A DNA stretch of 64,000 nucleotides from Stenotrophomonas tumulicola. Lineage in GTDB: Bacteria > Pseudomonadota > Gammaproteobacteria > Xanthomonadales > Xanthomonadaceae. Numbering within the stretch: the first letter of the stretch is position 1; the number at the start of each line of letters is the position of its first letter. The notes beneath the pieces were generated by a model. It did not search any database. It was not told where the DNA came from and saw only the letters and a program-made list of their open reading frames with translations. Below are positions 1-64,000 of the stretch, in pieces. The DNA lies in contig NZ_JACGXS010000006.1 in NCBI RefSeq assembly GCF_014117215.1, positions 124,001 through 188,000 on the forward strand, given 5' to 3'. The position numbers and the translations under genes were made by a program.

Positions 1-896
1 TCGGCGCTGAAGCGCACCACATCCACCAGTGCCGCCGGCGCCGCCGCCAGCACGTCGAATTCCTCATGGCCGTTGGCCAGCGTCGCCTCGAGGGCACCAT
101 GGGTGCCAGCCACTGCACGGCCGATCGCCTGTTGCATGCCGTCCCCGCGCAGCAGGAAGGCCACGATGAGCGCCATCAGCACGTCACCGGTGCCGGCTAC
201 GTCGACCGCAAGCAAGGGGGATGTCCAGCGCCAGATGCCTTCCTTGCCGACGGCGAGCGTGACCAGTTGGCCGCTGTCGCCGGAAACGCTGTGTGCAAGC
301 ACCCATTCCGGTCCGCGCTGCAACAGAACGCGCGCTGCGGCGATGGCATCGTCCTGCGCCAGCGATGGCATGCCGGTCAGGCGACCGAGTTCGAATGCAT
401 TGGGAGTTACCAGCCAGGCACGTGGCAACAGGCGCTCGGCGAAGACCTTCTCCAACCCTGGCTCGACGTAGGGGCCGGTATGGGTGTCACCGATCACCGG
501 ATCCAGGCAATAGCGCAGCTGTGGGCAGGCCGGCAGCACCCCATCGATCCAGTCGGCAAACGCGGTTCCATTGCCAACGCTTCCGAAGTACCCGGACACC
601 AGCATGCGCGCACGCTGCGGCAGGCCGCGCTCGCTGGCGCCACGCAGCAGGTCGGCGAACCAGTCCGTCGGCAGCACTCGGCCGCGCGTGGTGTCGTAGA
701 ACGGCGCGTTGCTCAGCAGCGTGGTCGGTATTTCCGCCACGCGCAGGCCCAACGCGCGCAGTGGCGGCACGGCGGCGCTGTTACCGGCGTGGCCATACAC
801 CAGTTGGGACTGGACCGAGATGACATCGATCGGCGACGGGCCATCGGGCCGCTGACGGCGGCCGTGGACCAGATGGTTATCGAGGGATTCGCTCAT
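1..896 (-). CDS. pdxY: Pyridoxal kinase, C-terminus beyond left edge
   Basis: ATP-dependent kinase of the vitamin B6 salvage pathway (pyridoxal to pyridoxal 5'-phosphate), cytosolic, ribokinase-like fold. The minus-strand frame opens with ATG at 896 and stays open to the window edge, giving about 298 residues, close to the roughly 290 of PdxY/PdxK. Seen in the frame: an early VQSQLVYGHAGN substrate-loop region, YCLDPVIGD, and the anion-hole motif VAGTGDVLMAL, which is the catalytic GTGD of the family. The stop codon is outside the window. It lies 3' of dnaJ on the same strand, separated by REP palindromes, so it is probably a separate transcription unit. PdxY versus PdxK cannot be settled here. 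Confidence 0.88.
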   Translation of the reverse strand, partial: MSESLDNHLVHGRRQRPDGPSPIDVISVQSQLVYGHAGNSAAVPPLRALGLRVAEIPTTLLSNAPFYDTTRGRVLPTDWFADLLRGASERGLPQRARMLVSGYFGSVGNGTAFADWIDGVLPACPQLRYCLDPVIGDTHTGPYVEPGLEKVFAERLLPRAWLVTPNAFELGRLTGMPSLAQDDAIAAARVLLQRGPEWVLAHSVSGDSGQLVTLAVGKEGIWRWTSPLLAVDVAGTGDVLMALIVAFLLRGDGMQQAIGRAVAGTHGALEATLANGHEEFDVLAAAPAALVDVVRFSA

Positions 897-964
897 CGGC
901 GCATTTTACGCCGTGCAGCACCCCGGCTGTGACGGGCCATGCCAAGCACCGGTGCACAAAGCCC

Positions 965-1028
965 AGCGGGGCATGGCCCCGCTCTACCCGGTAGTGACGG
1001 CCGGTAGTGACGGGCCATGCCCGTCACA
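965..1028. repeat. Pair of REP (GTAG/SMAG-type) palindromes
   Basis: Two oppositely oriented GTAG palindromes lie between dnaJ and pdxY: a minus-oriented one with stem GCGGGGC/GCCCCGC around 966-982, and a plus-oriented one beginning GTAGTGACGGGC around 1004-1028. They are intergenic and of the type described in S. maltophilia. Confidence 0.75.
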
Positions 1029-1046
1029 GTGCGCAGCGCGCGTCGG

Positions 1047-2177
1047 TCAGGACGTCATCCGGTCCCAGAAACCCTTGACGCCATCGATGAACGTCGCCGA
1101 CTTCGGCGAATGCTTGCGCGCGTCCTCACCAACGAAGGTGGCTTCGAACTGCTCCATCAGCTTGCGCTGGTCGGGCGTGAGGTTGACCGGCGTCTCCACC
1201 ACCACGCGGCAATACAGGTCGCCCTCGGTGCGGCTGCGCACCGAACGCACACCCTTGCCACGCAGGCGGAACAGCTTTCCGGTCTGGGTTTCGGCCGGGA
1301 TGCGTATCTCCGCTTCGCCGCCCAGTGTCGCCACCCGGATACTGTCGCCAAGCGATGCCTGCGAAATGCGGATCGGCACTTCGCAGTGCAGGTCGTCGCC
1401 ATCACGCTGGAAAATGGCGTGGTCACGCACGCGCACTTCAACGTACAGATCACCGGGGGGAGTACCGGCCGGACCAGCTTCGCCCTCGCCCGCCAGGCGG
1501 ATGCGATCGCCGGTATCGACACCGGCAGGCACCTTCACCTGCAGCACCTTGTCTTCTTCCACGCGGCCATTGCCGTGGCAGGTCTTGCACGGCTGGGCGA
1601 TGATCTGCCCGCGGCCGCCGCAGTTGTGGCAGGCCTGCTGCATGGCGAAGATGCCACGCTGGATGCGCACCTGGCCGCGGCCATGGCAGACGTTGCAGGT
1701 TTCCACCTTGCCGTCCTCCGAGCCGCTGCCGTCGCAGTCGCCGCATTCGGCCAACGTCGGGATCTCGATGCGGCGCTCGATGCCACGCACCGCTTCTTCC
1801 AGGTCCAGTTCCATCACGTAACCGATGTCGGCGCCGCGACGCGACTGGCGCGGACCTCCGGCACCACCACCGAAGATGTTGCCGAAGATGTCGCCGAAAA
1901 TATCATTCATGTCCGGGCCGCCCGGACCACCGCCACCGCCGCCCATGCCGTGCTCGAACGCGGCGTGGCCGTGGGCATCGTACATGCGGCGCTTGTTGCC
2001 GTCGGCCAGTATTTCGTAGGCTTCCTTGCACTCCTTGAAGGAGGCTTCGGCAGCCGCATCACCCGGGTTGCGGTCGGGGTGGAACTTCATCGCGCAGCGA
2101 CGGTAGGCCTTCTTCAGCTCTTCGTCGGTGGCGCTGCGGGCTACGCCCAGGACTTCGTAGTAATCGCGTTTGCTCAT
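1047..2177 (-). CDS. dnaJ: Chaperone protein DnaJ
   Basis: Hsp40 co-chaperone that delivers clients to DnaK and stimulates its ATPase. 376 residues, normal length. The J domain spans residues 1-70 with the HPD triad at 33-35, followed by a Gly/Phe-rich linker (about 75-110), the four-repeat zinc-finger domain ([32 protein letters not shown]) and the C-terminal substrate-binding region. Last gene of the hrcA-grpE-dnaK-dnaJ series on the minus strand, 156 bp after dnaK. Confidence 0.98.
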
Positions 2178-2333
2178 GGGGTGGATCGCTTTCCGGTACG
2201 TCGGGATTCGTCAAAGCAGAAAAGCGGACCGTGTCCGCTCCTGCGTCGGGCGCCCCGACTCGCCTGTCGGCGGCCAGGACCCTGATGCGACGACGGGACG
2301 TCGCCATCAGGCAACGTCCCGCGTCGGTCTGGA

Positions 2334-4256
2334 TCAGGACTTCTTGTCGTCCTTGACTTCGGTGAACTCGGCATCGACGACGTCGTCGTGCTTGGCACCG
2401 GCGCCAGCATCGGCACCCGGGGCAGCGCCCTGGTCACCGGCCGAAGCCGCAGCGAACAGCGACTGGCCGGCTTCTTCCAGCACCTTCGACTTGGCTTCGA
2501 TCTGTGCCTTGTCGTCGCCCTTCATTGCCGTTTCCAGGTCGGCCAATGCCGCCTCGACCTTGCCGATCACATCGCCGCCGACCTTGCTGCCGTGTTCGGT
2601 GATGGCCGAACGGGTGCCGTGGATCAGGGCATCGGCCTGGTTGCGGGCCTGCACCAGTTCCTGGAACTTCTTGTCTTCTTCGCGGTTGGCTTCCGCATCG
2701 GCGACCATGCGCGCGATCTCGTCCTCGGACAGGCCCGAACCGGCCTTGATCTCGACCTTCTGTTCCTTGTTGGTCTTCTTGTCCTTGGCCGATACGTGCA
2801 GGATGCCGTTGGCATCGATGTCGAAGGACACTTCCACCTGCGGCAGGCCACGCGGCGCCGGCTCGATGCCGGACAGGTCGAACTTGGCCAGCGACTTGTT
2901 GAAGCGGGCCTGCTCGCGCTCACCCTGCAGCACGTGCACGGTCACGGCCGACTGGTTGTCCTCGGCGGTGGAGAACACCTGCGAGGCCTTGGTCGGGATG
3001 GTGGTGTTCTTCTCGATGATCTTGGTGAACACGCCACCCATGGTTTCGATGCCCAGCGACAGCGGGGTCACGTCCAGCAGCAGCACGTCCTTGACGTCGC
3101 CGCCCAGCACGCCGCCCTGGATCGCAGCGCCCAGCGCCACGGCTTCGTCCGGGTTGACGTCCTTGCGCGGTTCCTTGCCGAAGAACTCGGTCACCGCCTG
3201 CTGCACCTTCGGCATGCGGGTCTGGCCACCGACCAGGATCACTTCGCTGATGTCGCTGGAGCGCAGGCCGGCATCGTTCAGCGCGACGCGGCACGGCTCG
3301 ATCGAACGCTTGATCAGCTCTTCCACCAGCGCTTCCAGCTTGGCGCGGGTCAGCTTGATGTTCAGGTGCTTCGGACCGGAAGCATCGGCGGTGACGTACG
3401 GCAGGTTGACTTCGGTCTGCTGCGCGCTGGACAGCTCGATCTTGGCGCGCTCCGCGGCGTCCTTCAGGCGCTGCAGGGCCAGCGGATCCTTGCGCAGGTC
3501 GATGCCCTGGTCCTTGTTGAACTCGTCGACCAGGTATTCGATGACGCGGTTGTCGAAGTCTTCGCCGCCCAGGAAGGTATCGCCGTTGGTGGCCAGCACT
3601 TCGAACTGCTTCTCGCCGTCGACGTTGGCGATCTCGATCACCGACACGTCGAAGGTGCCGCCGCCGAGGTCGTACACCACGATCTTGCGATCCTTGTTGT
3701 CGCCCTTGTCCAGGCCATAGGCCAGCGCAGCGGCGGTCGGCTCGTTGATGATGCGCTTGACGTCCAGGCCGGCGATGCGGCCGGCGTCCTTGGTCGCCTG
3801 GCGCTGGCTGTCATTGAAGTAGGCCGGAACGGTGATCACCGCCTCGGTCACCTTCTCGCCGAGATAATCCTCGGCGGTCTTCTTCATCTTCTCCAGCACC
3901 TTTGCGGAGATTTCCTGCGGTGCCATTTTCTTTGCATCGCTGGTGGACACCCAGGCATCGCCGTTGTCATGGGCCAGGATGCTGTACGGGACGTGGGCGA
4001 TGTCCTTCTGCACCTCGGCGTCGGTGAATTTGCGGCCGATCAGGCGCTTCACCGCGTAGAAGGTGTTCTTCGGGTTGGTCACCGCCTGGCGCTTGGCCGA
4101 GGCACCGACCAGGACTTCGCCGTCCTTGGTGTAGGCGACGATCGACGGGGTGGTGCGATCGCCTTCCGAGTTTTCGATGACGCGGGCCTTGCCGCCGTCC
4201 ATGATCGCCACGCACGAGTTGGTGGTGCCGAGGTCGATACCAATGATCTTGCCCAT
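2334..4256 (-). CDS. dnaK: Chaperone protein DnaK (Hsp70)
   Basis: ATP-dependent Hsp70 chaperone, cytosolic, 640 residues. Nucleotide-binding signatures are intact: [10 protein letters not shown] at the N-terminus, the phosphate loop [15 protein letters not shown] and [14 protein letters not shown]. The substrate-binding domain follows and the tail is acidic ([16 protein letters not shown]). Preceded on the minus strand by grpE after a 201-bp gap that holds a REP palindrome; works with DnaJ and GrpE encoded beside it. Confidence 0.99.
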
Positions 4257-4412
4257 GGGGGACTCCTGAAGATTATTCGGTCAATCCGGCCGTGGCCGGT
4301 GGATGAATGGGATGTGGGGGAGGCTCGTGGAACATTCAAGCCATTCCGGGACGCTGTGTTCAGCGGGTTGAAAATTCCGCCGGGCGGGTCCGACGATGCC
4401 GACCGGGGCCAG

Positions 4413-4437
4413 GTAGCGCCGGGCCATGCCCGGCGGC
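4413..4437. repeat. REP (GTAG) palindrome
   Basis: GTAGCGCCGGGCC-ATG-CCCGGCGG palindrome in the grpE-dnaK intergenic region; same family as the other GTAG palindromes in the window. It may stabilise or end part of the heat-shock transcript. Confidence 0.7.
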
Positions 4438-4457
4438 CACACGCCCGGAACGGCCGG

Positions 4458-4967
4458 TCAGTCGCGGGCGACCACCACCAGCGCCGGACGCAGCAGGCGG
4501 TCGTTGAGCAGGTAGCCCTTCTGGAATACCTGCACCACGCTACCGGGGGCCGCGCCGCCGGCATCAACCTGGCTGATCGCCTGGTGATGTTCCGGGTTGA
4601 ACGCCTGGCCTGCTGGATCCAGCAGGGTCAGGCCGTTGTCGCCAGCCACCTTCAGCAACTGCTTGTAGGTCAGGTCCAGCCCGTCGCGCAGCGGACTGGC
4701 CTGGTCACCGGCGGCCTGCAGCCCGGCGTCCAGGCTGTCGAACACCGGCAGCAGCTCGCCCAGCAGCTTTTCGTTGGCGAAGCGGCGTGCCTGCTCGACG
4801 TCGCGGGCCACGCGCTTGCGCTGGTTGTCCAGGTCGGCGCGCTCACGCAGCGCATCGGCCTTGACCTGCTCCAGCTCGCCGCGCAGCTGCTCCAGCTGGT
4901 CGTGCAGGGCCAGGTCGGCCTCGGCGGCGGACTGTACGGATTCGGTTTCGTGCTGATCTTGGTTCAT
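4458..4967 (-). CDS. grpE: Nucleotide exchange factor GrpE
   Basis: Exchanges ADP for ATP on DnaK. The start is set at ATG 4967 ([10 protein letters not shown]), because an AGGGAAA ribosome site lies just upstream and longer frames add an atypical Arg-rich extension. 169 residues: an acidic N-terminus, a long coiled coil (about 28-85, with [20 protein letters not shown]) and the C-terminal beta wing ([28 protein letters not shown]). Between hrcA (63 bp upstream) and dnaK. Confidence 0.96.
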
Positions 4968-5030
4968 GTGCGTTTCCCTGGCGGTCACTCCCCGCCTCCA
5001 TCCCACCTAGTGTGGGCGGGATGCTGCGTT

Positions 5031-6095
5031 TCAAGCGCCAGGCGGAACGGAGTTGCCCTGGCCGGGCGAAAAGGCCGCGCCCAGCACCTCCGCCGTGGCC
5101 TGCACCAGCGGGATCATGCGGTCGTAAGCCATGCGCTTGGGCCCGATAACCCCCAGCACGCCCAGCACCTGGCCATCGGCCACGTAAGGCGCCGTCACCA
5201 GGGATACCCCCTTCAGCGGTACCACCCCGGTTTCCTCGCCGATGAAAATGCGTACGCCGGGCGCCTCGATGGTGCGTTCCAGCAGCTGCAGGATCTCGCG
5301 TTTGCTGGAAAACAGCTCGAACAGCTCGCGCAGGCGTTCCAGGTCGGACAGGTCCTGCACCCCCATCAGCCGCGTGTGCCCGGCCACCAGCATGTCGTCG
5401 GCCGGCGGCTCCAGGGCCTGCTCGGCCAGTTCGATGCTGTGCGCCAGCAGTTGCTCCATCTCGCTGCGGGCGTCGCGCAGTTCGTGCAGCAGGCGGCGGC
5501 GGATCTGCGCCAATGGCAGGCCAGCGAACTGGGCGTTGAGGTAATTGGCCACCTGCTCCAGCTCGGACGGCTCCCACGGCCGGCGCGCCTCGATGACCCG
5601 GTTCTGCACTTCGTTGTCGGCAAATACCACGATGGCCAGCACGCGGCGCGCATCCAGGGCGACGAAATCGATCTGCCGGAACGCGAACTGTCCGCGGCGC
5701 GGCGCGCTGACCACGCCAACGAAGTGGCTCATCGCCGAAAGCAGTTCCGACGCGCTCCCAAGCAGGGCCTGGGTGCCGGCGCCGCTGGCCAGTTCACTGC
5801 GCAGGCGGCTGAGGTCCTGCTCACCGGGCGGATGCATCTGCACCAGGCTGTCGACGAATACCCGGTAGCCATGCGCGGTCGGAATGCGCCCGGCCGAGGT
5901 ATGCGGCGAGCTGAGCAGGCCGAGGTCTTCCAGGTCGCCCAGGATGTTGCGGATGGTCGCCGGACTGACGTCCAGCCCGGACGTGCGCGCCAGCGTCTGC
6001 GACCCGACCGGCTCGCCATCCTGGATGTGGCGCGCGATCAGGGTCCGCAGCAGATGGCGGGCACGTGGGGCAAGTTGGTCGGAAGACGACGACAT
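5031..6095 (-). CDS. hrcA: Heat-inducible transcription repressor HrcA
   Basis: Repressor that binds CIRCE elements and controls chaperone operons; its folding depends on GroEL. 354 residues, typical. The N-terminal winged-helix region (SGLDVSPATIRNILGDLEDLGLL, then HTSAGRIPTAHGYRVFVD) is well conserved, followed by the GAF-like domain and the dimerisation region (GPKRMAYDRMIPLVQ near the C-terminus). First gene of the minus-strand heat-shock operon. No perfect CIRCE is visible in front of it. Confidence 0.96.
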   Translation of the reverse strand: MSSSSDQLAPRARHLLRTLIARHIQDGEPVGSQTLARTSGLDVSPATIRNILGDLEDLGLLSSPHTSAGRIPTAHGYRVFVDSLVQMHPPGEQDLSRLRSELASGAGTQALLGSASELLSAMSHFVGVVSAPRRGQFAFRQIDFVALDARRVLAIVVFADNEVQNRVIEARRPWEPSELEQVANYLNAQFAGLPLAQIRRRLLHELRDARSEMEQLLAHSIELAEQALEPPADDMLVAGHTRLMGVQDLSDLERLRELFELFSSKREILQLLERTIEAPGVRIFIGEETGVVPLKGVSLVTAPYVADGQVLGVLGVIGPKRMAYDRMIPLVQATAEVLGAAFSPGQGNSVPPGA

Positions 6096-6106
6096 CGGAT
6101 CAGCCT

Positions 6107-6151
6107 GTGAGACTCACCCATTAGATAATGCCCTCACGGCGGCTTGGCAAG
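6107..6151 (-). promoter_or_regulatory. Possible hrcA promoter with short palindrome
   Basis: On the minus strand CTTGCCA (6151-6145) and GGGCATTAT (6133-6125) are separated by 11 bp and resemble a degenerate sigma-32 promoter (consensus CTTGAAA and CCCCATNT). A perfect 11-bp palindrome GTGAGACTCAC (6107-6117) lies about 12 bp before the hrcA ATG and could be an operator half of CIRCE type. Inference only. Confidence 0.3.
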
Positions 6152-6210
6152 TCATTGGACCGCCCTGCCCCGCGTGCTAGCGTTGCCCGGCTCGAGAGAC
6201 CATAAGACCG

Positions 6211-7872
6211 ATGCTCAGACATTTATCAATCAAGGATTTCGCCGTCGTCCGCGCCACCGAACTGGAATTCGGCCCCGGCATGACCGTGGTCTCCGGCGAA
6301 ACCGGCGCTGGCAAGTCGCTGATGGTGGACGCCCTGGGCTTCCTGTCAGGCTTGCGCGCCGACAGCGGCGTGGTCCGCCATGGCGCCCCGCGCGCCGAAC
6401 TGTCCGCCGAGTTCGCGCTGGAACAGCTGGCCGCCGCGCGGCGCTGGCTGGCCGACAATGAACTGGACGACGACGAACAATGCCAGCTGCGCCGGGTGAT
6501 CCGGGCCGACGGCGGTTCGCGCGCATGGATCAATGGGCGCCCGGTAACCCTGTCCCAGCTGACCGAACTGGCGGCGCTGCTGGTGGAAATCCACGGCCAG
6601 CATGAGCAGCAGGCGCTGCTGACCCGGCCGTCGCAGCTCGCGCTGCTGGATGCCTACGCCGGCAACGCCGAAGAACGTCGTGCCGTACGCCAGGCCGCTG
6701 CCGGCTGGCAGGCACTGGTCGACGAGGCCGACGCGCTGTCCCAGCAAGGGGACGTCAGCGACCGCATCGGTTTCCTGGAACACCAGCTGCGCGAGCTGGA
6801 AAGTGAAGACCTGGAGCCCGAATCGATCGTTGCGCTTGGTGCCAGCCACCGTCGCCAGGCCCATGCCAGTGCGCTGCTGACCACCTGCGAGACCGCCACC
6901 GCACGCATCAACGGGGATGAAGGCAGCTCCGCGCTTGACCTGCTGCAGCAGGTGCGCGGCGACCTCGGCCGGATGGTGGAACACGATGCGCGGCTGGGCG
7001 AGGTGGATGCGTTGATCGACAGCGCCAGCATCCAACTGCAGGAAGCGCTGGCCCTGCTGGACCGTGTCCATGACGACCTGGATGCCGATCCGGAGCAGTT
7101 TGAAGAAAATGAACGCCGCCTCGGCCGCCTGCACGACCTGGCACGCAAGCACCGGGTGCCGATGGACGAGCTGGGCGCGCAACGCGAGCGCATGCGCGCC
7201 GAAGTGGAACTGCTGCGCGGCGCCGACCTGCGGCTGCAGAAGCTGGCCGGGGAAATCGACAATGCCGCCGCTGCGTGGCGCGGCCAGGCAGCGGTACTGA
7301 GCGCTGGCCGCCAGCGCGCGGCCACCGAGCTGTCCACCACCACCACCGGGTTGATCGCCGAGCTGGGCATGGGCGGCGGCCAGTTCCTGATCCAGCTGGA
7401 GCCGCAGGATGCCGGCAAGCCGGACCCGCAGGGTGCCGAACGGGTGGAGTTCCTGGTGGCGGCCAACGCCGGCCAGCCACCGCGCCCCCTGCGCAAGGTA
7501 GCCTCCGGTGGCGAGTTGTCACGCATCTCGTTGGCCATCGAAGTGGCCGCGCTGGACCTGGACGCCGTGCCGACCATGGTGTTCGACGAGGTGGATTCCG
7601 GCATCGGCGGCGCGGTGGCCGACATCGTCGGACAGAAACTGCGGGCACTGGGCGAGAAGCGCCAGGTGCTGTGCGTGACCCACCTGCCGCAGGTCGCCAG
7701 CAAGGGCCACGCCCATTACCGGGTCAGCAAGGCCCCGGTGGACGGCATGACCCAGAGCGCGGTGGAGAAGCTGGACAACAAAGCCCGCCAGGAAGAGCTG
7801 GCGCGCATGCTGGGCGGGGTGGAAGTAAGCAAGGAAGCCCGCGCCGCCGCCCGCAAGCTGCTGGCCGGCTGA
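6211..7872 (+). CDS. recN: DNA repair protein RecN
   Basis: SMC-like ATPase acting in recombinational repair of double-strand breaks. 553 residues. Walker A GETGAGKS is at 29-36; a long coiled-coil arm occupies the middle; near the C-terminus are the ABC signature SGGELSR and Walker B TMVFDEVDSGIGG. Start ATG 6211 gives the usual MLRHLSIKDFAVV opening. Divergent from hrcA, sharing a 115-bp promoter region. Confidence 0.98.
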   Translation: MLRHLSIKDFAVVRATELEFGPGMTVVSGETGAGKSLMVDALGFLSGLRADSGVVRHGAPRAELSAEFALEQLAAARRWLADNELDDDEQCQLRRVIRADGGSRAWINGRPVTLSQLTELAALLVEIHGQHEQQALLTRPSQLALLDAYAGNAEERRAVRQAAAGWQALVDEADALSQQGDVSDRIGFLEHQLRELESEDLEPESIVALGASHRRQAHASALLTTCETATARINGDEGSSALDLLQQVRGDLGRMVEHDARLGEVDALIDSASIQLQEALALLDRVHDDLDADPEQFEENERRLGRLHDLARKHRVPMDELGAQRERMRAEVELLRGADLRLQKLAGEIDNAAAAWRGQAAVLSAGRQRAATELSTTTTGLIAELGMGGGQFLIQLEPQDAGKPDPQGAERVEFLVAANAGQPPRPLRKVASGGELSRISLAIEVAALDLDAVPTMVFDEVDSGIGGAVADIVGQKLRALGEKRQVLCVTHLPQVASKGHAHYRVSKAPVDGMTQSAVEKLDNKARQEELARMLGGVEVSKEARAAARKLLAG

Positions 7873-7913
7873 GCCGCGTCCTGCCGACGGTCCGCTGCGT
7901 CCGCCCCGCCTTG

Positions 7914-7989
7914 GTAGCGCCGAGCCATGCTCGGCGGAATCGTTCAGGCAACGGCCCGCTGCGCTCGCCGACCATGGGTCGGCGCTACC
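7914..7989. repeat. Pair of inverted REP (GTAG) palindromes
   Basis: GTAGCGCCGAGCC-ATG-CTCGGCGG (7914-7937) and an oppositely oriented copy GCCGACCATGGGTCGGCGCTACC (split here as GCCGACC-ATG-GGTCGGC plus GCTACC, 7967-7989) lie between the convergent ends of recN and fur. Confidence 0.75.
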
Positions 7990-8020
7990 GGGTCATGGTC
8001 GGGGCCTTGGGCCGGAAACG

Positions 8021-8041
8021 AAAAACCCGGGCATGCCCGGG
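8021..8041 (-). terminator. Rho-independent terminator of fur
   Basis: A perfect 16-bp palindrome CCCGGGCATGCCCGGG (8026-8041) is followed on the minus strand by TTTTT (8025-8021), about 30 bp after the fur stop codon. It fits an intrinsic terminator. Confidence 0.8.
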
Positions 8042-8069
8042 TCTTCAGGTACGGCCGATGGCAGCGGGG

Positions 8070-8477
8070 TTACCGACGCTTCTTCCGCACGTAGAGCACC
8101 AGCGAGTGCTCTTCCAGCTCGTAACCGTGATCGGTCGCGATCTTCCGCTGCAGCTCTTCGATCTCGACACTTTCGAATTCGATGATCTTGCCGGTGTCCA
8201 CGTCCACCATGTGGTCGTGGTGGCCGCCGCGGTCCAGCTCATACACGGCCTGGCCGCCTTCGAAGTTGTGCTTGAGCACAAGCCCGGCTGCCTCGAACTG
8301 GGTCAGCACGCGGTAGACGGTGGCCAGGCCGATCTCATCCCCGTGCTCCAGCAACTGGCGGTAGATGTCTTCGGCGGTCATGTGATGGTGGGCAGTGCGC
8401 TGTTCCAGCAGCGCCAGTATCCGCATCCGAGGATGGGTCACCTTCAGGCCGACTTTGCGCAGGTCGTGGGTTTCCAT
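8070..8477 (-). CDS. fur: Ferric uptake regulator Fur
   Basis: Iron-responsive repressor, 135 residues. The winged-helix DNA-binding half contains YRQLLEHGDEIGLATVYRVLTQFE; the metal site GGHHDHMVD is at about 84-92, with further His/Glu ligands toward the C-terminus. The protein has no cysteine at all, so it cannot hold the CxxC structural zinc of E. coli Fur; as far as I recall this is also true of Xanthomonas Fur. Divergent from bamE (103-bp shared region), an arrangement known as fur-omlA in Xanthomonas. Confidence 0.97.
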   Translation of the reverse strand: METHDLRKVGLKVTHPRMRILALLEQRTAHHHMTAEDIYRQLLEHGDEIGLATVYRVLTQFEAAGLVLKHNFEGGQAVYELDRGGHHDHMVDVDTGKIIEFESVEIEELQRKIATDHGYELEEHSLVLYVRKKRR

Positions 8478-8580
8478 AGGTCTCCGTTCATTGGCGATTT
8501 AGCGCCAGCTGCCTCGGATTGGGTCGCGGTGGCACGCCGGGAGTGTATCATCGGATCGATTTCCCCAACCGCGATTCCCG

Positions 8581-8973
8581 ATGCGCAATCTCCTGCTGGT
8601 CGCCGCCGTTGCCCTGTCCACCACGGGCTGCGGCATCATCTACAAGCAACCCATCTATCAGGGCAACCTGATCCGGGAAGATGCCGTGTCCAAGCTCCAG
8701 GTCGGGCAGAGCAAGCAGCAGGTCAATGCCCTGCTGGGCACCCCGTCCGTCGCCGATCCGTTCCATGCCCAGCGCTGGGACTACACGGCCAGCCAGCGCG
8801 TGAACCGCGTCGGCCGGACCGAGACCAAGAACTTCACGGTTTACTTCGAAAATGACGCGGTGACCCGCTGGGAAGGCGATTACTTCCCGGCCGAGGACGC
8901 CAAGCTGGCCCAGCAGACCGTGCGCCAGTTCGGCCGCAACCTGCCGAAGGAAAAGAAGAAGGGCGGCGGTTGA
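8581..8973 (+). CDS. bamE: Outer membrane assembly lipoprotein BamE (SmpA/OmlA)
   Basis: Lipoprotein subunit of the BAM complex that inserts beta-barrel proteins into the outer membrane. 130 residues. Signal peptide with lipobox STTGC, lipidated Cys at 17; the conserved BamE core follows (YQGNLI, then LQVGQSKQQVNALLGTP, then W-Y at 77-79). Short basic tail KEKKKGGG. Divergent from fur. Confidence 0.96.
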   Translation: MRNLLLVAAVALSTTGCGIIYKQPIYQGNLIREDAVSKLQVGQSKQQVNALLGTPSVADPFHAQRWDYTASQRVNRVGRTETKNFTVYFENDAVTRWEGDYFPAEDAKLAQQTVRQFGRNLPKEKKKGGG

Positions 8974-8996
8974 TCCCTGTGGCCTGACCGCCTGGT

Positions 8997-9019
8997 GACG
9001 GGCATGGCCCGTCGCTACC
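8997..9019. repeat. REP (GTAG) palindrome
   Basis: GACGGGC-ATG-GCCCGTC followed by GCTACC, i.e. a minus-oriented GTAG element between the convergent bamE and rnfH ends; it may act as a bidirectional 3' end. Confidence 0.65.
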
Positions 9020-9278
9020 GGCCCGTGGCCTTTGCGCGACGCCGGCGGCTGTCCTTCGGGTCGGCCAGCAAGGGCCGCAGCAGCTCTATCCGGTCCCCGT
9101 CCTGCAGCACCTGCCCCGGCCTGGCCAGCACCCCGTGAACCGCCACCGCCGGGCAGGCGTCGCTACCCTCCAGCGCGGCGGCGGCAATGGCATCGGCAAC
9201 GGTGGCGTCTTCGGCCAGCTCCAGCGAACGTTGCAGCACCCGGTCCGGCCAGGCCATCACGACCTCGACACGGTTCAT
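9015..9278 (-). CDS. rnfH: RnfH family protein (UPF0125)
   Basis: Small ubiquitin-fold (beta-grasp) protein of the RnfH family, 87 residues; its molecular role is not established. The family pattern is visible: MNRVEVVMAWPDRV at the start, then GVLARPGQVLQDGDRIELLRPL, and a basic tail. Its ATG lies three bases after the ratA stop, the usual ratA-rnfH pairing of gammaproteobacteria, so the two are co-transcribed. Confidence 0.92.
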   Translation of the reverse strand: MNRVEVVMAWPDRVLQRSLELAEDATVADAIAAAALEGSDACPAVAVHGVLARPGQVLQDGDRIELLRPLLADPKDSRRRRAKATGR

Positions 9279-9281
9279 CGC

Positions 9282-9710
9282 TCACTCCGGCTGGTCAGCG
9301 ACGCGGACGAAATCATTGACCATGCGATCGGCCAGGCCCTGGAAGCCCAGCGCGAACGCCGGCGCCAGCAACCGCGAGGTGGGCTCGAACTGCAGTTCCA
9401 GGGTTACCTTGCATGCGTCCTCGGCCAGCGAATGGAAATCCCAGCGTCCGTGCAGGCTCTTGAACGGCCCTTCACGCAGCTTCATATCGATGCTGCTGGG
9501 GCGCTGCAGGGTGTTTTCGGTCATGAACCAGGTCGAAAACGAGCCCAGGCCCAGATCAAGCCGCGCAACCAATCGTTGCTCATCCTGTTCCAGGATGCGC
9601 GCAGCCGAGCACCAGCGGAAGCGACGCGGATAGGCGGCGACATCATTGACCAGATCAAACATGCGCGCCGCGGAGTGTTCGACCAGGGCGCTACGACGGA
9701 TAGTTGGCAT
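9282..9710 (-). CDS. ratA: RatA-type START/polyketide-cyclase family protein
   Basis: Type II toxin-antitoxin RatA / coenzyme-Q-binding START-domain family. In E. coli RatA blocks 70S assembly, while homologues (COQ10-like) carry ubiquinone; which applies here is unknown. 142 residues from ATG 9710 (MPTIRRSALVEHS); longer in-frame starts add an implausible extension through smpB. Seen: MFDLVNDVAAYP, FKSLHGRWDF, LEFQF-like strand and LADRMVNDFVRVA helix. Divergent from smpB by 57 bp. Confidence 0.93.
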   Translation of the reverse strand: MPTIRRSALVEHSAARMFDLVNDVAAYPRRFRWCSAARILEQDEQRLVARLDLGLGSFSTWFMTENTLQRPSSIDMKLREGPFKSLHGRWDFHSLAEDACKVTLELQFEPTSRLLAPAFALGFQGLADRMVNDFVRVADQPE

Positions 9711-9767
9711 ATCAGGTTCGGCTGCAGGTAATCGACCGGGCGGGCCCGAATCGGAGACAATACGGGA

Positions 9768-10271
9768 ATGAGCAAGAACAGCGGCAAGGATAAAGCAAAG
9801 AACGCGACGGCCAACAAAACCATCGCGTTGAACAAGCGTGCACGGCACGAGTACCACATCGAAGAGCGCTTCGAGGCCGGGCTTGCCCTGCAGGGCTGGG
9901 AGGTGAAGTCCATCCGCGCCGGCCGCGGCAACATCGTCGATGCCTACGCCTATGTAAAAAGCGGCGAGATCTTCCTGATAGGCGCGCAGATCACCCCGTT
10001 GATCCAGGCCTCCACCCACGTGGTGGCCGAAGACCGGCGTGAGCGCAAGCTGCTGCTGCACCGGAACGAGATCGACAAGCTGGTCGGCGCCGTGGAGCGC
10101 GATGGCTACACCATCGTCCCCACCGCGATGTACTGGAGCAAGAACAAGATCAAACTGGAAGTGGCCCTGGCCAAGGGCAAGCAGGACCACGACAAGCGCA
10201 ATGCCGCCAAGGACCGCGAGTGGGCCATCGAGAAGCAGCGCGTGATGCGCCGGGGCAACCGCGACGCCTGA
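9768..10271 (+). CDS. smpB: SsrA-binding protein SmpB
   Basis: Binds tmRNA and brings it to stalled ribosomes for trans-translation. 167 residues. The conserved core is present: [32 protein letters not shown], and the basic C-terminal tail ending [15 protein letters not shown] that reads the empty mRNA channel. The tmRNA gene lies about 0.9 kb downstream on the same strand, with one minus-strand gene between. Confidence 0.98.
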
Positions 10272-10282
10272 CGGCGCCGCCG

Positions 10283-10378
10283 TGCCCCGATCCGTCTCCG
10301 TAGCGCCGAGCCATACTCGGCGGCCGCCCCTGCCCCGATCCGCCTCCGTAGCGCCGAGCCATGCTCGGCGGCCGCCTT
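10283..10378 (+). repeat. 48-bp tandem duplication carrying REP palindromes
   Basis: Two adjacent 48-bp copies (10283-10330 and 10331-10378) differ at four positions. Each starts TGCCCCGATCCG and contains a GTAGCGCCGAGCC palindrome (10300-10325 and 10348-10373). It sits just after smpB. Confidence 0.8.
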
Positions 10379-10395
10379 CCGGCACTACCCGTGAT

Positions 10396-11037
10396 TCACG
10401 CGTCCACCGCCCCTGCCTGCATCTGCGGCGCCAACGCCGCATGCATCACCGCAAGGTGCATCACCACGGCCAGCTCATTGGCATGGCTGTCATCGCCCGC
10501 CCGCCAGCGCTGGGCCAGGCTGGCCGCTTCCCCGGGAAGCAGCGCCAGCAGCGAATGGTCATCCATGGCGTCTGCGGCATGCTGCAGACGCCGCGACAGG
10601 CGTCGCGCCTGCAACACATGGGTCAGCGCACTTCCGCCGGCCAGCGCCAGCAGCGCCACCGCCAGGCCGTGTTCGAACCAGTGCGACAGCAGGTCCGGCT
10701 CCGGCGCCCAGGCCAACAGCGCCAGCACCAGCAGGCCCATGACCCGCCAATAGCCCAAGGAGGGTCGCTTCCGGCGCGGCCAATGCACCACCACCGCGCT
10801 GGCGACCAGTGCCGCAGCGGCCGTGGCGGGCAGCTCGATCAAGCATGCCGCCGCTACCAGCACGGCCAACCCGGCCCATACCCAGCCTGGCGGCACCGCC
10901 CGGCGCAGGTAACCCACCCCGACCGGACCCACCAGTTGCCGCAGACTGCGCTTGTATGTTGCTTCCACCTGCACGTACCTCACCTCTGGAATCCAGGTTC
11001 CATGCTCGCCCGGGGGACGTCGCAGGAAGGTCGGCAA
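10396..11037 (-). CDS. Hypothetical inner-membrane protein
   Basis: 213 residues, function not recognised. An N-terminal polar stretch (about 1-45, basic) is followed by two to four hydrophobic segments: WVWAGLAVLVAAACLIEL with ATAAAALVASAVVV (about 53-85), then MGLLVLALLAW (about 99-109) and GLAVALLALAGGSALTHVL (about 122-142). A cytosolic helical tail follows (LSRRLQHAADAMDDH, ELAVVMHLAVMHAAL). Located between smpB and tmRNA on the opposite strand. Amino-acid composition is natural for a membrane protein, so the frame is probably real; the start is uncertain. Confidence 0.7.
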   Translation of the reverse strand: MPTFLRRPPGEHGTWIPEVRYVQVEATYKRSLRQLVGPVGVGYLRRAVPPGWVWAGLAVLVAAACLIELPATAAAALVASAVVVHWPRRKRPSLGYWRVMGLLVLALLAWAPEPDLLSHWFEHGLAVALLALAGGSALTHVLQARRLSRRLQHAADAMDDHSLLALLPGEAASLAQRWRAGDDSHANELAVVMHLAVMHAALAPQMQAGAVDA

Positions 11038-11188
11038 GACGTTAACAGCTCAATATGGGCTGTTGCTACCCGAGATCATGCATTTGCGTGACTGTTCAGC
11101 TGGATTGGCGTAGCATCAACCGCGTTGGGCAGCCCTGTTCCACGCGTCACCGGAACCGGGCCAGTACTTGCAAGCACTTGTAGAAACC

Positions 11189-11584
11189 GGGGGTGCATTG
11201 GTTTCGACGGGGGTTGTGAAGTCGCTTGGCGCATGCCGAGGGGGTAGCTTTCCTCGTAAATCCAGCTGCAAAACTCTAGTTGCCAACGACGACAACTACG
11301 CTTCGGATTTCGCAGTCGCAGCCTAACGGTTGACCTGTGTCATCCTTCGCCGCATAAGGTGAAGCCTCGAAACTGCCTGTGTCCATGCTCGCAGCGTAGA
11401 GTCACTATCATGGAATCGAGCTGGGCGGCTGCCTGTCAGTCCGGCACTAGAACACAACAGGCTTGTCCCGGGATGCGCTTTGCACACCGTGCTGTTTCGG
11501 GGCGAGATCCAACGGTGAGCTAAGCATGTAGTGCTGGGGATGGAGTGCCTTCGGACGGCGGTTCAATTCCGCCCACCTCCACCA
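11189..11584 (+). ncRNA. ssrA: Transfer-messenger RNA (tmRNA)
   Basis: Rescues stalled ribosomes with SmpB. The 5' end GGGGGUG (11189-11195) pairs with CACCUCC (11574-11580), followed by A and CCA (11582-11584) to form the tRNA-like acceptor. The T-arm GGCGGTTCAATTCCGCC lies just before it. The tag reading frame 11282-11326 encodes ANDDNYASDFAVAA and a TAA stop, ending in the protease-recognised AVAA. The 3' end serves as an integration site (see att repeats). Confidence 0.97.
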
Positions 11585-11654
11585 TTGATTGGTCTCTCGT
11601 AGACCACAGAAGGCCGGAATCCCTCGTCAAACAAGGGGTTCCGGCTTTTTTGTT
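11572..11654 (+). repeat. attL: 83-bp direct repeat at tmRNA 3' end
   Basis: This copy begins inside the tmRNA acceptor (CCCACCTCCACCA) and runs through the terminator to TTTTTTGTT. The second copy is at 17264-17346 and differs at one position (G versus A in GAAGGCC / GAAAGCC). Tyrosine integrases of P4 type use tmRNA 3' ends, so this pair is read as attL/attR of an island. Confidence 0.9.
11613..11651 (+). terminator. tmRNA terminator
   Basis: Stem GCCGGAATCCC (11613-11623) pairs with GGGGTTCCGGC (11635-11645) with one G-U, followed by TTTTTT. An identical hairpin lies in the attR copy (17305-17343). Confidence 0.85.
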
Positions 11655-11748
11655 GTCCATGCTTGTCCGGGCTGTTCCGTTGCAACCCATGAGACGCTGG
11701 GGGGTATATCTAGGGGTATCAACCGCCCACTGAAAACCGATACCCCCA

Positions 11749-12250
11749 ATGCCTCTGACCGACGCTGCTATCCGTCGCGCCAAGCCTGCTGCCAAGCCTC
11801 AGAAGCTGGCAGACGGCGGCGGCCTGTTCCTTTTCATCACCGTGGCCGGCGCCAAGAGCTGGTGCTGGAAGTATCGCTCCGGCGGCAAAGAGAAGCTGCT
11901 GACCCTCCACCTGTACCCGGACGTGTCGCTGGCCAAGGCCCGAGAAGCCCGGGAGGACGCCCGCCGACTGCTGGCCAGGTGGACCCCAGCGAGCGCGCAA
12001 GGCAGCCACCGCAGCGCGCATCACCGCCGGCGGTGCAGCCTTCGAGGTGGTCGCCAGGGAATGGCTGACCTCCCGCCCGTGGGTGCCGAACCACCAGAAG
12101 AAGATTGCTGCCTGGTTCCAGAAGGACGCCTCTCCGTACATAAGTACGCACTTGGTGGAGCGGACCCGGATGATGCAGGAATGGGCCGACTATCTGGACC
12201 GGCTGCCCATGGGAAACGTCGTTCCGATGCGTCCCGGTCAGGCGTCGGGG
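11749..12250 (+). pseudogene. P4-type tyrosine integrase, frameshifted and missing catalytic domain
   Basis: The N-terminal arm-binding domain (DUF4102) starts at ATG 11749: MPLTDAAIRRAKPAAKPQKL, DGGGLFLFI, WCWKYRSGGKEKLL. After about 11975 the homology moves to another frame (FEVVAREWLTSRPWVPNHQKK, the core-binding region). At WFQKDASPYI the text jumps directly to ERTRMMQEWADYLDRL, which in this family is the extreme C-terminus. The whole catalytic domain with the R-H-R-Y residues is therefore deleted. It sits next to attL, the normal position for such an integrase. Confidence 0.88.
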
Positions 12251-12802
12251 GGAGGCGGCGCGCAATCGATTCGAAGCGCGCAGCCTCACTGCGGAGACAG
12301 TTGGCAGCACGGCGGCGCCCTGCCCTGCCCTGCCCTGTCCTCCCGCCTACCGGTACGATCACGGTCATGTTCCGTGGCCTGTTGCCAGAGGCCAGCCGCC
12401 TTCGTGCGCGCCCATTGAGCCTTGCTGATGCTGGTCTTTGTCATGCCACCATAGTGCGTCCAGGCACTCGCACCAGCCGATAACCAAACGACCGCAGTAA
12501 CGGTTAGAGCGTCACCCCCTCATCCCGCCTCAGCACCCGCTAGCCACATTCCTCCGGATCCACCGCAGCTTCGTCGCCACCATGGTGCGCAGCTCCGCTT
12601 CGTGACGCAGAGCCCACATCTCAACACCTCACCGGCCAACGTTCCTGACAAAAGCGCTCGAGAACAACGCGAAGAGGCTGTAGTCCCGTAGGAAAACCCC
12701 TACGACAAGGCAGATAGTTGCCTTATTGATGCCCCCAACATTCACTGCGATTGTCAGATATTAAGCCCTCGCAGCGGAGAGCTTGTTTAGATCAGAGGCC
12801 GC
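12251..12802. other. Stretch without a convincing gene
   Basis: About 550 bp between the integrase remnant and the next gene. A 52-codon minus-strand frame at 12286-12444 (MTKTSISKAQWARTKAAGL start) and a short frame around 12500-12620 look like eroded fragments; I recognise neither. Base composition falls from GC-rich to clearly AT-richer toward 12700. Confidence 0.4.
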
Positions 12803-13708
12803 ATGAAACGGATAAAAGCACTCACCATCTCGTTGCTCGCAATTATATCCGCCGGCGCAGCTGCGGGCCTCTACCTTTCCGGCGAAAAAAATGTTAACCG
12901 CAAAACTTCTGAAGCGGACGGAAGCCCGGCCGAACTAAAACACAGTCAACTTAGAGCAACCATCAACATTCAAAGGCTTGCAAACGAACGAAAAATATCT
13001 CCAGCCATTGTGAAGCCGGAACTCGGCAGAGCATTCTCGATCAGCCGAAGCGGTCCGCTACGACCACCTGGCGATGCGCTTAATTATGCAAAAAGCTTAC
13101 TTGCTGCATCTCAATCAGGGGATGCGGTCGCGACATATGACATCTTCCTCGCCACACTTGATTGCGCGAACCACCTCCGCAACGCCGGGATAATGTATCA
13201 AGAGATCGGCACAGGGGAAAGCCCACTAAAACCAACGAGCAACGCCACGGAAGATAAAGAAAACCTTCTAGAGTGCGAAGGACTGCTCACCAGCGAAGAA
13301 TTTCAAGAAAAAAATTGGCTGACGAATGCAGCAGAACAAGGATCCTTGGAGGCAATGCTCATGTATTCGATCAATCCAGACCACGTGCTGGGAGATATAA
13401 GAGAATACTCCTTAAAGCCGGAACTCGTTCAGAAATGGAAGGACGACTCAATAACCTACTTGAACAGAGCGTCTTCGGCAGGAAGCACAGACGCACTCTA
13501 CAGCCTTTCAGATGTATACAAAAACGGAATCATTGCACCACCCAACCCTGTCGAAGCATATGCTTACAGATTGGCAGCCCACAAGGCGACAGGGACGCCT
13601 ATCGACCAGAGGATTCAATCAAACTTAACAAAAAGACTAACCCCGCACCAGATACAGGAATCCGAAGGACGTAGCGAGAAAATACTGACCTCATGCTGCA
13701 TTAATTAG
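12803..13708 (+). CDS. Hypothetical exported protein with Sel1-like repeat
   Basis: 301 residues, much lower GC than the neighbours. N-terminal signal peptide or anchor (KRIKALTISLLAIISAGAAAGLYL, residues 2-25 with the polar end). The C-terminal half has alpha-helical repeat character: a Sel1-like unit around 219-262 (NRASSAGSTDALYSLSDVYK, then NPVEAYAYRLAA). Six cysteines, including an unusual CC near the end. No enzymatic motif seen. It is followed after 20 bp by another exported protein gene on the same strand; the two probably form an operon. Function unknown; the composition suggests horizontal acquisition. Confidence 0.75.
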   Translation: MKRIKALTISLLAIISAGAAAGLYLSGEKNVNRKTSEADGSPAELKHSQLRATINIQRLANERKISPAIVKPELGRAFSISRSGPLRPPGDALNYAKSLLAASQSGDAVATYDIFLATLDCANHLRNAGIMYQEIGTGESPLKPTSNATEDKENLLECEGLLTSEEFQEKNWLTNAAEQGSLEAMLMYSINPDHVLGDIREYSLKPELVQKWKDDSITYLNRASSAGSTDALYSLSDVYKNGIIAPPNPVEAYAYRLAAHKATGTPIDQRIQSNLTKRLTPHQIQESEGRSEKILTSCCIN

Positions 13709-13728
13709 TTCCAGCCCACGGGATAATC

Positions 13729-14193
13729 ATGGATAGATTTTCAAGGAAAACCACCTCCAAGTTGTTAGTCGCAGTAGTTTCAACAGCAGCCCTTACGGCA
13801 TTGGCCTATACCGTTTTTGCGTCACAACCAAAGCGATGGGGTCCAATAACGTGCAGCCAATGCAATCAGCTTCAAGTGCCATATCCGGATCAGGCAGCGA
13901 AAGATGCGCTTGAAAGGTTCGCAGACGACCCTTACCCCGATACCATCGACTTCTTCGCCCCACAGGTCGAAATAGGCGACGTGATTACGATCTGCACAGC
14001 CACCATCTGCGTTGACTACAAACTGAACAGCTCGCGCAATTATGAAGGCGTACAGACACGACCGGTCGAGAGTGTTGGCGGCGGTGGCACGGGCGATAGT
14101 CCTGGTGGCGGTGGCGGGTCCGGCGGCGGCGGCGGTGGGCCCATTGGCGGGTGCTACGGAAAATGCAACGGTGAAGTTACTGTAGGCGCGTAA
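13729..14193 (+). CDS. Hypothetical small exported protein with Gly-rich tail
   Basis: 154 residues. N-terminal signal segment (LLVAVVSTAALTALAYTVFA, about 12-31). A mature domain contains CSQC and CTATIC cysteine pairs, then a low-complexity glycine-rich linker (about 116-141) and a terminal CYGKC. The Cys pairs suggest disulfide bonding in the periplasm or outside the cell. Probably co-transcribed with the Sel1-like gene. No family recognised. Confidence 0.7.
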   Translation: MDRFSRKTTSKLLVAVVSTAALTALAYTVFASQPKRWGPITCSQCNQLQVPYPDQAAKDALERFADDPYPDTIDFFAPQVEIGDVITICTATICVDYKLNSSRNYEGVQTRPVESVGGGGTGDSPGGGGGSGGGGGGPIGGCYGKCNGEVTVGA

Positions 14194-14403
14194 GCTAAAT
14201 AACTGACTTGGCGCCGATAAATTCGGCACCAAGTTATAAAGTCGAAAACTGCGAATTAGATGAAATGAGATTGGGCTATTTACCAAGCATTGATATGCGA
14301 AGTCTGCGCGATTCAGCCAATGCCTACACACCTCCCGACGTGGGGGCAGCCTACCTAGATCGATGATTGGTTGACCGCCGGCCCGGAGGATGTAATGACC
14401 CAC

Positions 14404-14997
14404 CGATTTTCGCTCAGGTCATGCGGTTAATGTTGCAGCATAGGCCGCGTCGGGCGTCATCATCTTCAATGCTTGGTGTAGTCGCTCCAGTCCACGATGA
14501 TCCTCAGGGCGTGCGTCTGGCTTTCGAAGCGATGGCGATGCACGCACTGCTCCTTAAGTGTGCGGATCACCCGCCTCACATAAGGGCTTGCTCCACTGCT
14601 GCTGATGCCGTACTCGCCCTGCCAGTGCGCGGCAGGTGCCAGCCCAGTAACTGATGCATACTGCAGTCGATCACCAGCGTCAGGCTCAGCCAGCCATCCT
14701 TGCCACCACATACGCGACACAGATCCGTCGCCCAGCGTTGATCAGGCAGCTCTGCCCGAGATACTTTGGCCTCAATCTGCGGGCGTTGCCCAAGCGTTCG
14801 CTTGCATACCTGCCAGCCCTTGAGCTGGAAAATCCGCTACACCGTGTTCTTGTTCATCCCAGCAGGGCCGCTACGGTCCTGTAGCCGAACGATGGCTCAG
14901 CTTCGATCATGGTTCTGATCGGCTCGGCCAACTCCGGCTTCACCCGCCCCGACGCCTTCGTCGGCTTGTAGTACACGCTACGACGAGCCACGCCAAA
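14404..14997 (-). pseudogene. IS3 transposase OrfB, degenerate
   Basis: Minus-strand fragments in several frames: FGVARRSVYYKPTKASGRVK and AEPSFGYRTVAALLGMNKN (HTH region, then a stop), FQLKGWQVCKRTLGQRP, WATDLCRV, then a jump to VIRTLKEQCVHRHRFES and, after a frame change, HQALKMMTPDAAYAATLTA. The segment that should carry the second Asp and the following strands of the DDE site is missing. Not functional. Confidence 0.85.
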
Positions 14998-15378
14998 TCA
15001 CTGGCACAGCTTGGCCATCGACACCACGAAGCGCTCGTCCTTGAGTCCCTGCTGGACCGAGAGCATCAGCCCTGGTCCTTGCCAGCAGGGAGGCCAGTTC
15101 TTTCGTGCGCGGATCTCCAGCATCGCCTTGTCGTAGGTCTCCTGCAGATCCTTCAACTGGCGCTCGTACTGCTCGCGCACGTCCTCAGGCTTGGCCCGCA
15201 GGGCATTCTCCATGCCGCGCTTGCCGTCCTCCACCCAGCTCTCGATCTCTGCCGGCGTCAGGTCGAACTGCCGACTGGCGGCTGCCACCGTCGTCTTACC
15301 CTGGATGATCTCCAGGAGCAGGGCTGACTTGCACCGGGCCGTCCAGCGCTTGATCTCTTCTGCCATCACTTCGATCAT
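14998..15378 (-). pseudogene. IS3 OrfA (HTH protein) running into OrfB frame
   Basis: Helix-turn-helix OrfA of IS3 type: EEIKRWTARCKSALLLEIIQ, GKTTVAAASRQFDLTPAEIE, then a leucine-zipper-like helix EQYERQLKDLQETYDKAMLE. It then runs on into sequence normally at the start of OrfB (LKDERFVVSMAKLCQ) before a stop at 14998. The likely original start is MAEEIKRW at 15366. Confidence 0.8.
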
Positions 15379-15509
15379 CGGTTTCCCCTTCCGGGAAAGT
15401 AGTACCTGAGCAGGAAATCAGTGGGGCATTACAATCCGGCGTTAACTAATGAACTCACGACGCGGCGCCAAAGCCCCGAGGCTTTCACGTATGAACTACC
15501 TCATCGCAG

Positions 15510-16280
15510 CTACAGCCCCTCCTTTTCGCCCCCGGACCTGTGCAATGCCGTCATCACTGGAATTGCCCCTTCAATCGCTCTACCCCATTCCTCAAGTGCG
15601 ACCAGCGCCTCGCAAAAATCAACTTTGTTTCCACAACTCGCAAGATTAAAAAATGCGCCACCACACATGGTTGCCCGAGGGACATCAGGCGCAATCTTCT
15701 TGCTCCTTTCCTGCAGGTCACACATAACGGCTTGATTGACGGGATCAGGCATTGCCCGCCGAAGGTCAGCAGCTATTTCAAAGATTACGGAGTAGACCTC
15801 GGAGCAAAACCTCTTTGCCTCTTCAGGCGTCGGAATCAAACCTTTATGGATCACATTATTTCTGAATTCAGTTATTTTCTTATTGGGGGCATAGGGCTTC
15901 CCCATTTCAATCAGATAGATCGCCATGAAAGCGCCAAACTGTCTTTCCGACATCTTGGCCATTTCTTTGAACATGGCCTCGAACTTTTCAGCATTAACCC
16001 CCAGCTTCCTCATGAAGACCCTCAAGGAGAATTCATAGGTTCGCTCCAATGCAGAAGCAAATGTTGAGCACGCCCCCTGGGTGAACCCAGCGAGCAATGC
16101 CTTCGCCCCTTCCTCCATGAGAACTTCAAACTTCTGTCCCTGAAGCATGATGGCGGACCTGTGCCCCCTCGAGCAGTCAATGTAGGCGATCCTTTCCTCA
16201 TAGTAGGGAACCATGAACGGCTCGAAGCTTGGATGCCCCGTTTCCTTTTGGCACTCCATGCATGTTGCAAAAACCCGCAT
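15510..16280 (-). CDS. Hypothetical protein with zinc-ribbon start and HEPN-type motif
   Basis: 256 residues, family not recognised. The N-terminus has C7-x2-C10 and a later C36-x3-H40, a plausible zinc-binding knuckle. The middle and C-terminal half are helical. RNNVIH at 140-145 fits the R-N-x3-H signature of HEPN-fold ribonucleases and DUF4145-like proteins, followed by a helix (EEAKRFCSEVYSVIFEIAAD). More Cys residues at 187, 206, 216, 223. No membrane segment or signal peptide. Composition is AT-richer than the core genome. Located in the tmRNA island, where defence or toxin genes are common, but no antitoxin partner is evident next to it. Confidence 0.75.
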   Translation of the reverse strand: MRVFATCMECQKETGHPSFEPFMVPYYEERIAYIDCSRGHRSAIMLQGQKFEVLMEEGAKALLAGFTQGACSTFASALERTYEFSLRVFMRKLGVNAEKFEAMFKEMAKMSERQFGAFMAIYLIEMGKPYAPNKKITEFRNNVIHKGLIPTPEEAKRFCSEVYSVIFEIAADLRRAMPDPVNQAVMCDLQERSKKIAPDVPRATMCGGAFFNLASCGNKVDFCEALVALEEWGRAIEGAIPVMTALHRSGGEKEGL

Positions 16281-16783
16281 GTCACCTCCTATCGATTGAA
16301 GTGGAGCAAGACTACCCGCATCTCTTGCTTATGCGGTTGTGAATCCGCATGGGGCGTGACCCGTGTTGGCAGCATCAGAGCCTCGGCGACAGGCCGGGCT
16401 GACTATATCGGGCGGCCACAGGGGCTGGCCCACTGCGGGCTGCCTCGAGGCAAGCTCTCGCGTCGGCGCAGGGTCGGGTTTGGGTTCGACCGTCGCAAAC
16501 TGCCGTGGAAACTGCACGAAAACCCCTTTGGGGCCAGCTCAAACGCCACCACGGCGTAGTTGCGGACCTGCCTGGTGCCATCCCGCGTCTGGAGAGCCTG
16601 CCTCTCCGCTGCCTTGGCTTCCTGCTTTTGCTCCTGGGCTACCTGTACGGCCAAGCTCTGGGTTTTATCCCTGCCGACGGCCCGCAGCAGACGGTCATCG
16701 GTGGGCTTCGTGAAAAACGCGTATGACCCAGCAGCGGCTGCAGAGGCCTGTGAAGCTCACGGCGGAGACCGCATGGGCTTCGT

Positions 16784-17125
16784 CTACTTTTCCGGCATAG
16801 CTGCAGGTCCGTTGGTCGCGGCCCCGCCATTGGCGTTGCCCCCGCCTCCACCCGCCTTGCCCTCAGGCGGCACGGCGGCAAACGTCCCTGGAGCGCCGCG
16901 CGTGGACCATGCCACTCCCGGCAGCACCTGCGCCGACAGTGCCTTCGCTTCCGCCACTCCCGCCCGCCGGAGTGACGCCGACAACTCCTCAACCCACGTT
17001 GCCACCGGCCATGCCTTGGCTTGAACTGCGTTCGATTCAATTCCGGTGGGCGGAATCGAACCGCCCTGCGCCTAGGCCTGTCCGCAAGCCAACAATGCCA
17101 ATGCCGCAAAAGTTTTCCACAGCAT
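16784..17125 (-). pseudogene. Small exported protein interrupted by an amber codon
   Basis: From ATG 17125 the frame encodes a signal peptide (MLWKTFAALALLACGQA), then TAG at 17072-17074 exactly where cleavage would occur, then AQGGSIPPTGIES and a natural-looking mature region to a stop at 16784 (about 113 codons in all). The mature part includes WVEELSASLRRAGVAEAKAL and a Gly/Asn-rich tail. Either a pseudogene or a remnant of a phage or conjugation gene; not recognised. Confidence 0.5.
17045..17065 (-). other. tmRNA T-arm-like 21-mer
   Basis: Minus strand reads GGCGGTTCGATTCCGCCCAC plus C, matching tmRNA 3' sequence (11556-11577 region) at all but one base, in inverted orientation and about 200 bp from attR. 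It overlaps the amber-interrupted reading frame. It may be a relic of another attachment event or chance similarity to a T-arm. Confidence 0.45.
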
Positions 17126-17263
17126 GCCGTCCTCTTTTGAGAACGGCCGCCCACGAGCCTACTACCGCCCCTGCAGCTACGATTGGGTATCGTTTTGAGA
17201 GTGCGACTACAGAACTTTCTCCTTGCAGTTTAACTACTTAAAAAGATGCTCCGGCGCGATCCA

Positions 17264-17346
17264 CCCACCTCCACCATTGATTGGTCTCTCGTAGACCACA
17301 GAAAGCCGGAATCCCTCGTCAAACAAGGGGTTCCGGCTTTTTTGTT
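17264..17346 (+). repeat. attR: second copy of the 83-bp direct repeat
   Basis: Same sequence as 11572-11654 with one substitution, including the duplicated tmRNA end CCACCTCCACCA and the terminator hairpin. Marks the right boundary of the 5.7-kb island. Just outside both copies a CCGTTGCAACCCATG stretch is also shared (about 11687 and 17357). Confidence 0.9.
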
Positions 17347-17403
17347 CGGCCTGATCCGTTGCAACCCATGGGACAGGCAGCAGCGGTGATCACATCACGG
17401 CCA

Positions 17404-19689
17404 TCATCCGGCTTCGTGTTCAACAAGACCTTGCGCGTGCATGGCCTTGCGAATGTCACGCCACGTGTACTCAAGGTATTCCAGCAGACCCGCCTGCCGG
17501 GCAAACAGCAGGTCCGGAAGCCCATTTCCCTCCAGCACCATGCTGCCTTCCGGGTGATGGCGAACCGTCGCGAAACCCAGCGTGCCCTCCCTTCCGTCCT
17601 TGTCGACATAGCGCACCTGCCTGCCATCGACATCGACCGCGAAGGTTCCCGACCGTCCATTCCAGTGCTGGCGCACCACCCGTGACGCCGGCGACGCATG
17701 GCCGCCAGCAACGATGCGGAATCCATTCAGCGGAAAACGGGTGCCCGGTGCTGCCTCGTCGGACGCAGGCATCCTGCTGAAACCATAATTTTCAAGGATG
17801 ACGATGGCCTCGCCGGGGGTGCGCCCCTGCAAGCCATGACGCTGCATGAACTCAGTTTCGGCTCCCGGCAAGGCCAACAGGCCGCGGGAGCCGGTAGCGT
17901 CCATTCCATTGTAGAGAGCCCCCCGCCTACCCGCCCGATCCACATAAAGGATGGCATCGTCAGAAATGAGGAACGTCATCCTGTACATCTGTGATCGGGC
18001 GGCAGATCGCCTTCCGTCCCGCTCAACCGTGAGTGCCTGCATTTCCTGGGCCGGCAGCAGGCCGGCCGCCCTGTCCACCGGGAGGGAGGGGAGTGCTTCC
18101 AATCGAACGAAGCCGTGGTTTGAACCAGATATCCGTACATGCCGGTAATCTTCTGGCGGTCCTCCGTCCACCCCGCGCCCGATCACGCGCAGTGCCGACA
18201 CGTCTTCGATACGAGGGATCAGGTTGCCAAGGTCTGCGCTGTTGCTCTCCAACACCCAGTTCCCGTCACGGACAGCAAGATTCGCACCCACCTGCTCAAT
18301 CTCGCTGAATCCGAAGTTCACGCCTTCCCGTAGCGGAGCCGAACGCCGCACGAAGAATGAAATGAAGTGCCGATCGCCCCCAATGCATTGTCCAACGCGC
18401 ATCACCGTGAACTGGTTGGAGGGAATCACACGGTCGTCCGCAACACCATGCGCGTGCCGGGTCCGGTCGGAGATGACCGAAAGGGTTGCCACGCTGAACA
18501 ATCGATAGTCACCCAGTGGCGTACGCTCCCGGGATTCTGCACGAAGGAGTTGGCCCAACCCGCTATACATCCTCACCATCCCATCGTCTCCGTCGGAACA
18601 CGGAGCATGGGGAATCGCCAGGAATGCGACGATATCTCCTTCGCTCGTCGTATTTCCCGCGAACACGTTCTGGAACATGCCGACGGCATCGCGATGTACA
18701 CAAAACAGGACATCTGCCGCGGCAGCCGCCGGTTCATTCCCCAGCAGCGGCAGCCGGCTGATCTGATGACGGGTCCTGTCCAGGTTATCGAAGCGCAGGC
18801 AGGCCTTTCCTTCCACCGCGGTAGAGGCAACCCTTGGGTTGCCCTGGTCATCATCCTGCGCCTGGGGCAATGAACTACGGAACCCTCCAGCGTATATGCC
18901 GCCTTCACTTGCTCCCTGCCCTGCGTTCTGCCTGTCAGCACGTGGTTCTGGATCGCTCGCGCGCTCAGGCGGCTTCTTTCTTTTTTTGATCTTTCCCGCC
19001 CCCGAATAGCCTGGCCCTGCACCGTCCGGCGGGCTGAAAGTATCGCGCTGGTCTGCGTGCTTCACGCCTGCGCTCATCCCTGCGCCAACACCCATGGGAC
19101 GCCGCCGGTCTACATGTTTGGCCGCTTTGCCGCCGTTGCCCGCCTGCCCCCCCATACCCAGCCTGCCCTTCCGGCGCCCGACCCGTCCCCGTCCACGGGC
19201 GTGGACACCCCAACCGACCGTGACAGGGCTATCGTCATAGTCATTGCCCTGGTAAAGAACAGCGCCAGCGCGAGGGAACGTGCCTGCGACGATATGCTGC
19301 TCGACAGGCACCCCGCGCTCATTTTCCGCAGGATCTGCGTTGATACCGGACACCTCTCCGACGCCGGACGCGTTGGAGAGCGTGCGCAGCCCCGCCACTG
19401 CCCCCACCACCGCTTGGCCCGTCAGCGTCTGCGGCCGGCCTGGCAGAGCATTGTGCAGGAGCGCGCATATCGCCAAGCCGACCACGATGTCACGACGCCC
19501 AACAGCAGACCGCACGCCCGCCAATACCTGCCCCGGCAGCGAGTGCACATGGGGCAGGCGCGCAGCAGTATTGGCAACACCCACGATACGCCCCGGGCAG
19601 ATCGTCGCCAGGAAACATGCGGGCAGTTGTCGTTGAAGCACGGTCGAGAAGCCACACGTTGGCGGTGCGTCGCTTGAAAGGTTGCGCAT
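17404..19689 (-). CDS. Large hypothetical protein, orphan
   Basis: About 761 residues from ATG 19689 (MRNLSSDAPPTCGF, with GGGAAAG upstream); the frame is open further to 19797. Function not recognised. The N-terminal 150 residues are mildly hydrophobic (DIVVGLAICALLHNAL, GQAVVGAVAGLRTL). A basic, low-complexity linker follows (GRGRVGRRKGRLGMGG; KIKKRKKPPER), then a beta-rich C-terminal 400 residues with loosely repeating units (DDAILYVDRAGRRGALYNG; VDVDGRQVRYVDKDGREGT). No signal peptide or catalytic motif. Amino-acid usage is natural, unlike antisense shadow frames. The layout (unstructured basic linker plus repetitive beta region) would fit a secreted or cell-surface protein or toxin-like effector, but nothing proves it. 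It begins 57 bp right of attR. Confidence 0.65.
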   Translation of the reverse strand: MRNLSSDAPPTCGFSTVLQRQLPACFLATICPGRIVGVANTAARLPHVHSLPGQVLAGVRSAVGRRDIVVGLAICALLHNALPGRPQTLTGQAVVGAVAGLRTLSNASGVGEVSGINADPAENERGVPVEQHIVAGTFPRAGAVLYQGNDYDDSPVTVGWGVHARGRGRVGRRKGRLGMGGQAGNGGKAAKHVDRRRPMGVGAGMSAGVKHADQRDTFSPPDGAGPGYSGAGKIKKRKKPPERASDPEPRADRQNAGQGASEGGIYAGGFRSSLPQAQDDDQGNPRVASTAVEGKACLRFDNLDRTRHQISRLPLLGNEPAAAAADVLFCVHRDAVGMFQNVFAGNTTSEGDIVAFLAIPHAPCSDGDDGMVRMYSGLGQLLRAESRERTPLGDYRLFSVATLSVISDRTRHAHGVADDRVIPSNQFTVMRVGQCIGGDRHFISFFVRRSAPLREGVNFGFSEIEQVGANLAVRDGNWVLESNSADLGNLIPRIEDVSALRVIGRGVDGGPPEDYRHVRISGSNHGFVRLEALPSLPVDRAAGLLPAQEMQALTVERDGRRSAARSQMYRMTFLISDDAILYVDRAGRRGALYNGMDATGSRGLLALPGAETEFMQRHGLQGRTPGEAIVILENYGFSRMPASDEAAPGTRFPLNGFRIVAGGHASPASRVVRQHWNGRSGTFAVDVDGRQVRYVDKDGREGTLGFATVRHHPEGSMVLEGNGLPDLLFARQAGLLEYLEYTWRDIRKAMHAQGLVEHEAG

Positions 19690-19701
19690 CGGTTCTTTCC
19701 C

Positions 19702-20521
19702 ATGTTCCCGGCAAACGAAAATATGCAGCCACCCTTCCAACGGACGCTGCCCAATGTTCGACAACCCGTCCACCGCCTGCTTGCAGATTGCGGGCATTCA
19801 CCCGCACCCGCGCTATTGCGTACGCGACCATCCACGCCGCAAGGCCCGGCACCGGCGCCGCATTGCCTGGATGCAGGTAACGTGCAGCACGTGAATCAGG
19901 CTGAAGCCGATTCGATTGCCGTACGCAGCGGCGATGGACAGGCATATCGACTGGACTTCACTGCGGAATGCGCAGGCGTCCCGGACGGCAGGGAGATTGG
20001 CTTGGAGACACCTGAAGGCTGGGCGTGCGGGCGACCGGGTGAGCACATGCTGGTGGATGACCGGGCCTGCGCTATCAGTGCAGTGGCCCCGATTGATGAC
20101 CGCACCTTTGCCAGGATCGCGCGCAAGAGCAGCCGGCAATACCCGAAGACGCTGCCTGAGCGCCAGCCCCCAGGGCCTGACGGTCGAAACAAACCCGCGC
20201 CGGAATGGAGGAAACCGCTTTTACCGGATTGAAGTGGGTGGTGGTTGCGTCGGTTTTGGTGACGTCAGCAATGTCGAGTACACGTCGGGCCTGCAGAACG
20301 GGCGAGTCTGCGGCAATCCGGGCGACCGGGTCACTGGTGTCGTGTTTACTTTCAACCCGGACACCATGACCAACGTGCGTTCGGCAAGATCGAGTTGTCC
20401 AGTGATGCGGTCTACCCCAGCAACTGATGCCGCACCGACGGCCCCCTCCAGCCTTGTGCCGCCTACAAGATGCCTGCGAAACATGGAATTGCCGCAGCAG
20501 GACGCAGCAAGCATACGTTGA
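19702..20521 (+). pseudogene. Frameshifted small secreted protein with two similar domains
   Basis: Two related segments lie in different plus-strand frames. The first (about 19860-20130) reads PHCLDAGNVQHV, AYRLDFTAECAGVPDGREIG, GWACGRPGEHM, RACAISAVAPIDDRTFARI. The second (about 20215-20400) reads FYRIEVGGGCVGFGDVSNVE, NGRVCGNPGDRV. Aligned, they share YR, C-x-G, and G-x-x-CG-x-PG. The first frame ends at 20232, inside the second. This looks like a tandem duplicate that has lost frame around 20150-20180. No convincing signal peptide is in frame, so the 5' end is also doubtful. Confidence 0.5.
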
Positions 20522-20605
20522 CCTAAACCGATGCCTACGGCATCGGTAGTCAGACCAACTTGCTGCGCAGCGCTCCGGCCTGCCACCGTTTTTCGGTCCT
20601 GGGGC

Positions 20606-22069
20606 TCAGAAACGATACTGCCCCCATATCCCCACATAGTCCGTTGTCGCGCCACCTGCTGCCAGCAGCGCGGAGCCCGCTTCTATGTGGGATGTAAACA
20701 GATGAAAGTTCAGATTGCGGTTGACCTGATAATCCAACTGCAGGTCCACGCTGGTGGCCACATGGCGATCGCGGGTAGTGGGCGTCGCCAAAGGACGCCC
20801 ACTGCCGCCGTAATAGATCGCATCCTGCGTGCTTTCCCGCCAGAGGAAATCCAGGCCGGCGCTGAAACGCACCTTGGGGGTGAACTGGAAGGCAATGCTC
20901 GGCGCGAAGTTGACCAGATTCATGAACACGAACAGGCCCGCGTCAGTATGCAGCGCAGTCCGTGGAAACGGCGCTTCGAAAGTCCCCAAGCGGCCTCGGC
21001 CCGGCTCATCATCGCCACTGAATGCATTGAAACGCGCACCGAGGCGGGGCGTGAAGCGGGTATTGCTGAAGGTGAAGCCACCGTTGCTGATCACGCCCCA
21101 GGCACGGATATCCTCGCCGGCATAGCGTCCGCGCTGCAGTACGCCTTCCAGATCGTAATCCCAGTGGCCCGGCTTGCCGAACATACGTGCGCCATAACTC
21201 TGCCGGCGCTGTGCGCCAATCAGGCCAGGAAACTCCACCCGGTCATGGCCCATGTTATAGAAATACACGTCCACTCCGCTGCCCTTACCGGTTGGGTGTG
21301 CGAAATAGGCCCCACTGAAATCGCGGCTGTTGTCGTCGTCGTTGTCGAAACTTCCGCGTCCCACCGCCATGGGACGCACGGCAAACACGTCCAGTCGATT
21401 GCCACCCACCGTCGTCATCCATGCACGGAGCCCGTTATAGGTATAGCGGACGTTAGTGCCGTCGCGTGTCCCCATCATGATGCCGTTTCCCAATGGCATC
21501 TGGAAACGTCCTGGCCGGAACGTAAAGCGATTTCCACCTGCGTTGAAGCTCAGGTCCAGGAAAGCCTGGGAGACGTCCACCGAGTCGAAGTTGTTCGGGG
21601 TAGGAAACTCAGCGCCGAACTCCCAGTTGTCGCCTAGCTCCACGAAGGCACGAAGGTTGGGCCCCCAGTGCAGATCGCCATACAGCCGCAACCGCTGTTC
21701 GACTGAATCATTCCTGTCATCCGGTCGAACACCCAGCGTCACGTGTTCCCAGTACTGGGCGTAATACCGTGCTTCACCCCCAATGCTGAGAAAGTGCGAT
21801 GGATCATTGCCGAGCGGGATGTAACTCAACCGCTCCCACCCTGCCCCGGTGCGGTTCTTTGGATCCTGCAGGTAGCTGTAATCGTTAAGCCAGGCGATGA
21901 GTTGCACCGGCTGCCCCGGCGGCGGCGCTTTCATGATGTTGACCCCGACCGGGACGGTGTCAGCCAACGCAGGGGCGGCAGCGCAGAAAAGCATGGTGGC
22001 CAATCCCGTGGTCAATGCCACCCGACGTGACTGTATGCGGATACTGTAGTTCTGACGAATATCGGACAT
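20606..22069 (-). CDS. AlgE-type outer-membrane porin
   Basis: 487 residues. Signal peptide (ALTTGLATMLFCAAAPALA, cleavage about 36). The mature part is rich in alternating beta strands with aromatic girdles and ends in ...WGQYRF, the C-terminal Phe of outer-membrane barrels. Motifs of the alginate-export family are visible: SIGGEARYYAQYWE, VEQRLRLYGDLHWG, FRPGRFQMPLGNGIMMGTRD. As the last gene of the aromatic cluster it most likely admits the aromatic acid substrate rather than exporting alginate. A strong hairpin lies between it and the aldolase gene. Confidence 0.85.
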   Translation of the reverse strand: MSDIRQNYSIRIQSRRVALTTGLATMLFCAAAPALADTVPVGVNIMKAPPPGQPVQLIAWLNDYSYLQDPKNRTGAGWERLSYIPLGNDPSHFLSIGGEARYYAQYWEHVTLGVRPDDRNDSVEQRLRLYGDLHWGPNLRAFVELGDNWEFGAEFPTPNNFDSVDVSQAFLDLSFNAGGNRFTFRPGRFQMPLGNGIMMGTRDGTNVRYTYNGLRAWMTTVGGNRLDVFAVRPMAVGRGSFDNDDDNSRDFSGAYFAHPTGKGSGVDVYFYNMGHDRVEFPGLIGAQRRQSYGARMFGKPGHWDYDLEGVLQRGRYAGEDIRAWGVISNGGFTFSNTRFTPRLGARFNAFSGDDEPGRGRLGTFEAPFPRTALHTDAGLFVFMNLVNFAPSIAFQFTPKVRFSAGLDFLWRESTQDAIYYGGSGRPLATPTTRDRHVATSVDLQLDYQVNRNLNFHLFTSHIEAGSALLAAGGATTDYVGIWGQYRF

Positions 22070-22211
22070 GGAAAACCCCTTCGGGCCTGCATGGCAGGTC
22101 CGTTCGTTCGACGATGGATTGCCGCTCGTGGGGGGCGCGGTCTGTTGGGAGAACGACTGCTGGACTTCAGCTGTTGTGGATTTCAGGCTTCACGGCATAC
22201 TTTTCTCAATG

Positions 22212-22246
22212 GCCGATGGCGGACAAACCTGATGTCCGCCATCGGC
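22212..22246. terminator. Strong hairpin between aldolase and porin genes
   Basis: Perfect 14-bp arms GCCGATGGCGGACA (22212-22225) and TGTCCGCCATCGGC (22233-22246) around a 7-base loop. No U-run follows on the minus strand, so it may be a partial terminator, an RNA-processing stop or a stabiliser that sets porin expression apart from the enzymes. Confidence 0.6.
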
Positions 22247-22297
22247 TGGCTCGGGAAGGACTTGGATGCAATCCAAGTGATGAATGCCTCGGGGGAC

Positions 22298-23326
22298 TCA
22301 GGCAGTCTGGCGGGCGCGGGCCAGATCCAGCGCGACATCGACGATCATGTCTTCCTGCCCACCGACCATCCCGCGATTGCCCAGTTCCACCAGAATGTCG
22401 AATGCACTGAGGCCATACCTGCCAGCTGCCGTTTCCGCATGCCGGAGAAAGCTGGAATACACCCCTGCATACCCCAGCGCCAAGGTCTCCCGGTCAACAC
22501 GTACCGGGCGCTCCTGCATCGGGCGCACGACGTCTTCGGCAGCATCGATCAGCCCGCGCACGTCGCAACCGTGTTGAAGCCCCAGTCGGTCCACCGCAGC
22601 AATGAACACTTCCAACGGGGCATTGCCCGCTCCGGCACCCATCCCGGTCAAGCTTGCATCCACACGGTCACAGCCATGCTCCAGCGCGACCATGGAATTG
22701 GCCACGCCGAGTGAAAGGTTATGATGCGCGTGCATGCCGGTCTGGGTCTTGGCATCCAGCGTGTCCTTCAAGGCCTTGAAGCGGTCGGCGATGTCGTACA
22801 TGTTCATTGCGCCGCCCGAGTCCACCACGTACACGCAGGTCGCCCCATATGCCTCCATTTTCCTGGCTTCGCCCGCGAGCACCTGTGGGGTGGTCATGTG
22901 GCTCATCATCAGGAAGCCCACCGTGTCCATGCCCAGTCGCCGGGCATGCTCGATATGCTGGCGGGAAATGTCGGCCTCGGTGCAATGGGTCGCCACGCGC
23001 ACAACGCTGGCACCAGCCGTATGGGCAGCTTCAAGATCGTGCACGGTGCCAATGCCCGGCAACAACAAGGTAGCAATCTTGGCTCGCTTGACAACCTGGG
23101 CCACCCGCTCGATCCATTCGATATCAGTGTGGGCGCCGAACCCGTAGTTGAAGCTGGAGCCCTGGAGCCCATCGCCATGGGCCACCTCGATGCTGTCCAC
23201 ACCGGCTGCATCGAGTGCTGCTGCGATGCGGCCGACATCGTCCAGGCTGTACTGGTGACGGATGGCGTGCATGCCATCGCGCAGGGTCACGTCGGAAACG
23301 TAAATCTTCCGGGTCTTGTCGAACAT
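22298..23326 (-). CDS. mhpE: 4-hydroxy-2-oxovalerate aldolase
   Basis: Splits 4-hydroxy-2-oxovalerate into pyruvate and acetaldehyde; last ring-carbon step, normally in a channelling complex with the acylating acetaldehyde dehydrogenase encoded just upstream. 342 residues from ATG 23326 ([20 protein letters not shown]), chosen because GAGGAA lies 8 bases before it and it matches DmpG starts; the frame extends to 23341 as ATGA overlapping the previous stop. HMGL-like TIM barrel: DVTLRDG, metal-binding HAHHNLSLG, and [10 protein letters not shown]. Confidence 0.95.
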
Positions 23327-23337
23327 GCTGATATTCC

Positions 23338-24282
23338 TCATGCGGCGACGGCCTGATCGGCCGCGATGCGCTCAGCGGTTGCCAGTGCGGCGCTGGTCAT
23401 GATGTCCAGGTTGCCCGCATAGGGCGGCAGGTAGTGCCCGGCTCCCTCGACTTCGAGGAAGATCGATACCTTGACCCGCTCCACGATCTGGCCAGCAGGT
23501 TCCTGTGGCATGCGGGTAGTGATGGCATCAAACTGCACTGCTTGTTTCAAGCGATACCCGGGTACGTAGAGCGCCACCTGCTGCGCCATCCGGGCAACGG
23601 AATCCTCAATGGCTGCCCTGTCCGCATTGCCATCGACCAGGCAATATACGGTGTCACGCATGACCATCGGTGGATCAGCCGGGTTCAGCACGATGATTGC
23701 CTTTCCACGCTTGGCACCACCAACGCGCACGATGGCATTGGACGTGGTCTCGGTGAACTCGTCGATATTGGCACGGGTACCCGGTCCGGCCGACCTGCTG
23801 GAGATGGAGGCAACGATCTCCGCATACGCCACCGGCGCGACCCGCGCCACCGCGTGCACCATCGGTATGGTCGCCTGTCCGCCGCAGGTCACCATGTTGA
23901 GGTTGGGATCCCCAAGGTGCTGGTCCAGGTTTACTGCGGGAACCACGAACGGCCCGATCGCCGCAGGCGTCAGGTCGATCACCCGAACACCGTGGGGGCG
24001 GAGCAGGCGTTCGTGCTTTGCGTGAGCACCCGCACTCGTGGCATCAAAGACCAAACGCACCGAGGCAAAATCCGGATGCGCAATCAGCCCTTCAATGCCG
24101 TCGGACACCGTCGCCACACCGAGGCGCTCCGCGCGCTTCAGACCATCCGATCCAGGATCGATGCCGACGAACGCCACCATGTGCAGGTGCTTGGCATGAC
24201 GCAGGATCTTGATCATCAGGTCGGTACCGATGTTGCCGGAGCCGATGATGGCCACTCCTGCCTTTTCCGTTGTCTCGTTCAT
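23338..24282 (-). CDS. mhpF: Acetaldehyde dehydrogenase (acylating)
   Basis: Oxidises acetaldehyde with CoA and NAD+ to acetyl-CoA. 314 residues. NAD-binding [11 protein letters not shown] at 11-21; catalytic Cys133 in [30 protein letters not shown] follows as in DmpF/MhpF. Start ATG overlaps the hydratase stop (ATGA), and its stop overlaps the extended aldolase frame, indicating translational coupling of the trio. Confidence 0.96.
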
Positions 24283-25085
24283 GGACCTTCTCCTGAAGTA
24301 AAGACCGCGCGCACCGGAGGGAAGCCGTCGATGGTCGCGGTATAGGTCTGTGCCCCCTGCACGGCGACCATCGGCCCAAGGGCGCCGGTCATGAGGACAT
24401 CGCCGGCACGCAACGGGGTCCCGATGCGGACCATCGTGTCTGCCAGCCAGCGCGCAGCATTGAGTGGGTTGCCAAGGCAGGCTGCGCCCACTCCCTCGGA
24501 CACGATCGCCCCGGCACAGGTCATGTGCATGCGCGCGCCAGCCAGGTCGAGGCGGGACAGCGGCACCGGGGTAGTGCCCAGGACGAACAGGCCGGACGAG
24601 GCATTGTCCGCGACGGTGTCGACGAACCGGATGTTCCAGCCTTCGATCCGGCTGGCCACCACCTCGATCGCGGCCACTGCATGGTCGATAGCGGCGATCA
24701 GGTCGGCCACGGTGTGTCGCTCATGGGTGAGATCGCGACCCAGCACCAGCGCAATCTCTGCTTCCACCTTCGGCTGCAGCAGGGCGCTGGCGTCGATCAG
24801 TTGACCATCGATGACCGCCATGTCGTCCAGCAGCGTGCCGAAGTCCGGGCGATCCACGCCCAGCTGCTTCTGCACCACCGGAGAGGTCAACCCGATCTTG
24901 CGTCCGACCACGCGCCGCCCCGCATCCAGCTGACGCTGGATGTTGTGTTGCTGTATCGCATAGGCCCGCGCCGCCTGGACATCGTCGGCATCACCGGCCA
25001 ACAGGTCACGGAGTGGTGCGCAGGCATGTCGCGTGCGCTGGGCCTCCCACAGGCGTTCGGCGATGGCCAGATCATCTGTACGCAT
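24279..25085 (-). CDS. mhpD: 2-hydroxypenta-2,4-dienoate (2-oxopent-4-enoate) hydratase
   Basis: Adds water to the dienol left after ring-fission hydrolysis, giving 4-hydroxy-2-oxovalerate. 268 residues from ATG 25085 ([13 protein letters not shown]); one base separates it from the hydrolase stop. Family features: [34 protein letters not shown] (metal-binding Glu pair), [19 protein letters not shown]. Part of the meta-pathway lower module. Confidence 0.95.
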
Positions 25086-25086
25086 T

Positions 25087-25953
25087 TCAATCCACCCGGC
25101 CGGTCTTGAAGAACCGCGTCGCCACGCTGTTGAACTCATCGATGGCCTCATACTGCGGCCAGTGCGCAGCATCGCCCTTCATCACGTACAGGATGCTGCC
25201 AGGCACCTTGGCCTGCGCTGCCTCCACGGTCGGCATGTCGTGGATGGGGTTGTCGCGCGTCCACAGGAACAGCGTGCCTGCGGGCAGCTTTTCCAACGGG
25301 ATGAGATGGTCATCATGGAACTCGATGATCCGGTTCAGGCGCGGCAGCACCGCCCTGCTTTCCGGACGAAGGTAGATTCCCAGGCGCAGGTCCACCAGTT
25401 CGTCGTCGACCAGGTGCCGGTTGTTCTCATGCATCAGCCAATGCATGCGCGCTTGCACCGAGTCGTACGATGGCGTGTTGTCGATGTTGCGCTTGTTGAG
25501 GTCAATGAACGTCCGCAGGTCCTGTCGGCCCTTGTCAGTCATGATCGGCAACCCACCTGCGGTGTTCAACATCAGCCGCCCCACGCGTTCGGGGTGTTGG
25601 GTGGCAAAGATCGCCGACACCCAGCCGCCCAACGACTCGCCGGACAGGTGAGCCCTCTCGATGCCCATCGCATCCATGAGCTCGCCGAGCTGGTCGGCCA
25701 ACAGATAGGGCGTGTAGTCCACTTCCGGCTTGCTGGACAGACCGTGGCCCACGTAATCGAAAGCGATCACGTGGAAGTCCTTCGACAACGCCATCAGGTT
25801 CTTGGCGTAGGCCTCCAGATGGCCGTTGAGGCCGTGCTGGAAGATGATGGTCTCCGGATTGCCTTTTCCCGCTTCGGCCACGCGGATGCTGCCGAAGTTC
25901 CTGGTCTGGACGTAACGAATCTCCGTCCCCAGCATGTCTAGCCACAGGCTCAT
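25087..25953 (-). CDS. cmtE: Meta-cleavage product hydrolase (CmtE-like)
   Basis: Alpha/beta hydrolase cutting the C-C bond of the ring-fission product; in the p-cumate pathway this releases isobutyrate and 2-hydroxypenta-2,4-dienoate. 288 residues from ATG 25953 with GGAG upstream. Oxyanion segment FQHGLNGH at 38-45, nucleophile Ser107 in SGESLGGW, acid WTRDNPIHDMPT and catalytic His in AAHWPQYEAIDEF. First gene after the cymR-like gene; a 106-bp gap contains only half-sites resembling the operator. Confidence 0.88.
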   Translation of the reverse strand: MSLWLDMLGTEIRYVQTRNFGSIRVAEAGKGNPETIIFQHGLNGHLEAYAKNLMALSKDFHVIAFDYVGHGLSSKPEVDYTPYLLADQLGELMDAMGIERAHLSGESLGGWVSAIFATQHPERVGRLMLNTAGGLPIMTDKGRQDLRTFIDLNKRNIDNTPSYDSVQARMHWLMHENNRHLVDDELVDLRLGIYLRPESRAVLPRLNRIIEFHDDHLIPLEKLPAGTLFLWTRDNPIHDMPTVEAAQAKVPGSILYVMKGDAAHWPQYEAIDEFNSVATRFFKTGRVD

Positions 25954-26059
25954 GAATTTCTCCAATTGTGAAAACAGACAGACACACCCGTGCCTCCCGC
26001 AGCGGATGCGGGAAGCTGGACCTGTCGAGGAAAGCAGGCCGCCTGGGCAGCCGCAGGAA

Positions 26060-26704
26060 TCAGCCGGCGGTCGGCTTGAGATGGAGCGCGATCTGCGCCT
26101 GGGCAAGCTTGCGCCATTGTGCAACGGTGAATCGCGTGTATTCCGGATCGTTGCGCAGGAAGCGTCGCATCACCATTCCGCGGAACACGCTCTGGGTGAT
26201 GTACAGCAGGGTACGGGCGTGCTCGTCCGGCAGCCCCCAGCGGATCAATGCATCCAGCCAGGCCGATTCCACCGGAATGCGGCGATGGCGGGAGATGATG
26301 CGGATCTGGCGGCGCAGCGTGGGTTCGTGATCGCCCTGGCTGAGCATGGTGACCGATATCCTGAAGTTGGGCCCGAGGTAGAACGCCTCCGAATCGCGCA
26401 TCAATGCTTCGAACACGTCCTCGCCCGGCTTCAACGAGTCGATCAACCTCATGCTGCGCGCGAACGAGTCGTCGTAGAGGCTGCGCACTGCGCCCAGCAC
26501 CAGGCTTTCCTTGGTCGGGAAGTGGTGCGTCTGCGCACCGCGCGACACCTTGGCCGACACCGCCACTTCGTTCACGCGGAAACCGGCATAGCCCTTGTGC
26601 TTGAGCTCGTTGACCGCCGCCTCCAGGATACGCGCCCGCGTCTCCTCGCTGCGCTCTGCCTGGGTTCGACGCGCCTTGGGCTTTGTTGTGACCATGGGGA
26701 CCAT
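26060..26704 (-). CDS. cymR: CymR-like TetR-family repressor
   Basis: TetR regulator. The HTH region (RRTQAERSEETRARILEAAV, KHKGYAGFRVNEVA, VSRGAQTHHFPTKESLVLGA) is strikingly like CymR, the cumate-responsive repressor of Pseudomonas putida F1, in which p-cumate releases the protein from DNA. Start 26704 (MVPMVTTKPKARR) or 26695; the longer frame is GC-rich upstream sequence. About 212-215 residues. Embedded in mid-operon between the decarboxylase-like and hydrolase genes, same strand. Two matching operators lie at 32798 and 37223. Confidence 0.87.
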   Translation of the reverse strand: MVPMVTTKPKARRTQAERSEETRARILEAAVNELKHKGYAGFRVNEVAVSAKVSRGAQTHHFPTKESLVLGAVRSLYDDSFARSMRLIDSLKPGEDVFEALMRDSEAFYLGPNFRISVTMLSQGDHEPTLRRQIRIISRHRRIPVESAWLDALIRWGLPDEHARTLLYITQSVFRGMVMRRFLRNDPEYTRFTVAQWRKLAQAQIALHLKPTAG

Positions 26705-26806
26705 GAAGTCTGCTGGGAATCGCGTGCAAGGTACCCTGCGCGTGCGCATCCGGGCAACCGCGCTCCATTGCACGTGGGCCGGGCCGGGCCGGGCCGGCAA
26801 GCGCGA

Positions 26807-27544
26807 TCACGCGCATGTCCGCCCCCAGTCCGGGGCAGGAAAGCGGGATTCGCCTTCCAGTGCTTCGGGGTCGCCGCCCGCCATATAATCCCACAGGCGT
26901 TCAAATACGTTGCCGGTACTGACCTGGCGCAGCGCAATCTCTCCAGTGCCCAACCGCCCGGCATCAACATCAGCGAGCGTCGCCACCGAAGCGACGCGCT
27001 CCTCCATCCGCGCGGCATCCTCCAGGCACCAGGCAAAGCCGGCGGCCATCTCGATGCTGCCGCCCACGGTGACCACGCCGTTGGCCCGCATCACCAGCGA
27101 GGGCGCATCCCCCATGAAATCGGCCAGTTCGCCGGCCAATCCATCATCGCGCAGCAATCGCGGATCTTCCCAGAACCGGCAGGCGGCATTGAAAGCACCC
27201 ACGCCGTGGCGTGGCACCGGCAGGCGGCGCAAGGTAGACAGTGCAACGGTCACCGGCGGCATCACCCGGCAGATGCCACCTACCGCGGGGCGACGCTTGT
27301 AGATCTGCTGGTGGATCCGGACCTCACCCAATACCCCGTCGGGCAAGGGGCGATCGACGTGCACGACGGTGCCGTCCTCCCCTACCCCGATCCTGCCCAT
27401 CGACCGGGACGCACACACCAGGAAATGCTGGTCGTCGATGCGAGCGCTGCAGTGCCCCCATGCCTGTACCAGGCCGTGCCGGGCCAAGGCACGCGCCGCA
27501 ACGCGCACTCGGCGCTGCAGTGACGGAGAGACAGATATGCTCAT
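26807..27544 (-). CDS. cmtD: CmtD-like class II aldolase/adducin-fold decarboxylase
   Basis: In the p-cumate pathway CmtD, of the class II aldolase/adducin fold, decarboxylates the ring-fission product before hydrolysis; position and fold argue for the same job here. 245 residues. Fold motifs: ARHGLVQAWGHCSARI, GEVRIHQQIYKRRPAV, VMRANGVVTVGGSIEMAAGF. Against the usual HTH and NHG zinc ligands this protein reads R93-V-M95 and A-N155-G, so the three classical His ligands are replaced. Whether other CmtD proteins share this I cannot check. Start ATG overlaps the ferredoxin stop (ATGA). Confidence 0.72.
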   Translation of the reverse strand: MSISVSPSLQRRVRVAARALARHGLVQAWGHCSARIDDQHFLVCASRSMGRIGVGEDGTVVHVDRPLPDGVLGEVRIHQQIYKRRPAVGGICRVMPPVTVALSTLRRLPVPRHGVGAFNAACRFWEDPRLLRDDGLAGELADFMGDAPSLVMRANGVVTVGGSIEMAAGFAWCLEDAARMEERVASVATLADVDAGRLGTGEIALRQVSTGNVFERLWDYMAGGDPEALEGESRFPAPDWGRTCA

Positions 27545-27879
27545 GCGTTGCCCTCCCCGGCATCAACAAAGACCCGGCCGTCCTCGATCCTCACCGGCCA
27601 GGTCCGCAACGCCTTCTCACAGGGCATCGCGCAGGCCTCACCGGTGCGTACATCGAAGCGTCCGAAGTGCCAGCTGCATTCGACCTGGTGGCCTTCCAGC
27701 ATGCCGTCTTCGGACAGCGAGGCCTCGCCATGGCTGCAGATGTCGTCAGTGACGAAGTACTCGCCGTCCACGTTGTAGATAGCCACCGCATGCCCATCGG
27801 GCAGCGTGCCGCGGCGGATCCCGCCCTGCTCGATGTCATCGGTCGCGCACAGTGCGACCAGCTCGCTTGTTTCGCTCAT
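27541..27879 (-). CDS. cmtAd: Rieske ferredoxin of the ring-hydroxylating dioxygenase
   Basis: Carries electrons from reductase to the oxygenase alpha subunit. 112 residues from ATG 27879 (MSETSELVAL). The [2Fe-2S] Rieske ligands are C48-x-H50 (ICSHGEASL) and C68-x2-H71 (CSWHFGRFD). Soluble, no signal. Ten bases after the diol dehydrogenase stop. Confidence 0.93.
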   Translation of the reverse strand: MSETSELVALCATDDIEQGGIRRGTLPDGHAVAIYNVDGEYFVTDDICSHGEASLSEDGMLEGHQVECSWHFGRFDVRTGEACAMPCEKALRTWPVRIEDGRVFVDAGEGNA

Positions 27880-27889
27880 GTCATGCTCC

Positions 27890-28663
27890 TCACAGCATCG
27901 TGCTGCCGCCATTGACGCTGATCACCTGTCCGGTGACGAACGCCGCTTCGGGCAGTGCCAGGTAGCCGACCATGGAGGCGACCTCGCTGATCTCTCCTGC
28001 TCGTCCCACCGGCACCACGTCGATGAAACGCTCGGCGGTCTCCGGATCGCGCTCACGGAACCTGGCCAGCGCATCGGTGTTGACCACGCAGGGAGCCACG
28101 GTATTGACGGTGATGCCGTTGCGCGCGAACTCGCGCGCCAGACCTGTCGTCATGGCATGCACGCCGCCCTTTGCCGCGTTGTAGGCCGCGTGGTCGGCCA
28201 GGCCATTACGCACGGAATCCGCGCCGATATTGATGATTCGCCCATAGCCGGCCGCGACCATGCCGGGAAGGAAGGTTCGACAGCACCACAGTGCTGTCCA
28301 CAGATTGCGGTCGATCGTAGTCTTGAGCGTCTCCGGCGTGTGCGACAGGAATGGCAGGATCACGCCTCCCCCGGCACAGTTGACCAGGACATCGGCCGCA
28401 CCGAAGCGCTCGATGGCGAACCCGTGCAGCGCCTGTGCAGCCGCCTCGGTGGACAGGTCCGCTGCCTGGCTGGCTACGCGTTCGGCTGGCAGGTCTGACA
28501 TCGCAACATCCAGCCGCTGCGGGTCGACGTCGGCGAGCACCACGTTGGCACCCAGTTCCAGCAGCCGCACGACAATGCCCAGGCCTATTCCGTGAGCTGC
28601 GCCGGTGACCACTGCCACCTGGCCTTGCAGCGGCGGATCGCCGATGGCGGGTACCGCACTCAC
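27890..28663 (-). CDS. cmtB: cis-dihydrodiol dehydrogenase, SDR family (CmtB-like)
   Basis: Rearomatises the cis-diol made by the dioxygenase, yielding the catechol carboxylate and NADH. 257 residues from GTG 28663, which overlaps the previous TGA (GTGA). Rossmann GAAHGIG at 21-27, NCAGGG, catalytic YNAAKGG, and NTVAPCVVNTDA. The C-terminal VTGQVISVNGGSTML resembles CmtB. Lies between ring-cleavage dioxygenase and ferredoxin genes. Confidence 0.87.
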   Translation of the reverse strand: MSAVPAIGDPPLQGQVAVVTGAAHGIGLGIVVRLLELGANVVLADVDPQRLDVAMSDLPAERVASQAADLSTEAAAQALHGFAIERFGAADVLVNCAGGGVILPFLSHTPETLKTTIDRNLWTALWCCRTFLPGMVAAGYGRIINIGADSVRNGLADHAAYNAAKGGVHAMTTGLAREFARNGITVNTVAPCVVNTDALARFRERDPETAERFIDVVPVGRAGEISEVASMVGYLALPEAAFVTGQVISVNGGSTML

Positions 28664-29598
28664 GCCATCACCTTTGGTGTGATCTTCCCGGTAGCTCTGG
28701 TTGCCGCACCTTCAATCGTACCGCTGCGACCGAACAGCGCATCGGGAACGGCACCCCACGTATCCAGCGACTGCGGTGTTGGTTCGAGCCAGCGCGGCTC
28801 ACGGGCACCGTCCTCTGGAAACTCTTCCATGCCGAAGCTGTATTCCAGGGTCATTCCATCAGGATCCAGGAAGTACAGGAAGACGCTGTTGGAAGGGGGG
28901 TGTCGGCCCGGACCGAAGACGATCTTCACATCATGCTGCTTGAGCCGATAGAGCGCCCTGCCCACATCATCGATATCGGTGACCATGAAATTGACATGGT
29001 GGAACTCACTCTTGCTGCCCGGCCCTACCGCAAAGGTGTGGTGGAACGGATTGGGATGGCAGCGCATGAAGGCGATGCGACCTTCGATGTGGTCGGAGAT
29101 CCTGAAGCCGAAGTCGCGTACCAGCGATTCCTGGCTCCCCGGAAAATCGCAGCTGGAAATCACCACGTGGCCGATCCGCGCGATGTCTGCGACCGTGGGG
29201 ACATACTCCCGCGCCATGAACGTCGGACCACTGAACAGTTCGAACAGGACGCCGCTATGGCGTTCCCGCACCCGGAATCCGGCAGCCTGGTGCAACGCCT
29301 TCAGCTCGGTGCCGGTGACACGCTCCGGCGCCATGTCCAGTGCCTGGAAGTGTGCAAAAGCAGCGTCGACGTCCCGTTCGCTTTCCAGTTCGAAGGCCAC
29401 CCGCTTGAGGCCACGCTCGGGCGCGCTGTACAGCACGATACTGTGATGGTCGCGGCTGCATCGCAGGTAGGCTGCCTGCTCGTCCTGTTCGGCTACCTCC
29501 AGCCCCACCACATCGCGGTAGAACGCGACCGAGCGCTGCAGCTCGGTCACATTGAGGGCGGCATAGGCCAGTTTCTTGTATCTGAAAGGAACTTTCAT
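28660..29598 (-). CDS. cmtC: Extradiol ring-cleavage dioxygenase, VOC type I (CmtC-like)
   Basis: Cleaves the dihydroxylated aromatic acid next to the diol using Fe(II). 312 residues from ATG 29598 (MKVPFRYKKLAY). Two-domain VOC fold; the C-terminal domain keeps the metal triad H144 (RIGHVVIS), H201 (FHHVNFMV) and E252 (MTLEYSFG), with H186/H187 as likely acid-base residue. In the p-cumate pathway CmtC makes 2-hydroxy-3-carboxy-6-oxo-7-methylocta-2,4-dienoate. Confidence 0.9.
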   Translation of the reverse strand: MKVPFRYKKLAYAALNVTELQRSVAFYRDVVGLEVAEQDEQAAYLRCSRDHHSIVLYSAPERGLKRVAFELESERDVDAAFAHFQALDMAPERVTGTELKALHQAAGFRVRERHSGVLFELFSGPTFMAREYVPTVADIARIGHVVISSCDFPGSQESLVRDFGFRISDHIEGRIAFMRCHPNPFHHTFAVGPGSKSEFHHVNFMVTDIDDVGRALYRLKQHDVKIVFGPGRHPPSNSVFLYFLDPDGMTLEYSFGMEEFPEDGAREPRWLEPTPQSLDTWGAVPDALFGRSGTIEGAATRATGKITPKVMA

Positions 29599-29629
29599 GG
29601 AATATCCCTGCACAAGCGGTGGAAATCAG

Positions 29630-30172
29630 TTACAGCAGGATGCTGACGCGCCCGTGCGGGCGAAGCGATTCGAGGTCCAGGAAAATACGCTTTTCGACGA
29701 TGCGCAATCCTCCGTCGATGCGTCGCAGGCGGTAATGGCTGCTGCCGATGTACACATCGGTGTTGCCATGCTTCATCCGCCACGTAGCGAATGCCGCCGC
29801 CGCCTTGATCTCTCCATCACCCTCCGCAAGAACCCTGACGTTGCTTACCAGGTGGCGGGTACGCGAACGCGGCCATTCGGCGTGCGCGGTCTTCTTCATC
29901 AGGCGAACCACTCGCTCGCGCAGGCGCACCGGATCATCTGCGATATAGAACAGGCTGGTATCCGAACTGGCATCACGTGACAGGTCGGTCGAGGGTACGT
30001 AGTACGTGCCGTCTTCGGTGAACAACGCCAACCATTCCTTGAGCTTCCAGGTGTCGAGCAGCTCTGCTTCGTGGTACAGCAGGTCCTCGATTTCCGCCCG
30101 CAGCATGGGGTTGCGGACCGGCAGCAGTGGCGCCGGTGTGTTTTCAGTCGCAAGGGGTGCCACAACGCTCAT
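29630..30172 (-). CDS. cmtAc: Ring-hydroxylating dioxygenase beta subunit
   Basis: Structural small subunit of the alpha3beta3 oxygenase; NTF2-like fold. 180 residues. Typical features: EIEDLLYHEAELLDTWKLKE, WLALFTEDGTYYVPSTDLSR, HLVSNVRVLAEGD, SHYRLRRIDGGLRIVEKRI, and the C-terminal L-rich end. Ten bases downstream of the alpha-subunit stop. No metal ligands expected or seen. Confidence 0.93.
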   Translation of the reverse strand: MSVVAPLATENTPAPLLPVRNPMLRAEIEDLLYHEAELLDTWKLKEWLALFTEDGTYYVPSTDLSRDASSDTSLFYIADDPVRLRERVVRLMKKTAHAEWPRSRTRHLVSNVRVLAEGDGEIKAAAAFATWRMKHGNTDVYIGSSHYRLRRIDGGLRIVEKRIFLDLESLRPHGRVSILL

Positions 30173-30182
30173 TGCAATCTCC

Positions 30183-31502
30183 TCAAGCTGCTTCGGCTGC
30201 AGACGAAACTGGACCGGTATCGGCCTGCCCTATGCGCTGCGGTTCGGGCGCACCGTTGATCTGCCGGTCCCACTGGGTCCAGAACGCACGCATCTGCAGC
30301 TCGTCGTCATAACTCGGCATTGCCTTGCCCATTCCCTTGGAGATGTCGCTGTAAGGCACCTGCCTGTAGTTGCGGAAGCCGTTCTGGCAGGACTCCAGCG
30401 CCTCCACGTCATCAGGCGTGGCAAAGCCGCCTGGGCCGAGGAACTCGAGGAAGTTGCTCAGCCGATACTTGCGCGCCCAATCGGACTCTTCAGCCGGCGC
30501 CAGCGCCCAGCCATTGATCACCATGTAGTCGGGCGCCTCCGGATAGAAAGTCCGTACGGTGATGGCCATGATGTCGTTGATGACCAGGTTCGGGTAGATC
30601 AGGATGTTGCGGCTCTTGTGTGCAATGCGCTCGGCCATCTCCTGCCCGTGGTGCTCCACCAGCTGGTTGAACAGCTCGTCGATCTCCTGCTTTCCCTCCT
30701 CCCCCCATAGCGGAATCCACGAGGCGATCGGGCGGCCCCATGGCGCACGGTATTCCAATGCTGCATGCCCGTTTCCGAGATCATGTCCATGGCCTTCGAA
30801 CGCCGTGCTGGTCAGGCTGCCGTTGGTATTTTTCAGGTAATCCAGGTAACTGGCATGGGTGCTGACGGCGTGATAGCCATCCACACTGTTCTCGACCAGC
30901 AGCTTCCAGTTCGCGCGGATGGCGTACTGCTGCCCGCCTTGGGATATCTGCATCCCGGCTGCGGACTGGACCGCCACCACATCAAGATATTCCTTGGCAC
31001 CAGCCAGGTAGTCGGGTAGTGACTGAATGCCCGGGTCATAGCTTACGAAGCAGAAGCCCGCATAGATCTCGAAGCGCGGGACAGGAACCAGGTTGGCGTT
31101 ACCTGCTTCGTTGAAGTGCTCACCATAGCTTTCCTTGCCCGGCTGGCTCTTCAGGCTTCCATCGCAACCGAACACCCAGCCGTGGTAGAAGCACTGGAAG
31201 TTCTTCTGGTTGCCGGAAGGTTCGCGGCACACCGTGGCGCCACGATGCGGGCAGGTGTTGAAGAACGCGTTGATATCACCCTTCGTATCCCGGGTTACCA
31301 ACAGGTTGCGACGTGCGACCGTACGGGTAACGAAATCACCCGGCTTTGCCAGCTCGGACTCATGGCATACATACAGCCAGCATTTGTCGAAGATGCGCGC
31401 GTACTCCTCCGCCATCACGTCTTCGCGTACGAACGCGCCGCGTGAAACACGGAATCGCTGCTCCTCTTCCTCGATCAACACCAGGCTCAAATCATCTTTC
31501 AT
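30183..31502 (-). CDS. cmtAb: Ring-hydroxylating dioxygenase alpha subunit
   Basis: Catalytic subunit that adds O2 to the aromatic ring as a cis-diol. 439 residues. Rieske ligands C84-P-H86 and C104-F-Y-H107; mononuclear iron ligands H211 and H216 in [13 protein letters not shown] with the bridging D208; the third ligand (Asp) should be near [12 protein letters not shown]. The arrangement with reductase, beta, extradiol enzyme, SDR and ferredoxin matches p-cumate 2,3-dioxygenase, but substrate cannot be read from the sequence alone. One base separates it from the reductase stop. Confidence 0.93.
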
Positions 31503-31503
31503 T

Positions 31504-32733
31504 TCAGATCTCCTCAGTAGTCGCGCCGGCCAAGGCCAGGCAGTCGCGCAATGGGTGGGACAGGTCGGCCAACAGCCGCGGCTCCAGCACCGCCGATTGC
31601 CGGATCCAGCGTCGTGCCATGGCCATGTCCTTCGGTGAATTGACCGCCGAGCAGCCGGTCAGGCGGTCGGCGGTGTCAAGCCAGAAAATGCTGAACCGGT
31701 CGCCATGCTCATCCCCACGCAACACCGGTGTGCCCTGCATGGCATTGCCCAGTACCTGCAGGTTCGTCATACCCTGGTCGGACCAGAACCATGTCGGTGA
31801 CTGATAAGGGGAAGCGTCGCCCATCAGGCTGCGGGCGACCGCAGCGGCGTGGTCCTGTGCATTGGCCCAGGTTTCCACCCTTGCGAAACCACCGGCTCCC
31901 GGCTGTGACGCCACGTCGCCGGTGGCATAGATATCCCGCAACGCCGTGCGTCCGCAGGCATCCACGCGCACACCCAGTTCGTCGGTGATATCCAGATGTG
32001 CGACCAGTTCCGTGTTGGGAACCACACCGATGCCGACCAGGACGCGGTCTGCCTGGATACGGCTTCCATCTGACAGCGTCAGCATGCCGGAGGCGTCCCA
32101 CGAGGTGATCTGCGTGCCATAGCGGATATCAACGCCGCGGCCGCGATGGGTCCGGTCGAGGTAGCGTGCGATGCGTTCATCGACACTGCGCATCATCAGG
32201 CGCTGCCCTGCTTCGATCACGACCACCGGATTTCCGCGCGCATTGACCGCCGCCGCAACTTCAAGTCCGATCACGCCCCCACCGACTACAGCAATGGAGT
32301 GACCCTGCTCGATATCCTCACGCAACTGGAGCGCATCTTCGACGGTACGCAGGTAGCGTACCCGGCGTGCATCTGCGTCCGGAAGGCTGCGCGGACGGAC
32401 ACCGGTTGCCAGCAACAGGCGATCATAGTCGTGATGGGTTCCATCCTCCATCACCAGACGTCGGCGCTCAGCATCCACATGCGTGGCCTTCGTGCCCAGG
32501 GCAAGCTGGATGGAGAATGTCTCGTACACATCCTCCTCGCGCATGGCGCGAAGCGTGACTTCGCCAGGCTTGAGCATTTCCTTCGACAGCTGGGGACGCT
32601 CGTAAGGCGCATGGACCTCATCGCCAACCAGTACCAGTCCACCCTGGAAGCCAGCCCGACGAAGCTCGATTGCCGCGGACGCACCGGCCTGCCCGGCACC
32701 CGCAATTACGATCCTTTCGACGTTCTGCTGCAT
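31504..32733 (-). CDS. cmtAa: Ferredoxin reductase of the dioxygenase system
   Basis: FAD- and NADH-binding reductase passing electrons to the Rieske ferredoxin. 409 residues from ATG 32733 ([20 protein letters not shown]). FAD site [10 protein letters not shown] near the N-terminus, NADH site [14 protein letters not shown] in the middle, second FAD motif [12 protein letters not shown]. First gene of the dioxygenase operon; an operator of CymR type is centred about 75 bp upstream. Confidence 0.93.
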
Positions 32734-32792
32734 GTTCCCTCCGCCTTGCATTAGGGCCACTGTCCCGTCTGTTCATCCGGGACCACACTTGC

Positions 32793-32823
32793 AATATACA
32801 GACCGTACAGTCTGTTTGTTTGA
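32793..32823 (-). promoter_or_regulatory. CymR-type operator over promoter of the dioxygenase operon
   Basis: Core ACAGAC-N6-GTCTGT at 32798-32815. On the minus strand the flanks read AACAAACAGAC then GTCTGTATATT, close to the known cumate operator (AACAAACAGAC-N6-GTCTGTTTGT). A -10-like TATATT (32798-32793) overlaps the right arm, so bound repressor would block the promoter. A lone GTCTGT half-site lies at 32767-32772. Confidence 0.8.
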
Positions 32824-32877
32824 ATGCAAGGATATTCGCTGCATCTCCTGCTGGCTGTCAACACCGCTCCGGGCTAT

Positions 32878-34485
32878 TCAGCCCCATCCTGTGATGCGCT
32901 GGACTAGCGCGCATGGCTGGCCTGGCACGGAGTGCCCGCGCCAGGCCACGTGCAGGTCCGGCCGCACCAGCACCAACGGCGCGCCGTAGATCTCCTCCAG
33001 CGCCGGCTCATCAAGGACCAGCCGCACCACCGGCACTCCCGCGGACGCGAATTCCGCCGCAAGGTCGTCCGTGTCCAATCCCCCGCGCAGGTCCAGCAAG
33101 GAGAATCCAGCGCCGAGCAGGTCAAACAATGCACGCCCATCGGACAACCACATATGCGGCAGCCGAGCACCCGGCCTGGCCGTTGGCACATACCGATGCA
33201 GGTCCCACACCGGTAGTGGGCTGTCCTCCACTTCGATCACCGGGGACTGCGCGTAGTGGTAGCCGAGCTCCGCACCGGTCATTTCGTGGACACGACGCTG
33301 CAGGCGGTCTGCGTGCGGTTGCAACTGTGCCCGTGCGGCTACACCGGCATCCCCGCGGACAAGGGCCTCGCTAGTAACCTGCTGCTGCCATAGCGCTGGC
33401 CCTTGGGCTGCCCAACCAGACGCGTCGCGATTGAACAGGCCCACCGGGCGACGCTCGATCTCGTAGGACGCCAACAGGCCCTCTCCCGCCCAGCCCTGCA
33501 CGGCCGCAGCGAGCTTCCATGACAGGTTCAGCACATCGCCAACTGCGGTATTCATTCCCAGCCCACCGGTGGGGATGACCAGGTGGACGGCGTCGCCGGC
33601 AAGGAACACGCGCCGGTCAGCGTACCGCGCAGCCACCAGCAGGTGCAGCGTCCAGTCATTGACCCGCAGCACCTCCAGATCGAAATCCACCGGGATGTAG
33701 CGGCGGATTACCGGCTCGAAGTCGGTATCGGCCGGCAGGTCGGTATGCAGCGTGAAATCGACCCGGTTTCCCTGCGTCACCACGATAGCCCCATCGGCCA
33801 GGTAATAATGCCGTCCCTTTCCGATGGGAATGCGGTCATACAGCGTCTGCGAACGGAACTGGACCTGGCGCATCTGCTTGATGCCACCTTCGCCCTCCAG
33901 CGGGATGCCCAAGGTCTTGCGAACAAAGCTGGCCCCACCATCGCAACCCACCAGGTAGCGTGCAGTGACACATATCTCCATGCCTGCGGCGTTACAGACC
34001 GTTGCACTCACCGCGCTCTCATCCTGTTCGAAACCCATCAGGGCATGCCCGAAGCACACGGTCACCCCCGGCGTGCGCTCGGCTGCTGACTTCAGCACGG
34101 GCTCCAACGCATACTGCGAAACCAGCTGATAGGGTTCCAGCGGCGCGGTCCCATCACGCGTCCGCGCGATCCAGCTGCGCTGCTCGGCAACGGTCTGATA
34201 ACGCAGGTGCGCGATTGGGGTTGCAAGGTCAACTGCCGCGAATACGTCCATCGAGGCATCGGCCGGGTAGCCTTCTGCACGGATAGCCTGGGCCAGTCCC
34301 AAGCGTCGATAGAACTCCATGGTCCTGGCATTGGTCCGTTCCATCTTTGGCCATGGCCCGGGCTCTGCATTGCGCTCCAGCAGCAGCACCCGTACGCCGC
34401 GCTGGCCCATGTCAATGGCAAGCGTCAGGCCTGCCGGACCCGCGCCGACCACGATGACATCGTAATGATCATGCATGGATATCAT
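32878..34485 (-). CDS. FAD-dependent aromatic hydroxylase, MhpA/TfdB type
   Basis: Class A flavin monooxygenase, 535 residues. FAD motif VVGAGPAGLTLAIDMGQRG near the start, DG motif GCDGGASFVRK, GD motif FLAGDAVHLVIPTGGLGMN, and a C-terminal thioredoxin-like domain (from about 430) as in phenol and 3-(3-hydroxyphenyl)propionate hydroxylases. Probably ortho-hydroxylates an aromatic intermediate; substrate unknown. Not part of the canonical cmt operon. Four bases after the next flavoprotein gene; ATG 34485 or 34476. Confidence 0.88.
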   Translation of the reverse strand: MISMHDHYDVIVVGAGPAGLTLAIDMGQRGVRVLLLERNAEPGPWPKMERTNARTMEFYRRLGLAQAIRAEGYPADASMDVFAAVDLATPIAHLRYQTVAEQRSWIARTRDGTAPLEPYQLVSQYALEPVLKSAAERTPGVTVCFGHALMGFEQDESAVSATVCNAAGMEICVTARYLVGCDGGASFVRKTLGIPLEGEGGIKQMRQVQFRSQTLYDRIPIGKGRHYYLADGAIVVTQGNRVDFTLHTDLPADTDFEPVIRRYIPVDFDLEVLRVNDWTLHLLVAARYADRRVFLAGDAVHLVIPTGGLGMNTAVGDVLNLSWKLAAAVQGWAGEGLLASYEIERRPVGLFNRDASGWAAQGPALWQQQVTSEALVRGDAGVAARAQLQPHADRLQRRVHEMTGAELGYHYAQSPVIEVEDSPLPVWDLHRYVPTARPGARLPHMWLSDGRALFDLLGAGFSLLDLRGGLDTDDLAAEFASAGVPVVRLVLDEPALEEIYGAPLVLVRPDLHVAWRGHSVPGQPCALVQRITGWG

Positions 34486-34489
34486 CTGC

Positions 34490-35680
34490 TCAGGCCGCCT
34501 GTACCAGGGACGGCGTCTGTAACCGATGGCCGATCATGAACTGCGCACGCGCCAGCTCCGGATCGACAGCCACGCGGCGAAGGCGCTCCAGGTCCGCCTG
34601 CAGCCGGGTAGGATCGTCGGAATGGAATACCAACCGCTTGGTCTCCACCGAAGAGGGCGAAGCAGTTTCTTCGAACACCCGCTTTCGCTCGGCGGCGTAG
34701 CGGTCCAACACAGCCTCTTTGGCCCGACCCTGTATCACGGCGGCTAACGCTTCGGACAGCACCTGCGAATCGAGCATTCCTGAAACCAGGCCAAAGCCAT
34801 TGGTCGGGTTGGTGACATGGGCGGCATCACCCGCCAAAAGCACGCGTCCCACGCGCAGTCGGTCAGCGACCCGCTGGTGCATGTTGTAAGCCGAGTACTG
34901 CAGCAGCGTATACGGCTCTTTGGCGGGGAAAACCTTCGCGTAGTAGGCGTGGATGCGCTCCCCCACCCCATCCAGCGGCAGGTTTGCGTCCTCACTGAAG
35001 GTGACGCGCCAGATGCCTGATCGGGTGATTTTGGCGATCACTGCCCCGAACTCGGGGTCCACAAGGTAGTTGCAGGGATCCCATCCGTGCTTCTCGAAGT
35101 CATAAAGCACATTGGTCGCCACGAAGCGTTGCGGCCAGGTCATGCCGCTGAACCCAACGCCGATGGCCTTTCGAACGCAGCTGCGCCCGCCATCGGCTCC
35201 AATCACCCAATCGGCCCGGAACACAATCGGATGACCCCGTTGATCGGCATGGACCGTGACTCCCTGCGCGTCCTGTTCCAACGTCGTCATCGTGGTGTTC
35301 CACTGGATGCTTACATTGGGGTAGGACTGCAGGTGACGCAGGACGATCGTTTCCAACTGGTCCTGCCCCAGCACGATCGCATAGGGATGCGGCGTATGGC
35401 CCTGCATCGCGTCCAGACTCAGCTTGATGACTTCTCCACTGTGGAAGACGCGATAGCACATTTCATGCAGCTTGAAGCCCTCCTCAAGCATGTCGTCCAG
35501 CAAACCGAGCCGCTGCATGCCTTCATGCACCGTCCAATGGTAGGTCATGGCCCGCGGTTCAGGCACGATGCCCGAGCACGCCTCAATGATAGTGACCTCA
35601 ACCCCCCTGCGTGCCAAGCCGAGTGCGTTGATCATGCCCACCGGGCCTGCGCCCACGATAAGTACCTTGCTGTGGTTCAT
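34490..35680 (-). CDS. FAD-dependent monooxygenase, PHBH/UbiH type
   Basis: 396 residues from ATG 35680 (MNHSKVLIVGAGPVGMINA). FAD motif GAGPVGMINALGLARRG, DG motif IGADGGRSCVRKAIG, GD motif LLAGDAAHVTNPTNGFGLVS. Lacks the thioredoxin-like tail of its neighbour, so it is of the short p-hydroxybenzoate-hydroxylase-like kind. Likely oxygenates an aromatic substrate or detoxifies an intermediate; exact reaction unknown. 67 bp after the transporter gene, same transcript expected. Confidence 0.87.
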   Translation of the reverse strand: MNHSKVLIVGAGPVGMINALGLARRGVEVTIIEACSGIVPEPRAMTYHWTVHEGMQRLGLLDDMLEEGFKLHEMCYRVFHSGEVIKLSLDAMQGHTPHPYAIVLGQDQLETIVLRHLQSYPNVSIQWNTTMTTLEQDAQGVTVHADQRGHPIVFRADWVIGADGGRSCVRKAIGVGFSGMTWPQRFVATNVLYDFEKHGWDPCNYLVDPEFGAVIAKITRSGIWRVTFSEDANLPLDGVGERIHAYYAKVFPAKEPYTLLQYSAYNMHQRVADRLRVGRVLLAGDAAHVTNPTNGFGLVSGMLDSQVLSEALAAVIQGRAKEAVLDRYAAERKRVFEETASPSSVETKRLVFHSDDPTRLQADLERLRRVAVDPELARAQFMIGHRLQTPSLVQAA

Positions 35681-35747
35681 TTGATATGCCCTTGAAATGT
35701 CATGGAACACCAGCGGGACGTTGGCGCGTGGGGCGCCCGCTGGGTAG

Positions 35748-37127
35748 TCAGGACGACTGCGTGCGCAGGGCGGAATCGATGTCAGCGCCCTCGCCGGTCT
35801 CGGCGCCCCCTGCATGGCCGGCCTCGTGCAGGCCGGTACCGGCTGTTTCGCGCAGCATCAGGATCGAGACGGTTGCCACCGCAGCAATGATGGCCATCAT
35901 GGTTCCGATGCCGATGCTGCCGTATGCCGCCAACAATGGCGCGGCAAGGATGGGTGGAATCGCACCGCCCACCACGCTACCGAGGTTGAACGCCACACCG
36001 GTACCGGTAGAACGGTAGGAAGTGCGGAACACTTCCGGAATCAACGCCGTGGTCGGTCCGCATGCCAGGCCAACCAGCAGCAGGGTCACCGATACAGCCA
36101 CCCCCACCAACAGCACGTTGCCGGTATTGACGATGGGAAACAGCATGAAGGCCCAGATGATGGCAGCGCCGTTGGCGAAGCCCATGACGACACGACGCCC
36201 CAGCTTGTCGGCGAGGATCGCACCGATGACCGTACCGATGATGTCGAAGCCAACGCCCACCAGATTGATGGTCAGCATCGTATTGCGACTGAAACCGAGC
36301 GTCGTGGTGCAGTAGTTCGTCAGGTAGACCGCGCCGAGATAGAAGAACGACAGCCACATCATCACCGAACCGGAGGCCAGCAGCGTTTCCCGCCATTGCC
36401 TGCGAAATAGCTCCACAAGCGGCACCTTGGCGGCTTCGATCTTGTCAGCACGCTGCATGGCTTCACGGAAGATCGGCGTTTCGGCGATACCCAACCGGAT
36501 GAACAGGCCAACCGCAACCAGCACCACGCTGAGCAGGAAGGGTACGCGCCAGCCCCAGGCCATGAAGGTTTCGGTACTCATGGAGTAGCCGGTAATCAGG
36601 AAGGTGATCGTTGACAGAAGCAGGCCCGCGGAAGTGCCCAGCGTCGGCGACAGTGCATACAGCGCACGCTTCTCCTTGGGCGCGTACTCACCTACGAACA
36701 GGGCTGCGCTCGACCACTCTCCTCCTACGGCAAGCCCTTGGGCGAAGCGAAGCACTACCAACAGGATCGGCGCCCAGATGCCGATCGCCTCGCCTGTCGG
36801 CAACAATCCGATGGCAACGGTTGCCACCCCCATGAGGATGAGGGTGGCAACCAGCGTGGTCTTGCGCCCCACCTTGTCCCCGATGTAGCCGAACAGGATG
36901 CCACCTAGCGGACGCGCCAGGAACGCGACACCGAACGTGGCAAAGGATGCTGCCACGCCAGCCGAGGCCCCCAGCTCTGGAAAGAACAGCTTCGGGAACA
37001 CCAATGCGGCGGCGGTTCCGTAGATGAAGAAATCGTAGTACTCAACCGTGGTTCCAAGGAAGCCGGCGGCGAGAACGCGCCTGAGGCTCTGCGGTGGATC
37101 TTTTGCAAGCGTTGCGGATTGCGGCAT
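35748..37127 (-). CDS. MFS transporter, metabolite:H+ symporter family
   Basis: Inner-membrane uptake carrier, 459 residues from ATG 37127 (MPQSATLAKDPP) with GAGAGGA upstream. Twelve hydrophobic segments; MHS hallmarks are GTTVEYYDFFIYGTAAALVF, the loop GYIGDKVGRKTTL after helix 2 and RFAQGLAVGGEWSSAALFVG. Such carriers take up aromatic acids, shikimate or ketoglutarate. First gene of the upstream operon with its own operator, so it most likely imports the pathway substrate. Confidence 0.9.
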   Translation of the reverse strand: MPQSATLAKDPPQSLRRVLAAGFLGTTVEYYDFFIYGTAAALVFPKLFFPELGASAGVAASFATFGVAFLARPLGGILFGYIGDKVGRKTTLVATLILMGVATVAIGLLPTGEAIGIWAPILLVVLRFAQGLAVGGEWSSAALFVGEYAPKEKRALYALSPTLGTSAGLLLSTITFLITGYSMSTETFMAWGWRVPFLLSVVLVAVGLFIRLGIAETPIFREAMQRADKIEAAKVPLVELFRRQWRETLLASGSVMMWLSFFYLGAVYLTNYCTTTLGFSRNTMLTINLVGVGFDIIGTVIGAILADKLGRRVVMGFANGAAIIWAFMLFPIVNTGNVLLVGVAVSVTLLLVGLACGPTTALIPEVFRTSYRSTGTGVAFNLGSVVGGAIPPILAAPLLAAYGSIGIGTMMAIIAAVATVSILMLRETAGTGLHEAGHAGGAETGEGADIDSALRTQSS

Positions 37128-37504
37128 GGTAAATCCTCTCGTCATGCATGGCGATGGCTGTAGATGACTGTGGCGGAAACGTTGAACTGGGCGGTCTGAA
37201 CTCTGCTATAAATTAAAAACAAACCGACCATCCCGTCTGTTTCTTTCGGAACACATCCTTCGGTTGCAGGCATGGGACTGTCAACACTCTTTGGAGAGAA
37301 ATCGATGTCGCATCGCATCAAAACGAGCAACCACGGGCTCTCGCCCAACGACCGGTCGATCGTCCGACGTCGCCCATGGTGCAACGCCGCACAGTTGCTG
37401 CGCACCAGCAGAACATGCAGGAACGCTGCGACATCAGCCATCGCAGACCAGCGCGTCGCCACCTATCCCAGGCAGAACTCGCCCTCACTGGAAAGGACAG
37501 CGCC
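37128..37504. other. Divergent control region, no gene
   Basis: 377 bp between the transporter gene and the divergent hydrolase-like gene. It contains the second operator (37223-37240) and an AT-rich AATTAAAAAC tract just beside it; no convincing reading frame was seen. Confidence 0.6.
37217..37246 (-). promoter_or_regulatory. Second CymR-type operator, upstream of the transporter gene
   Basis: ACCGAC-N6-GTCTGT at 37223-37240. On the minus strand it reads AAACAGAC-GGGATG-GTCGGTTTGTTT, matching the cumate operator arms with one change in the right arm. Followed by TTTAAT and TATAGC as possible -10 elements. Lies about 96 bp before the transporter ATG and 265 bp before the divergent gene. Confidence 0.75.
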
Positions 37505-38179
37505 ATGAGCCACTGGATTACCCTGGTCACCCGGCAAGGCCGCATCAATGCATGGGAAGCGGCACCGGACGACAAGCCCAATGGCGGCGTCGTACTGCTG
37601 CACGACATCTTCGGCATCAATAACGATGTGGTCCGCATCGCCAGCCGGTACTCGGATGCAGGGTACCTGACGATCATCCCGTCCCTGTTCGACAGCCTGC
37701 AACGTAATGTCGAGATGGATTACACCGCCGAGAACGAACAGCGCGGTAGGACCTTGGCTGCGCAACTCCCTCCAGCGCTGGCACTGGACCTGATCGCCAG
37801 CGCGGCGGACGCCATTGCGCATGCCGGACGCTTGGCGATCGTGGGGCATGGATGGGGAGGTTCGTTGGCATTACGCGCCTGGCGGCAATTGAACCTGCCA
37901 TGTGTCAGCTATTACGGACAGGGTGGACTGCCACCGCAAGCGAGCGGACACGAGGGCGTGCCGGCAATCCTGCACCAGGTCACGAACGATCCTCATTTTA
38001 CTGGTCATTCCGCTGCACTACAGGAATCCAGCCAGAATCCTGCGGTATACCGCTACGCCACGGGCACCAATTTCGATCGTCCCGCTGGCCACCCTCATCA
38101 TCATGCCCAGAGCGCCGATATTGCTTCCCGGCGGACCCTTGAGTTCCTACGCACACAAATCCATCAGCGTCATGATTGA
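37505..38179 (+). CDS. Dienelactone-hydrolase-like protein lacking the nucleophile
   Basis: 224 residues from ATG 37505 (MSHWITLVTRQGRINAW). DLH fold motifs: GGVVLLHDIFGINNDVVR (DLH has EIFG), then VGHGWGGSLAL at 113-123 where the family has GYCLGG. The catalytic Cys position is Gly116. The His-rich end (HPHHHAQSADIASRRTLEFL) matches the family C-terminus. It therefore may bind a lactone-like ligand without hydrolysing it, or use another mechanism. Divergent from the transporter operon, followed by an AEC carrier gene. Confidence 0.75.
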   Translation: MSHWITLVTRQGRINAWEAAPDDKPNGGVVLLHDIFGINNDVVRIASRYSDAGYLTIIPSLFDSLQRNVEMDYTAENEQRGRTLAAQLPPALALDLIASAADAIAHAGRLAIVGHGWGGSLALRAWRQLNLPCVSYYGQGGLPPQASGHEGVPAILHQVTNDPHFTGHSAALQESSQNPAVYRYATGTNFDRPAGHPHHHAQSADIASRRTLEFLRTQIHQRHD

Positions 38180-38215
38180 ACATTCGCTTCCGACCCAGCT
38201 CCCTCCAGGCCCTGC

Positions 38216-39154
38216 ATGTCCCCCGTCATCACCGCGGTTCTTCCTCTTTTCACATTGATTGGCCTGGGCGCGATGGTCCGTCGCTCCGATTGGATAGGAC
38301 CAGCGGCGGTCACCGAGCTCAACCGGTTCGTGGTGCTGCTGGCACTGCCGGCACTGCTGTTTTCCATCATGGCCAAGGCGCATTGGTCCACTCTGGCCCA
38401 ACCTGGGCTGGCAACGGTATTTGCCGTGGGAATGTTGGGCGTATACCTGCCGGTGATGGCATGGCTGTACTGGCGTGGTGCCAGCCTGACCGATGCCAGC
38501 ATCGACGCACTCGGCGCCTCCTATGCCAATACCGGATTCATGGGCATTCCGCTGATCCAGCTGACACTGGGCGCGACGGCACTGCCCGGCGTCGGCCTGT
38601 CGGTGGTCATGACCGCCTGCCTGCTATTTGCACTTGCACTGACCACGATCGAACTGGGGCGCCAGCGTGGCGGCGGCCTGCTCGCCACGGCATGCAGGAC
38701 CGCATGGACATTGCTGAAGAATCCGCTGATATGGGCGCCGCTCGCCGGTACAATAATCTCGCTGGGCGGCGTGCCATTGCCCGCCTCCATACTCACCACG
38801 GTGGATCTGCTGGGCGCGGCGGCCAGCCCCTGCGCGCTGGTCGTGCTGGGCATGTTCCTGGCTTCGCCGGCACAGCATGAAACTTTACCCGTGGCCAGTT
38901 GGGCGTCTCTTTCTGCAATGAAACTGCTGGTCCAGCCCGCCGTGACCTGGCTGATGGCAACAGCGTTGCAACTGCCTGGCGCGCAGATGCACCTGGCCAT
39001 GTTGATGTCGCTGTTACCAACCGGCACCGGTCCGTTCATGCTCGCCGAGCGTTATGGCCGCCGCGCCGCGATGTCGTCCCGTGTGATCCTGGCAACAACC
39101 CTGGCCTCACTGGCCACCCTGTCCGTGTATCTCACGGTTTTCATGGGAGACTGA
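38216..39154 (+). CDS. AEC-family transporter (auxin efflux carrier type)
   Basis: 312 residues, about ten membrane helices in two bundles of five. Family features: LFTLIGLGAMVRRSDWIG at the N-terminus, NRFVVLLALPALLFSIMAKA in the first bundle, and ANTGFMGIPLIQLTLG. C-terminal bundle ends VSVYLTVFMGD-like. AEC proteins move small organic anions such as malate or auxin-like acids. 36 bp after the hydrolase-like gene, so it may take part in acid efflux linked to the catabolic cluster, but this is inference. Confidence 0.87.
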   Translation: MSPVITAVLPLFTLIGLGAMVRRSDWIGPAAVTELNRFVVLLALPALLFSIMAKAHWSTLAQPGLATVFAVGMLGVYLPVMAWLYWRGASLTDASIDALGASYANTGFMGIPLIQLTLGATALPGVGLSVVMTACLLFALALTTIELGRQRGGGLLATACRTAWTLLKNPLIWAPLAGTIISLGGVPLPASILTTVDLLGAAASPCALVVLGMFLASPAQHETLPVASWASLSAMKLLVQPAVTWLMATALQLPGAQMHLAMLMSLLPTGTGPFMLAERYGRRAAMSSRVILATTLASLATLSVYLTVFMGD

Positions 39155-39263
39155 CCGCTGAAGTCCCAGCGGCGACACCCCTAATCACCATTTCCGACTG
39201 GCTACTGGACTACCTGGGGGGATCCGCCTGTATATCAGGCATTCATCGATCGCCGGTGCCCAC

Positions 39264-39728
39264 ATGCTCGACGCAATTGAAACACGCATTCCACCACCGC
39301 TGGTGATGCTGGTCTGTGGCTTGCTCGCCTGGTGTACGACCCATCACGCCTCAAATAGTCCAACACACAGCGCTTGGCTCACAATTCCGGCGATGGTGAT
39401 CGGGCCGACAGGATTGGCGCTCAATCTCTTGCCGAAACTACAGTTCAAGCGTGCAGGGACTACCGTCAACCCCCTTACGCCGGGGCGCGCCAGCCAGTTG
39501 GTAACCCAGGGTGTCTATGCGTACACACGCAATCCCATGTATCTGGGACAAACCTGCCTTCTGCTCAGTTGGTGCCTGTGGCTGCAGCATGCCCTTGCTC
39601 CGCTGTCCGTCGTGATGTTCATGGCATACATCACCCGCTTTCAGATCCTGCCAGAGGAACGCATGCTGGCACAGAAATTTCCTGCAGAGTTCGCTCTGCT
39701 GTGCCAGCGGACGCGCCGCTGGTTGTGA
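39264..39728 (+). CDS. Isoprenylcysteine carboxyl methyltransferase (ICMT)-like membrane protein
   Basis: 154 residues with about four hydrophobic segments. The ICMT/PEMT signature is in the C-terminal half: GVYAYTRNPMYLGQTCLLLS, then RFQILPEERMLAQKFPAEF. Bacterial members methylate unknown small molecules at the membrane. 109 bp after the AEC gene on the same strand. Confidence 0.82.
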   Translation: MLDAIETRIPPPLVMLVCGLLAWCTTHHASNSPTHSAWLTIPAMVIGPTGLALNLLPKLQFKRAGTTVNPLTPGRASQLVTQGVYAYTRNPMYLGQTCLLLSWCLWLQHALAPLSVVMFMAYITRFQILPEERMLAQKFPAEFALLCQRTRRWL

Positions 39729-39828
39729 CAGGTCGGCTGCGGGTACCGATTGTGAGAACATCGCTCCGCTACCCCACCACCCCGCTCCGTCGCGCCCATG
39801 CTGGCGTCAGCGAAAGGACTCATTGCAC

Positions 39829-39981
39829 GTGCTGGACTTCATCTCACACATCGTCGGCGTGGTCCTTGACCACTTGGGTCGACCGGGCAGCACCCGCGCA
39901 TGGATCATCCTGCTGGGCTGCCTGCTCGTCATCGCATTGGCGCTGACGTGGATGCTGGGACATCAGGATCATCCTCAGTAA
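39829..39981 (+). CDS. Small single-pass membrane protein
   Basis: 50 codons from GTG 39829, or from TTG 39823, which has AAAGGA five bases upstream. Encodes LDFISHIVGVVLDHLGRPGS then a membrane helix WIILLGCLLVIALALTWML and ends GHQDHPQ. Overlaps the convergent LysR gene by 7 bp. Function unknown. Confidence 0.5.
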   Translation: MLDFISHIVGVVLDHLGRPGSTRAWIILLGCLLVIALALTWMLGHQDHPQ

Positions 39982-40877
39982 CCCACGCGCAACTCATCGC
40001 GGAGTGCATCAACGCAGAACGCCACGAATGCACGCACCTTGGCCGAACCCTGGCGGCCCTCCGGATACACCACATGCACCGGTTCGGGCGCGATCTCGAA
40101 CTCCTCCAGTACGCACGCCAGGTGCCCCTGCTGCAGCGGCATGCGCACCTGGTAGGACGGCACCTGGATCAGCCCCCCGTCATGCAGCGCGGCGCTGACG
40201 GCGGCATGGTACGAGGTCACGCTCAACCGCGAACCTGCATCCACCGCATGCGCGCGCCCGTCGATACGAAACTGCCACTTGCGCGCCCTGTCAGCAGCGG
40301 ATGTGGTGATGGTGGCATGCTGCCGAAGCTGGTCCGGGTGGACAGGTGTGCCACGCGCGGCCAGATACGCAGGCGATGCGCACACCATGCGGCGCAGCGT
40401 GCCCACCGGAATGGCGGTGAGCGATGAATCCGGCAGGGCGCCAATCCTGATCGCCACGTCGACACCCTCTTCCAGCATCGGCACCACGCGGTCCAGCAGC
40501 AGCGCGCGGATCTCGATCCCGGGCTGCGCGTCCAGAAAGCGGATAAGCAACGGCGTGACGTGCAGCGCGCCGAATGCCTGCGGAGCGGTCACGGTCAACA
40601 GGCCACTGGGCGCGGCATGCACCCCGGCCGCCGCGCTTTCCACCGCATCGATATCCGCCAGCAGGCGGCGGCAGTCCACGGCAAAGCGCTCCCCTGCCTC
40701 GGTCAAGCGCATGCCGCGCGTGCTGCGTACCACCAGCAGCACGCCCAGCCGGCTTTCCAGCTGCGCCACCGCCCGCGTTACCGTCGCCGTGGACAGGCCG
40801 ACCCGCCGCGCGGCAGCGGCGAGGCTGGACTGCTCGGCTACGGCAGCGAACAGCGTCATTTCCTGGATGCGGTCCAT
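39975..40877 (-). CDS. LysR-family transcriptional regulator
   Basis: 300 residues. N-terminal winged HTH (MTLFAAVAEQSSLAAAARRV, STATVTRAVAQLESRLG) and a LysR effector domain (GLLTVTAPQAFGALHVTPLL, VDVAIRIGALPDSSL). Subfamily like those controlling small oxidoreductase or efflux genes. Divergent from the RDD gene (175 bp), which is a possible target; convergent with the small membrane gene. Confidence 0.9.
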   Translation of the reverse strand: MDRIQEMTLFAAVAEQSSLAAAARRVGLSTATVTRAVAQLESRLGVLLVVRSTRGMRLTEAGERFAVDCRRLLADIDAVESAAAGVHAAPSGLLTVTAPQAFGALHVTPLLIRFLDAQPGIEIRALLLDRVVPMLEEGVDVAIRIGALPDSSLTAIPVGTLRRMVCASPAYLAARGTPVHPDQLRQHATITTSAADRARKWQFRIDGRAHAVDAGSRLSVTSYHAAVSAALHDGGLIQVPSYQVRMPLQQGHLACVLEEFEIAPEPVHVVYPEGRQGSAKVRAFVAFCVDALRDELRVGY

Positions 40878-41052
40878 GGGCCTTCTTCACGATGGGACGT
40901 GATGGCCATGATCGCAGATGGCCTTGACGGAGGCATGCGCGCAAGCGGTGGCGGCAGCGGAATTGCACGATAGCCAGGGATCGCCAGGCGGCTGTACGTT
41001 CCGATTACAGCCATGGCATCATGCCCGGCAGGAATATGACAACGGGTAATAC

Positions 41053-42042
41053 ATGGAAGTCGATATCAAGGATGAAGCGTCGGTAATTGCGCCCGCAGCG
41101 GCAGGTTTCTGGCGGCGAACCGCCGCGTTCCTTGTCGATGCACTGCTGCTGGGCATCGTCGGCATGTTGGCTGGCTGGGCGCTGTTCGATGTGTTCGCGC
41201 GAATGGGCGGCTACGGGCGGCTGCTCGGTTTCATCGTAGCGCTGGCCTACTTCGGGATGATGAACAGCGCGCGATTCTCGGGCCAGACGCTGGGCAAGCG
41301 CCTGCTTCGGGTTCGCGTGGTCGGCCAGGATGGATCGCTGCTGTCGTTGCCGAAATCGCTGCTGCGTTACTGCGTGCTGGGCATTCCGTTCTTCCTCAAC
41401 AGGGCACCAATCGATGTGGCGGCGTTGCCCACGCCATTCGCTTATGGGCTGTCGCTGGTGGTCCTGGGCGGCATCTTCTCGATCCTCTACCTGTACCTGT
41501 TCAATCGCCGCGGCCGCCGTTCGCTGCACGACCTGGCCGCTGGAAGCTGCGTGGTCACCGCGTCCATGCCGGTCGGCCTGGTCAAGCCGGCACCTGTCTG
41601 GCGCGTGCATCTGGTCGTGGTCGGGGTGCTGCTGGCCGCATCAGCCGCGCTGCCTGCACTTACCGGGCCCTTGGCGCAGAACGCGTCCTTCGCGGGCCTG
41701 TTGTCTGCCCACAAAGCCATCCTCGCCCAGCCGGGGGTCCAGAATGCGCAGGTCGTCCACAACATGGCATTCGGCAGCGATGGCACGGCAAGTGTAAAGT
41801 CGGTGGTCGCGCAGGTGTCCCTGATCGACCGGCGTACCAAGGATGCAGCACTCGCGGAGCATATCGCCCGGATCCTCCTCGCCAACGACAAGACGGCATC
41901 CAGCATGTCGGCCATCCACGTGACGCTGGTGCATGGCTACGACATCGGCATCGCGTCCTCCTGGAACGCCGAGCGCTACCGGTTCACGCCCGAAGCATTA
42001 GCCGCAGATGGTGCTGCGACGGCGTCGGGAAGCGCGAAGTAA
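41053..42042 (+). CDS. RDD-family membrane protein
   Basis: 329 residues. The RDD domain is at 15-170: FWRRTAAFLVDALLLGIVGM (the R-D pair), NSARFSGQTLGKRLLRVRVV and RRGRRSLHDLAAGSCVV. A fourth hydrophobic segment (HLVVVGVLLAASAALPAL) leads to an extracytoplasmic C-terminal domain of about 130 residues with no recognised fold. Some RDD proteins act in ion or pH stress; role here unknown. Confidence 0.85.
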   Translation: MEVDIKDEASVIAPAAAGFWRRTAAFLVDALLLGIVGMLAGWALFDVFARMGGYGRLLGFIVALAYFGMMNSARFSGQTLGKRLLRVRVVGQDGSLLSLPKSLLRYCVLGIPFFLNRAPIDVAALPTPFAYGLSLVVLGGIFSILYLYLFNRRGRRSLHDLAAGSCVVTASMPVGLVKPAPVWRVHLVVVGVLLAASAALPALTGPLAQNASFAGLLSAHKAILAQPGVQNAQVVHNMAFGSDGTASVKSVVAQVSLIDRRTKDAALAEHIARILLANDKTASSMSAIHVTLVHGYDIGIASSWNAERYRFTPEALAADGAATASGSAK

Positions 42043-42145
42043 GCCAAAATCCGCCCGCGCGTGCTACGTACCACCAGACGCCGGCGTTCCAGGCTTGCAC
42101 CGCCCGCGCGGCAGCGGTCATGCCGGATCGGCATGGGGCGCGCTC

Positions 42146-42418
42146 TCAGTTGTAGACCTCCTGCACATCCGCGACCTTGCCATCACGGAAGATGATCTGG
42201 ATTGTTTTTCGAGCCTGGTAATACTCCCAGCGTTCCCCCACGTTCCCGCTGAACGTACTTTCCAGCTGGATGACACGATCCGGCTTGCCGGCTACTTGTG
42301 TCACCTTGCCCGCGCCATCTCCGGTGCTCACCAGCTTGTCCCCGAACCGCACGCTGCCGGCCGCCATCGCCGATGCCGCGGCCAGGGAAAGCACCAGCGC
42401 CAACAAAATCCTGTTCAC
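42146..42418 (-). CDS. Small periplasmic protein, DUF2845-like
   Basis: 90 residues from GTG 42418; AAGGAG lies 7 bases upstream (GTG 42421 is the alternative). Signal peptide ILLALVLSLAAASAMA; mature part VRFGDKLVSTGDGAGKVTQV, GKPDRVI, RWEYYQARKTIQIIFRDGKV. The pattern matches small DUF2845/BamE-like exported proteins of unknown role. Confidence 0.75.
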   Translation of the reverse strand: MNRILLALVLSLAAASAMAAGSVRFGDKLVSTGDGAGKVTQVAGKPDRVIQLESTFSGNVGERWEYYQARKTIQIIFRDGKVADVQEVYN

Positions 42419-42590
42419 CACCCATCTCCTTGATCCGCCGTGGTCAGGCCACGCGGGAACTGTGCCACAAAGCACCGGCACCGCGTATGTGCGCTACACA
42501 TTCATCTTTCTGAGCCGCCCCCCCCGGAATGCGCCGATACCCGATGCACGACGCCCCGCAGCAATGCAACCCTGACATCCAGGCTCGCTC

Positions 42591-43541
42591 TCAAAATGCT
42601 CCGCGGACGTCCGCTTGGTCGAGGCGCGAATCCGTCTCCGCTTCTTCGCGCAGCCACTGGCAGAATGCCTTGACGGCGGGGCGCTGCCCCGCCTCATCCC
42701 GCTGGACCAGCCAGAACGCATAGGCGTTGTTAGCTACATGGGGGAACAGCCTTACCAGGCGGCCCTGGCGGAGATCCTCCCGCACCAGGGGGTCGATCCC
42801 CAGCGCAATGCCATGGCCAGCGATCGCAGCTTCCTGTGCGAGGTAAATGCTGGGAAACATGGAGCCACGATTGGCCTCCACCTTGCTGGCGCCCGCTTCC
42901 TCCAGCCAGTCCGCCCATGCGGGTACGCCGGGCCTGCCCACTGCACTCTCATCATGCAGCAGCGGGTGCCGATTCAAATCGTCAGGGCAGTCGAGCGAGG
43001 GCGCCGAGTCGCGCTGGAACCCTGGTGAACACACCGGATAGGCCGGTGCCTTCATCAACAACTCGGCGTGGACGCCGGTGTAGCCACCGGGCCCATAACG
43101 GATGGCAACATCCATGCCGTCACGCACGAAATCGGCATGCTGGTTCCCGGTGTCGATGCGCACCCGGATGTCCGGCTGTGCAAGGTGGAACCGGTGCAGT
43201 CGCGGCGCCAACCATTTGGCCGCGAATGATTCCATGGTCGTCACCCGCAGTTCCGCGTTCGCATGGGAGCCGGCACGATCCAGCGCCCGGTCGATCTGTC
43301 CGAACACCGCGCCCAGCGTGCTGGCCAACGCCTGCCCTTCCGGCGTCAGCGCCACCGAACGATGGCTGCGGTGGAACAGCGACAGGCCGAGATACTCCTC
43401 GAGATGCTTGACCTGGTGGCTGACCGCAGCCGGCGTGACGAACAACTCCCGCGCTGCCACGTTGAAGCTGAGGTGGCGGGCAGCGGCCTCGAACGAACGC
43501 AGTGCATTGAGTGGAGCGGGATGGCGAGGCTTCACTGGCAC
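42591..43541 (-). CDS. LysR-family regulator, GcvA/AmpR subgroup
   Basis: 316 residues from GTG 43541. HTH: PLNALRSFEAAARHLSFNVA, ARELFVTPAAVSHQVKHLEE, LGLSLFHRSHRSVALTPEGQ. The effector domain keeps the GcvA-type WLAPRLHRFHLAQPDIRVRI and MDVAIRYGPGGYTG. Divergent from two metallo-hydrolase genes; a TTAG-N5-CTAA palindrome lies between. Confidence 0.92.
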   Translation of the reverse strand: MPVKPRHPAPLNALRSFEAAARHLSFNVAARELFVTPAAVSHQVKHLEEYLGLSLFHRSHRSVALTPEGQALASTLGAVFGQIDRALDRAGSHANAELRVTTMESFAAKWLAPRLHRFHLAQPDIRVRIDTGNQHADFVRDGMDVAIRYGPGGYTGVHAELLMKAPAYPVCSPGFQRDSAPSLDCPDDLNRHPLLHDESAVGRPGVPAWADWLEEAGASKVEANRGSMFPSIYLAQEAAIAGHGIALGIDPLVREDLRQGRLVRLFPHVANNAYAFWLVQRDEAGQRPAVKAFCQWLREEAETDSRLDQADVRGAF

Positions 43542-43576
43542 CAGGCTCTGGCAGGCTCAATCGGCATCGTATCGCG

Positions 43577-43589
43577 TTAGTTTTTCTAA
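43577..43589. promoter_or_regulatory. Possible LysR operator
   Basis: TTAGTTTTTCTAA, an interrupted palindrome with a T-N11-A spacing, lies midway in the 127-bp divergent region between the GcvA-like gene and the first metallo-hydrolase gene. LysR regulators usually bind such sites to control the divergent gene. Confidence 0.45.
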
Positions 43590-43668
43590 AGCGAACGGCA
43601 GAACAACTCGTTTGTCGTCCCCCTTTCCCATCCGCGACGATGGCTTCCTCTAAACGGAGGCAATCGTC

Positions 43669-44490
43669 GTGCGTATCGAAGAGTTGGAGTCCGATGTGTT
43701 GATGTTCGTTGGCGATGAAGTCGAGTCGGTCGCCACGGCCTTCGTTGACGGCGGGGATGTGCTGCTGGTCGATTCCCTGGGCAGCGTGCAGGACGCCGCC
43801 TGGTTGCGCGACGTACTCTGCATCCAGATGGGCAAGACCGTGCGCATGATCGCCGCCACCCACTTCATGAGCGATCACATAGCCGGCGCGTCGCTGTTTC
43901 CGGATGCGCTGCTGATGGCGCATCGACATCATCGCCATGCGTTTCTTTCGCAGAATCGCCGGGTCGATGCGTTCTACCGGGAACCGCAGCTGGTTTTCGA
44001 CAACATGGCGATCCGCTGGGGTCGGCATGAACTGCTCCTGCTGCACAATCCCGGCAAGACCATGGACCATGTCAGCGTGGACGTGCCAAGCGCCGACCTG
44101 GCCTGCGTTGGCGACAACATCGTCGGCAATATCGTCTATCTGTCCAAGGCCGACCCGGCCTTGCTACGTGCTGCCATCGGACGCATACGCCAGTTCGGAC
44201 GGAGCAGGATCGTCGGCGGGCACATGGGCATCTTCGACGCACCCGTGCTTGATAATGCGCTCCATTACCTGGCACGCCTGCGTGATGCGGTGATGCATGT
44301 GCGAGCGCATCCGGACACGTCGGAGGCAGTCCATCGCATTGCCACGATCCGCATCGAAGACTGCCTGGCGCCATCGGTCGAGCCAAGCCCATTCGAGCGC
44401 CAATGGCATGCCAACAACCTGGAAGCCATCGTCGCGCAGTCCATCTTCGCGCTGGATGCTTCGCTGATGTTGCGGGAGCAGGTGGCATGA
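43669..44490 (+). CDS. Metallo-beta-lactamase-fold protein with altered metal motif
   Basis: 273 residues from GTG 43669 with ACGGAGG upstream. MBL fold; the metal motif reads H65-F-M67-S-D69-H70 (ATHFMSDHIAG), so the second His of HxHxDH is Met. Other ligands are present: H134 (KTMDHVSVDV), D149 (CVGDNIVG) and His in VGGHMGIFD. No signal peptide. Its stop overlaps the next ATG (ATGA), so the two MBL proteins are translationally coupled. Confidence 0.83.
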   Translation: MRIEELESDVLMFVGDEVESVATAFVDGGDVLLVDSLGSVQDAAWLRDVLCIQMGKTVRMIAATHFMSDHIAGASLFPDALLMAHRHHRHAFLSQNRRVDAFYREPQLVFDNMAIRWGRHELLLLHNPGKTMDHVSVDVPSADLACVGDNIVGNIVYLSKADPALLRAAIGRIRQFGRSRIVGGHMGIFDAPVLDNALHYLARLRDAVMHVRAHPDTSEAVHRIATIRIEDCLAPSVEPSPFERQWHANNLEAIVAQSIFALDASLMLREQVA

Positions 44491-45389
44491 CGTCCGACGC
44501 AACCGTGACGCCGCATGACGTGCGACGCAGGCAGTTCCTCATCGGCCTGGCAGGCATGTCAGCTGCAATGCTGCTGCCGGGAGGGCCAGCGCAGGCAGCC
44601 CAGGCGCCTACGCTCAGGATCCAACGCTTGGCGTGGGCCGGCATCCGCCTGCAATTGCCCCAGGCGACCTTGTTCATCGATCCGCTGGTCAATCCCGAGG
44701 CATGGGGCAAGGCGCTCGCTGACCCCCTGGTACCCGTAGCCGACAGCGTGGGCGACACCAGCGTGCTGATTACCCACGCACACCCGGACCACTACGATGC
44801 GCAGGCAACGGCTGACGCCCTGCGGCGTGGTGGCGTGCTGGCGTATCCAGCGGGCATCCAGCCTTTCCCGCTACCGGCAGGTGCGCGGGCCAGGCCCAGC
44901 CCTCTCTGGGAACCTCAACTGCTGGGTGACTTCACCGCCACGCCGGTGCCTGCAGCGGATGGCTACGGCGACACCCAGGTGTCCTGGGTGGTCTCCGCTG
45001 GCGGACGACGGATCTTCCACGGTGGCGATACGTCGTGGCACGGGAACTGGTGGCGTATCGGCCGTCAGTTCGGCCCCTTCGACATCGCCTTTCTTCCGAT
45101 CAATGGAGCGCGCTTCGGTTGGCGAAAGCCAGCCAGCGGCCAGCCGGGCGTGCTGACGCCGGACCAGGCCGTGGCCGCCGCCAACATCCTGGGGGCACGC
45201 ATGCTGGTGCCGATCCACTACGGTGTCACCGGCATGCAGGATTATCAGGAAGTGACCGATCCGATCAGGCAACTGCGCAAGGCCGCACGCGGGCACTCCG
45301 TGGCGATACAGGTCGTGCCACCCGGCGGATGGGTCGATCCAGCAGGCCAGCCTGGCGACGCGCCCAGCGGGACAACTTCGCAGGAATGA
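44487..45389 (+). CDS. Tat-exported MBL-fold hydrolase, UlaG-like
   Basis: 300 residues from ATG 44487. Twin-arginine signal RRRQFLIGLAGMSAAMLL (about 16-33) predicts Tat export. Intact HxHxDH (THAHPDHYDA), FHGGDTSWHG, and IHYGVTG. Resembles UlaG/RomA-type lactonases or N-acyl-phosphatidylethanolamine phospholipase-like proteins; substrate unknown. Forms a pair with the upstream MBL gene. Confidence 0.87.
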   Translation: MTSDATVTPHDVRRRQFLIGLAGMSAAMLLPGGPAQAAQAPTLRIQRLAWAGIRLQLPQATLFIDPLVNPEAWGKALADPLVPVADSVGDTSVLITHAHPDHYDAQATADALRRGGVLAYPAGIQPFPLPAGARARPSPLWEPQLLGDFTATPVPAADGYGDTQVSWVVSAGGRRIFHGGDTSWHGNWWRIGRQFGPFDIAFLPINGARFGWRKPASGQPGVLTPDQAVAAANILGARMLVPIHYGVTGMQDYQEVTDPIRQLRKAARGHSVAIQVVPPGGWVDPAGQPGDAPSGTTSQE

Positions 45390-45393
45390 ACTG

Positions 45394-45525
45394 TCAGGCC
45401 GCTCGCCGCGTAGCAAACCAACCGATCGCCGCAGCCGCGAGGCCGCCCCATATGACACCAAGCGCGAATTGCGCGCCGCCGAAGCAGCTGGCCGCGGCGC
45501 CGATGCAGGAATGGCTGCATTTCAC
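45394..45525 (-). CDS. Possible small membrane protein
   Basis: A minus-strand frame ending at 45394 reads naturally: KCSHSCIGAAASCFGGAQFA, then LGVIWGGLAAAAIGWFATRR, a membrane helix with a basic tail. Starts available are GTG 45525 and TTG 45534; an in-frame TAG lies upstream just after a GGAGG-ATG, so a 1-base shift may have broken a slightly longer gene. Confidence 0.3.
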   Translation of the reverse strand: MKCSHSCIGAAASCFGGAQFALGVIWGGLAAAAIGWFATRRAA

Positions 45526-45617
45526 GGCCTGCAATGGTGAATTGACCTGGCCGGTGATTCCCGCTGCGCTGGGTGCCGCCTAGCATCGTGGGCCTCCTTA
45601 CCTGTCCGGAAACCACC

Positions 45618-46502
45618 ATGTCGCTCCCTGATCCGCCAGACCCGCGCCGCCTTGCCTTCAATACGCTGCAGGTAGGCGAGGTTGAAGTGTTCTACCGCGA
45701 GGCGGGACCGAAGGACGGGCCCGTGCTGCTGCTCCTGCATGGCTTCCCCAGTTCCAGCCACATGTTCCGCGACCTGATGCCATTGCTGGCGTGCCGGTAC
45801 CGGGTGATTGCCCCGGACCTGCCGGGTTTCGGCAACACCAAGGCGCCGCCGCGCGGTCGCTTCGATTACACGTTCGACAACCTCTACTCGATCATCGAAG
45901 GCTTCACCGAGGCGCTGCAGCTGGAGAAATACAGCCTGTACGTGTTCGATTATGGTGCCCCGGTCGGCTTTCGCCTGGCCGCAGCGAACCCGGGGAAAGT
46001 CACCGCCATCATCAGCCAGAACGGCAACGCCTACCTGGAAGGTTTCAGCGACCAATGGGGACCATGGCAGGCATACTGGCGCGAGCCCAGCGCTGCCAAT
46101 CGCGAAGCCTGCCGCGCCTCGCTGTCACCGGAAACCATCCGCGACTGGCAGTACGGCACCGGTGCCGACCCGACGCGACTGTCGCCGGACGGTTACACCC
46201 TGGACATCCATTACATGGCGCGTGCGGGGGCCGAAGACATCCAGCTGGACCTGATCCTGGACTATCGCAGCAACGTAGCCGCCTATCCCGCCTTCCAGCA
46301 GTACTTCCGCGATCACCAGCCGCCGCTGCTCGCGGTATGGGGCAAGCATGATCCGGCCTTCATTCCGCCAGGAGCCAAAGCCTATCAACGCGACATTGCC
46401 GATGCCGAAATCCATCTGTTGGACGCAGGACACTTCGCGCTGGAAACGCATGCCATGGATGTTGCAGGGCTGATCATCGAGTTCCTTGACCGCAGGCTTT
46501 GA
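45618..46502 (+). CDS. Alpha/beta hydrolase, epoxide hydrolase / dehalogenase type
   Basis: 294 residues from ATG 45618 (MSLPDPPDPRR). Oxyanion HGFPSSSHMF at 41-50, nucleophile Asp111 in VFDYGAPVGF (Asp rather than Ser, as in epoxide hydrolases and haloalkane dehalogenases), WGKHDPAF, and catalytic His in LDAGHFALET. Substrate unknown. Followed by a clear terminator. Confidence 0.88.
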   Translation: MSLPDPPDPRRLAFNTLQVGEVEVFYREAGPKDGPVLLLLHGFPSSSHMFRDLMPLLACRYRVIAPDLPGFGNTKAPPRGRFDYTFDNLYSIIEGFTEALQLEKYSLYVFDYGAPVGFRLAAANPGKVTAIISQNGNAYLEGFSDQWGPWQAYWREPSAANREACRASLSPETIRDWQYGTGADPTRLSPDGYTLDIHYMARAGAEDIQLDLILDYRSNVAAYPAFQQYFRDHQPPLLAVWGKHDPAFIPPGAKAYQRDIADAEIHLLDAGHFALETHAMDVAGLIIEFLDRRL

Positions 46503-46528
46503 ATGCGGGCAGCAGGCCAGCAGAAGCA

Positions 46529-46565
46529 GGAAAGCCGCTCCGTTGCCAAGGCGGCTTTCCTTATT
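46529..46565 (+). terminator. Rho-independent terminator
   Basis: Arms GGAAAGCCGC (46529-46538) and GCGGCTTTCC (46551-46560) around a 12-base loop, then TTATT. Ends the hydrolase transcript and may also serve the convergent DUF1328 gene. Confidence 0.8.
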
Positions 46566-46594
46566 GAAGGCAACGGGGCGTGGCCGCGCTGCGC

Positions 46595-46768
46595 CTAGGT
46601 GACCTTCCTGGCGATGGTCATGCCCAGCACGAACAGCACCACGGCGATGATGATGCCGGCCCAGAACAGGAACTTGGCAATGCCGATGGCACCACCGGCG
46701 ATGCCGCCAAAGCCGAGTGCACCGGCGATCAGGCCGATGATGGCGAATATGATGGCCCACTTGATCAT
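46595..46768 (-). CDS. Small membrane protein, DUF1328/YtjA family
   Basis: 57 residues from ATG 46768 (MIKWAIIFAIIGLIAGALGF), AAAGGA upstream. Two membrane helices: IKWAIIFAIIGLIAGALGFG and IAKFLFWAGIIIAVVLFVLG. Family members are stress-related but of unknown function. Confidence 0.9.
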   Translation of the reverse strand: MIKWAIIFAIIGLIAGALGFGGIAGGAIGIAKFLFWAGIIIAVVLFVLGMTIARKVT

Positions 46769-46961
46769 GTGACGTCCTTTGCGGAAGAGGTTCGTGTGCC
46801 ATGGACGATAGCCATGCGGCTGTCGTCCAGCGGTGAGTCCGCCGCGTGCGGCAGGTGAAGAGAAGATCACGTTGCCAACCGGCCATTACGGCACATCCGT
46901 TCCTTGCCAATCCGTGAGAATCTAGGCTGGGTAACCGTTTTCATGGAATGGAGGGATTCCG

Positions 46962-47813
46962 ATGTTGCACCTTCTGCGGCGCCCGGCCGCGTTGCTTGTC
47001 CTTGTCATGGCATTGCCGGTCGCGGCTGCCACCCCACCGGCACCCCTGAAGGTGATGTCCTTCAATGTGCGCACCCCGGCCGATAGCGAACCCGGCAAAC
47101 GCTGGGAAGACCGGCGCGACGCCATGGTGGCGACCATCCAACAGGCCCATCCGGCGGTGCTGGGTACCCAGGAACTGGTCAAGCAGCAGGCTGATTATCT
47201 TGCCGGACACCTGCCCGATTACCGTTGGTTCGGCAAAGGTCGACGCGGGGATGATGGTGATGAACACATGGGCGTGTTCTACGACAGCAAGGCGGTGGCG
47301 CTGGAGCAATCCGGCGATTTCTGGCTGTCCGATACGCCGGACATAGCGGGCAGCATCAGCTGGGGAAACCTGTTCCCGCGCATGGTGACGTGGGGCCTGT
47401 TCCGGCGGCTGGATGATGGTCGCCGTTTCTACCTGTTCAACACCCACCTGCCCTACCGCGACGAAGACGAGCCACGGCGCGTGCGTGGTGCGCAGGCGAT
47501 CGTGGCACATATCAAGACGTTGCCGGCGGATGTTCCGGTGGTGGTGACCGGTGACTTCAACAGCGAGCCGGGCGGGTCGACATACGCGGCGTTTACCACG
47601 GCATTGCAGGATGCACGCACGCAGGTGGCTGATCCGCGTGGGCCGAAGAACACCTTCCACGATTTCACCGGCAAGGCGACCACGGAACTGGACTGGGTGC
47701 TGGTGCGGGGATTCAAGGCACGCAGCTTCGCCACGCTGGATGGGCGGGTGGATGGCATCCTGCCATCCGATCATTTCCCGCTGGTGGTGGAGCTGGATTG
47801 GAGCGCGAAGTAA
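46962..47813 (+). CDS. Exported endonuclease/exonuclease/phosphatase-family protein
   Basis: 283 residues. Signal peptide (RPAALLVLVMALPVAAA). EEP fold motifs: VMSFNVRTPADSE, LGTQELVKQQ (metal Glu), FNTHLPYRDED, VTGDFNSEPG, and SDHFPLVVELD (catalytic Asp-His). Acts on a phosphoester outside the cytoplasm; exact substrate unknown. Confidence 0.92.
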   Translation: MLHLLRRPAALLVLVMALPVAAATPPAPLKVMSFNVRTPADSEPGKRWEDRRDAMVATIQQAHPAVLGTQELVKQQADYLAGHLPDYRWFGKGRRGDDGDEHMGVFYDSKAVALEQSGDFWLSDTPDIAGSISWGNLFPRMVTWGLFRRLDDGRRFYLFNTHLPYRDEDEPRRVRGAQAIVAHIKTLPADVPVVVTGDFNSEPGGSTYAAFTTALQDARTQVADPRGPKNTFHDFTGKATTELDWVLVRGFKARSFATLDGRVDGILPSDHFPLVVELDWSAK

Positions 47814-47829
47814 GGCGGCCGCGGCGTTC

Positions 47830-47940
47830 GCCGGCCATGGGTCGGCGCTACCGGGGTGTCGACTGGATTGGGTTGCGCCGAGCCATGCTCGGTGACGTTG
47901 CAGGTGCAAAAGCGTGACGGCCGGCGGCCGTCACTACCCT
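47830..47940. repeat. Cluster of three REP palindromes
   Basis: GCCGGCCATGGGTCGGCG followed by CTACC (47830-47852), a degenerate GCGCCGAGCC-ATG-CTCGGTG (47874-47893) and GTGACGGCCGG-CGGCCGTCAC followed by TACC (47914-47938). They lie between the convergent EEP and smeX genes. Confidence 0.7.
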
Positions 47941-47945
47941 GCTGG

Positions 47946-49364
47946 TCAGTTCGCCAGCGCGACGGTTGGCTGGGCTGCCTGCCCCCAGCCACCCAGTGCC
48001 TTGTACACCGCCACCACGCTGACGTTGACCTCCGCCTCGGCCGCTGCCAATGCATCGTCGGCAGACAGTTGCGTACGCTGCGCGTCGAGCAGCGTCAGGA
48101 AGTCCTCGGACCCCTCCCGATAGCGGATCTGCGCCAGTGATTCCGCGCGCCGCGCCGCCTCTGCCTGCTCGGCCACGATCGCCAGCCGCGCCTGCTGTTT
48201 GGCGTAACGGGTCAACGAGTTCTCGGTGTCTTCCAGCGCCAGCAGCACGGCCTGTTCGTACTGCGCGGCCACGCCATCGGCTTCGGCCTTGGTGGCCTTC
48301 AGCCGTGCGCGCACGGTGCCGAAATCGAATGCGGCCCAGCTCAACGACGGGGTCAACGACCACGCCTTGTTGTTGCTGTTGACCAGGCCATTGGCATCGC
48401 CGCCAAGGAAGCCGACGAAGCCGGTCAGCGACAGCCGCGGGAACAGGTCCGCAGTGGCCACGCCGACCCGTGCACTGGCTGCTGCCAGGCGTCGTTCGGC
48501 GGCACGCACGTCAGCACGCTGGCGCAGCAGTTCGCGGGTATCCCCCAGCGGCAGCTCCTTGGCGAATGCAGGCACTTCGCGCGGTGCCAACAGGCCATCC
48601 AGCGATTCCGGACGCTGCCCCAGGAGCACGGCCAGGCGATGGCGCGATTGTGTCTGCGCCACTTCCAGCAGCGGGATGTCGGCCTCGATGGCCTTCAACC
48701 GCGCGCGGCTGCTCTGCACGTCCAGCTCGCTGCCCGCACCCAGTTCCCAGCGGGTTTCGGTCAGCTTCTGGGTGTCGCGCAGGTTGCCCAGGGTCTGCTC
48801 GGCGACGGCGATGCGCTTCTGGGTGCCGCGCAGTTCGAAGTAGTTGCGCGCCACTTCGGCGGCAACCAGTACCTGCGCGTCGGCCAGGTTGGCCCATTCG
48901 GCATCCAGGTCCGCCCGTGCCGCTTCGGCAGCACGGCGCTGGCGACCGAACAGGTCCAGTTCCCATCCCGCATCGAAGCCGAGCTGGTAGCTCTCGCTGA
49001 AGACGCGCTCGCCACCGGCCAGCGCATCAGGCTGCTTGCGCCGGTCATACGAACCACCGGCGGTCACGTGCGGGGCCTGGTCCAGGCGACGTTCGACGAA
49101 CACCGCACGTGCCTGCTGCACGCGGGAGATCGACACACGCAGGTCCAGGTTGTCGGCCAGCGCGGCGTGCACCAGTTGTTCCAGCACCGGATCATCGAAC
49201 TGCGCCCACCACGTGGCCACCGGCGACTCGGTGCTGTACACCGGCGCCGCCGCCCCCTGCAGGGTCACCGGCGCTTCCACCGGTGCCTTGTAATCGGGGC
49301 CAACGGTCACGCAGCCAGCCAGCAGCACGCTGGACAGGGCGACCGCCAAGGTCTTGATCACCAC
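47946..49364 (-). CDS. smeX: Outer-membrane efflux lipoprotein SmeX (OprM/OprN type)
   Basis: TolC-like channel of the SmeVWX pump. 472 residues. Lipobox LLAGC with Cys18; two OEP repeats (for example LRVSISRVQQARAVFVERRL and RVGVATADLFPRLSLTGFVG), long coiled-coil helices rich in Ala/Gln/Arg. Its ATG overlaps the smeU2 stop by 7 bp. Last gene of the operon. Confidence 0.94.
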   Translation of the reverse strand: MVIKTLAVALSSVLLAGCVTVGPDYKAPVEAPVTLQGAAAPVYSTESPVATWWAQFDDPVLEQLVHAALADNLDLRVSISRVQQARAVFVERRLDQAPHVTAGGSYDRRKQPDALAGGERVFSESYQLGFDAGWELDLFGRQRRAAEAARADLDAEWANLADAQVLVAAEVARNYFELRGTQKRIAVAEQTLGNLRDTQKLTETRWELGAGSELDVQSSRARLKAIEADIPLLEVAQTQSRHRLAVLLGQRPESLDGLLAPREVPAFAKELPLGDTRELLRQRADVRAAERRLAAASARVGVATADLFPRLSLTGFVGFLGGDANGLVNSNNKAWSLTPSLSWAAFDFGTVRARLKATKAEADGVAAQYEQAVLLALEDTENSLTRYAKQQARLAIVAEQAEAARRAESLAQIRYREGSEDFLTLLDAQRTQLSADDALAAAEAEVNVSVVAVYKALGGWGQAAQPTVALAN

Positions 49365-50095
49365 GGCAGCACCTCGCCCAGGTAGGTGAAGCTGCCATTG
49401 GGTCCGTCGGCGCCAAGCAGCGCCATCTGCACGCTGGACTGTGCGCCCACGGAAACTTCCACTTCGCCCTCGCCACGGTTCATGTCGGTCTTTACGTAAC
49501 CCGGATGCACGGTGTTGACCTTGTGGGCGGTGTCGCGAAGCTCATAGGCCAGTTGTGCGGTCCATGCGTTCACCGCGCTCTTGGACACGTTGTAGGCCGG
49601 CACCTTGAAGTCATAGATCGGCGAGCCTGGCTGGGTGTGCAGGGTCACCGAACCGAGCAGGCTGGACACATTGACGATGCGTGCTGCGGCGGATTCGCGC
49701 AGCAGCGGCAGGAACGCCTGGGTCACCGCGACCAGCGCGAACAGGTTGGTGTCGAAGGTACGACGCCAGATATCCAGGGACTGCTGCGACGGGGCCTGGC
49801 TGATGTCATCCAGGATGATGCCGGCATTGTTGACCAGGATGTCCAGGCGCCCGTGGCGCTGGCGTACCTGTTCCACGGCGGCGGCGATGCCAGCCTCGCT
49901 GGTGACGTCCAGCTCGATGGCCTCCACCGGCAGGCCTTCGGCCTGCAGCTTCAGTGCCACTTCCACTGCGGTATCGCGCTTGCGGCCGGCCAGCAGGGTG
50001 TGCACGCCGGCCTGCGCCAGCTGGCGCACGGTCTCGGTGCCGATGCCACGGGTGGCACCGGTGACCAGCGCGATCTTGTTTGCGTGGGTGTTCAT
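49358..50095 (-). CDS. smeU2: Short-chain dehydrogenase SmeU2
   Basis: SDR encoded inside the SmeVWX operon. 245 residues from ATG 50095 (MNTHANKIALVTGATRGIGT). GATRGIG cofactor motif, NNAGIILDD, catalytic YNVSKSAVNA. It may reduce quinone-like or redox substrates connected with the pump; its physiological substrate is not known. About 117 bp with two REP palindromes separate it from smeW. Confidence 0.92.
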   Translation of the reverse strand: MNTHANKIALVTGATRGIGTETVRQLAQAGVHTLLAGRKRDTAVEVALKLQAEGLPVEAIELDVTSEAGIAAAVEQVRQRHGRLDILVNNAGIILDDISQAPSQQSLDIWRRTFDTNLFALVAVTQAFLPLLRESAAARIVNVSSLLGSVTLHTQPGSPIYDFKVPAYNVSKSAVNAWTAQLAYELRDTAHKVNTVHPGYVKTDMNRGEGEVEVSVGAQSSVQMALLGADGPNGSFTYLGEVLPW

Positions 50096-50136
50096 GGTTT
50101 CAATCCTTGCTGGTTGAAAAGAGGGTTTCCGGAGCC

Positions 50137-50196
50137 GCCGAGCAGGGCTCGGCGCTACCGGGACGTCGGAGGTGCAGCGCCGAGCCATGCTCGGCG
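50137..50196. repeat. Pair of REP palindromes inside the sme operon
   Basis: Minus-oriented GCCGAGC-AGG-GCTCGGC with CTACC (50137-50159) and plus-oriented GCAGCGCCGAGCC-ATG-CTCGGCG (50174-50196) between smeW and smeU2. They may uncouple expression of the last two genes. Confidence 0.75.
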
Positions 50197-50212
50197 GGCA
50201 CCGGGACATCCG

Positions 50213-53200
50213 TCAGTGGTGAAGGGTCGACTCGCCGTGGCTCACCAGCTGGCCGCCACCATTCCGGGTCACGAACTTGCGCAGTGCCACGTAGAACACC
50301 GGGGTCAGGAACAGGCCGAACAACGTGACGCCCAGCATGCCGGCGAACACCGTGATGCCGGTGACCGAGCGCACTTCGGCGCCCGCACCATGCGACAACA
50401 CCAGCGGCACGGTGCCGGCGATGAAGGCGATGGAGGTCATCACGATGGGACGCAGGCGCAGGCGGCAGGCTTCCAATGCCGCTTCCACGATGCCCTTGCC
50501 CCCCATCTCCAGCTCCCGGGCGAACTCGACGATCAGGATCGCGTTCTTGCACGCCAGCCCCATCAGCACCACCAGGCCGACCTGTACGAACACATTGTTG
50601 TCACCACCGGTCAGCCATACGCCGACCAGCGCCGACAGCAGCGTCATCGGTACGATCAGGATCACCGCCAGCGGCAGCGACCAGCTTTCATACAACGCCG
50701 CCAGCACCAGGAAGGCCAGCATCACCGCGACGGGGAACACGATCAGCGCGGCATTGCCCTGGGTCGCCTGCTGGTAGCTCAGGTCGGTCCACTCGGTGAC
50801 CATGCCCGGCGGCAACACCTGGGCGGCGATCTCGGTCAGCTTGGCCATGCCTTCGGTGGACGACAGCAGGCGCGGATCGGTTTCACCGGCCAGGTCGGCG
50901 GCCGGATAACCGTTGAAGCGCAGCACCGGATCCGGGCCGAACGTCTGCTTGACGCTGACCATCGAACCGATCGGCACCATTTCGCCGCGATCATTGCGGG
51001 TACGCAGGCGACCGATGTCTTCCACGCTGTCACGGAACTGGCCATCCGCCTGTGCGATCACCTGCCAGGTACGGCCGAACTGGTTGAAGTCGTTGACGTA
51101 GGCCGAACCCAGGTAGGTCTGCAGCGTGTCGAACAACTCGGTCAGCTGCACGCCCTGTGCCTTGGCCTTGACGCGGTCCACCTCGGCATCCAGCTGCGGC
51201 ACGTTGGCCTGGTAGCTGGTGATCGGGAAGGCCATGCCCGGGGTCTGCGCCACCGTGCCCTGCATGGTCTGCACGGCGGTCTGCAACGCGCCGTAGCCCA
51301 GGTTGCCGCGGTCTTCGATGAACATCTGGTAGCCGTTGCCGTTGCCCAGGCCAAGGATCGGCGGGGGCATCAGCGAGAACGCAAACCCTTCCTGGAGGGC
51401 CGAGATCTTCTGGTTGATCTCGGCATTGATCTCCGCCGCAGTACGGCCATTGCGCTCGCTGAACGGCTTGAGCGGCACGAAGGCCACGCCGGTATTGGGC
51501 GTGTTGGTGAACTGCAGCGCGTTCAGGCCGGGGAAGGAGATGGTGTGCGCCACGCCTTCGGTTTCCAGCGCGATGTCGGCCACCTTCTTCAGCATCGCGT
51601 CGGTGCGGGCGATGGACGAACCTTCCGGCAGTTTCACGCCGGCGATCAGGTACAGCTTGTCCTGGGTGGGGATGAAGCCCGGTGGCACCGCCTTGAACAT
51701 CACGCCGGTACCGACCAGCAGCAGGGCATACACCGCGAACACCGCACCGCGCTTGCCGAGGATGTTCGATACGCTGCGCTCGTACTTCTCCGAGCTGGAC
51801 TTGAAGAAGCGGTTGAACGGACGGAATACCCAGCCGAACAGGCGGTCGATGATACGGGTCGGTGCGTCCTTGTCTGCATCATGTGCCTTCAGCAGGCGAG
51901 CGGCCAGGGCCGGCGACAGGGTCAGCGAGTTGATGGCCGAGATCACCGTGGAGATGGCGATGGTGACCGCGAACTGCTTGTAGAACTGGCCGGTGACGCC
52001 GGACAGGAAGGCCATCGGCACGAACACGGCACACAGCACCAGCGCGATGGCGATGATCGGGCCGGACACTTCCTTCATCGCCTGGTGGGCCGCAGCCGTG
52101 GGCGAGAGCCCTTCTTCGATGTTGCGCTCGACGTTCTCCACCACCACGATCGCATCGTCGACCACGATGCCGATCGCCAGCACCAGGCCGAACAGGCTCA
52201 GCGTGTTGATCGAGAAGCCCAGCACGTACAGCGCGCCGAACGTACCCACGATGGACACCGGAACGGCGATCAGCGGAATGATCGAGGCGCGCCAGGTCTG
52301 CAGGAACAGGATGACGACCAGCACCACCAGCGCGATGGCTTCGAGCAGGGTGGAAACCACGGCCTTGATCGAATCACGCACGAAGATGGTGGTGTCATAC
52401 ACCGCTTCGTACTTCACGTCGGCCGGGAAGGTCTTCTGCATCTCGTCCATGGTGTTGATGACAGCATCGCGGATTTCCAGCGCATTCGCACCAGGTGCCT
52501 GGAAGATGCCGATGCCCACCGCGTTCTTGCCATCCAGCTGCGAACGCAGGGTGTAGTCGCCGGCGCCAAGCTCCAGGCGGGCGACGTCGGACAGGCGGAC
52601 CACTTCACCATCGGTACCGCTCTTGAGCACGATGTCGCCGAACTCCTGCTCGCTCTTCAGCCGCCCCTGCGCATTGATCAGGGTCAGGAACTGGCTGTTG
52701 GGCATCGGCTCGGCGCCAAGCTGGCCGGCCGACACCTGCACGTTCTGCTCGCGCATGGCACCCACCACGTCGCTGGCGGTCAGCCCACGGGCGGCGATCT
52801 TGTCCGGGTCCAGCCACGCACGCATGGCGTAGTCACCACCACCGAAGATCTGTGCATCGCCCACGCCCTGGATACGCGACAGCGCATCCTTCACATGCAG
52901 GCGTGCGTAGTTGCGCAGGTACAGGGTGTCGTACTTTCCTTCCGGCGAAGTCAGGTGCACCACCATCAGGAAGGTCGGCGACTGCTTCTGCGTGGTCACG
53001 CCCTGGCGGCGCACGTCTTCCGGCAGGCGGGCCTGGGCCTGGGCCACGCGGTTCTGCACCTTCACCGCCGCCGCATCCGGATCGGTACCCGGGCGGAAGG
53101 TGATGGTCATCTGCAGCACGCCATCGGAGCCGGCGACCGATTTCATGTACATCATGTCCTCGACGCCGTTGATCGCCTCTTCCAGTGGCGTGGCCACGGT

Positions 53201-53383
53201 TTCGGCGATCACCTTTGGATTGGCGCCCGGGTACACGGTACGCACCACCACCGAAGGCGGCACCACGTCGGGGTATTCACCGGTCGGCAGCAGCGGAATG
53301 CTGATCAGGCCGGCGGCGAAGATGATGATCGACAGCACCGCCGCGAAGATCGGCCTGTCGATGAAGAAGCGGGAAAAATCCAT
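50213..53383 (-). CDS. smeW: RND multidrug efflux transporter SmeW
   Basis: Inner-membrane proton-driven pump of the HAE1 RND family, 1056 residues. Twelve helices; N-terminus MDFSRFFIDRPIFAAVLSI; proton-relay Asp pair in GIVVDDAIVVVENVERN; the large periplasmic porter loops; C-terminal TVFAGMLGVTLFGLFLTPVF. Works with SmeV and SmeX in export of quinolones, chloramphenicol and similar drugs (established for S. maltophilia). Confidence 0.96.
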   Translation of the reverse strand: MDFSRFFIDRPIFAAVLSIIIFAAGLISIPLLPTGEYPDVVPPSVVVRTVYPGANPKVIAETVATPLEEAINGVEDMMYMKSVAGSDGVLQMTITFRPGTDPDAAAVKVQNRVAQAQARLPEDVRRQGVTTQKQSPTFLMVVHLTSPEGKYDTLYLRNYARLHVKDALSRIQGVGDAQIFGGGDYAMRAWLDPDKIAARGLTASDVVGAMREQNVQVSAGQLGAEPMPNSQFLTLINAQGRLKSEQEFGDIVLKSGTDGEVVRLSDVARLELGAGDYTLRSQLDGKNAVGIGIFQAPGANALEIRDAVINTMDEMQKTFPADVKYEAVYDTTIFVRDSIKAVVSTLLEAIALVVLVVILFLQTWRASIIPLIAVPVSIVGTFGALYVLGFSINTLSLFGLVLAIGIVVDDAIVVVENVERNIEEGLSPTAAAHQAMKEVSGPIIAIALVLCAVFVPMAFLSGVTGQFYKQFAVTIAISTVISAINSLTLSPALAARLLKAHDADKDAPTRIIDRLFGWVFRPFNRFFKSSSEKYERSVSNILGKRGAVFAVYALLLVGTGVMFKAVPPGFIPTQDKLYLIAGVKLPEGSSIARTDAMLKKVADIALETEGVAHTISFPGLNALQFTNTPNTGVAFVPLKPFSERNGRTAAEINAEINQKISALQEGFAFSLMPPPILGLGNGNGYQMFIEDRGNLGYGALQTAVQTMQGTVAQTPGMAFPITSYQANVPQLDAEVDRVKAKAQGVQLTELFDTLQTYLGSAYVNDFNQFGRTWQVIAQADGQFRDSVEDIGRLRTRNDRGEMVPIGSMVSVKQTFGPDPVLRFNGYPAADLAGETDPRLLSSTEGMAKLTEIAAQVLPPGMVTEWTDLSYQQATQGNAALIVFPVAVMLAFLVLAALYESWSLPLAVILIVPMTLLSALVGVWLTGGDNNVFVQVGLVVLMGLACKNAILIVEFARELEMGGKGIVEAALEACRLRLRPIVMTSIAFIAGTVPLVLSHGAGAEVRSVTGITVFAGMLGVTLFGLFLTPVFYVALRKFVTRNGGGQLVSHGESTLHH

Positions 53384-53480
53384 GGGAATGTCCTTGGTTT
53401 GGCCAGCGCCGGGATGCAGCCACCCTGCCCCTGCCGTTACGGCAGGGGATCGGGGTTCGCGGTGACGCTGGCCGGATGGA

Positions 53481-54719
53481 TCAGTTCAGTGCGGCGGTTT
53501 CAGTACCGGGCTTGGCAGCAGCGGTGCGCACCGGTGCCGGTGCGGCGCCGGGCTGCATCGCCACCGGCTTGGCCTGGACCGGCATGCCGGGCATGAAGAC
53601 CTTCTGCACGCCATCGACGATGACCTTGTCGCCCGCCACCAGTCCGTTCTCGACGATGCGCAGGCCGTCGGCACTGCGTCCCAGCGCGACGTCACGACGC
53701 TGCGCCTTGCCCTCCTTGTCGACCACGTACACGTACTTGCGGTCCTGGTCGGTCAACACCGCACGGTCGTCGATCAGCGTGGCCTGGAACTGGCCGCTGC
53801 CGAGCAGCTGCACGCGGGCGAACAGGCCCGGGGTGAACTGGCGTTCGGCGTTGTCCAACAGGGCGCGGACGCGGATGGTACCGGTGCTGCGGGTGACCTG
53901 GTTGTCCAGGAAGTCGACCGTGCCTTCGTGCGGGAAGCCCTGCTCACCGCTCAGGCCGATCTTCACCGGCAGCGACGCATCGCGCTCGCTCGGGCGCTCA
54001 CCCTTGCGTGCCATCTGCGCATAGCGCAGGAAGGTGGCTTCGTCGGCATCGAAGTACACGTGCACCTTTTCCAGCGACACCAGCGTGGTCAGGACGCTGG
54101 CGGCATCGCCGGCGCTGACCAGGTTGCCGGCGGTGACCATCGCACGCCCGGCGCGGCCACTGATCGGTGCACGCACCTTGGTGAACTCCAGGTTGAGCGC
54201 CGCCGCGTCCAGTGCCGCCTGTGCGGCCTGCACCTGGGCACCGGCCTGGTCGGAGGCAGCACGACGCTGTTCCCAGGTCTCGGTGGAGATGGCCTGCTGT
54301 TCGGACAGGCGCTTGGCGCGCTCGGACTCGCCACGGGCCAGCGTGGACTGGGTACGTGCACGTGCCAACTCGGCGCGGGCGCGATCGTACTCGGCCTGGT
54401 AGCTGCGCGCGTCGATGGTGAACAGCACGTCACCCTTCTTTACTTCCTGGCCTTCGACATAATTGACCTTGTCGATGTAACCGGAAACGCGTGGGCGCAG
54501 GTCGACATTCTCGACCGCTTCGACGCGGCCACTGAATTCGTCCCACTGGCTTACCTGCTTGATCAATACCGGGGCAGCACTGACTTCAGGCGCAGGCGGC
54601 GCGCCGGCTTCTTCGGCATGGCTGCCGCTGCACGCGGTCAGCACCGCCAGGGCCAACGCCGAAACGGTAGCCAGGGCTACCCGGCGGGTGGTGCGGTGGA
54701 AAGGAATCATGGAGTTCAT
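53481..54719 (-). CDS. smeV: Membrane-fusion protein SmeV
   Basis: Periplasmic adaptor of the pump, about 412 residues from ATG 54719 (MNSMIPFHRTTRR; M at 54710 is possible). Lipobox VLTAC; HlyD-like lipoyl halves (NVDLRPRVSGYIDKVNYVEG and LEFTKVRAPISGRAGRAMV) around a coiled-coil hairpin, then beta-barrel and membrane-proximal domains. A SoxR-type promoter is placed just upstream. Confidence 0.94.
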   Translation of the reverse strand: MNSMIPFHRTTRRVALATVSALALAVLTACSGSHAEEAGAPPAPEVSAAPVLIKQVSQWDEFSGRVEAVENVDLRPRVSGYIDKVNYVEGQEVKKGDVLFTIDARSYQAEYDRARAELARARTQSTLARGESERAKRLSEQQAISTETWEQRRAASDQAGAQVQAAQAALDAAALNLEFTKVRAPISGRAGRAMVTAGNLVSAGDAASVLTTLVSLEKVHVYFDADEATFLRYAQMARKGERPSERDASLPVKIGLSGEQGFPHEGTVDFLDNQVTRSTGTIRVRALLDNAERQFTPGLFARVQLLGSGQFQATLIDDRAVLTDQDRKYVYVVDKEGKAQRRDVALGRSADGLRIVENGLVAGDKVIVDGVQKVFMPGMPVQAKPVAMQPGAAPAPVRTAAAKPGTETAALN

Positions 54720-54792
54720 GGCATGTATCCGTAGGGGGTGGTGATACGGGAATCCGGTGTTTCGTTTGCCGGCAGCACCGGCGGCCGGCGGC

Positions 54793-54823
54793 ATGTTGCG
54801 ACCTCAACTTTGGTTGAGGTCAA
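54793..54823 (-). promoter_or_regulatory. SoxR-type box and promoter upstream of smeV
   Basis: CCTCAA-CTTTGG-TTGAGG (54802-54819) has both arms identical to the SoxR operator (CCTCAA-N6-TTGAGG). On the minus strand, toward smeV, TTGACC (54823-54818) is a strong -35, followed by 19 bp and CAACAT (54798-54793) as a weak -10. The 19-bp spacer and operator position are the hallmark of MerR/SoxR-activated promoters. It overlaps the smeU1 stop codon. Confidence 0.78.
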
Positions 54824-55590
54824 GCGCTGCCGGCCGGTTCGTGCCAACGCGGTGGTGCATCCAGCCGCAACAACCCGCGCGGCAGCTGCGCATCGCGTGT
54901 ATCGCAGCGGACGATGGCGCGGTTGTCCTGGCATTGGTCCAGCAGCGAAACCAGCCGGCGGCCGACCAGCAGCGCACTGGGCCATTCGATGCAGGCGTTG
55001 GCGGCGTTGCTCGGCGTACATACCGGTGCGTCGACTTCAAGCAGTTGCGCACGCACGCCGATGGCCTGGGCTTCCTGGTGTACGACCTGCGCATACATGC
55101 GCAGCGCGGCGGCGGTGACGGAACTGTCGCCATGGGCGGCCCAGGGCTTCAATCCCGCCGGGCTGCCGATCATCACGAAGCGGCGCGGATGCGGGTGGTC
55201 CTGCAACAACGGCAACAGGTGGCGTACCGCATGCACATGCGGCATCAGGTCCAGCTGAAGCGTATGCATCAGTGCCTCGCCGGGCCGATCGATCACCCTG
55301 CCGCGCTGATAGGGCCCACCGAGCGCCGCGACCACGGCGCCCAGCGGACGCTGCCGCGCAGACACCCGGTCCGCCACCACCTTGGCCGACTCATCGTCGG
55401 CGACCGAACCCAGCATCGTTTCCAGGCCCGGCTCGTCATCGAACTGTGCGCGCAGGGCGCCCAGCCGCCGCGGATCGCGGCCAACCACCAGCACCGGGCT
55501 GCCAGCTTCCAACAATGCGCCGACCACGCCCTGGCCCACCGCTCCGGTGCCGCCAAGGACCAGGACTTCCGGCACCAGCGTCCCGTTCAC
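54820..55590 (-). CDS. smeU1: SmeU1, NAD(P)-binding short-chain dehydrogenase-like protein
   Basis: First gene of the smeU1-V-W-U2-X operon. 256 residues. N-terminal Rossmann VLVLGGTGAVGQGVVGALLE; VVAALGGPYQRG; RFVMIGSPAGLKPWA. The Tyr-x3-Lys catalytic pair is not evident (AALRMYAQVVHQEA is the nearest), so it may be an atypical SDR. Divergent from smeRv. Confidence 0.87.
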   Translation of the reverse strand: MNGTLVPEVLVLGGTGAVGQGVVGALLEAGSPVLVVGRDPRRLGALRAQFDDEPGLETMLGSVADDESAKVVADRVSARQRPLGAVVAALGGPYQRGRVIDRPGEALMHTLQLDLMPHVHAVRHLLPLLQDHPHPRRFVMIGSPAGLKPWAAHGDSSVTAAALRMYAQVVHQEAQAIGVRAQLLEVDAPVCTPSNAANACIEWPSALLVGRRLVSLLDQCQDNRAIVRCDTRDAQLPRGLLRLDAPPRWHEPAGSA

Positions 55591-55626
55591 GGGATATTTC
55601 CTCCCATCTCCGGGATAATCCCGATT

Positions 55627-55646
55627 CGACCGATACGATCGGTTCG
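55627..55646. promoter_or_regulatory. Palindrome upstream of smeU1
   Basis: CGACCGAT-ACG-ATCGGTTCG, imperfect inverted repeat 37 bp before the smeU1 start and inside the smeU1-smeRv divergent region. A candidate operator for SmeRv or another regulator. Confidence 0.4.
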
Positions 55647-55961
55647 CTGCGGGCGGATCTTCAGGCTACCGCCACGCTGCTGTCTTGCTGGCGCGGTAAA
55701 CTCCCTGAAATCTTTGTTTATCAAGGATTTGGGGCGAGATTCAACGGTCATTGCCTGGTCCAGGGCATCCTGACCGGCACGACGGAAGTAGGCGAGAATG
55801 TTGCGCAGGCTCATGACAGACGGCCTCGTTTTCGGGAATGGCGCCATGATGCAACTCAAACCCCTACTTGATTAGTCCTCTTTTAGGGGAATAATCATCC
55901 CGTCCCCGGTCCAATCTTTTTGGCACGATAGTCCCCGTCCCCGACGTCCAGGAATTCGACC

Positions 55962-56981
55962 ATGTCCCACGATCTCAACGAAACACTGATCTTCGTCAAA
56001 GTGGTCGAGCAGGGCAGCTTCATCGCTGCGGCCAAGTCGCTCGGCCTGCCCAAGACCACCGTCAGCCGCAAGGTGCAGGAACTGGAAACGCGCCTGGGTG
56101 CACGCCTGCTGCACCGGACCACGCGTCGCCTCGGGCTTACAGAAGCCGGTTCGATCTACCACGAGCACTGCCAGCGCATCGCGCGTGAACTGGAAGAGGC
56201 GGAGAGTGCCGTCAGCCAGTTGCAGTCCGGCCCGCGCGGCTGGCTGCGCTTCACCGTGCCCTACTCGCTGGGCATCACCTGGATCGCGCCACTGATGGGG
56301 CAGTTCCACGCGATGTACCCGGAGATCCGGCTGGACATGCACCTTGGCAACGAGAAGCTGGACCTGATCGCCGGTGAAGCCGACCTGGCATTGCGCGTGG
56401 GCGCCCTGCCCGACTCCAACCTGGTGGCGCGCAAGCTGGGCACCCTGCGCACGCAGGTGTTCGCCAGCCCTGCCTACATCGAACGCCACGGCGAGCCGTT
56501 GCATCCGGACGAACTGCAGTTCCACCGCATCCTGGCAATGCGCAAGGCGTACCACAGCCATCCCAACCGGATTACCTGGCAGTTGGGCGAGAACGGCGGT
56601 GAACTACGGGACTTCCCGGTCAATCCGCTGATGGTGGCCAACGACATGTCCGCCCTCAACGGTGCGCTGGTATGCGGCGAAGGCCTGCTGTTGACCGGCG
56701 ACGTGATGGCCAAGCCGTTCGTCGAAACCGGCATGGTGCGCCGTGTCCTGGCTGGCTGGACCGGGCCGGAAGTCGATTTCAACGCCGTGTTCGCCGGCGG
56801 CAGGCTGGTATCGCCGAAGGTGCGCGCTTTCGTGGATTTCCTGGTCGACAAGCTGAACTTCGATGCCAACTACATGATGGCGCAATGTCCGGCAGCGAAG
56901 TACGCGCAGCAGCAGAGCGAGAAGGCTGAAGCCGAAGCGGTAGAGGAAGGAAAGCGCGTGCTGGAAGGGGTCGCAGCGTAG
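55962..56981 (+). CDS. smeRv: LysR regulator SmeRv
   Basis: Controls the divergent SmeVWX operon; mutants of SmeRv overproduce the pump in S. maltophilia (established). 339 residues. HTH LIFVKVVEQGSFIAAAKSLG and PKTTVSRKVQELETRLGARL; effector domain GWLRFTVPYSLGITWIAPLM. The C-terminus has an unusual Ala/Glu-rich extension (EKAEAEAVEEGKRVLEGV), perhaps a coiled coil. Confidence 0.93.
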   Translation: MSHDLNETLIFVKVVEQGSFIAAAKSLGLPKTTVSRKVQELETRLGARLLHRTTRRLGLTEAGSIYHEHCQRIARELEEAESAVSQLQSGPRGWLRFTVPYSLGITWIAPLMGQFHAMYPEIRLDMHLGNEKLDLIAGEADLALRVGALPDSNLVARKLGTLRTQVFASPAYIERHGEPLHPDELQFHRILAMRKAYHSHPNRITWQLGENGGELRDFPVNPLMVANDMSALNGALVCGEGLLLTGDVMAKPFVETGMVRRVLAGWTGPEVDFNAVFAGGRLVSPKVRAFVDFLVDKLNFDANYMMAQCPAAKYAQQQSEKAEAEAVEEGKRVLEGVAA

Positions 56982-56992
56982 GCCAGGCTTCG

Positions 56993-57052
56993 GTAGATGC
57001 CGGCCGCTGGCCGGCATGCCGTTGCTGCATGCGTGACGACCACGGTCGTCAC
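56993..57052. repeat. REP palindrome and adjacent GTGAC palindrome
   Basis: GTAGATGCCGGCC-GCT-GGCCGGCAT (56993-57018) and GTGACGACC-AC-GGTCGTCAC (57033-57052) after smeRv. Confidence 0.75.
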
Positions 57053-57055
57053 CTG

Positions 57056-57088
57056 CAAAAAATGCCGCCTGCAAGGGCGGCATTTTGT
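57056..57088. terminator. Bidirectional terminator between smeRv and ompA-like gene
   Basis: AAAAAATGCCGCC-TGCAAG-GGCGGCATTTT: arms 57061-57069 and 57076-57084, A-run on the left and T-run on the right. Serves the convergent smeRv and OmpA-lipoprotein genes. Confidence 0.85.
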
Positions 57089-57124
57089 TGCGGCCGGTGG
57101 CCGCAACGGCAATAACGCTGCGCG

Positions 57125-57820
57125 TTATTGCTGCAGCGGGATCACGCGGATCTCCACGCGACGGTTCTGCGCGCGGCCGGCGTCGGTGCTGTTGTCGGCG
57201 ATCGGGTAAGCCTTGCCTGCGCCCAGCGTTTCGATGCGTGCGCTCTGCACGCCCTGTCCGGTCAGGTAAGCGGCCACCGAATCGGCACGCTCCTTGGACA
57301 GGCGATTGTTCACGGCATCGCTACCGATGCTGTCGGTATGGCCAACCACTTCGATCATGGTCTGGTTGTACTCGGACAAGGTTCCGGCAACGCCGTTGAG
57401 CGAACTGTAGAACTGCGGCTTCAGCGTGGACTTGCCGAAATCGAAGGTAATGCCGTCCGGCAGGTTCAAGGTGATGTTGTCACCCTGGCGTTGCACATCA
57501 ATACCGGTATTGGCCGTGCGCTCGCGCAGCGCACGCTCCTGGCGATCCTGGTACTGGCCGACAGCGGCACCGCTGAGCGCGCCGATACCGGCACCAATCA
57601 TCGCGTGCTGGCGACGCTCGGTGGCGCTGCCACCGGTGAGCAGGCCGGCTGCGACACCCACTGCGGTGCCGATCAGCGCGTTGCGGCCGGTTCGGTTCTG
57701 CTGCTCGGTCGGATTGCCGTACTGGTCGCTCTGCACATAGGAACCACCGGTGGCACAGGCGCTGAGCGCCGCGGCGGTCATCAGGGCAAGGGCCACGTTG
57801 CGGGGAGCGGTTCGGATCAT
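57125..57820 (-). CDS. OmpA-family outer-membrane lipoprotein
   Basis: 231 residues. Lipobox LSAC; glycine-zipper segment (ALIGTAVGVAAGLLTGG, MIGAGIGALSGAAVG) at about 48-88; C-terminal OmpA peptidoglycan-binding domain with TFDFGKSTLKPQF, MIEVVGHTDSIGSD, NNRLSKERADSVAAYL and NRRVEIRV. Anchors the outer membrane to peptidoglycan; YiaD-like. Confidence 0.92.
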   Translation of the reverse strand: MIRTAPRNVALALMTAAALSACATGGSYVQSDQYGNPTEQQNRTGRNALIGTAVGVAAGLLTGGSATERRQHAMIGAGIGALSGAAVGQYQDRQERALRERTANTGIDVQRQGDNITLNLPDGITFDFGKSTLKPQFYSSLNGVAGTLSEYNQTMIEVVGHTDSIGSDAVNNRLSKERADSVAAYLTGQGVQSARIETLGAGKAYPIADNSTDAGRAQNRRVEIRVIPLQQ

Positions 57821-57961
57821 GATGTTCTCCTTGAAAGCCGGGGAAGCCGGGTGGTCCGGCGTGCGTCGGGCTGAGCATATACAGCCTGACGCGATGTCGG
57901 CATGAGGGATGTGAACGTCGTCAGCCCCCCGTTCAGTTTTTTACCGCTCCCCCTGCTGGCA

Positions 57962-59386
57962 TCAGCCTGCGCCGGTCCGACGATAGGCGGCCAATGCCGC
58001 GTCACGTCCTGCCGCCAGGTCGACCAGCGGCACGCGAGGGTAATCGGGCGCGTGTTCCGCCAGCAGGTGCGGATGCTGCCAGGGGGCAAATCGCGCCTTG
58101 AGCGGCAGTGCCTCCAGTTCCGGCACCCACCGGCTGATGTAACGTGCCTGCGGATCGAATTTTTCAGACTGGGTGACTGGATTGAACACCCGGAAATACG
58201 GCGCAGCGTCCGCACCCGTGCCCGCCACCCATTGCCATCCCATCGTGTTGTTGGCCAGGTCGGCATCCACCAGGGTGTCCCAGAACCAGCGCGCGCCCTC
58301 GCGCCAATGTACGCGCATGTGCTTGCACAGGTAGCTGGCCACGATCATGCGCACGCGGTTGTGCATGTAGCCGGTGTGCCACAGTTCGCGCAGGCCTGCA
58401 TCGACGATCGGTACACCGGTACGGCCACGTTGCCATGCCTGCAGGCTGGCGGCACTGGGCGTGGCCCAGGCGAAGCGGTCGAAGCGTGGATTGAGGTTTT
58501 CGCCGGCGGTGGCGGGGAAGTGGTGCAGCAGGTGGTGGGCAAATTCGCGCCAGCCCAGTTCGCGCAGATAGGCATCGATATCCGCATCGGCCGCTGCGCT
58601 GCGCCCTGCTTCCAGCGCATGCACGATGCGCCACGGCGCGATCTCGCCGAAATGCAGGTGCGGCGACAGCAGCGAGGTACCCACCCGGTCCATCAGGTCA
58701 CGCTGTTGGCGATAGCCAGCCAGTGCGCCGTCGATGAACACTTCCAGCGCCTCGCGCGCACCGGCCTCGCCCGGCTGCCAGTGCTGCCAGAAGCCCGCAT
58801 CCCATCGGACCTTCGGGGCAAGCCCCAAGGTGTCCAGCCGCGCTCCTTCCACACGCGGTGCGGACAGCCCGGGAGGTGCGTCACGCGCGGGCTGCACCTT
58901 CCAGCGGGTAAGCGCATTGCGCCAGAACGGAGTGAAAACCTTGTAGGGCTGTCCTTGCTGGGTCGCCAGTTGCCAGGGTTCGAACAGCAGGCTGCCATTG
59001 CAGCTGTCTGCCTGGATTCCCTGCCCGCGCAGCGTGCGTTTGAGCAACGTGTCGCGCGACTGGATGGCCGGTTCGTACCTGCGGTTCCAGAACACGGCCG
59101 CCGCGCCGGTCTCGGCCAGCAGCGACTGCAGCATCGCCAGGCTGCCACCCTGGCGCATCACCAGATGGGAGCCGCGCGCACGCAGGTCGCTGTCCAGTGC
59201 GGCCAGCGACCGATGCAACCAGGCGTTGGATGCCGCTCCCGGCGCCCATTCTCCTTCTTCGGACGGGGCGTGGATGTAGACCGGAATGACATCATGGCCA
59301 GCGTCCAGGGCGGCCTGCAAAGCCGGGTTGTCGGCCAAGCGGAGGTCACGGCGAAACCACACCAATGCTGATGACACGCGTTGCAT
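57962..59386 (-). CDS. phrB: Deoxyribodipyrimidine photolyase
   Basis: Light-driven repair of cyclobutane pyrimidine dimers, FAD plus antenna cofactor. 474 residues. N-terminal alpha/beta antenna domain (ALVWFRRDLRLADNPALQAA); C-terminal FAD domain with TSLLSPHLHFGEIAPW, LRELGWREFAHHLLHHFP, HNRVRMIVASYLCKHM and WQWVAGTGADAAPYFRVFNP. All as in class I photolyases. Confidence 0.96.
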   Translation of the reverse strand: MQRVSSALVWFRRDLRLADNPALQAALDAGHDVIPVYIHAPSEEGEWAPGAASNAWLHRSLAALDSDLRARGSHLVMRQGGSLAMLQSLLAETGAAAVFWNRRYEPAIQSRDTLLKRTLRGQGIQADSCNGSLLFEPWQLATQQGQPYKVFTPFWRNALTRWKVQPARDAPPGLSAPRVEGARLDTLGLAPKVRWDAGFWQHWQPGEAGAREALEVFIDGALAGYRQQRDLMDRVGTSLLSPHLHFGEIAPWRIVHALEAGRSAAADADIDAYLRELGWREFAHHLLHHFPATAGENLNPRFDRFAWATPSAASLQAWQRGRTGVPIVDAGLRELWHTGYMHNRVRMIVASYLCKHMRVHWREGARWFWDTLVDADLANNTMGWQWVAGTGADAAPYFRVFNPVTQSEKFDPQARYISRWVPELEALPLKARFAPWQHPHLLAEHAPDYPRVPLVDLAAGRDAALAAYRRTGAG

Positions 59387-59438
59387 CCAGGGCAGGCAGG
59401 AGGGGGCCCATGATAGCGATGGCGCGTGACCCGCCCGT

Positions 59439-59535
59439 GTAGCGCCGCGCCGTGCCCGGCGGCTTTTGCCGCCCGCATCGGCGATGCCTGATGCAAGCCG
59501 CGCTGCGTGCTCGCCGAGCGTGGCCCGGCGCTACC
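59439..59535. repeat. Two REP palindromes between PPase and photolyase genes
   Basis: GTAGCGCCGCGCC-GTG-CCCGGCGG (59439-59463) and inverted GCCGAGCGTGGCCCGGCG with CTACC (59513-59535); the latter overlaps the PPase 3' end by a few bases. Confidence 0.7.
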
Positions 59536-60160
59536 GGGCCTGCTTTCCTGCTGCGAACCGCTGCATGGACTGCTCGATCAACACCTTGGCTTCGGCAGCG
59601 TTGCCCCAGCCCCCCAGCTGGACCGGATTGCGACCTTCGGGCAGATCCTTGTAGACGCGGAAGAACGCCTCGATCCTCTGGCGCTCGATGGCCGGCAGGT
59701 CGGAGAGATCGCGGATGCCGGCATAGGTCGGGTCGACCTTGTCGGTGGGCACGCCGATCACCTTTTCGTCCTGCTCGCCATCATCGACCATCTTCAGGTA
59801 GCCGATCGGCCGGAACCGCACGATCACGCCGGGGTGCAACGGCTCGCGGGTCAGCACCAACGCATCCAGCGGATCGTTGTCGCCGGCCAAGGTACGTGGC
59901 ATCGAGCCGTAATTCGCTGGATACGCCACCGGCATCGACTGGAAACGATCGACATGGACCAGCCCGTCCTCCTTGATTTCGTACTTGGTGAAACTGCCGG
60001 CAGGAATCTCAACCACCAGGTGCACTTCGTCCGGAGCCTGCTTCGGCTGCGCGGCAAGGAAGGGGTGCAGCACCGTCTCGGCGGCAATGCCGGCACCGGC
60101 AGCCAGTATCAGGCCGCCGGCCAGGGCCAGCCTCGGCAATGCAGTGCGCATGGACATCAT
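59531..60160 (-). CDS. Exported family I inorganic pyrophosphatase
   Basis: Hydrolyses PPi to two phosphates. 209 residues from ATG 60160, with AAGGAG 8 bases upstream. Family I active-site segments are present: LVVEIPAGSFTKYEIKEDG, DRFQSMPVAYPANYGSMP, GDNDPLDALVL, DDGEQDEKVIGVP and VYKDLPEGR. Unlike the normal cytosolic enzyme it starts with a signal peptide (RTALPRLALAGGLILAAGAG), so it should act in the periplasm. 58 bp after the metallophosphatase gene in a phosphate-scavenging operon. Confidence 0.9.
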   Translation of the reverse strand: MMSMRTALPRLALAGGLILAAGAGIAAETVLHPFLAAQPKQAPDEVHLVVEIPAGSFTKYEIKEDGLVHVDRFQSMPVAYPANYGSMPRTLAGDNDPLDALVLTREPLHPGVIVRFRPIGYLKMVDDGEQDEKVIGVPTDKVDPTYAGIRDLSDLPAIERQRIEAFFRVYKDLPEGRNPVQLGGWGNAAEAKVLIEQSMQRFAAGKQAR

Positions 60161-60218
60161 ATCGGCAACTCCTTCGGCTGCACCGGACAATGTCCGGCGC
60201 CATGCAACGCGTGGTGGC

Positions 60219-61598
60219 TCATTCCCAGCAGCGGTCCTTGCGGCCGGTCGGGGCATGCGGACGCAGGCAACGGCGCGGCTCGATCCGGCCCTGCTCCAGC
60301 TCCATCTTGCGCGTGCTGCCATCCGGTTGCCGCACCAGTTCAAATGCATCGTACAGCCTGCCGGTCGCGGTACGGGCTTCGTAATGCAGCCGTTGTGGAT
60401 CGATGCGCAATACCTGGAACAGCTGGGTGTCTTCGGCCACCGGCGACATCGTCTGCAGCGCTTCCTTCGACAACCGGTACTGCTTCGGGCTGGCATTGCT
60501 GACCACGAACTGCGGCGTCGCCAGTCCGTCCTCGCCGCGGCGCCCATAGGTGTGGTCGTGGCCCTGCAGCACCAGGTCCACGCCATGTCGGCGCACGACA
60601 GGCAACAAGGCCTCCTGCAGCACCGGATTGTGGCGGCCACGCGCAGGCGAGTAGAACGGCTGGTGCACCACCACGATGGTCCATGCCTGGGCGTTTTCGG
60701 CCAGCACCTTGTCCAGCCATTGCGCCTGCGCCTGCGCGGTGCCCAGGTCCATTGCCGAGGTTCCATCCAGCACGGCGAAGCGCACGCCCTGGTAATCGAA
60801 CCAATAGGTGCTCTTCCCGGCGCCTGGCGCCCCATTGTCCGGCAGCGCAAAGGTGACTGGCCAATGACGTGCCATCACCCGGCGTTCCTGCGGCGTGTCT
60901 TCGAACTCTTCGAAGTATTCGTGGTTGCCGATCGCCGGTGCCAGCATCGTTTCCTGGGCCAGCCACCCGGTGGCGGCGAACCATTCGCCCCATTCGCTGT
61001 CATCGGCATCGTAGCCGCCGCTGACCAGGTCGCCCGCGAACAGGCTCAGGTTCGCATCCGGCGCGGCCTTCTGCGCGGCGCGCACCACCCGGCTGACGTG
61101 GCTGAGGTTCTTGTTCTGGGTATCGCCGAAATACAGGAAGGTCATCGGTTGGTCGGCGGTGCCGGCCGTACGCAACTGGTTCCATGCACTCCAGGTGTCC
61201 TTGCCCTGCACGCGATACACATACAGCGTGCCCGGCTTGAGTCCGTCCACGTCGGCACGATGGTGGTGCGACAGCCCGTTCTCGGTCTGCAGCGGCTGGC
61301 TGGTCGCGGTGATGCGGGTGATCGGGCCGAAGCCGGGCGTGTCGTCGGCCGGCGCGATTTCCAGCACCGGTGCCTGCACGCTGCCGTCGGTCCGCCAGCG
61401 CACCGCGAAACCATGCGCGGCGTCTGCCGCCGGCGAGGCCACGATACGATCCGGGAAGCCGCTCGCCGCGTAATGGCGATTGCCGGCAGGCACCTGCGTA
61501 TTCGGCTCGACCCGCGAGGCAAGGTCATCGGCAAGGGCGACGGTGCTGCCAAGCGCAAGCGCCAGGCCCAGGGCAATGGTCTGCAGGCGGACGATCAC
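60219..61598 (-). CDS. Exported metallophosphatase, purple-acid-phosphatase-like
   Basis: 459 residues from GTG 61598, which overlaps the phytase stop (GTGA). Signal peptide (RLQTIALGLALALGSTVALA); N-terminal fibronectin-like domain (FAVRWRTDGSVQAPVLEI; LKPGTLYVYRVQG), then the metallophosphoesterase core: FGDTQNKN, FAGDLVSGGYD, GNHEYFEEF, VVVHQPFYSP and LQGHDHTYGR. Probably releases phosphate from phosphomonoesters or partly degraded phytate. Confidence 0.92.
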   Translation of the reverse strand: MIVRLQTIALGLALALGSTVALADDLASRVEPNTQVPAGNRHYAASGFPDRIVASPAADAAHGFAVRWRTDGSVQAPVLEIAPADDTPGFGPITRITATSQPLQTENGLSHHHRADVDGLKPGTLYVYRVQGKDTWSAWNQLRTAGTADQPMTFLYFGDTQNKNLSHVSRVVRAAQKAAPDANLSLFAGDLVSGGYDADDSEWGEWFAATGWLAQETMLAPAIGNHEYFEEFEDTPQERRVMARHWPVTFALPDNGAPGAGKSTYWFDYQGVRFAVLDGTSAMDLGTAQAQAQWLDKVLAENAQAWTIVVVHQPFYSPARGRHNPVLQEALLPVVRRHGVDLVLQGHDHTYGRRGEDGLATPQFVVSNASPKQYRLSKEALQTMSPVAEDTQLFQVLRIDPQRLHYEARTATGRLYDAFELVRQPDGSTRKMELEQGRIEPRRCLRPHAPTGRKDRCWE

Positions 61599-62737
61599 GA
61601 TGCGCACTCCAGCGGCAGCGACAGCGCCTTGGCCACCTGCTCCCAGTCGAAAGCCACCACGCCCTGGTCGTCGTGCACCGCGTACAGGGCACCATGCGGG
61701 AAGCGCGGCGTGCCCTGCGCCATCATCCAGATGCCGTCGGTGTTGGCGACCGTGTTGCCCTGGAACGCACCGACCGGCTTCAACGTATGCCGGTCGAACA
61801 GGTGGAACACGCTGCGCTCCTTGCCCTGCTCGGTGGTGATCCACCAGCCGTCCTTTCCGCAGGTGCGCAGCATGACTCCCTCGGCCTGCGCGTTGAACAC
61901 ATCACGGCCAAAGGTGGTGCCGGTGAAACGGCCGGCCAGGGTATAGACCTTGAACTCGCTGGCGTAGCTCTCGTCTTCCTCGGCGATCAGCAGGCGGTCG
62001 TTGTCCGGGTCGCCCCATATCGATTCCACCACGCGCAACGCGCCGGCCTCGCTGGTATCGCCGATGCTGGCGGTCAACTTCGCCTCCACCCTGGCCCCAT
62101 CGCGGGTCACGTGATACTGGCGTACGCGCTTGTCCAGCTCGGCCAGCGGCGGCAGGATGTCATTGCCCTGCGCATCCTCGCCGTCGTCCCAGGAATCGGT
62201 CACGTACACGCTGTAGCCATCGGTGCGCCTGTCCACCCACAGCCCATACGGCTTGCGCAGGTCGTCGGCACCGAACACGGCCAGCGGGGTGAAGCCAGGC
62301 AACGAAAGTACCTGCACGCGGTGGTTGTCGCGCTCGACGATCCACAGCAGGTCACCGGTGACGGCGATGCCGTTGGGACGATCGAACTGTCCCAGTGCCT
62401 TGCCCGTCGTGCCGACATCGCGCAGCAGCGCACCGGTGCTGCCGTCATAGACCACCAGCTTGTCCGTGGCCTTGGCCGTGGCGATCAGCCATGTCTTGCC
62501 ATCCGGCGCCTTCCAGGCGGCCGGCGAGTCGATATTGTCCTCCGGCGTCATCGGGGTCAGGAACGCTTCGGCCAGGGTCACCACGTTGCGTGCCTGCTTG
62601 TTGCCACCGGCTGCGGCCGTCGTGGCCAGTGCGGCGGCCGCCGTCACCGCCTCCCCGCCTGCCGGCGCCGAAGGCGTGCAGCCAGCGGCCAGCACCGCTG
62701 CCAGCGCGCTTGCCAGCAGGATGTGGCGGGCCATCAC
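61595..62737 (-). CDS. Beta-propeller 3-phytase, lipoprotein
   Basis: Removes phosphate from phytate (inositol hexakisphosphate) with calcium. 380 residues. Lipobox LAAGC with Cys20. Beta-propeller phytase motifs: EDNIDSPAAWKAPDGKTWLI, RPNGIAVTGDLLWIVERDNH, YGLWVDRRTDGYSVYVTDSW, LLIAEEDESYASEFKVYTL, and NTDGIWMMAQGTPRFPHGAL. Its start overlaps the receptor stop (ATGA), so phytate uptake and hydrolysis are coupled. Confidence 0.93.
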   Translation of the reverse strand: MMARHILLASALAAVLAAGCTPSAPAGGEAVTAAAALATTAAAGGNKQARNVVTLAEAFLTPMTPEDNIDSPAAWKAPDGKTWLIATAKATDKLVVYDGSTGALLRDVGTTGKALGQFDRPNGIAVTGDLLWIVERDNHRVQVLSLPGFTPLAVFGADDLRKPYGLWVDRRTDGYSVYVTDSWDDGEDAQGNDILPPLAELDKRVRQYHVTRDGARVEAKLTASIGDTSEAGALRVVESIWGDPDNDRLLIAEEDESYASEFKVYTLAGRFTGTTFGRDVFNAQAEGVMLRTCGKDGWWITTEQGKERSVFHLFDRHTLKPVGAFQGNTVANTDGIWMMAQGTPRFPHGALYAVHDDQGVVAFDWEQVAKALSLPLECAS

Positions 62738-64000
62738 AGTGCCACCTTCAGGCCGACCGCATAGGTACGGCCGTATTCTTCCATCTGCAGGGTGCGCGAA
62801 CGCGTGCCCTGGTACAGCTCAAGCGGCTTGTCCAACAGATTCTGTGCCTCGAAGTACATGCTGACGCGTGGGCTGAACTTGTAGTCCAGCGAGAAGTCCA
62901 GCTGGGTATTGGGTGCAACGAAGATATCGAACGCACGGCCGGCGCCCAGCGAATCCAGATATTCGCTGCGATACACCGCAGCCAGGCGGGTACTCAGCCC
63001 GTACTTTTCGTAGCCGACATGCGCGCTGTACACATGCCTGGAGGCACGCGGCAGCATGAAATCCTCGCCTTCGCGGTCTTCCAGGCCGGGATCGAAATCG
63101 GTGTCCAGCCAGGTGCCACTGGCACCCACCAGCAGGCCGTCCCAGCCCGGTGGCAGGAAAGCGAGCTGCTGCTGCCAGTTGAATTCCGCGCCGGTCACCT
63201 TGGCCTTGTCACCGTTGATCGAAGTGGTCACGTCGTAGCCATCGTAGGCCGGGTCATTCTGCCGCGTGGTTTCAACGATGTAGCCATCGATGGACTTGTG
63301 GAACACACCCAGCGATATGATGCCGGTGCTGCCGATGTACTTCTCCACCGACAGATCGATGTTGGTTGATTCGTACGGGTCCAGTTCCGGGTTGCCGATC
63401 CGCACTTCCTCGTCGCCGCGGCTGTAGCCCACGCGCGGCGAAATGTCACCATACGACGGACGCGACACGGTCTTGTTGGCCGAGAAGCGCAGCACCCAGT
63501 CGTCGGCCGCGTCGTAGCGCAGGTGCAGGCCGGGCAGCACGTTGGTGTAACTGCTGTTGGCCACGGCGGGCTGCACGGTGTAGCTCTCACCGTCTTCGGC
63601 CACGTCCACGCTGTTGCCGACGGCCTTGAAACGGGTGTTCTCCACGCGCACGCCACCGATGATGCGCAGCGCGCCGATGTCCCAGGTTCCCATGGCATAG
63701 CTGGAGAAGATGTCCTCGCTGGCAACGTAGTCTTCTTCCAGCGAGGTCACCGCGTTGTCACCGGTTTCCTGCGGGCGTGCACTGTAGTCCCCGCTGTTCC
63801 GTGCCCAGTAGCGGCGCATCAACGCCGAACTCATGCCCTGCCCCAGCGAACCATGGCGGTGCTCGGGCGTGCCGGTGGTCCAGCTGGCGAGGTCGATGTC
63901 CGGGCCACGGCGCAGCTCCACCTCGTTGACATCCACGTTGCGGTCGCGCCAACGGCCCAGCAGGCCGAACTTGTAGCTGGCGTTGTCATCGTCGAAACGC
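62734..64000 (-). CDS. TonB-dependent receptor, partial (5' end beyond window)
   Basis: C-terminal 421 residues of an outer-membrane beta-barrel receptor; no start in the window. Barrel strands with aromatic pairs: WVLRFSANKTVSRPSYGDIS, NPELDPYESTNIDLSVEKYI, GIISLGVFHKSIDGYIVETT, and the end MEEYGRTYAVGLKVAL. This class (Caulobacter-type, with the SRPSYGDISPR motif) often imports carbohydrates or phosphorylated compounds. Upstream of and coupled to the phytase gene, so phytate or its products are likely ligands. Confidence 0.9.
   Translation of the reverse strand, partial: RFDDDNASYKFGLLGRWRDRNVDVNEVELRRGPDIDLASWTTGTPEHRHGSLGQGMSSALMRRYWARNSGDYSARPQETGDNAVTSLEEDYVASEDIFSSYAMGTWDIGALRIIGGVRVENTRFKAVGNSVDVAEDGESYTVQPAVANSSYTNVLPGLHLRYDAADDWVLRFSANKTVSRPSYGDISPRVGYSRGDEEVRIGNPELDPYESTNIDLSVEKYIGSTGIISLGVFHKSIDGYIVETTRQNDPAYDGYDVTTSINGDKAKVTGAEFNWQQQLAFLPPGWDGLLVGASGTWLDTDFDPGLEDREGEDFMLPRASRHVYSAHVGYEKYGLSTRLAAVYRSEYLDSLGAGRAFDIFVAPNTQLDFSLDYKFSPRVSMYFEAQNLLDKPLELYQGTRSRTLQMEEYGRTYAVGLKVAL

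Follow-up and report, generated by a model that had tools for sequence, protein, structure and literature searches.

A candidate SoxR-activated promoter between smeU1 and smeV in the SmeVWX efflux operon of a Stenotrophomonas genome

Where could a redox signal enter the operon that encodes the SmeVWX efflux pump? In the literature available in part, resistance of S. maltophilia to fluoroquinolones, chloramphenicol and co-trimoxazole is linked to overproduction of SmeVWX. The available text of PMC12189255 reports that superoxide stress upregulates the operon by way of SoxR, and that of PMC11356428 reports that oxidized SoxR upregulates smeRv. We analyzed a stretch of 64,000 nucleotides (the window) that contains the operon. 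By its smeV locus, the source is nearer S. chelatiphaga/S. pennii than S. maltophilia. The sme names were assigned after the gene order given in the accessible part of PMC12189255:

55962..56981, plus strand: smeRv, divergent LysR-type regulator
55591..55961: smeRv-smeU1 intergenic region, which has no SoxR-type box
54820..55590, minus strand: smeU1, short-chain dehydrogenase/reductase, upstream of the box
53481..54719, minus strand: smeV, RND adaptor, first gene downstream of the box (start picked by alignment with relatives)
50213..53383, minus strand: smeW, RND permease
49358..50209, minus strand: smeU2, short-chain dehydrogenase/reductase
47946..49364, minus strand: smeX, outer-membrane efflux subunit

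The best models for SmeV and SmeW (window positions 50213-54719) are OqxA (581.9 bits) and OqxB (1916.8 bits), both below the model cut-offs.

The junction of smeU1 and smeV carries the following predicted elements:

54818..54823, minus strand: -35 element TTGACC, read directly and common to 46 of 46 boxed loci
54802..54819, minus strand: predicted SoxR-type box, CCTCAACCAAAGTTGAGG in the coding direction, with perfect arms CCTCAA-N6-TTGAGG
54793..54798, minus strand: -10 element CAACAT, separated from the -35 element by a 19-nt spacer
54786, minus strand: predicted transcription start, about 7 nt past the -10 element, giving a leader of about 67 nt to smeV

The preliminary description had read the palindrome as an exact match to the SoxR arms, and direct reading of the window confirms this. 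TTGACC-N19-CAACAT does lie on the coding (minus) strand at 54793-54823, with the box between the -35 and -10 elements. The site was also placed correctly, with the smeU1 stop codon (54822-54820) on one side and the smeV start (54719) on the other. The arms are part of an extended perfect inverted repeat, GACCTCAAC-CAAA-GTTGAGGTC, at 54800-54821. A point that had been missed is that the smeU1 stop codon TGA sits within the -35 hexamer. The -10 element agrees with TATAAT at three of six positions; nonetheless, its A2 and T6 are present in all 46 boxed loci. A plain sigma-70 scan, which admits spacers of 16-18 and needs four of six matches per hexamer, does not return the smeV site.

The exact-arm site occurs once in the window and once in the 4,335,669-base genome, where base composition leads one to expect 0.0024 and 0.16 occurrences. 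With three mismatches allowed, the window holds 10 matches against a shuffle mean of 20, fewer than the shuffles; with two allowed, the genome holds 32 against 23 in a reversed control. Given these degenerate-arm counts, only the exact site stands out. A pattern that joins the -35 element to the arms, TTGACCTNNA-N6-TTNAGGT with one mismatch allowed, finds two sites in 4.34 Mb, at smeV and soxR/mfsA only. Genus-wide, exact-arm boxes number at least 210 sites in 91 genomes, compared with 3 for the reversed pattern, and at least 77 of the 91 genomes have one. These counts show that the motif is real in the genus, which is not the same as placement of each site at smeV. Exact arms by themselves do not establish a promoter, because in several genomes (loci L098, L154, L157 and L164) CCTCAACGATCGTTGAGG or a close variant is found with no TTGA-like -35 element ahead of it.

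The genome encodes SoxR. The protein scores 223.7 bits against a cut-off of 116.9, passes the cut-off of an equivalog model, aligns with E. coli SoxR at E 7.5e-53, and has the [2Fe-2S] cysteines aligned (CIGCGCLSLKRC). Next to its gene lies TTGACCTGAACCATGGTTGAGGT, the counterpart of the S. maltophilia soxR/mfsA promoter, and the smeV box matches this operator of the same genome. The S. maltophilia promoter has TTGACC, 19 bp and CATGCT, and the accessible part of PMC4411124 identifies it as a SoxR target by gel shift and primer extension. It shares TTGACC, the 19-nt spacer and the box arms with the smeV site. It too precedes an efflux pump, one that is induced by redox cyclers according to the same text. 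The two differ in setting: the soxR/mfsA site, as described there, sits between two divergent genes and serves to repress soxR as well, whereas the smeV site is inside an operon, directly past a stop codon. The E. coli box of the soxS promoter, quoted in PMC4411124 as CCTCAAGTTAACTTGAGG, has 12 of 12 arm positions in common with the smeV box; it drives a regulator, whereas the smeV site precedes pump genes. In the text available from PMC6479884, the S. maltophilia sodA1 promoter has the box CCTCAACCAATGTTGAGG, and its menadione induction is SoxR-dependent. Boxes of the sodA1 type precede superoxide dismutase genes in other members of the genus, but sodA1, unlike smeV, is not an efflux gene. 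In the present genome, both superoxide dismutase homologues that were found lack a sodA1-type box (best 3.1 bits). The mexGHI-opmD operon of P. aeruginosa is likewise an RND efflux operon induced through SoxR, as the accessible part of PMC11047544 has it, but it is a different RND operon.

To score the site we used a weight matrix built from 34 soxR-adjacent boxes (25 distinct cores), none of them from smeV and none from the genome of the window. These boxes were drawn from the 34 SoxR-positive genomes among the first 42 searched; the 35 positives of the second 38 were left out. In the window, the smeV site scores 35.4 bits (29.0 on the other strand) and the runner-up 8.6. When the matrix was applied to the window together with the 80 related loci (81 sequences), 46 of them had a site at smeV, scoring 22.3-39.0 bits. 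The 1,972,922 other positions, which comprise both strands of related loci and are not independent sequence, exceed 11.3 bits only at the boxes of superoxide dismutase genes (32-34 bits; 15-17 on the opposite strand).

SoxR is above the cut-off in 69 of the 80 database genomes (34 of 42 and 35 of 38). Of these genomes, 43 of the 45 with the box have it, as do 26 of the 35 without (Fisher p 0.008, kinship ignored). Among loci with smeU1 the association has p 0.18, and the independent pairs are so few that a test on them cannot attain 0.05. With kinship counted, the link between box and SoxR is weak. The boxed genomes without SoxR, L026 and L044, are both metagenome-assembled according to their titles.

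A long spacer with an inverted repeat is the general layout of MerR-family promoters, and the genome encodes five MerR-type proteins, SoxR among them, so another member of the family could in principle work this operator. However, the sites beside two of the four others differ from the smeV box (TTGACCTTGTAG... and TTGACTCCGTAG...; the remaining two are a CueR-like and a fifth protein), whereas SoxR's own site matches it. Control by a different MerR-family regulator is thus very unlikely.

The preliminary description had named conservation of the palindrome in relatives as a check. From one scan of named genomes, we took smeV loci of 80 of 564 relatives; 70 of the 80 carry smeU1. The box is present in 46 sequences, window included: 37 of the Stenotrophomonas group and 9 of Pseudoxanthomonas. 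The boxed set was first picked by a smeU1-smeV gap of more than 50 nt, with L065 (gap, no box) excluded, and a motif scan independent of the gap also gives 46. In the Stenotrophomonas group, every smeU1-bearing locus has the box, which begins at the first base past the smeU1 stop codon in 37 of 37 (window included). The arms are exact in 7 of the 46 boxes, with one mismatch in 27, two in 8 and three in 4; a single arm substitution (CCTCGA) marks S. maltophilia D457 and its kin. In all 46, TTGACC, -10 positions A2 and T6 (both outside the scoring motif) and the spacing are fixed, while -10 positions 3-5 and most of the smeU1-smeV spacer vary. Part of this invariance reflects shared descent, because the 46 loci are relatives. 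Comparison with the soxR-adjacent motif, the SoxR gene and an architecture kept across species together support the SoxR-type promoter reading well. One record titled Bacillus subtilis SK7B5 (L038) has a smeVWX locus that groups inside Stenotrophomonas and is mislabeled or contaminated.

The inverted repeat might instead function at the RNA level, folding between the two genes as a hairpin or terminator. The window sequence would allow a stem of nine pairs closed by a 4-nt loop. Across 24 distinct sequences five of the nine pairs are unbroken, and the innermost pair changes from C-G to G-C in two. However, a middle pair is broken in 12 of the 24 and its neighbor in 6, uncompensated in both cases, and promoter positions beyond the stem are fixed, namely both T residues of the -35 hexamer TTGACC and, in the -10 element, A2 and T6. 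We regard a role in RNA as extremely improbable. An intrinsic terminator, with a GC-rich stem and a T-run, is rejected: the T-run is absent and a terminator scan does not return the site.

We put the probability of a SoxR-activated promoter here, internal to the smeU1-V-W-U2-X operon and driving smeV-W-U2-X without smeU1, at about 85%. From its architecture and conservation, the match to soxR-adjacent operators and the SoxR gene, all read here from sequence, we infer the following course. SoxR would bind the palindrome between the -35 and -10 elements. The 19-nt spacer would hold RNA polymerase inactive until redox-cycling compounds oxidize the [2Fe-2S] cluster of SoxR. Oxidized SoxR would then distort the promoter and activate a smeV-smeW-smeU2-smeX transcript from the predicted start. 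This transcript would lack smeU1 and would not depend on the upstream promoter, which SmeRv and AzoR control. SmeU2 is implicated in easing oxidative stress in the available text of PMC12189255, and a SoxR transcript with smeU2 but not smeU1 fits that role.

The published effect of SoxR on smeRv, already cited from part of PMC11356428, suggests a different route, in which SoxR acts only indirectly by raising smeRv and the smeV box is weak or vestigial. The two or three arm mismatches in 12 of the 46 loci are in keeping with such decay. Against it, no SoxR-type box turns up between smeRv and smeU1 (or between smeRv and smeV) in any of the 77 sequences with smeRv (best 5.5 bits, versus 22-39 at smeV), and the promoter frame at smeV is intact in 46 loci. 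A purely indirect route is therefore unlikely, and a direct site at smeV is the simpler explanation. The absence of a box from the smeRv/smeU1 region also makes a SoxR route that bypasses SmeRv, as the preliminary description had proposed, plausible. The direct route through the smeV box and the indirect one through smeRv could both operate.

It had also been suggested that the site may explain induction of the pump by thiol- or redox-active agents. SoxR-dependent induction of the operon is already in print, in the texts available in part. SoxR does not obviously account for published thiol-reactive inducers such as iodoacetate. The box at smeV is an addition to a known kind of promoter. Literature searches on SmeVWX or smeV with SoxR, SoxR box, internal promoter, menadione and the Xanthomonadales SoxR regulon found, among the papers listed, no report of a box at smeV; the primary 2018 paper lay outside the search, so a prior report is possible. 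For SoxR box together with S. maltophilia, the papers on mfsA and sodA1 were the only ones to come up. A direct SoxR promoter, if true, would change the presumed wiring of a clinically relevant pump, with SoxR acting on smeV and not only through SmeRv. Two transcripts would then be expected, one that includes smeU1 and one that lacks it. Redox cyclers could then raise the pump transiently without a regulator mutation.

The loci without the box show what the junction looks like otherwise. The 25 further database loci with smeU1, mostly Xanthomonas, have no box at smeV. In 24 of them (L051-L054, L061-L063, L066-L068 and others), an ATG in the smeV frame overlaps the smeU1 stop codon as ATGA; the 25th, L065, has a longer smeU1-smeV gap and no box. 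The overlap points to translational coupling of smeU1 and smeV, which would have been given up in the boxed operons. Stenotrophomonas-group loci without smeU1 lack the box in 8 of 8 cases (L011, L013, L030, L031, L035, L047, L049 and L069). In these eight loci smeRv stays adjacent to smeV.

The boxed and unboxed states require five changes on a SmeW tree, which was built quickly, without bootstraps, and leaves out L067 and L074 (no smeW match). Measured from the smeU1 stop codon, the box has an offset of 0 in Stenotrophomonas, 13 in L078, 31 in L060 and 56-62 in the other seven Pseudoxanthomonas. The differing offsets and the tree suggest repeated origin of the box in an operon whose gene pair was coupled through ATGA; one old gain followed by losses would be an alternative compatible with them. 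A broader picture, to which we give somewhat less than even odds, is that SoxR promoters arose more than once at this junction of an otherwise ATGA-coupled operon: Stenotrophomonas would have gained one directly at the smeU1 stop codon, and Pseudoxanthomonas one lying 13 to 62 nt farther downstream. Each time they would have split the pump genes and smeU2 from smeU1 and the LysR-controlled promoter, and the whole recognizable SoxR regulon of this genome would consist of two efflux pumps.

Other boxes in the genus precede genes of different kinds. In three loci of the S. rhizophila group (L037, at about position 1130, L040 and L043), a gene similar to the L095 Fe/Mn superoxide dismutase has its own SoxR-type box of 32-34 bits, about 4.9 kb from smeV. 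Two likely SoxR targets, the superoxide dismutase gene and smeV, are neighbors there. We examined 49 loci for other targets, with family searches on six downstream proteins, one of which had no family. In L092, L106, L156 and similar loci, boxes of the same layout stand before candidate SoxR target genes, whose products are a SAM-dependent methyltransferase, a DoxX-like protein and an L-PSP (RidA-like) protein.
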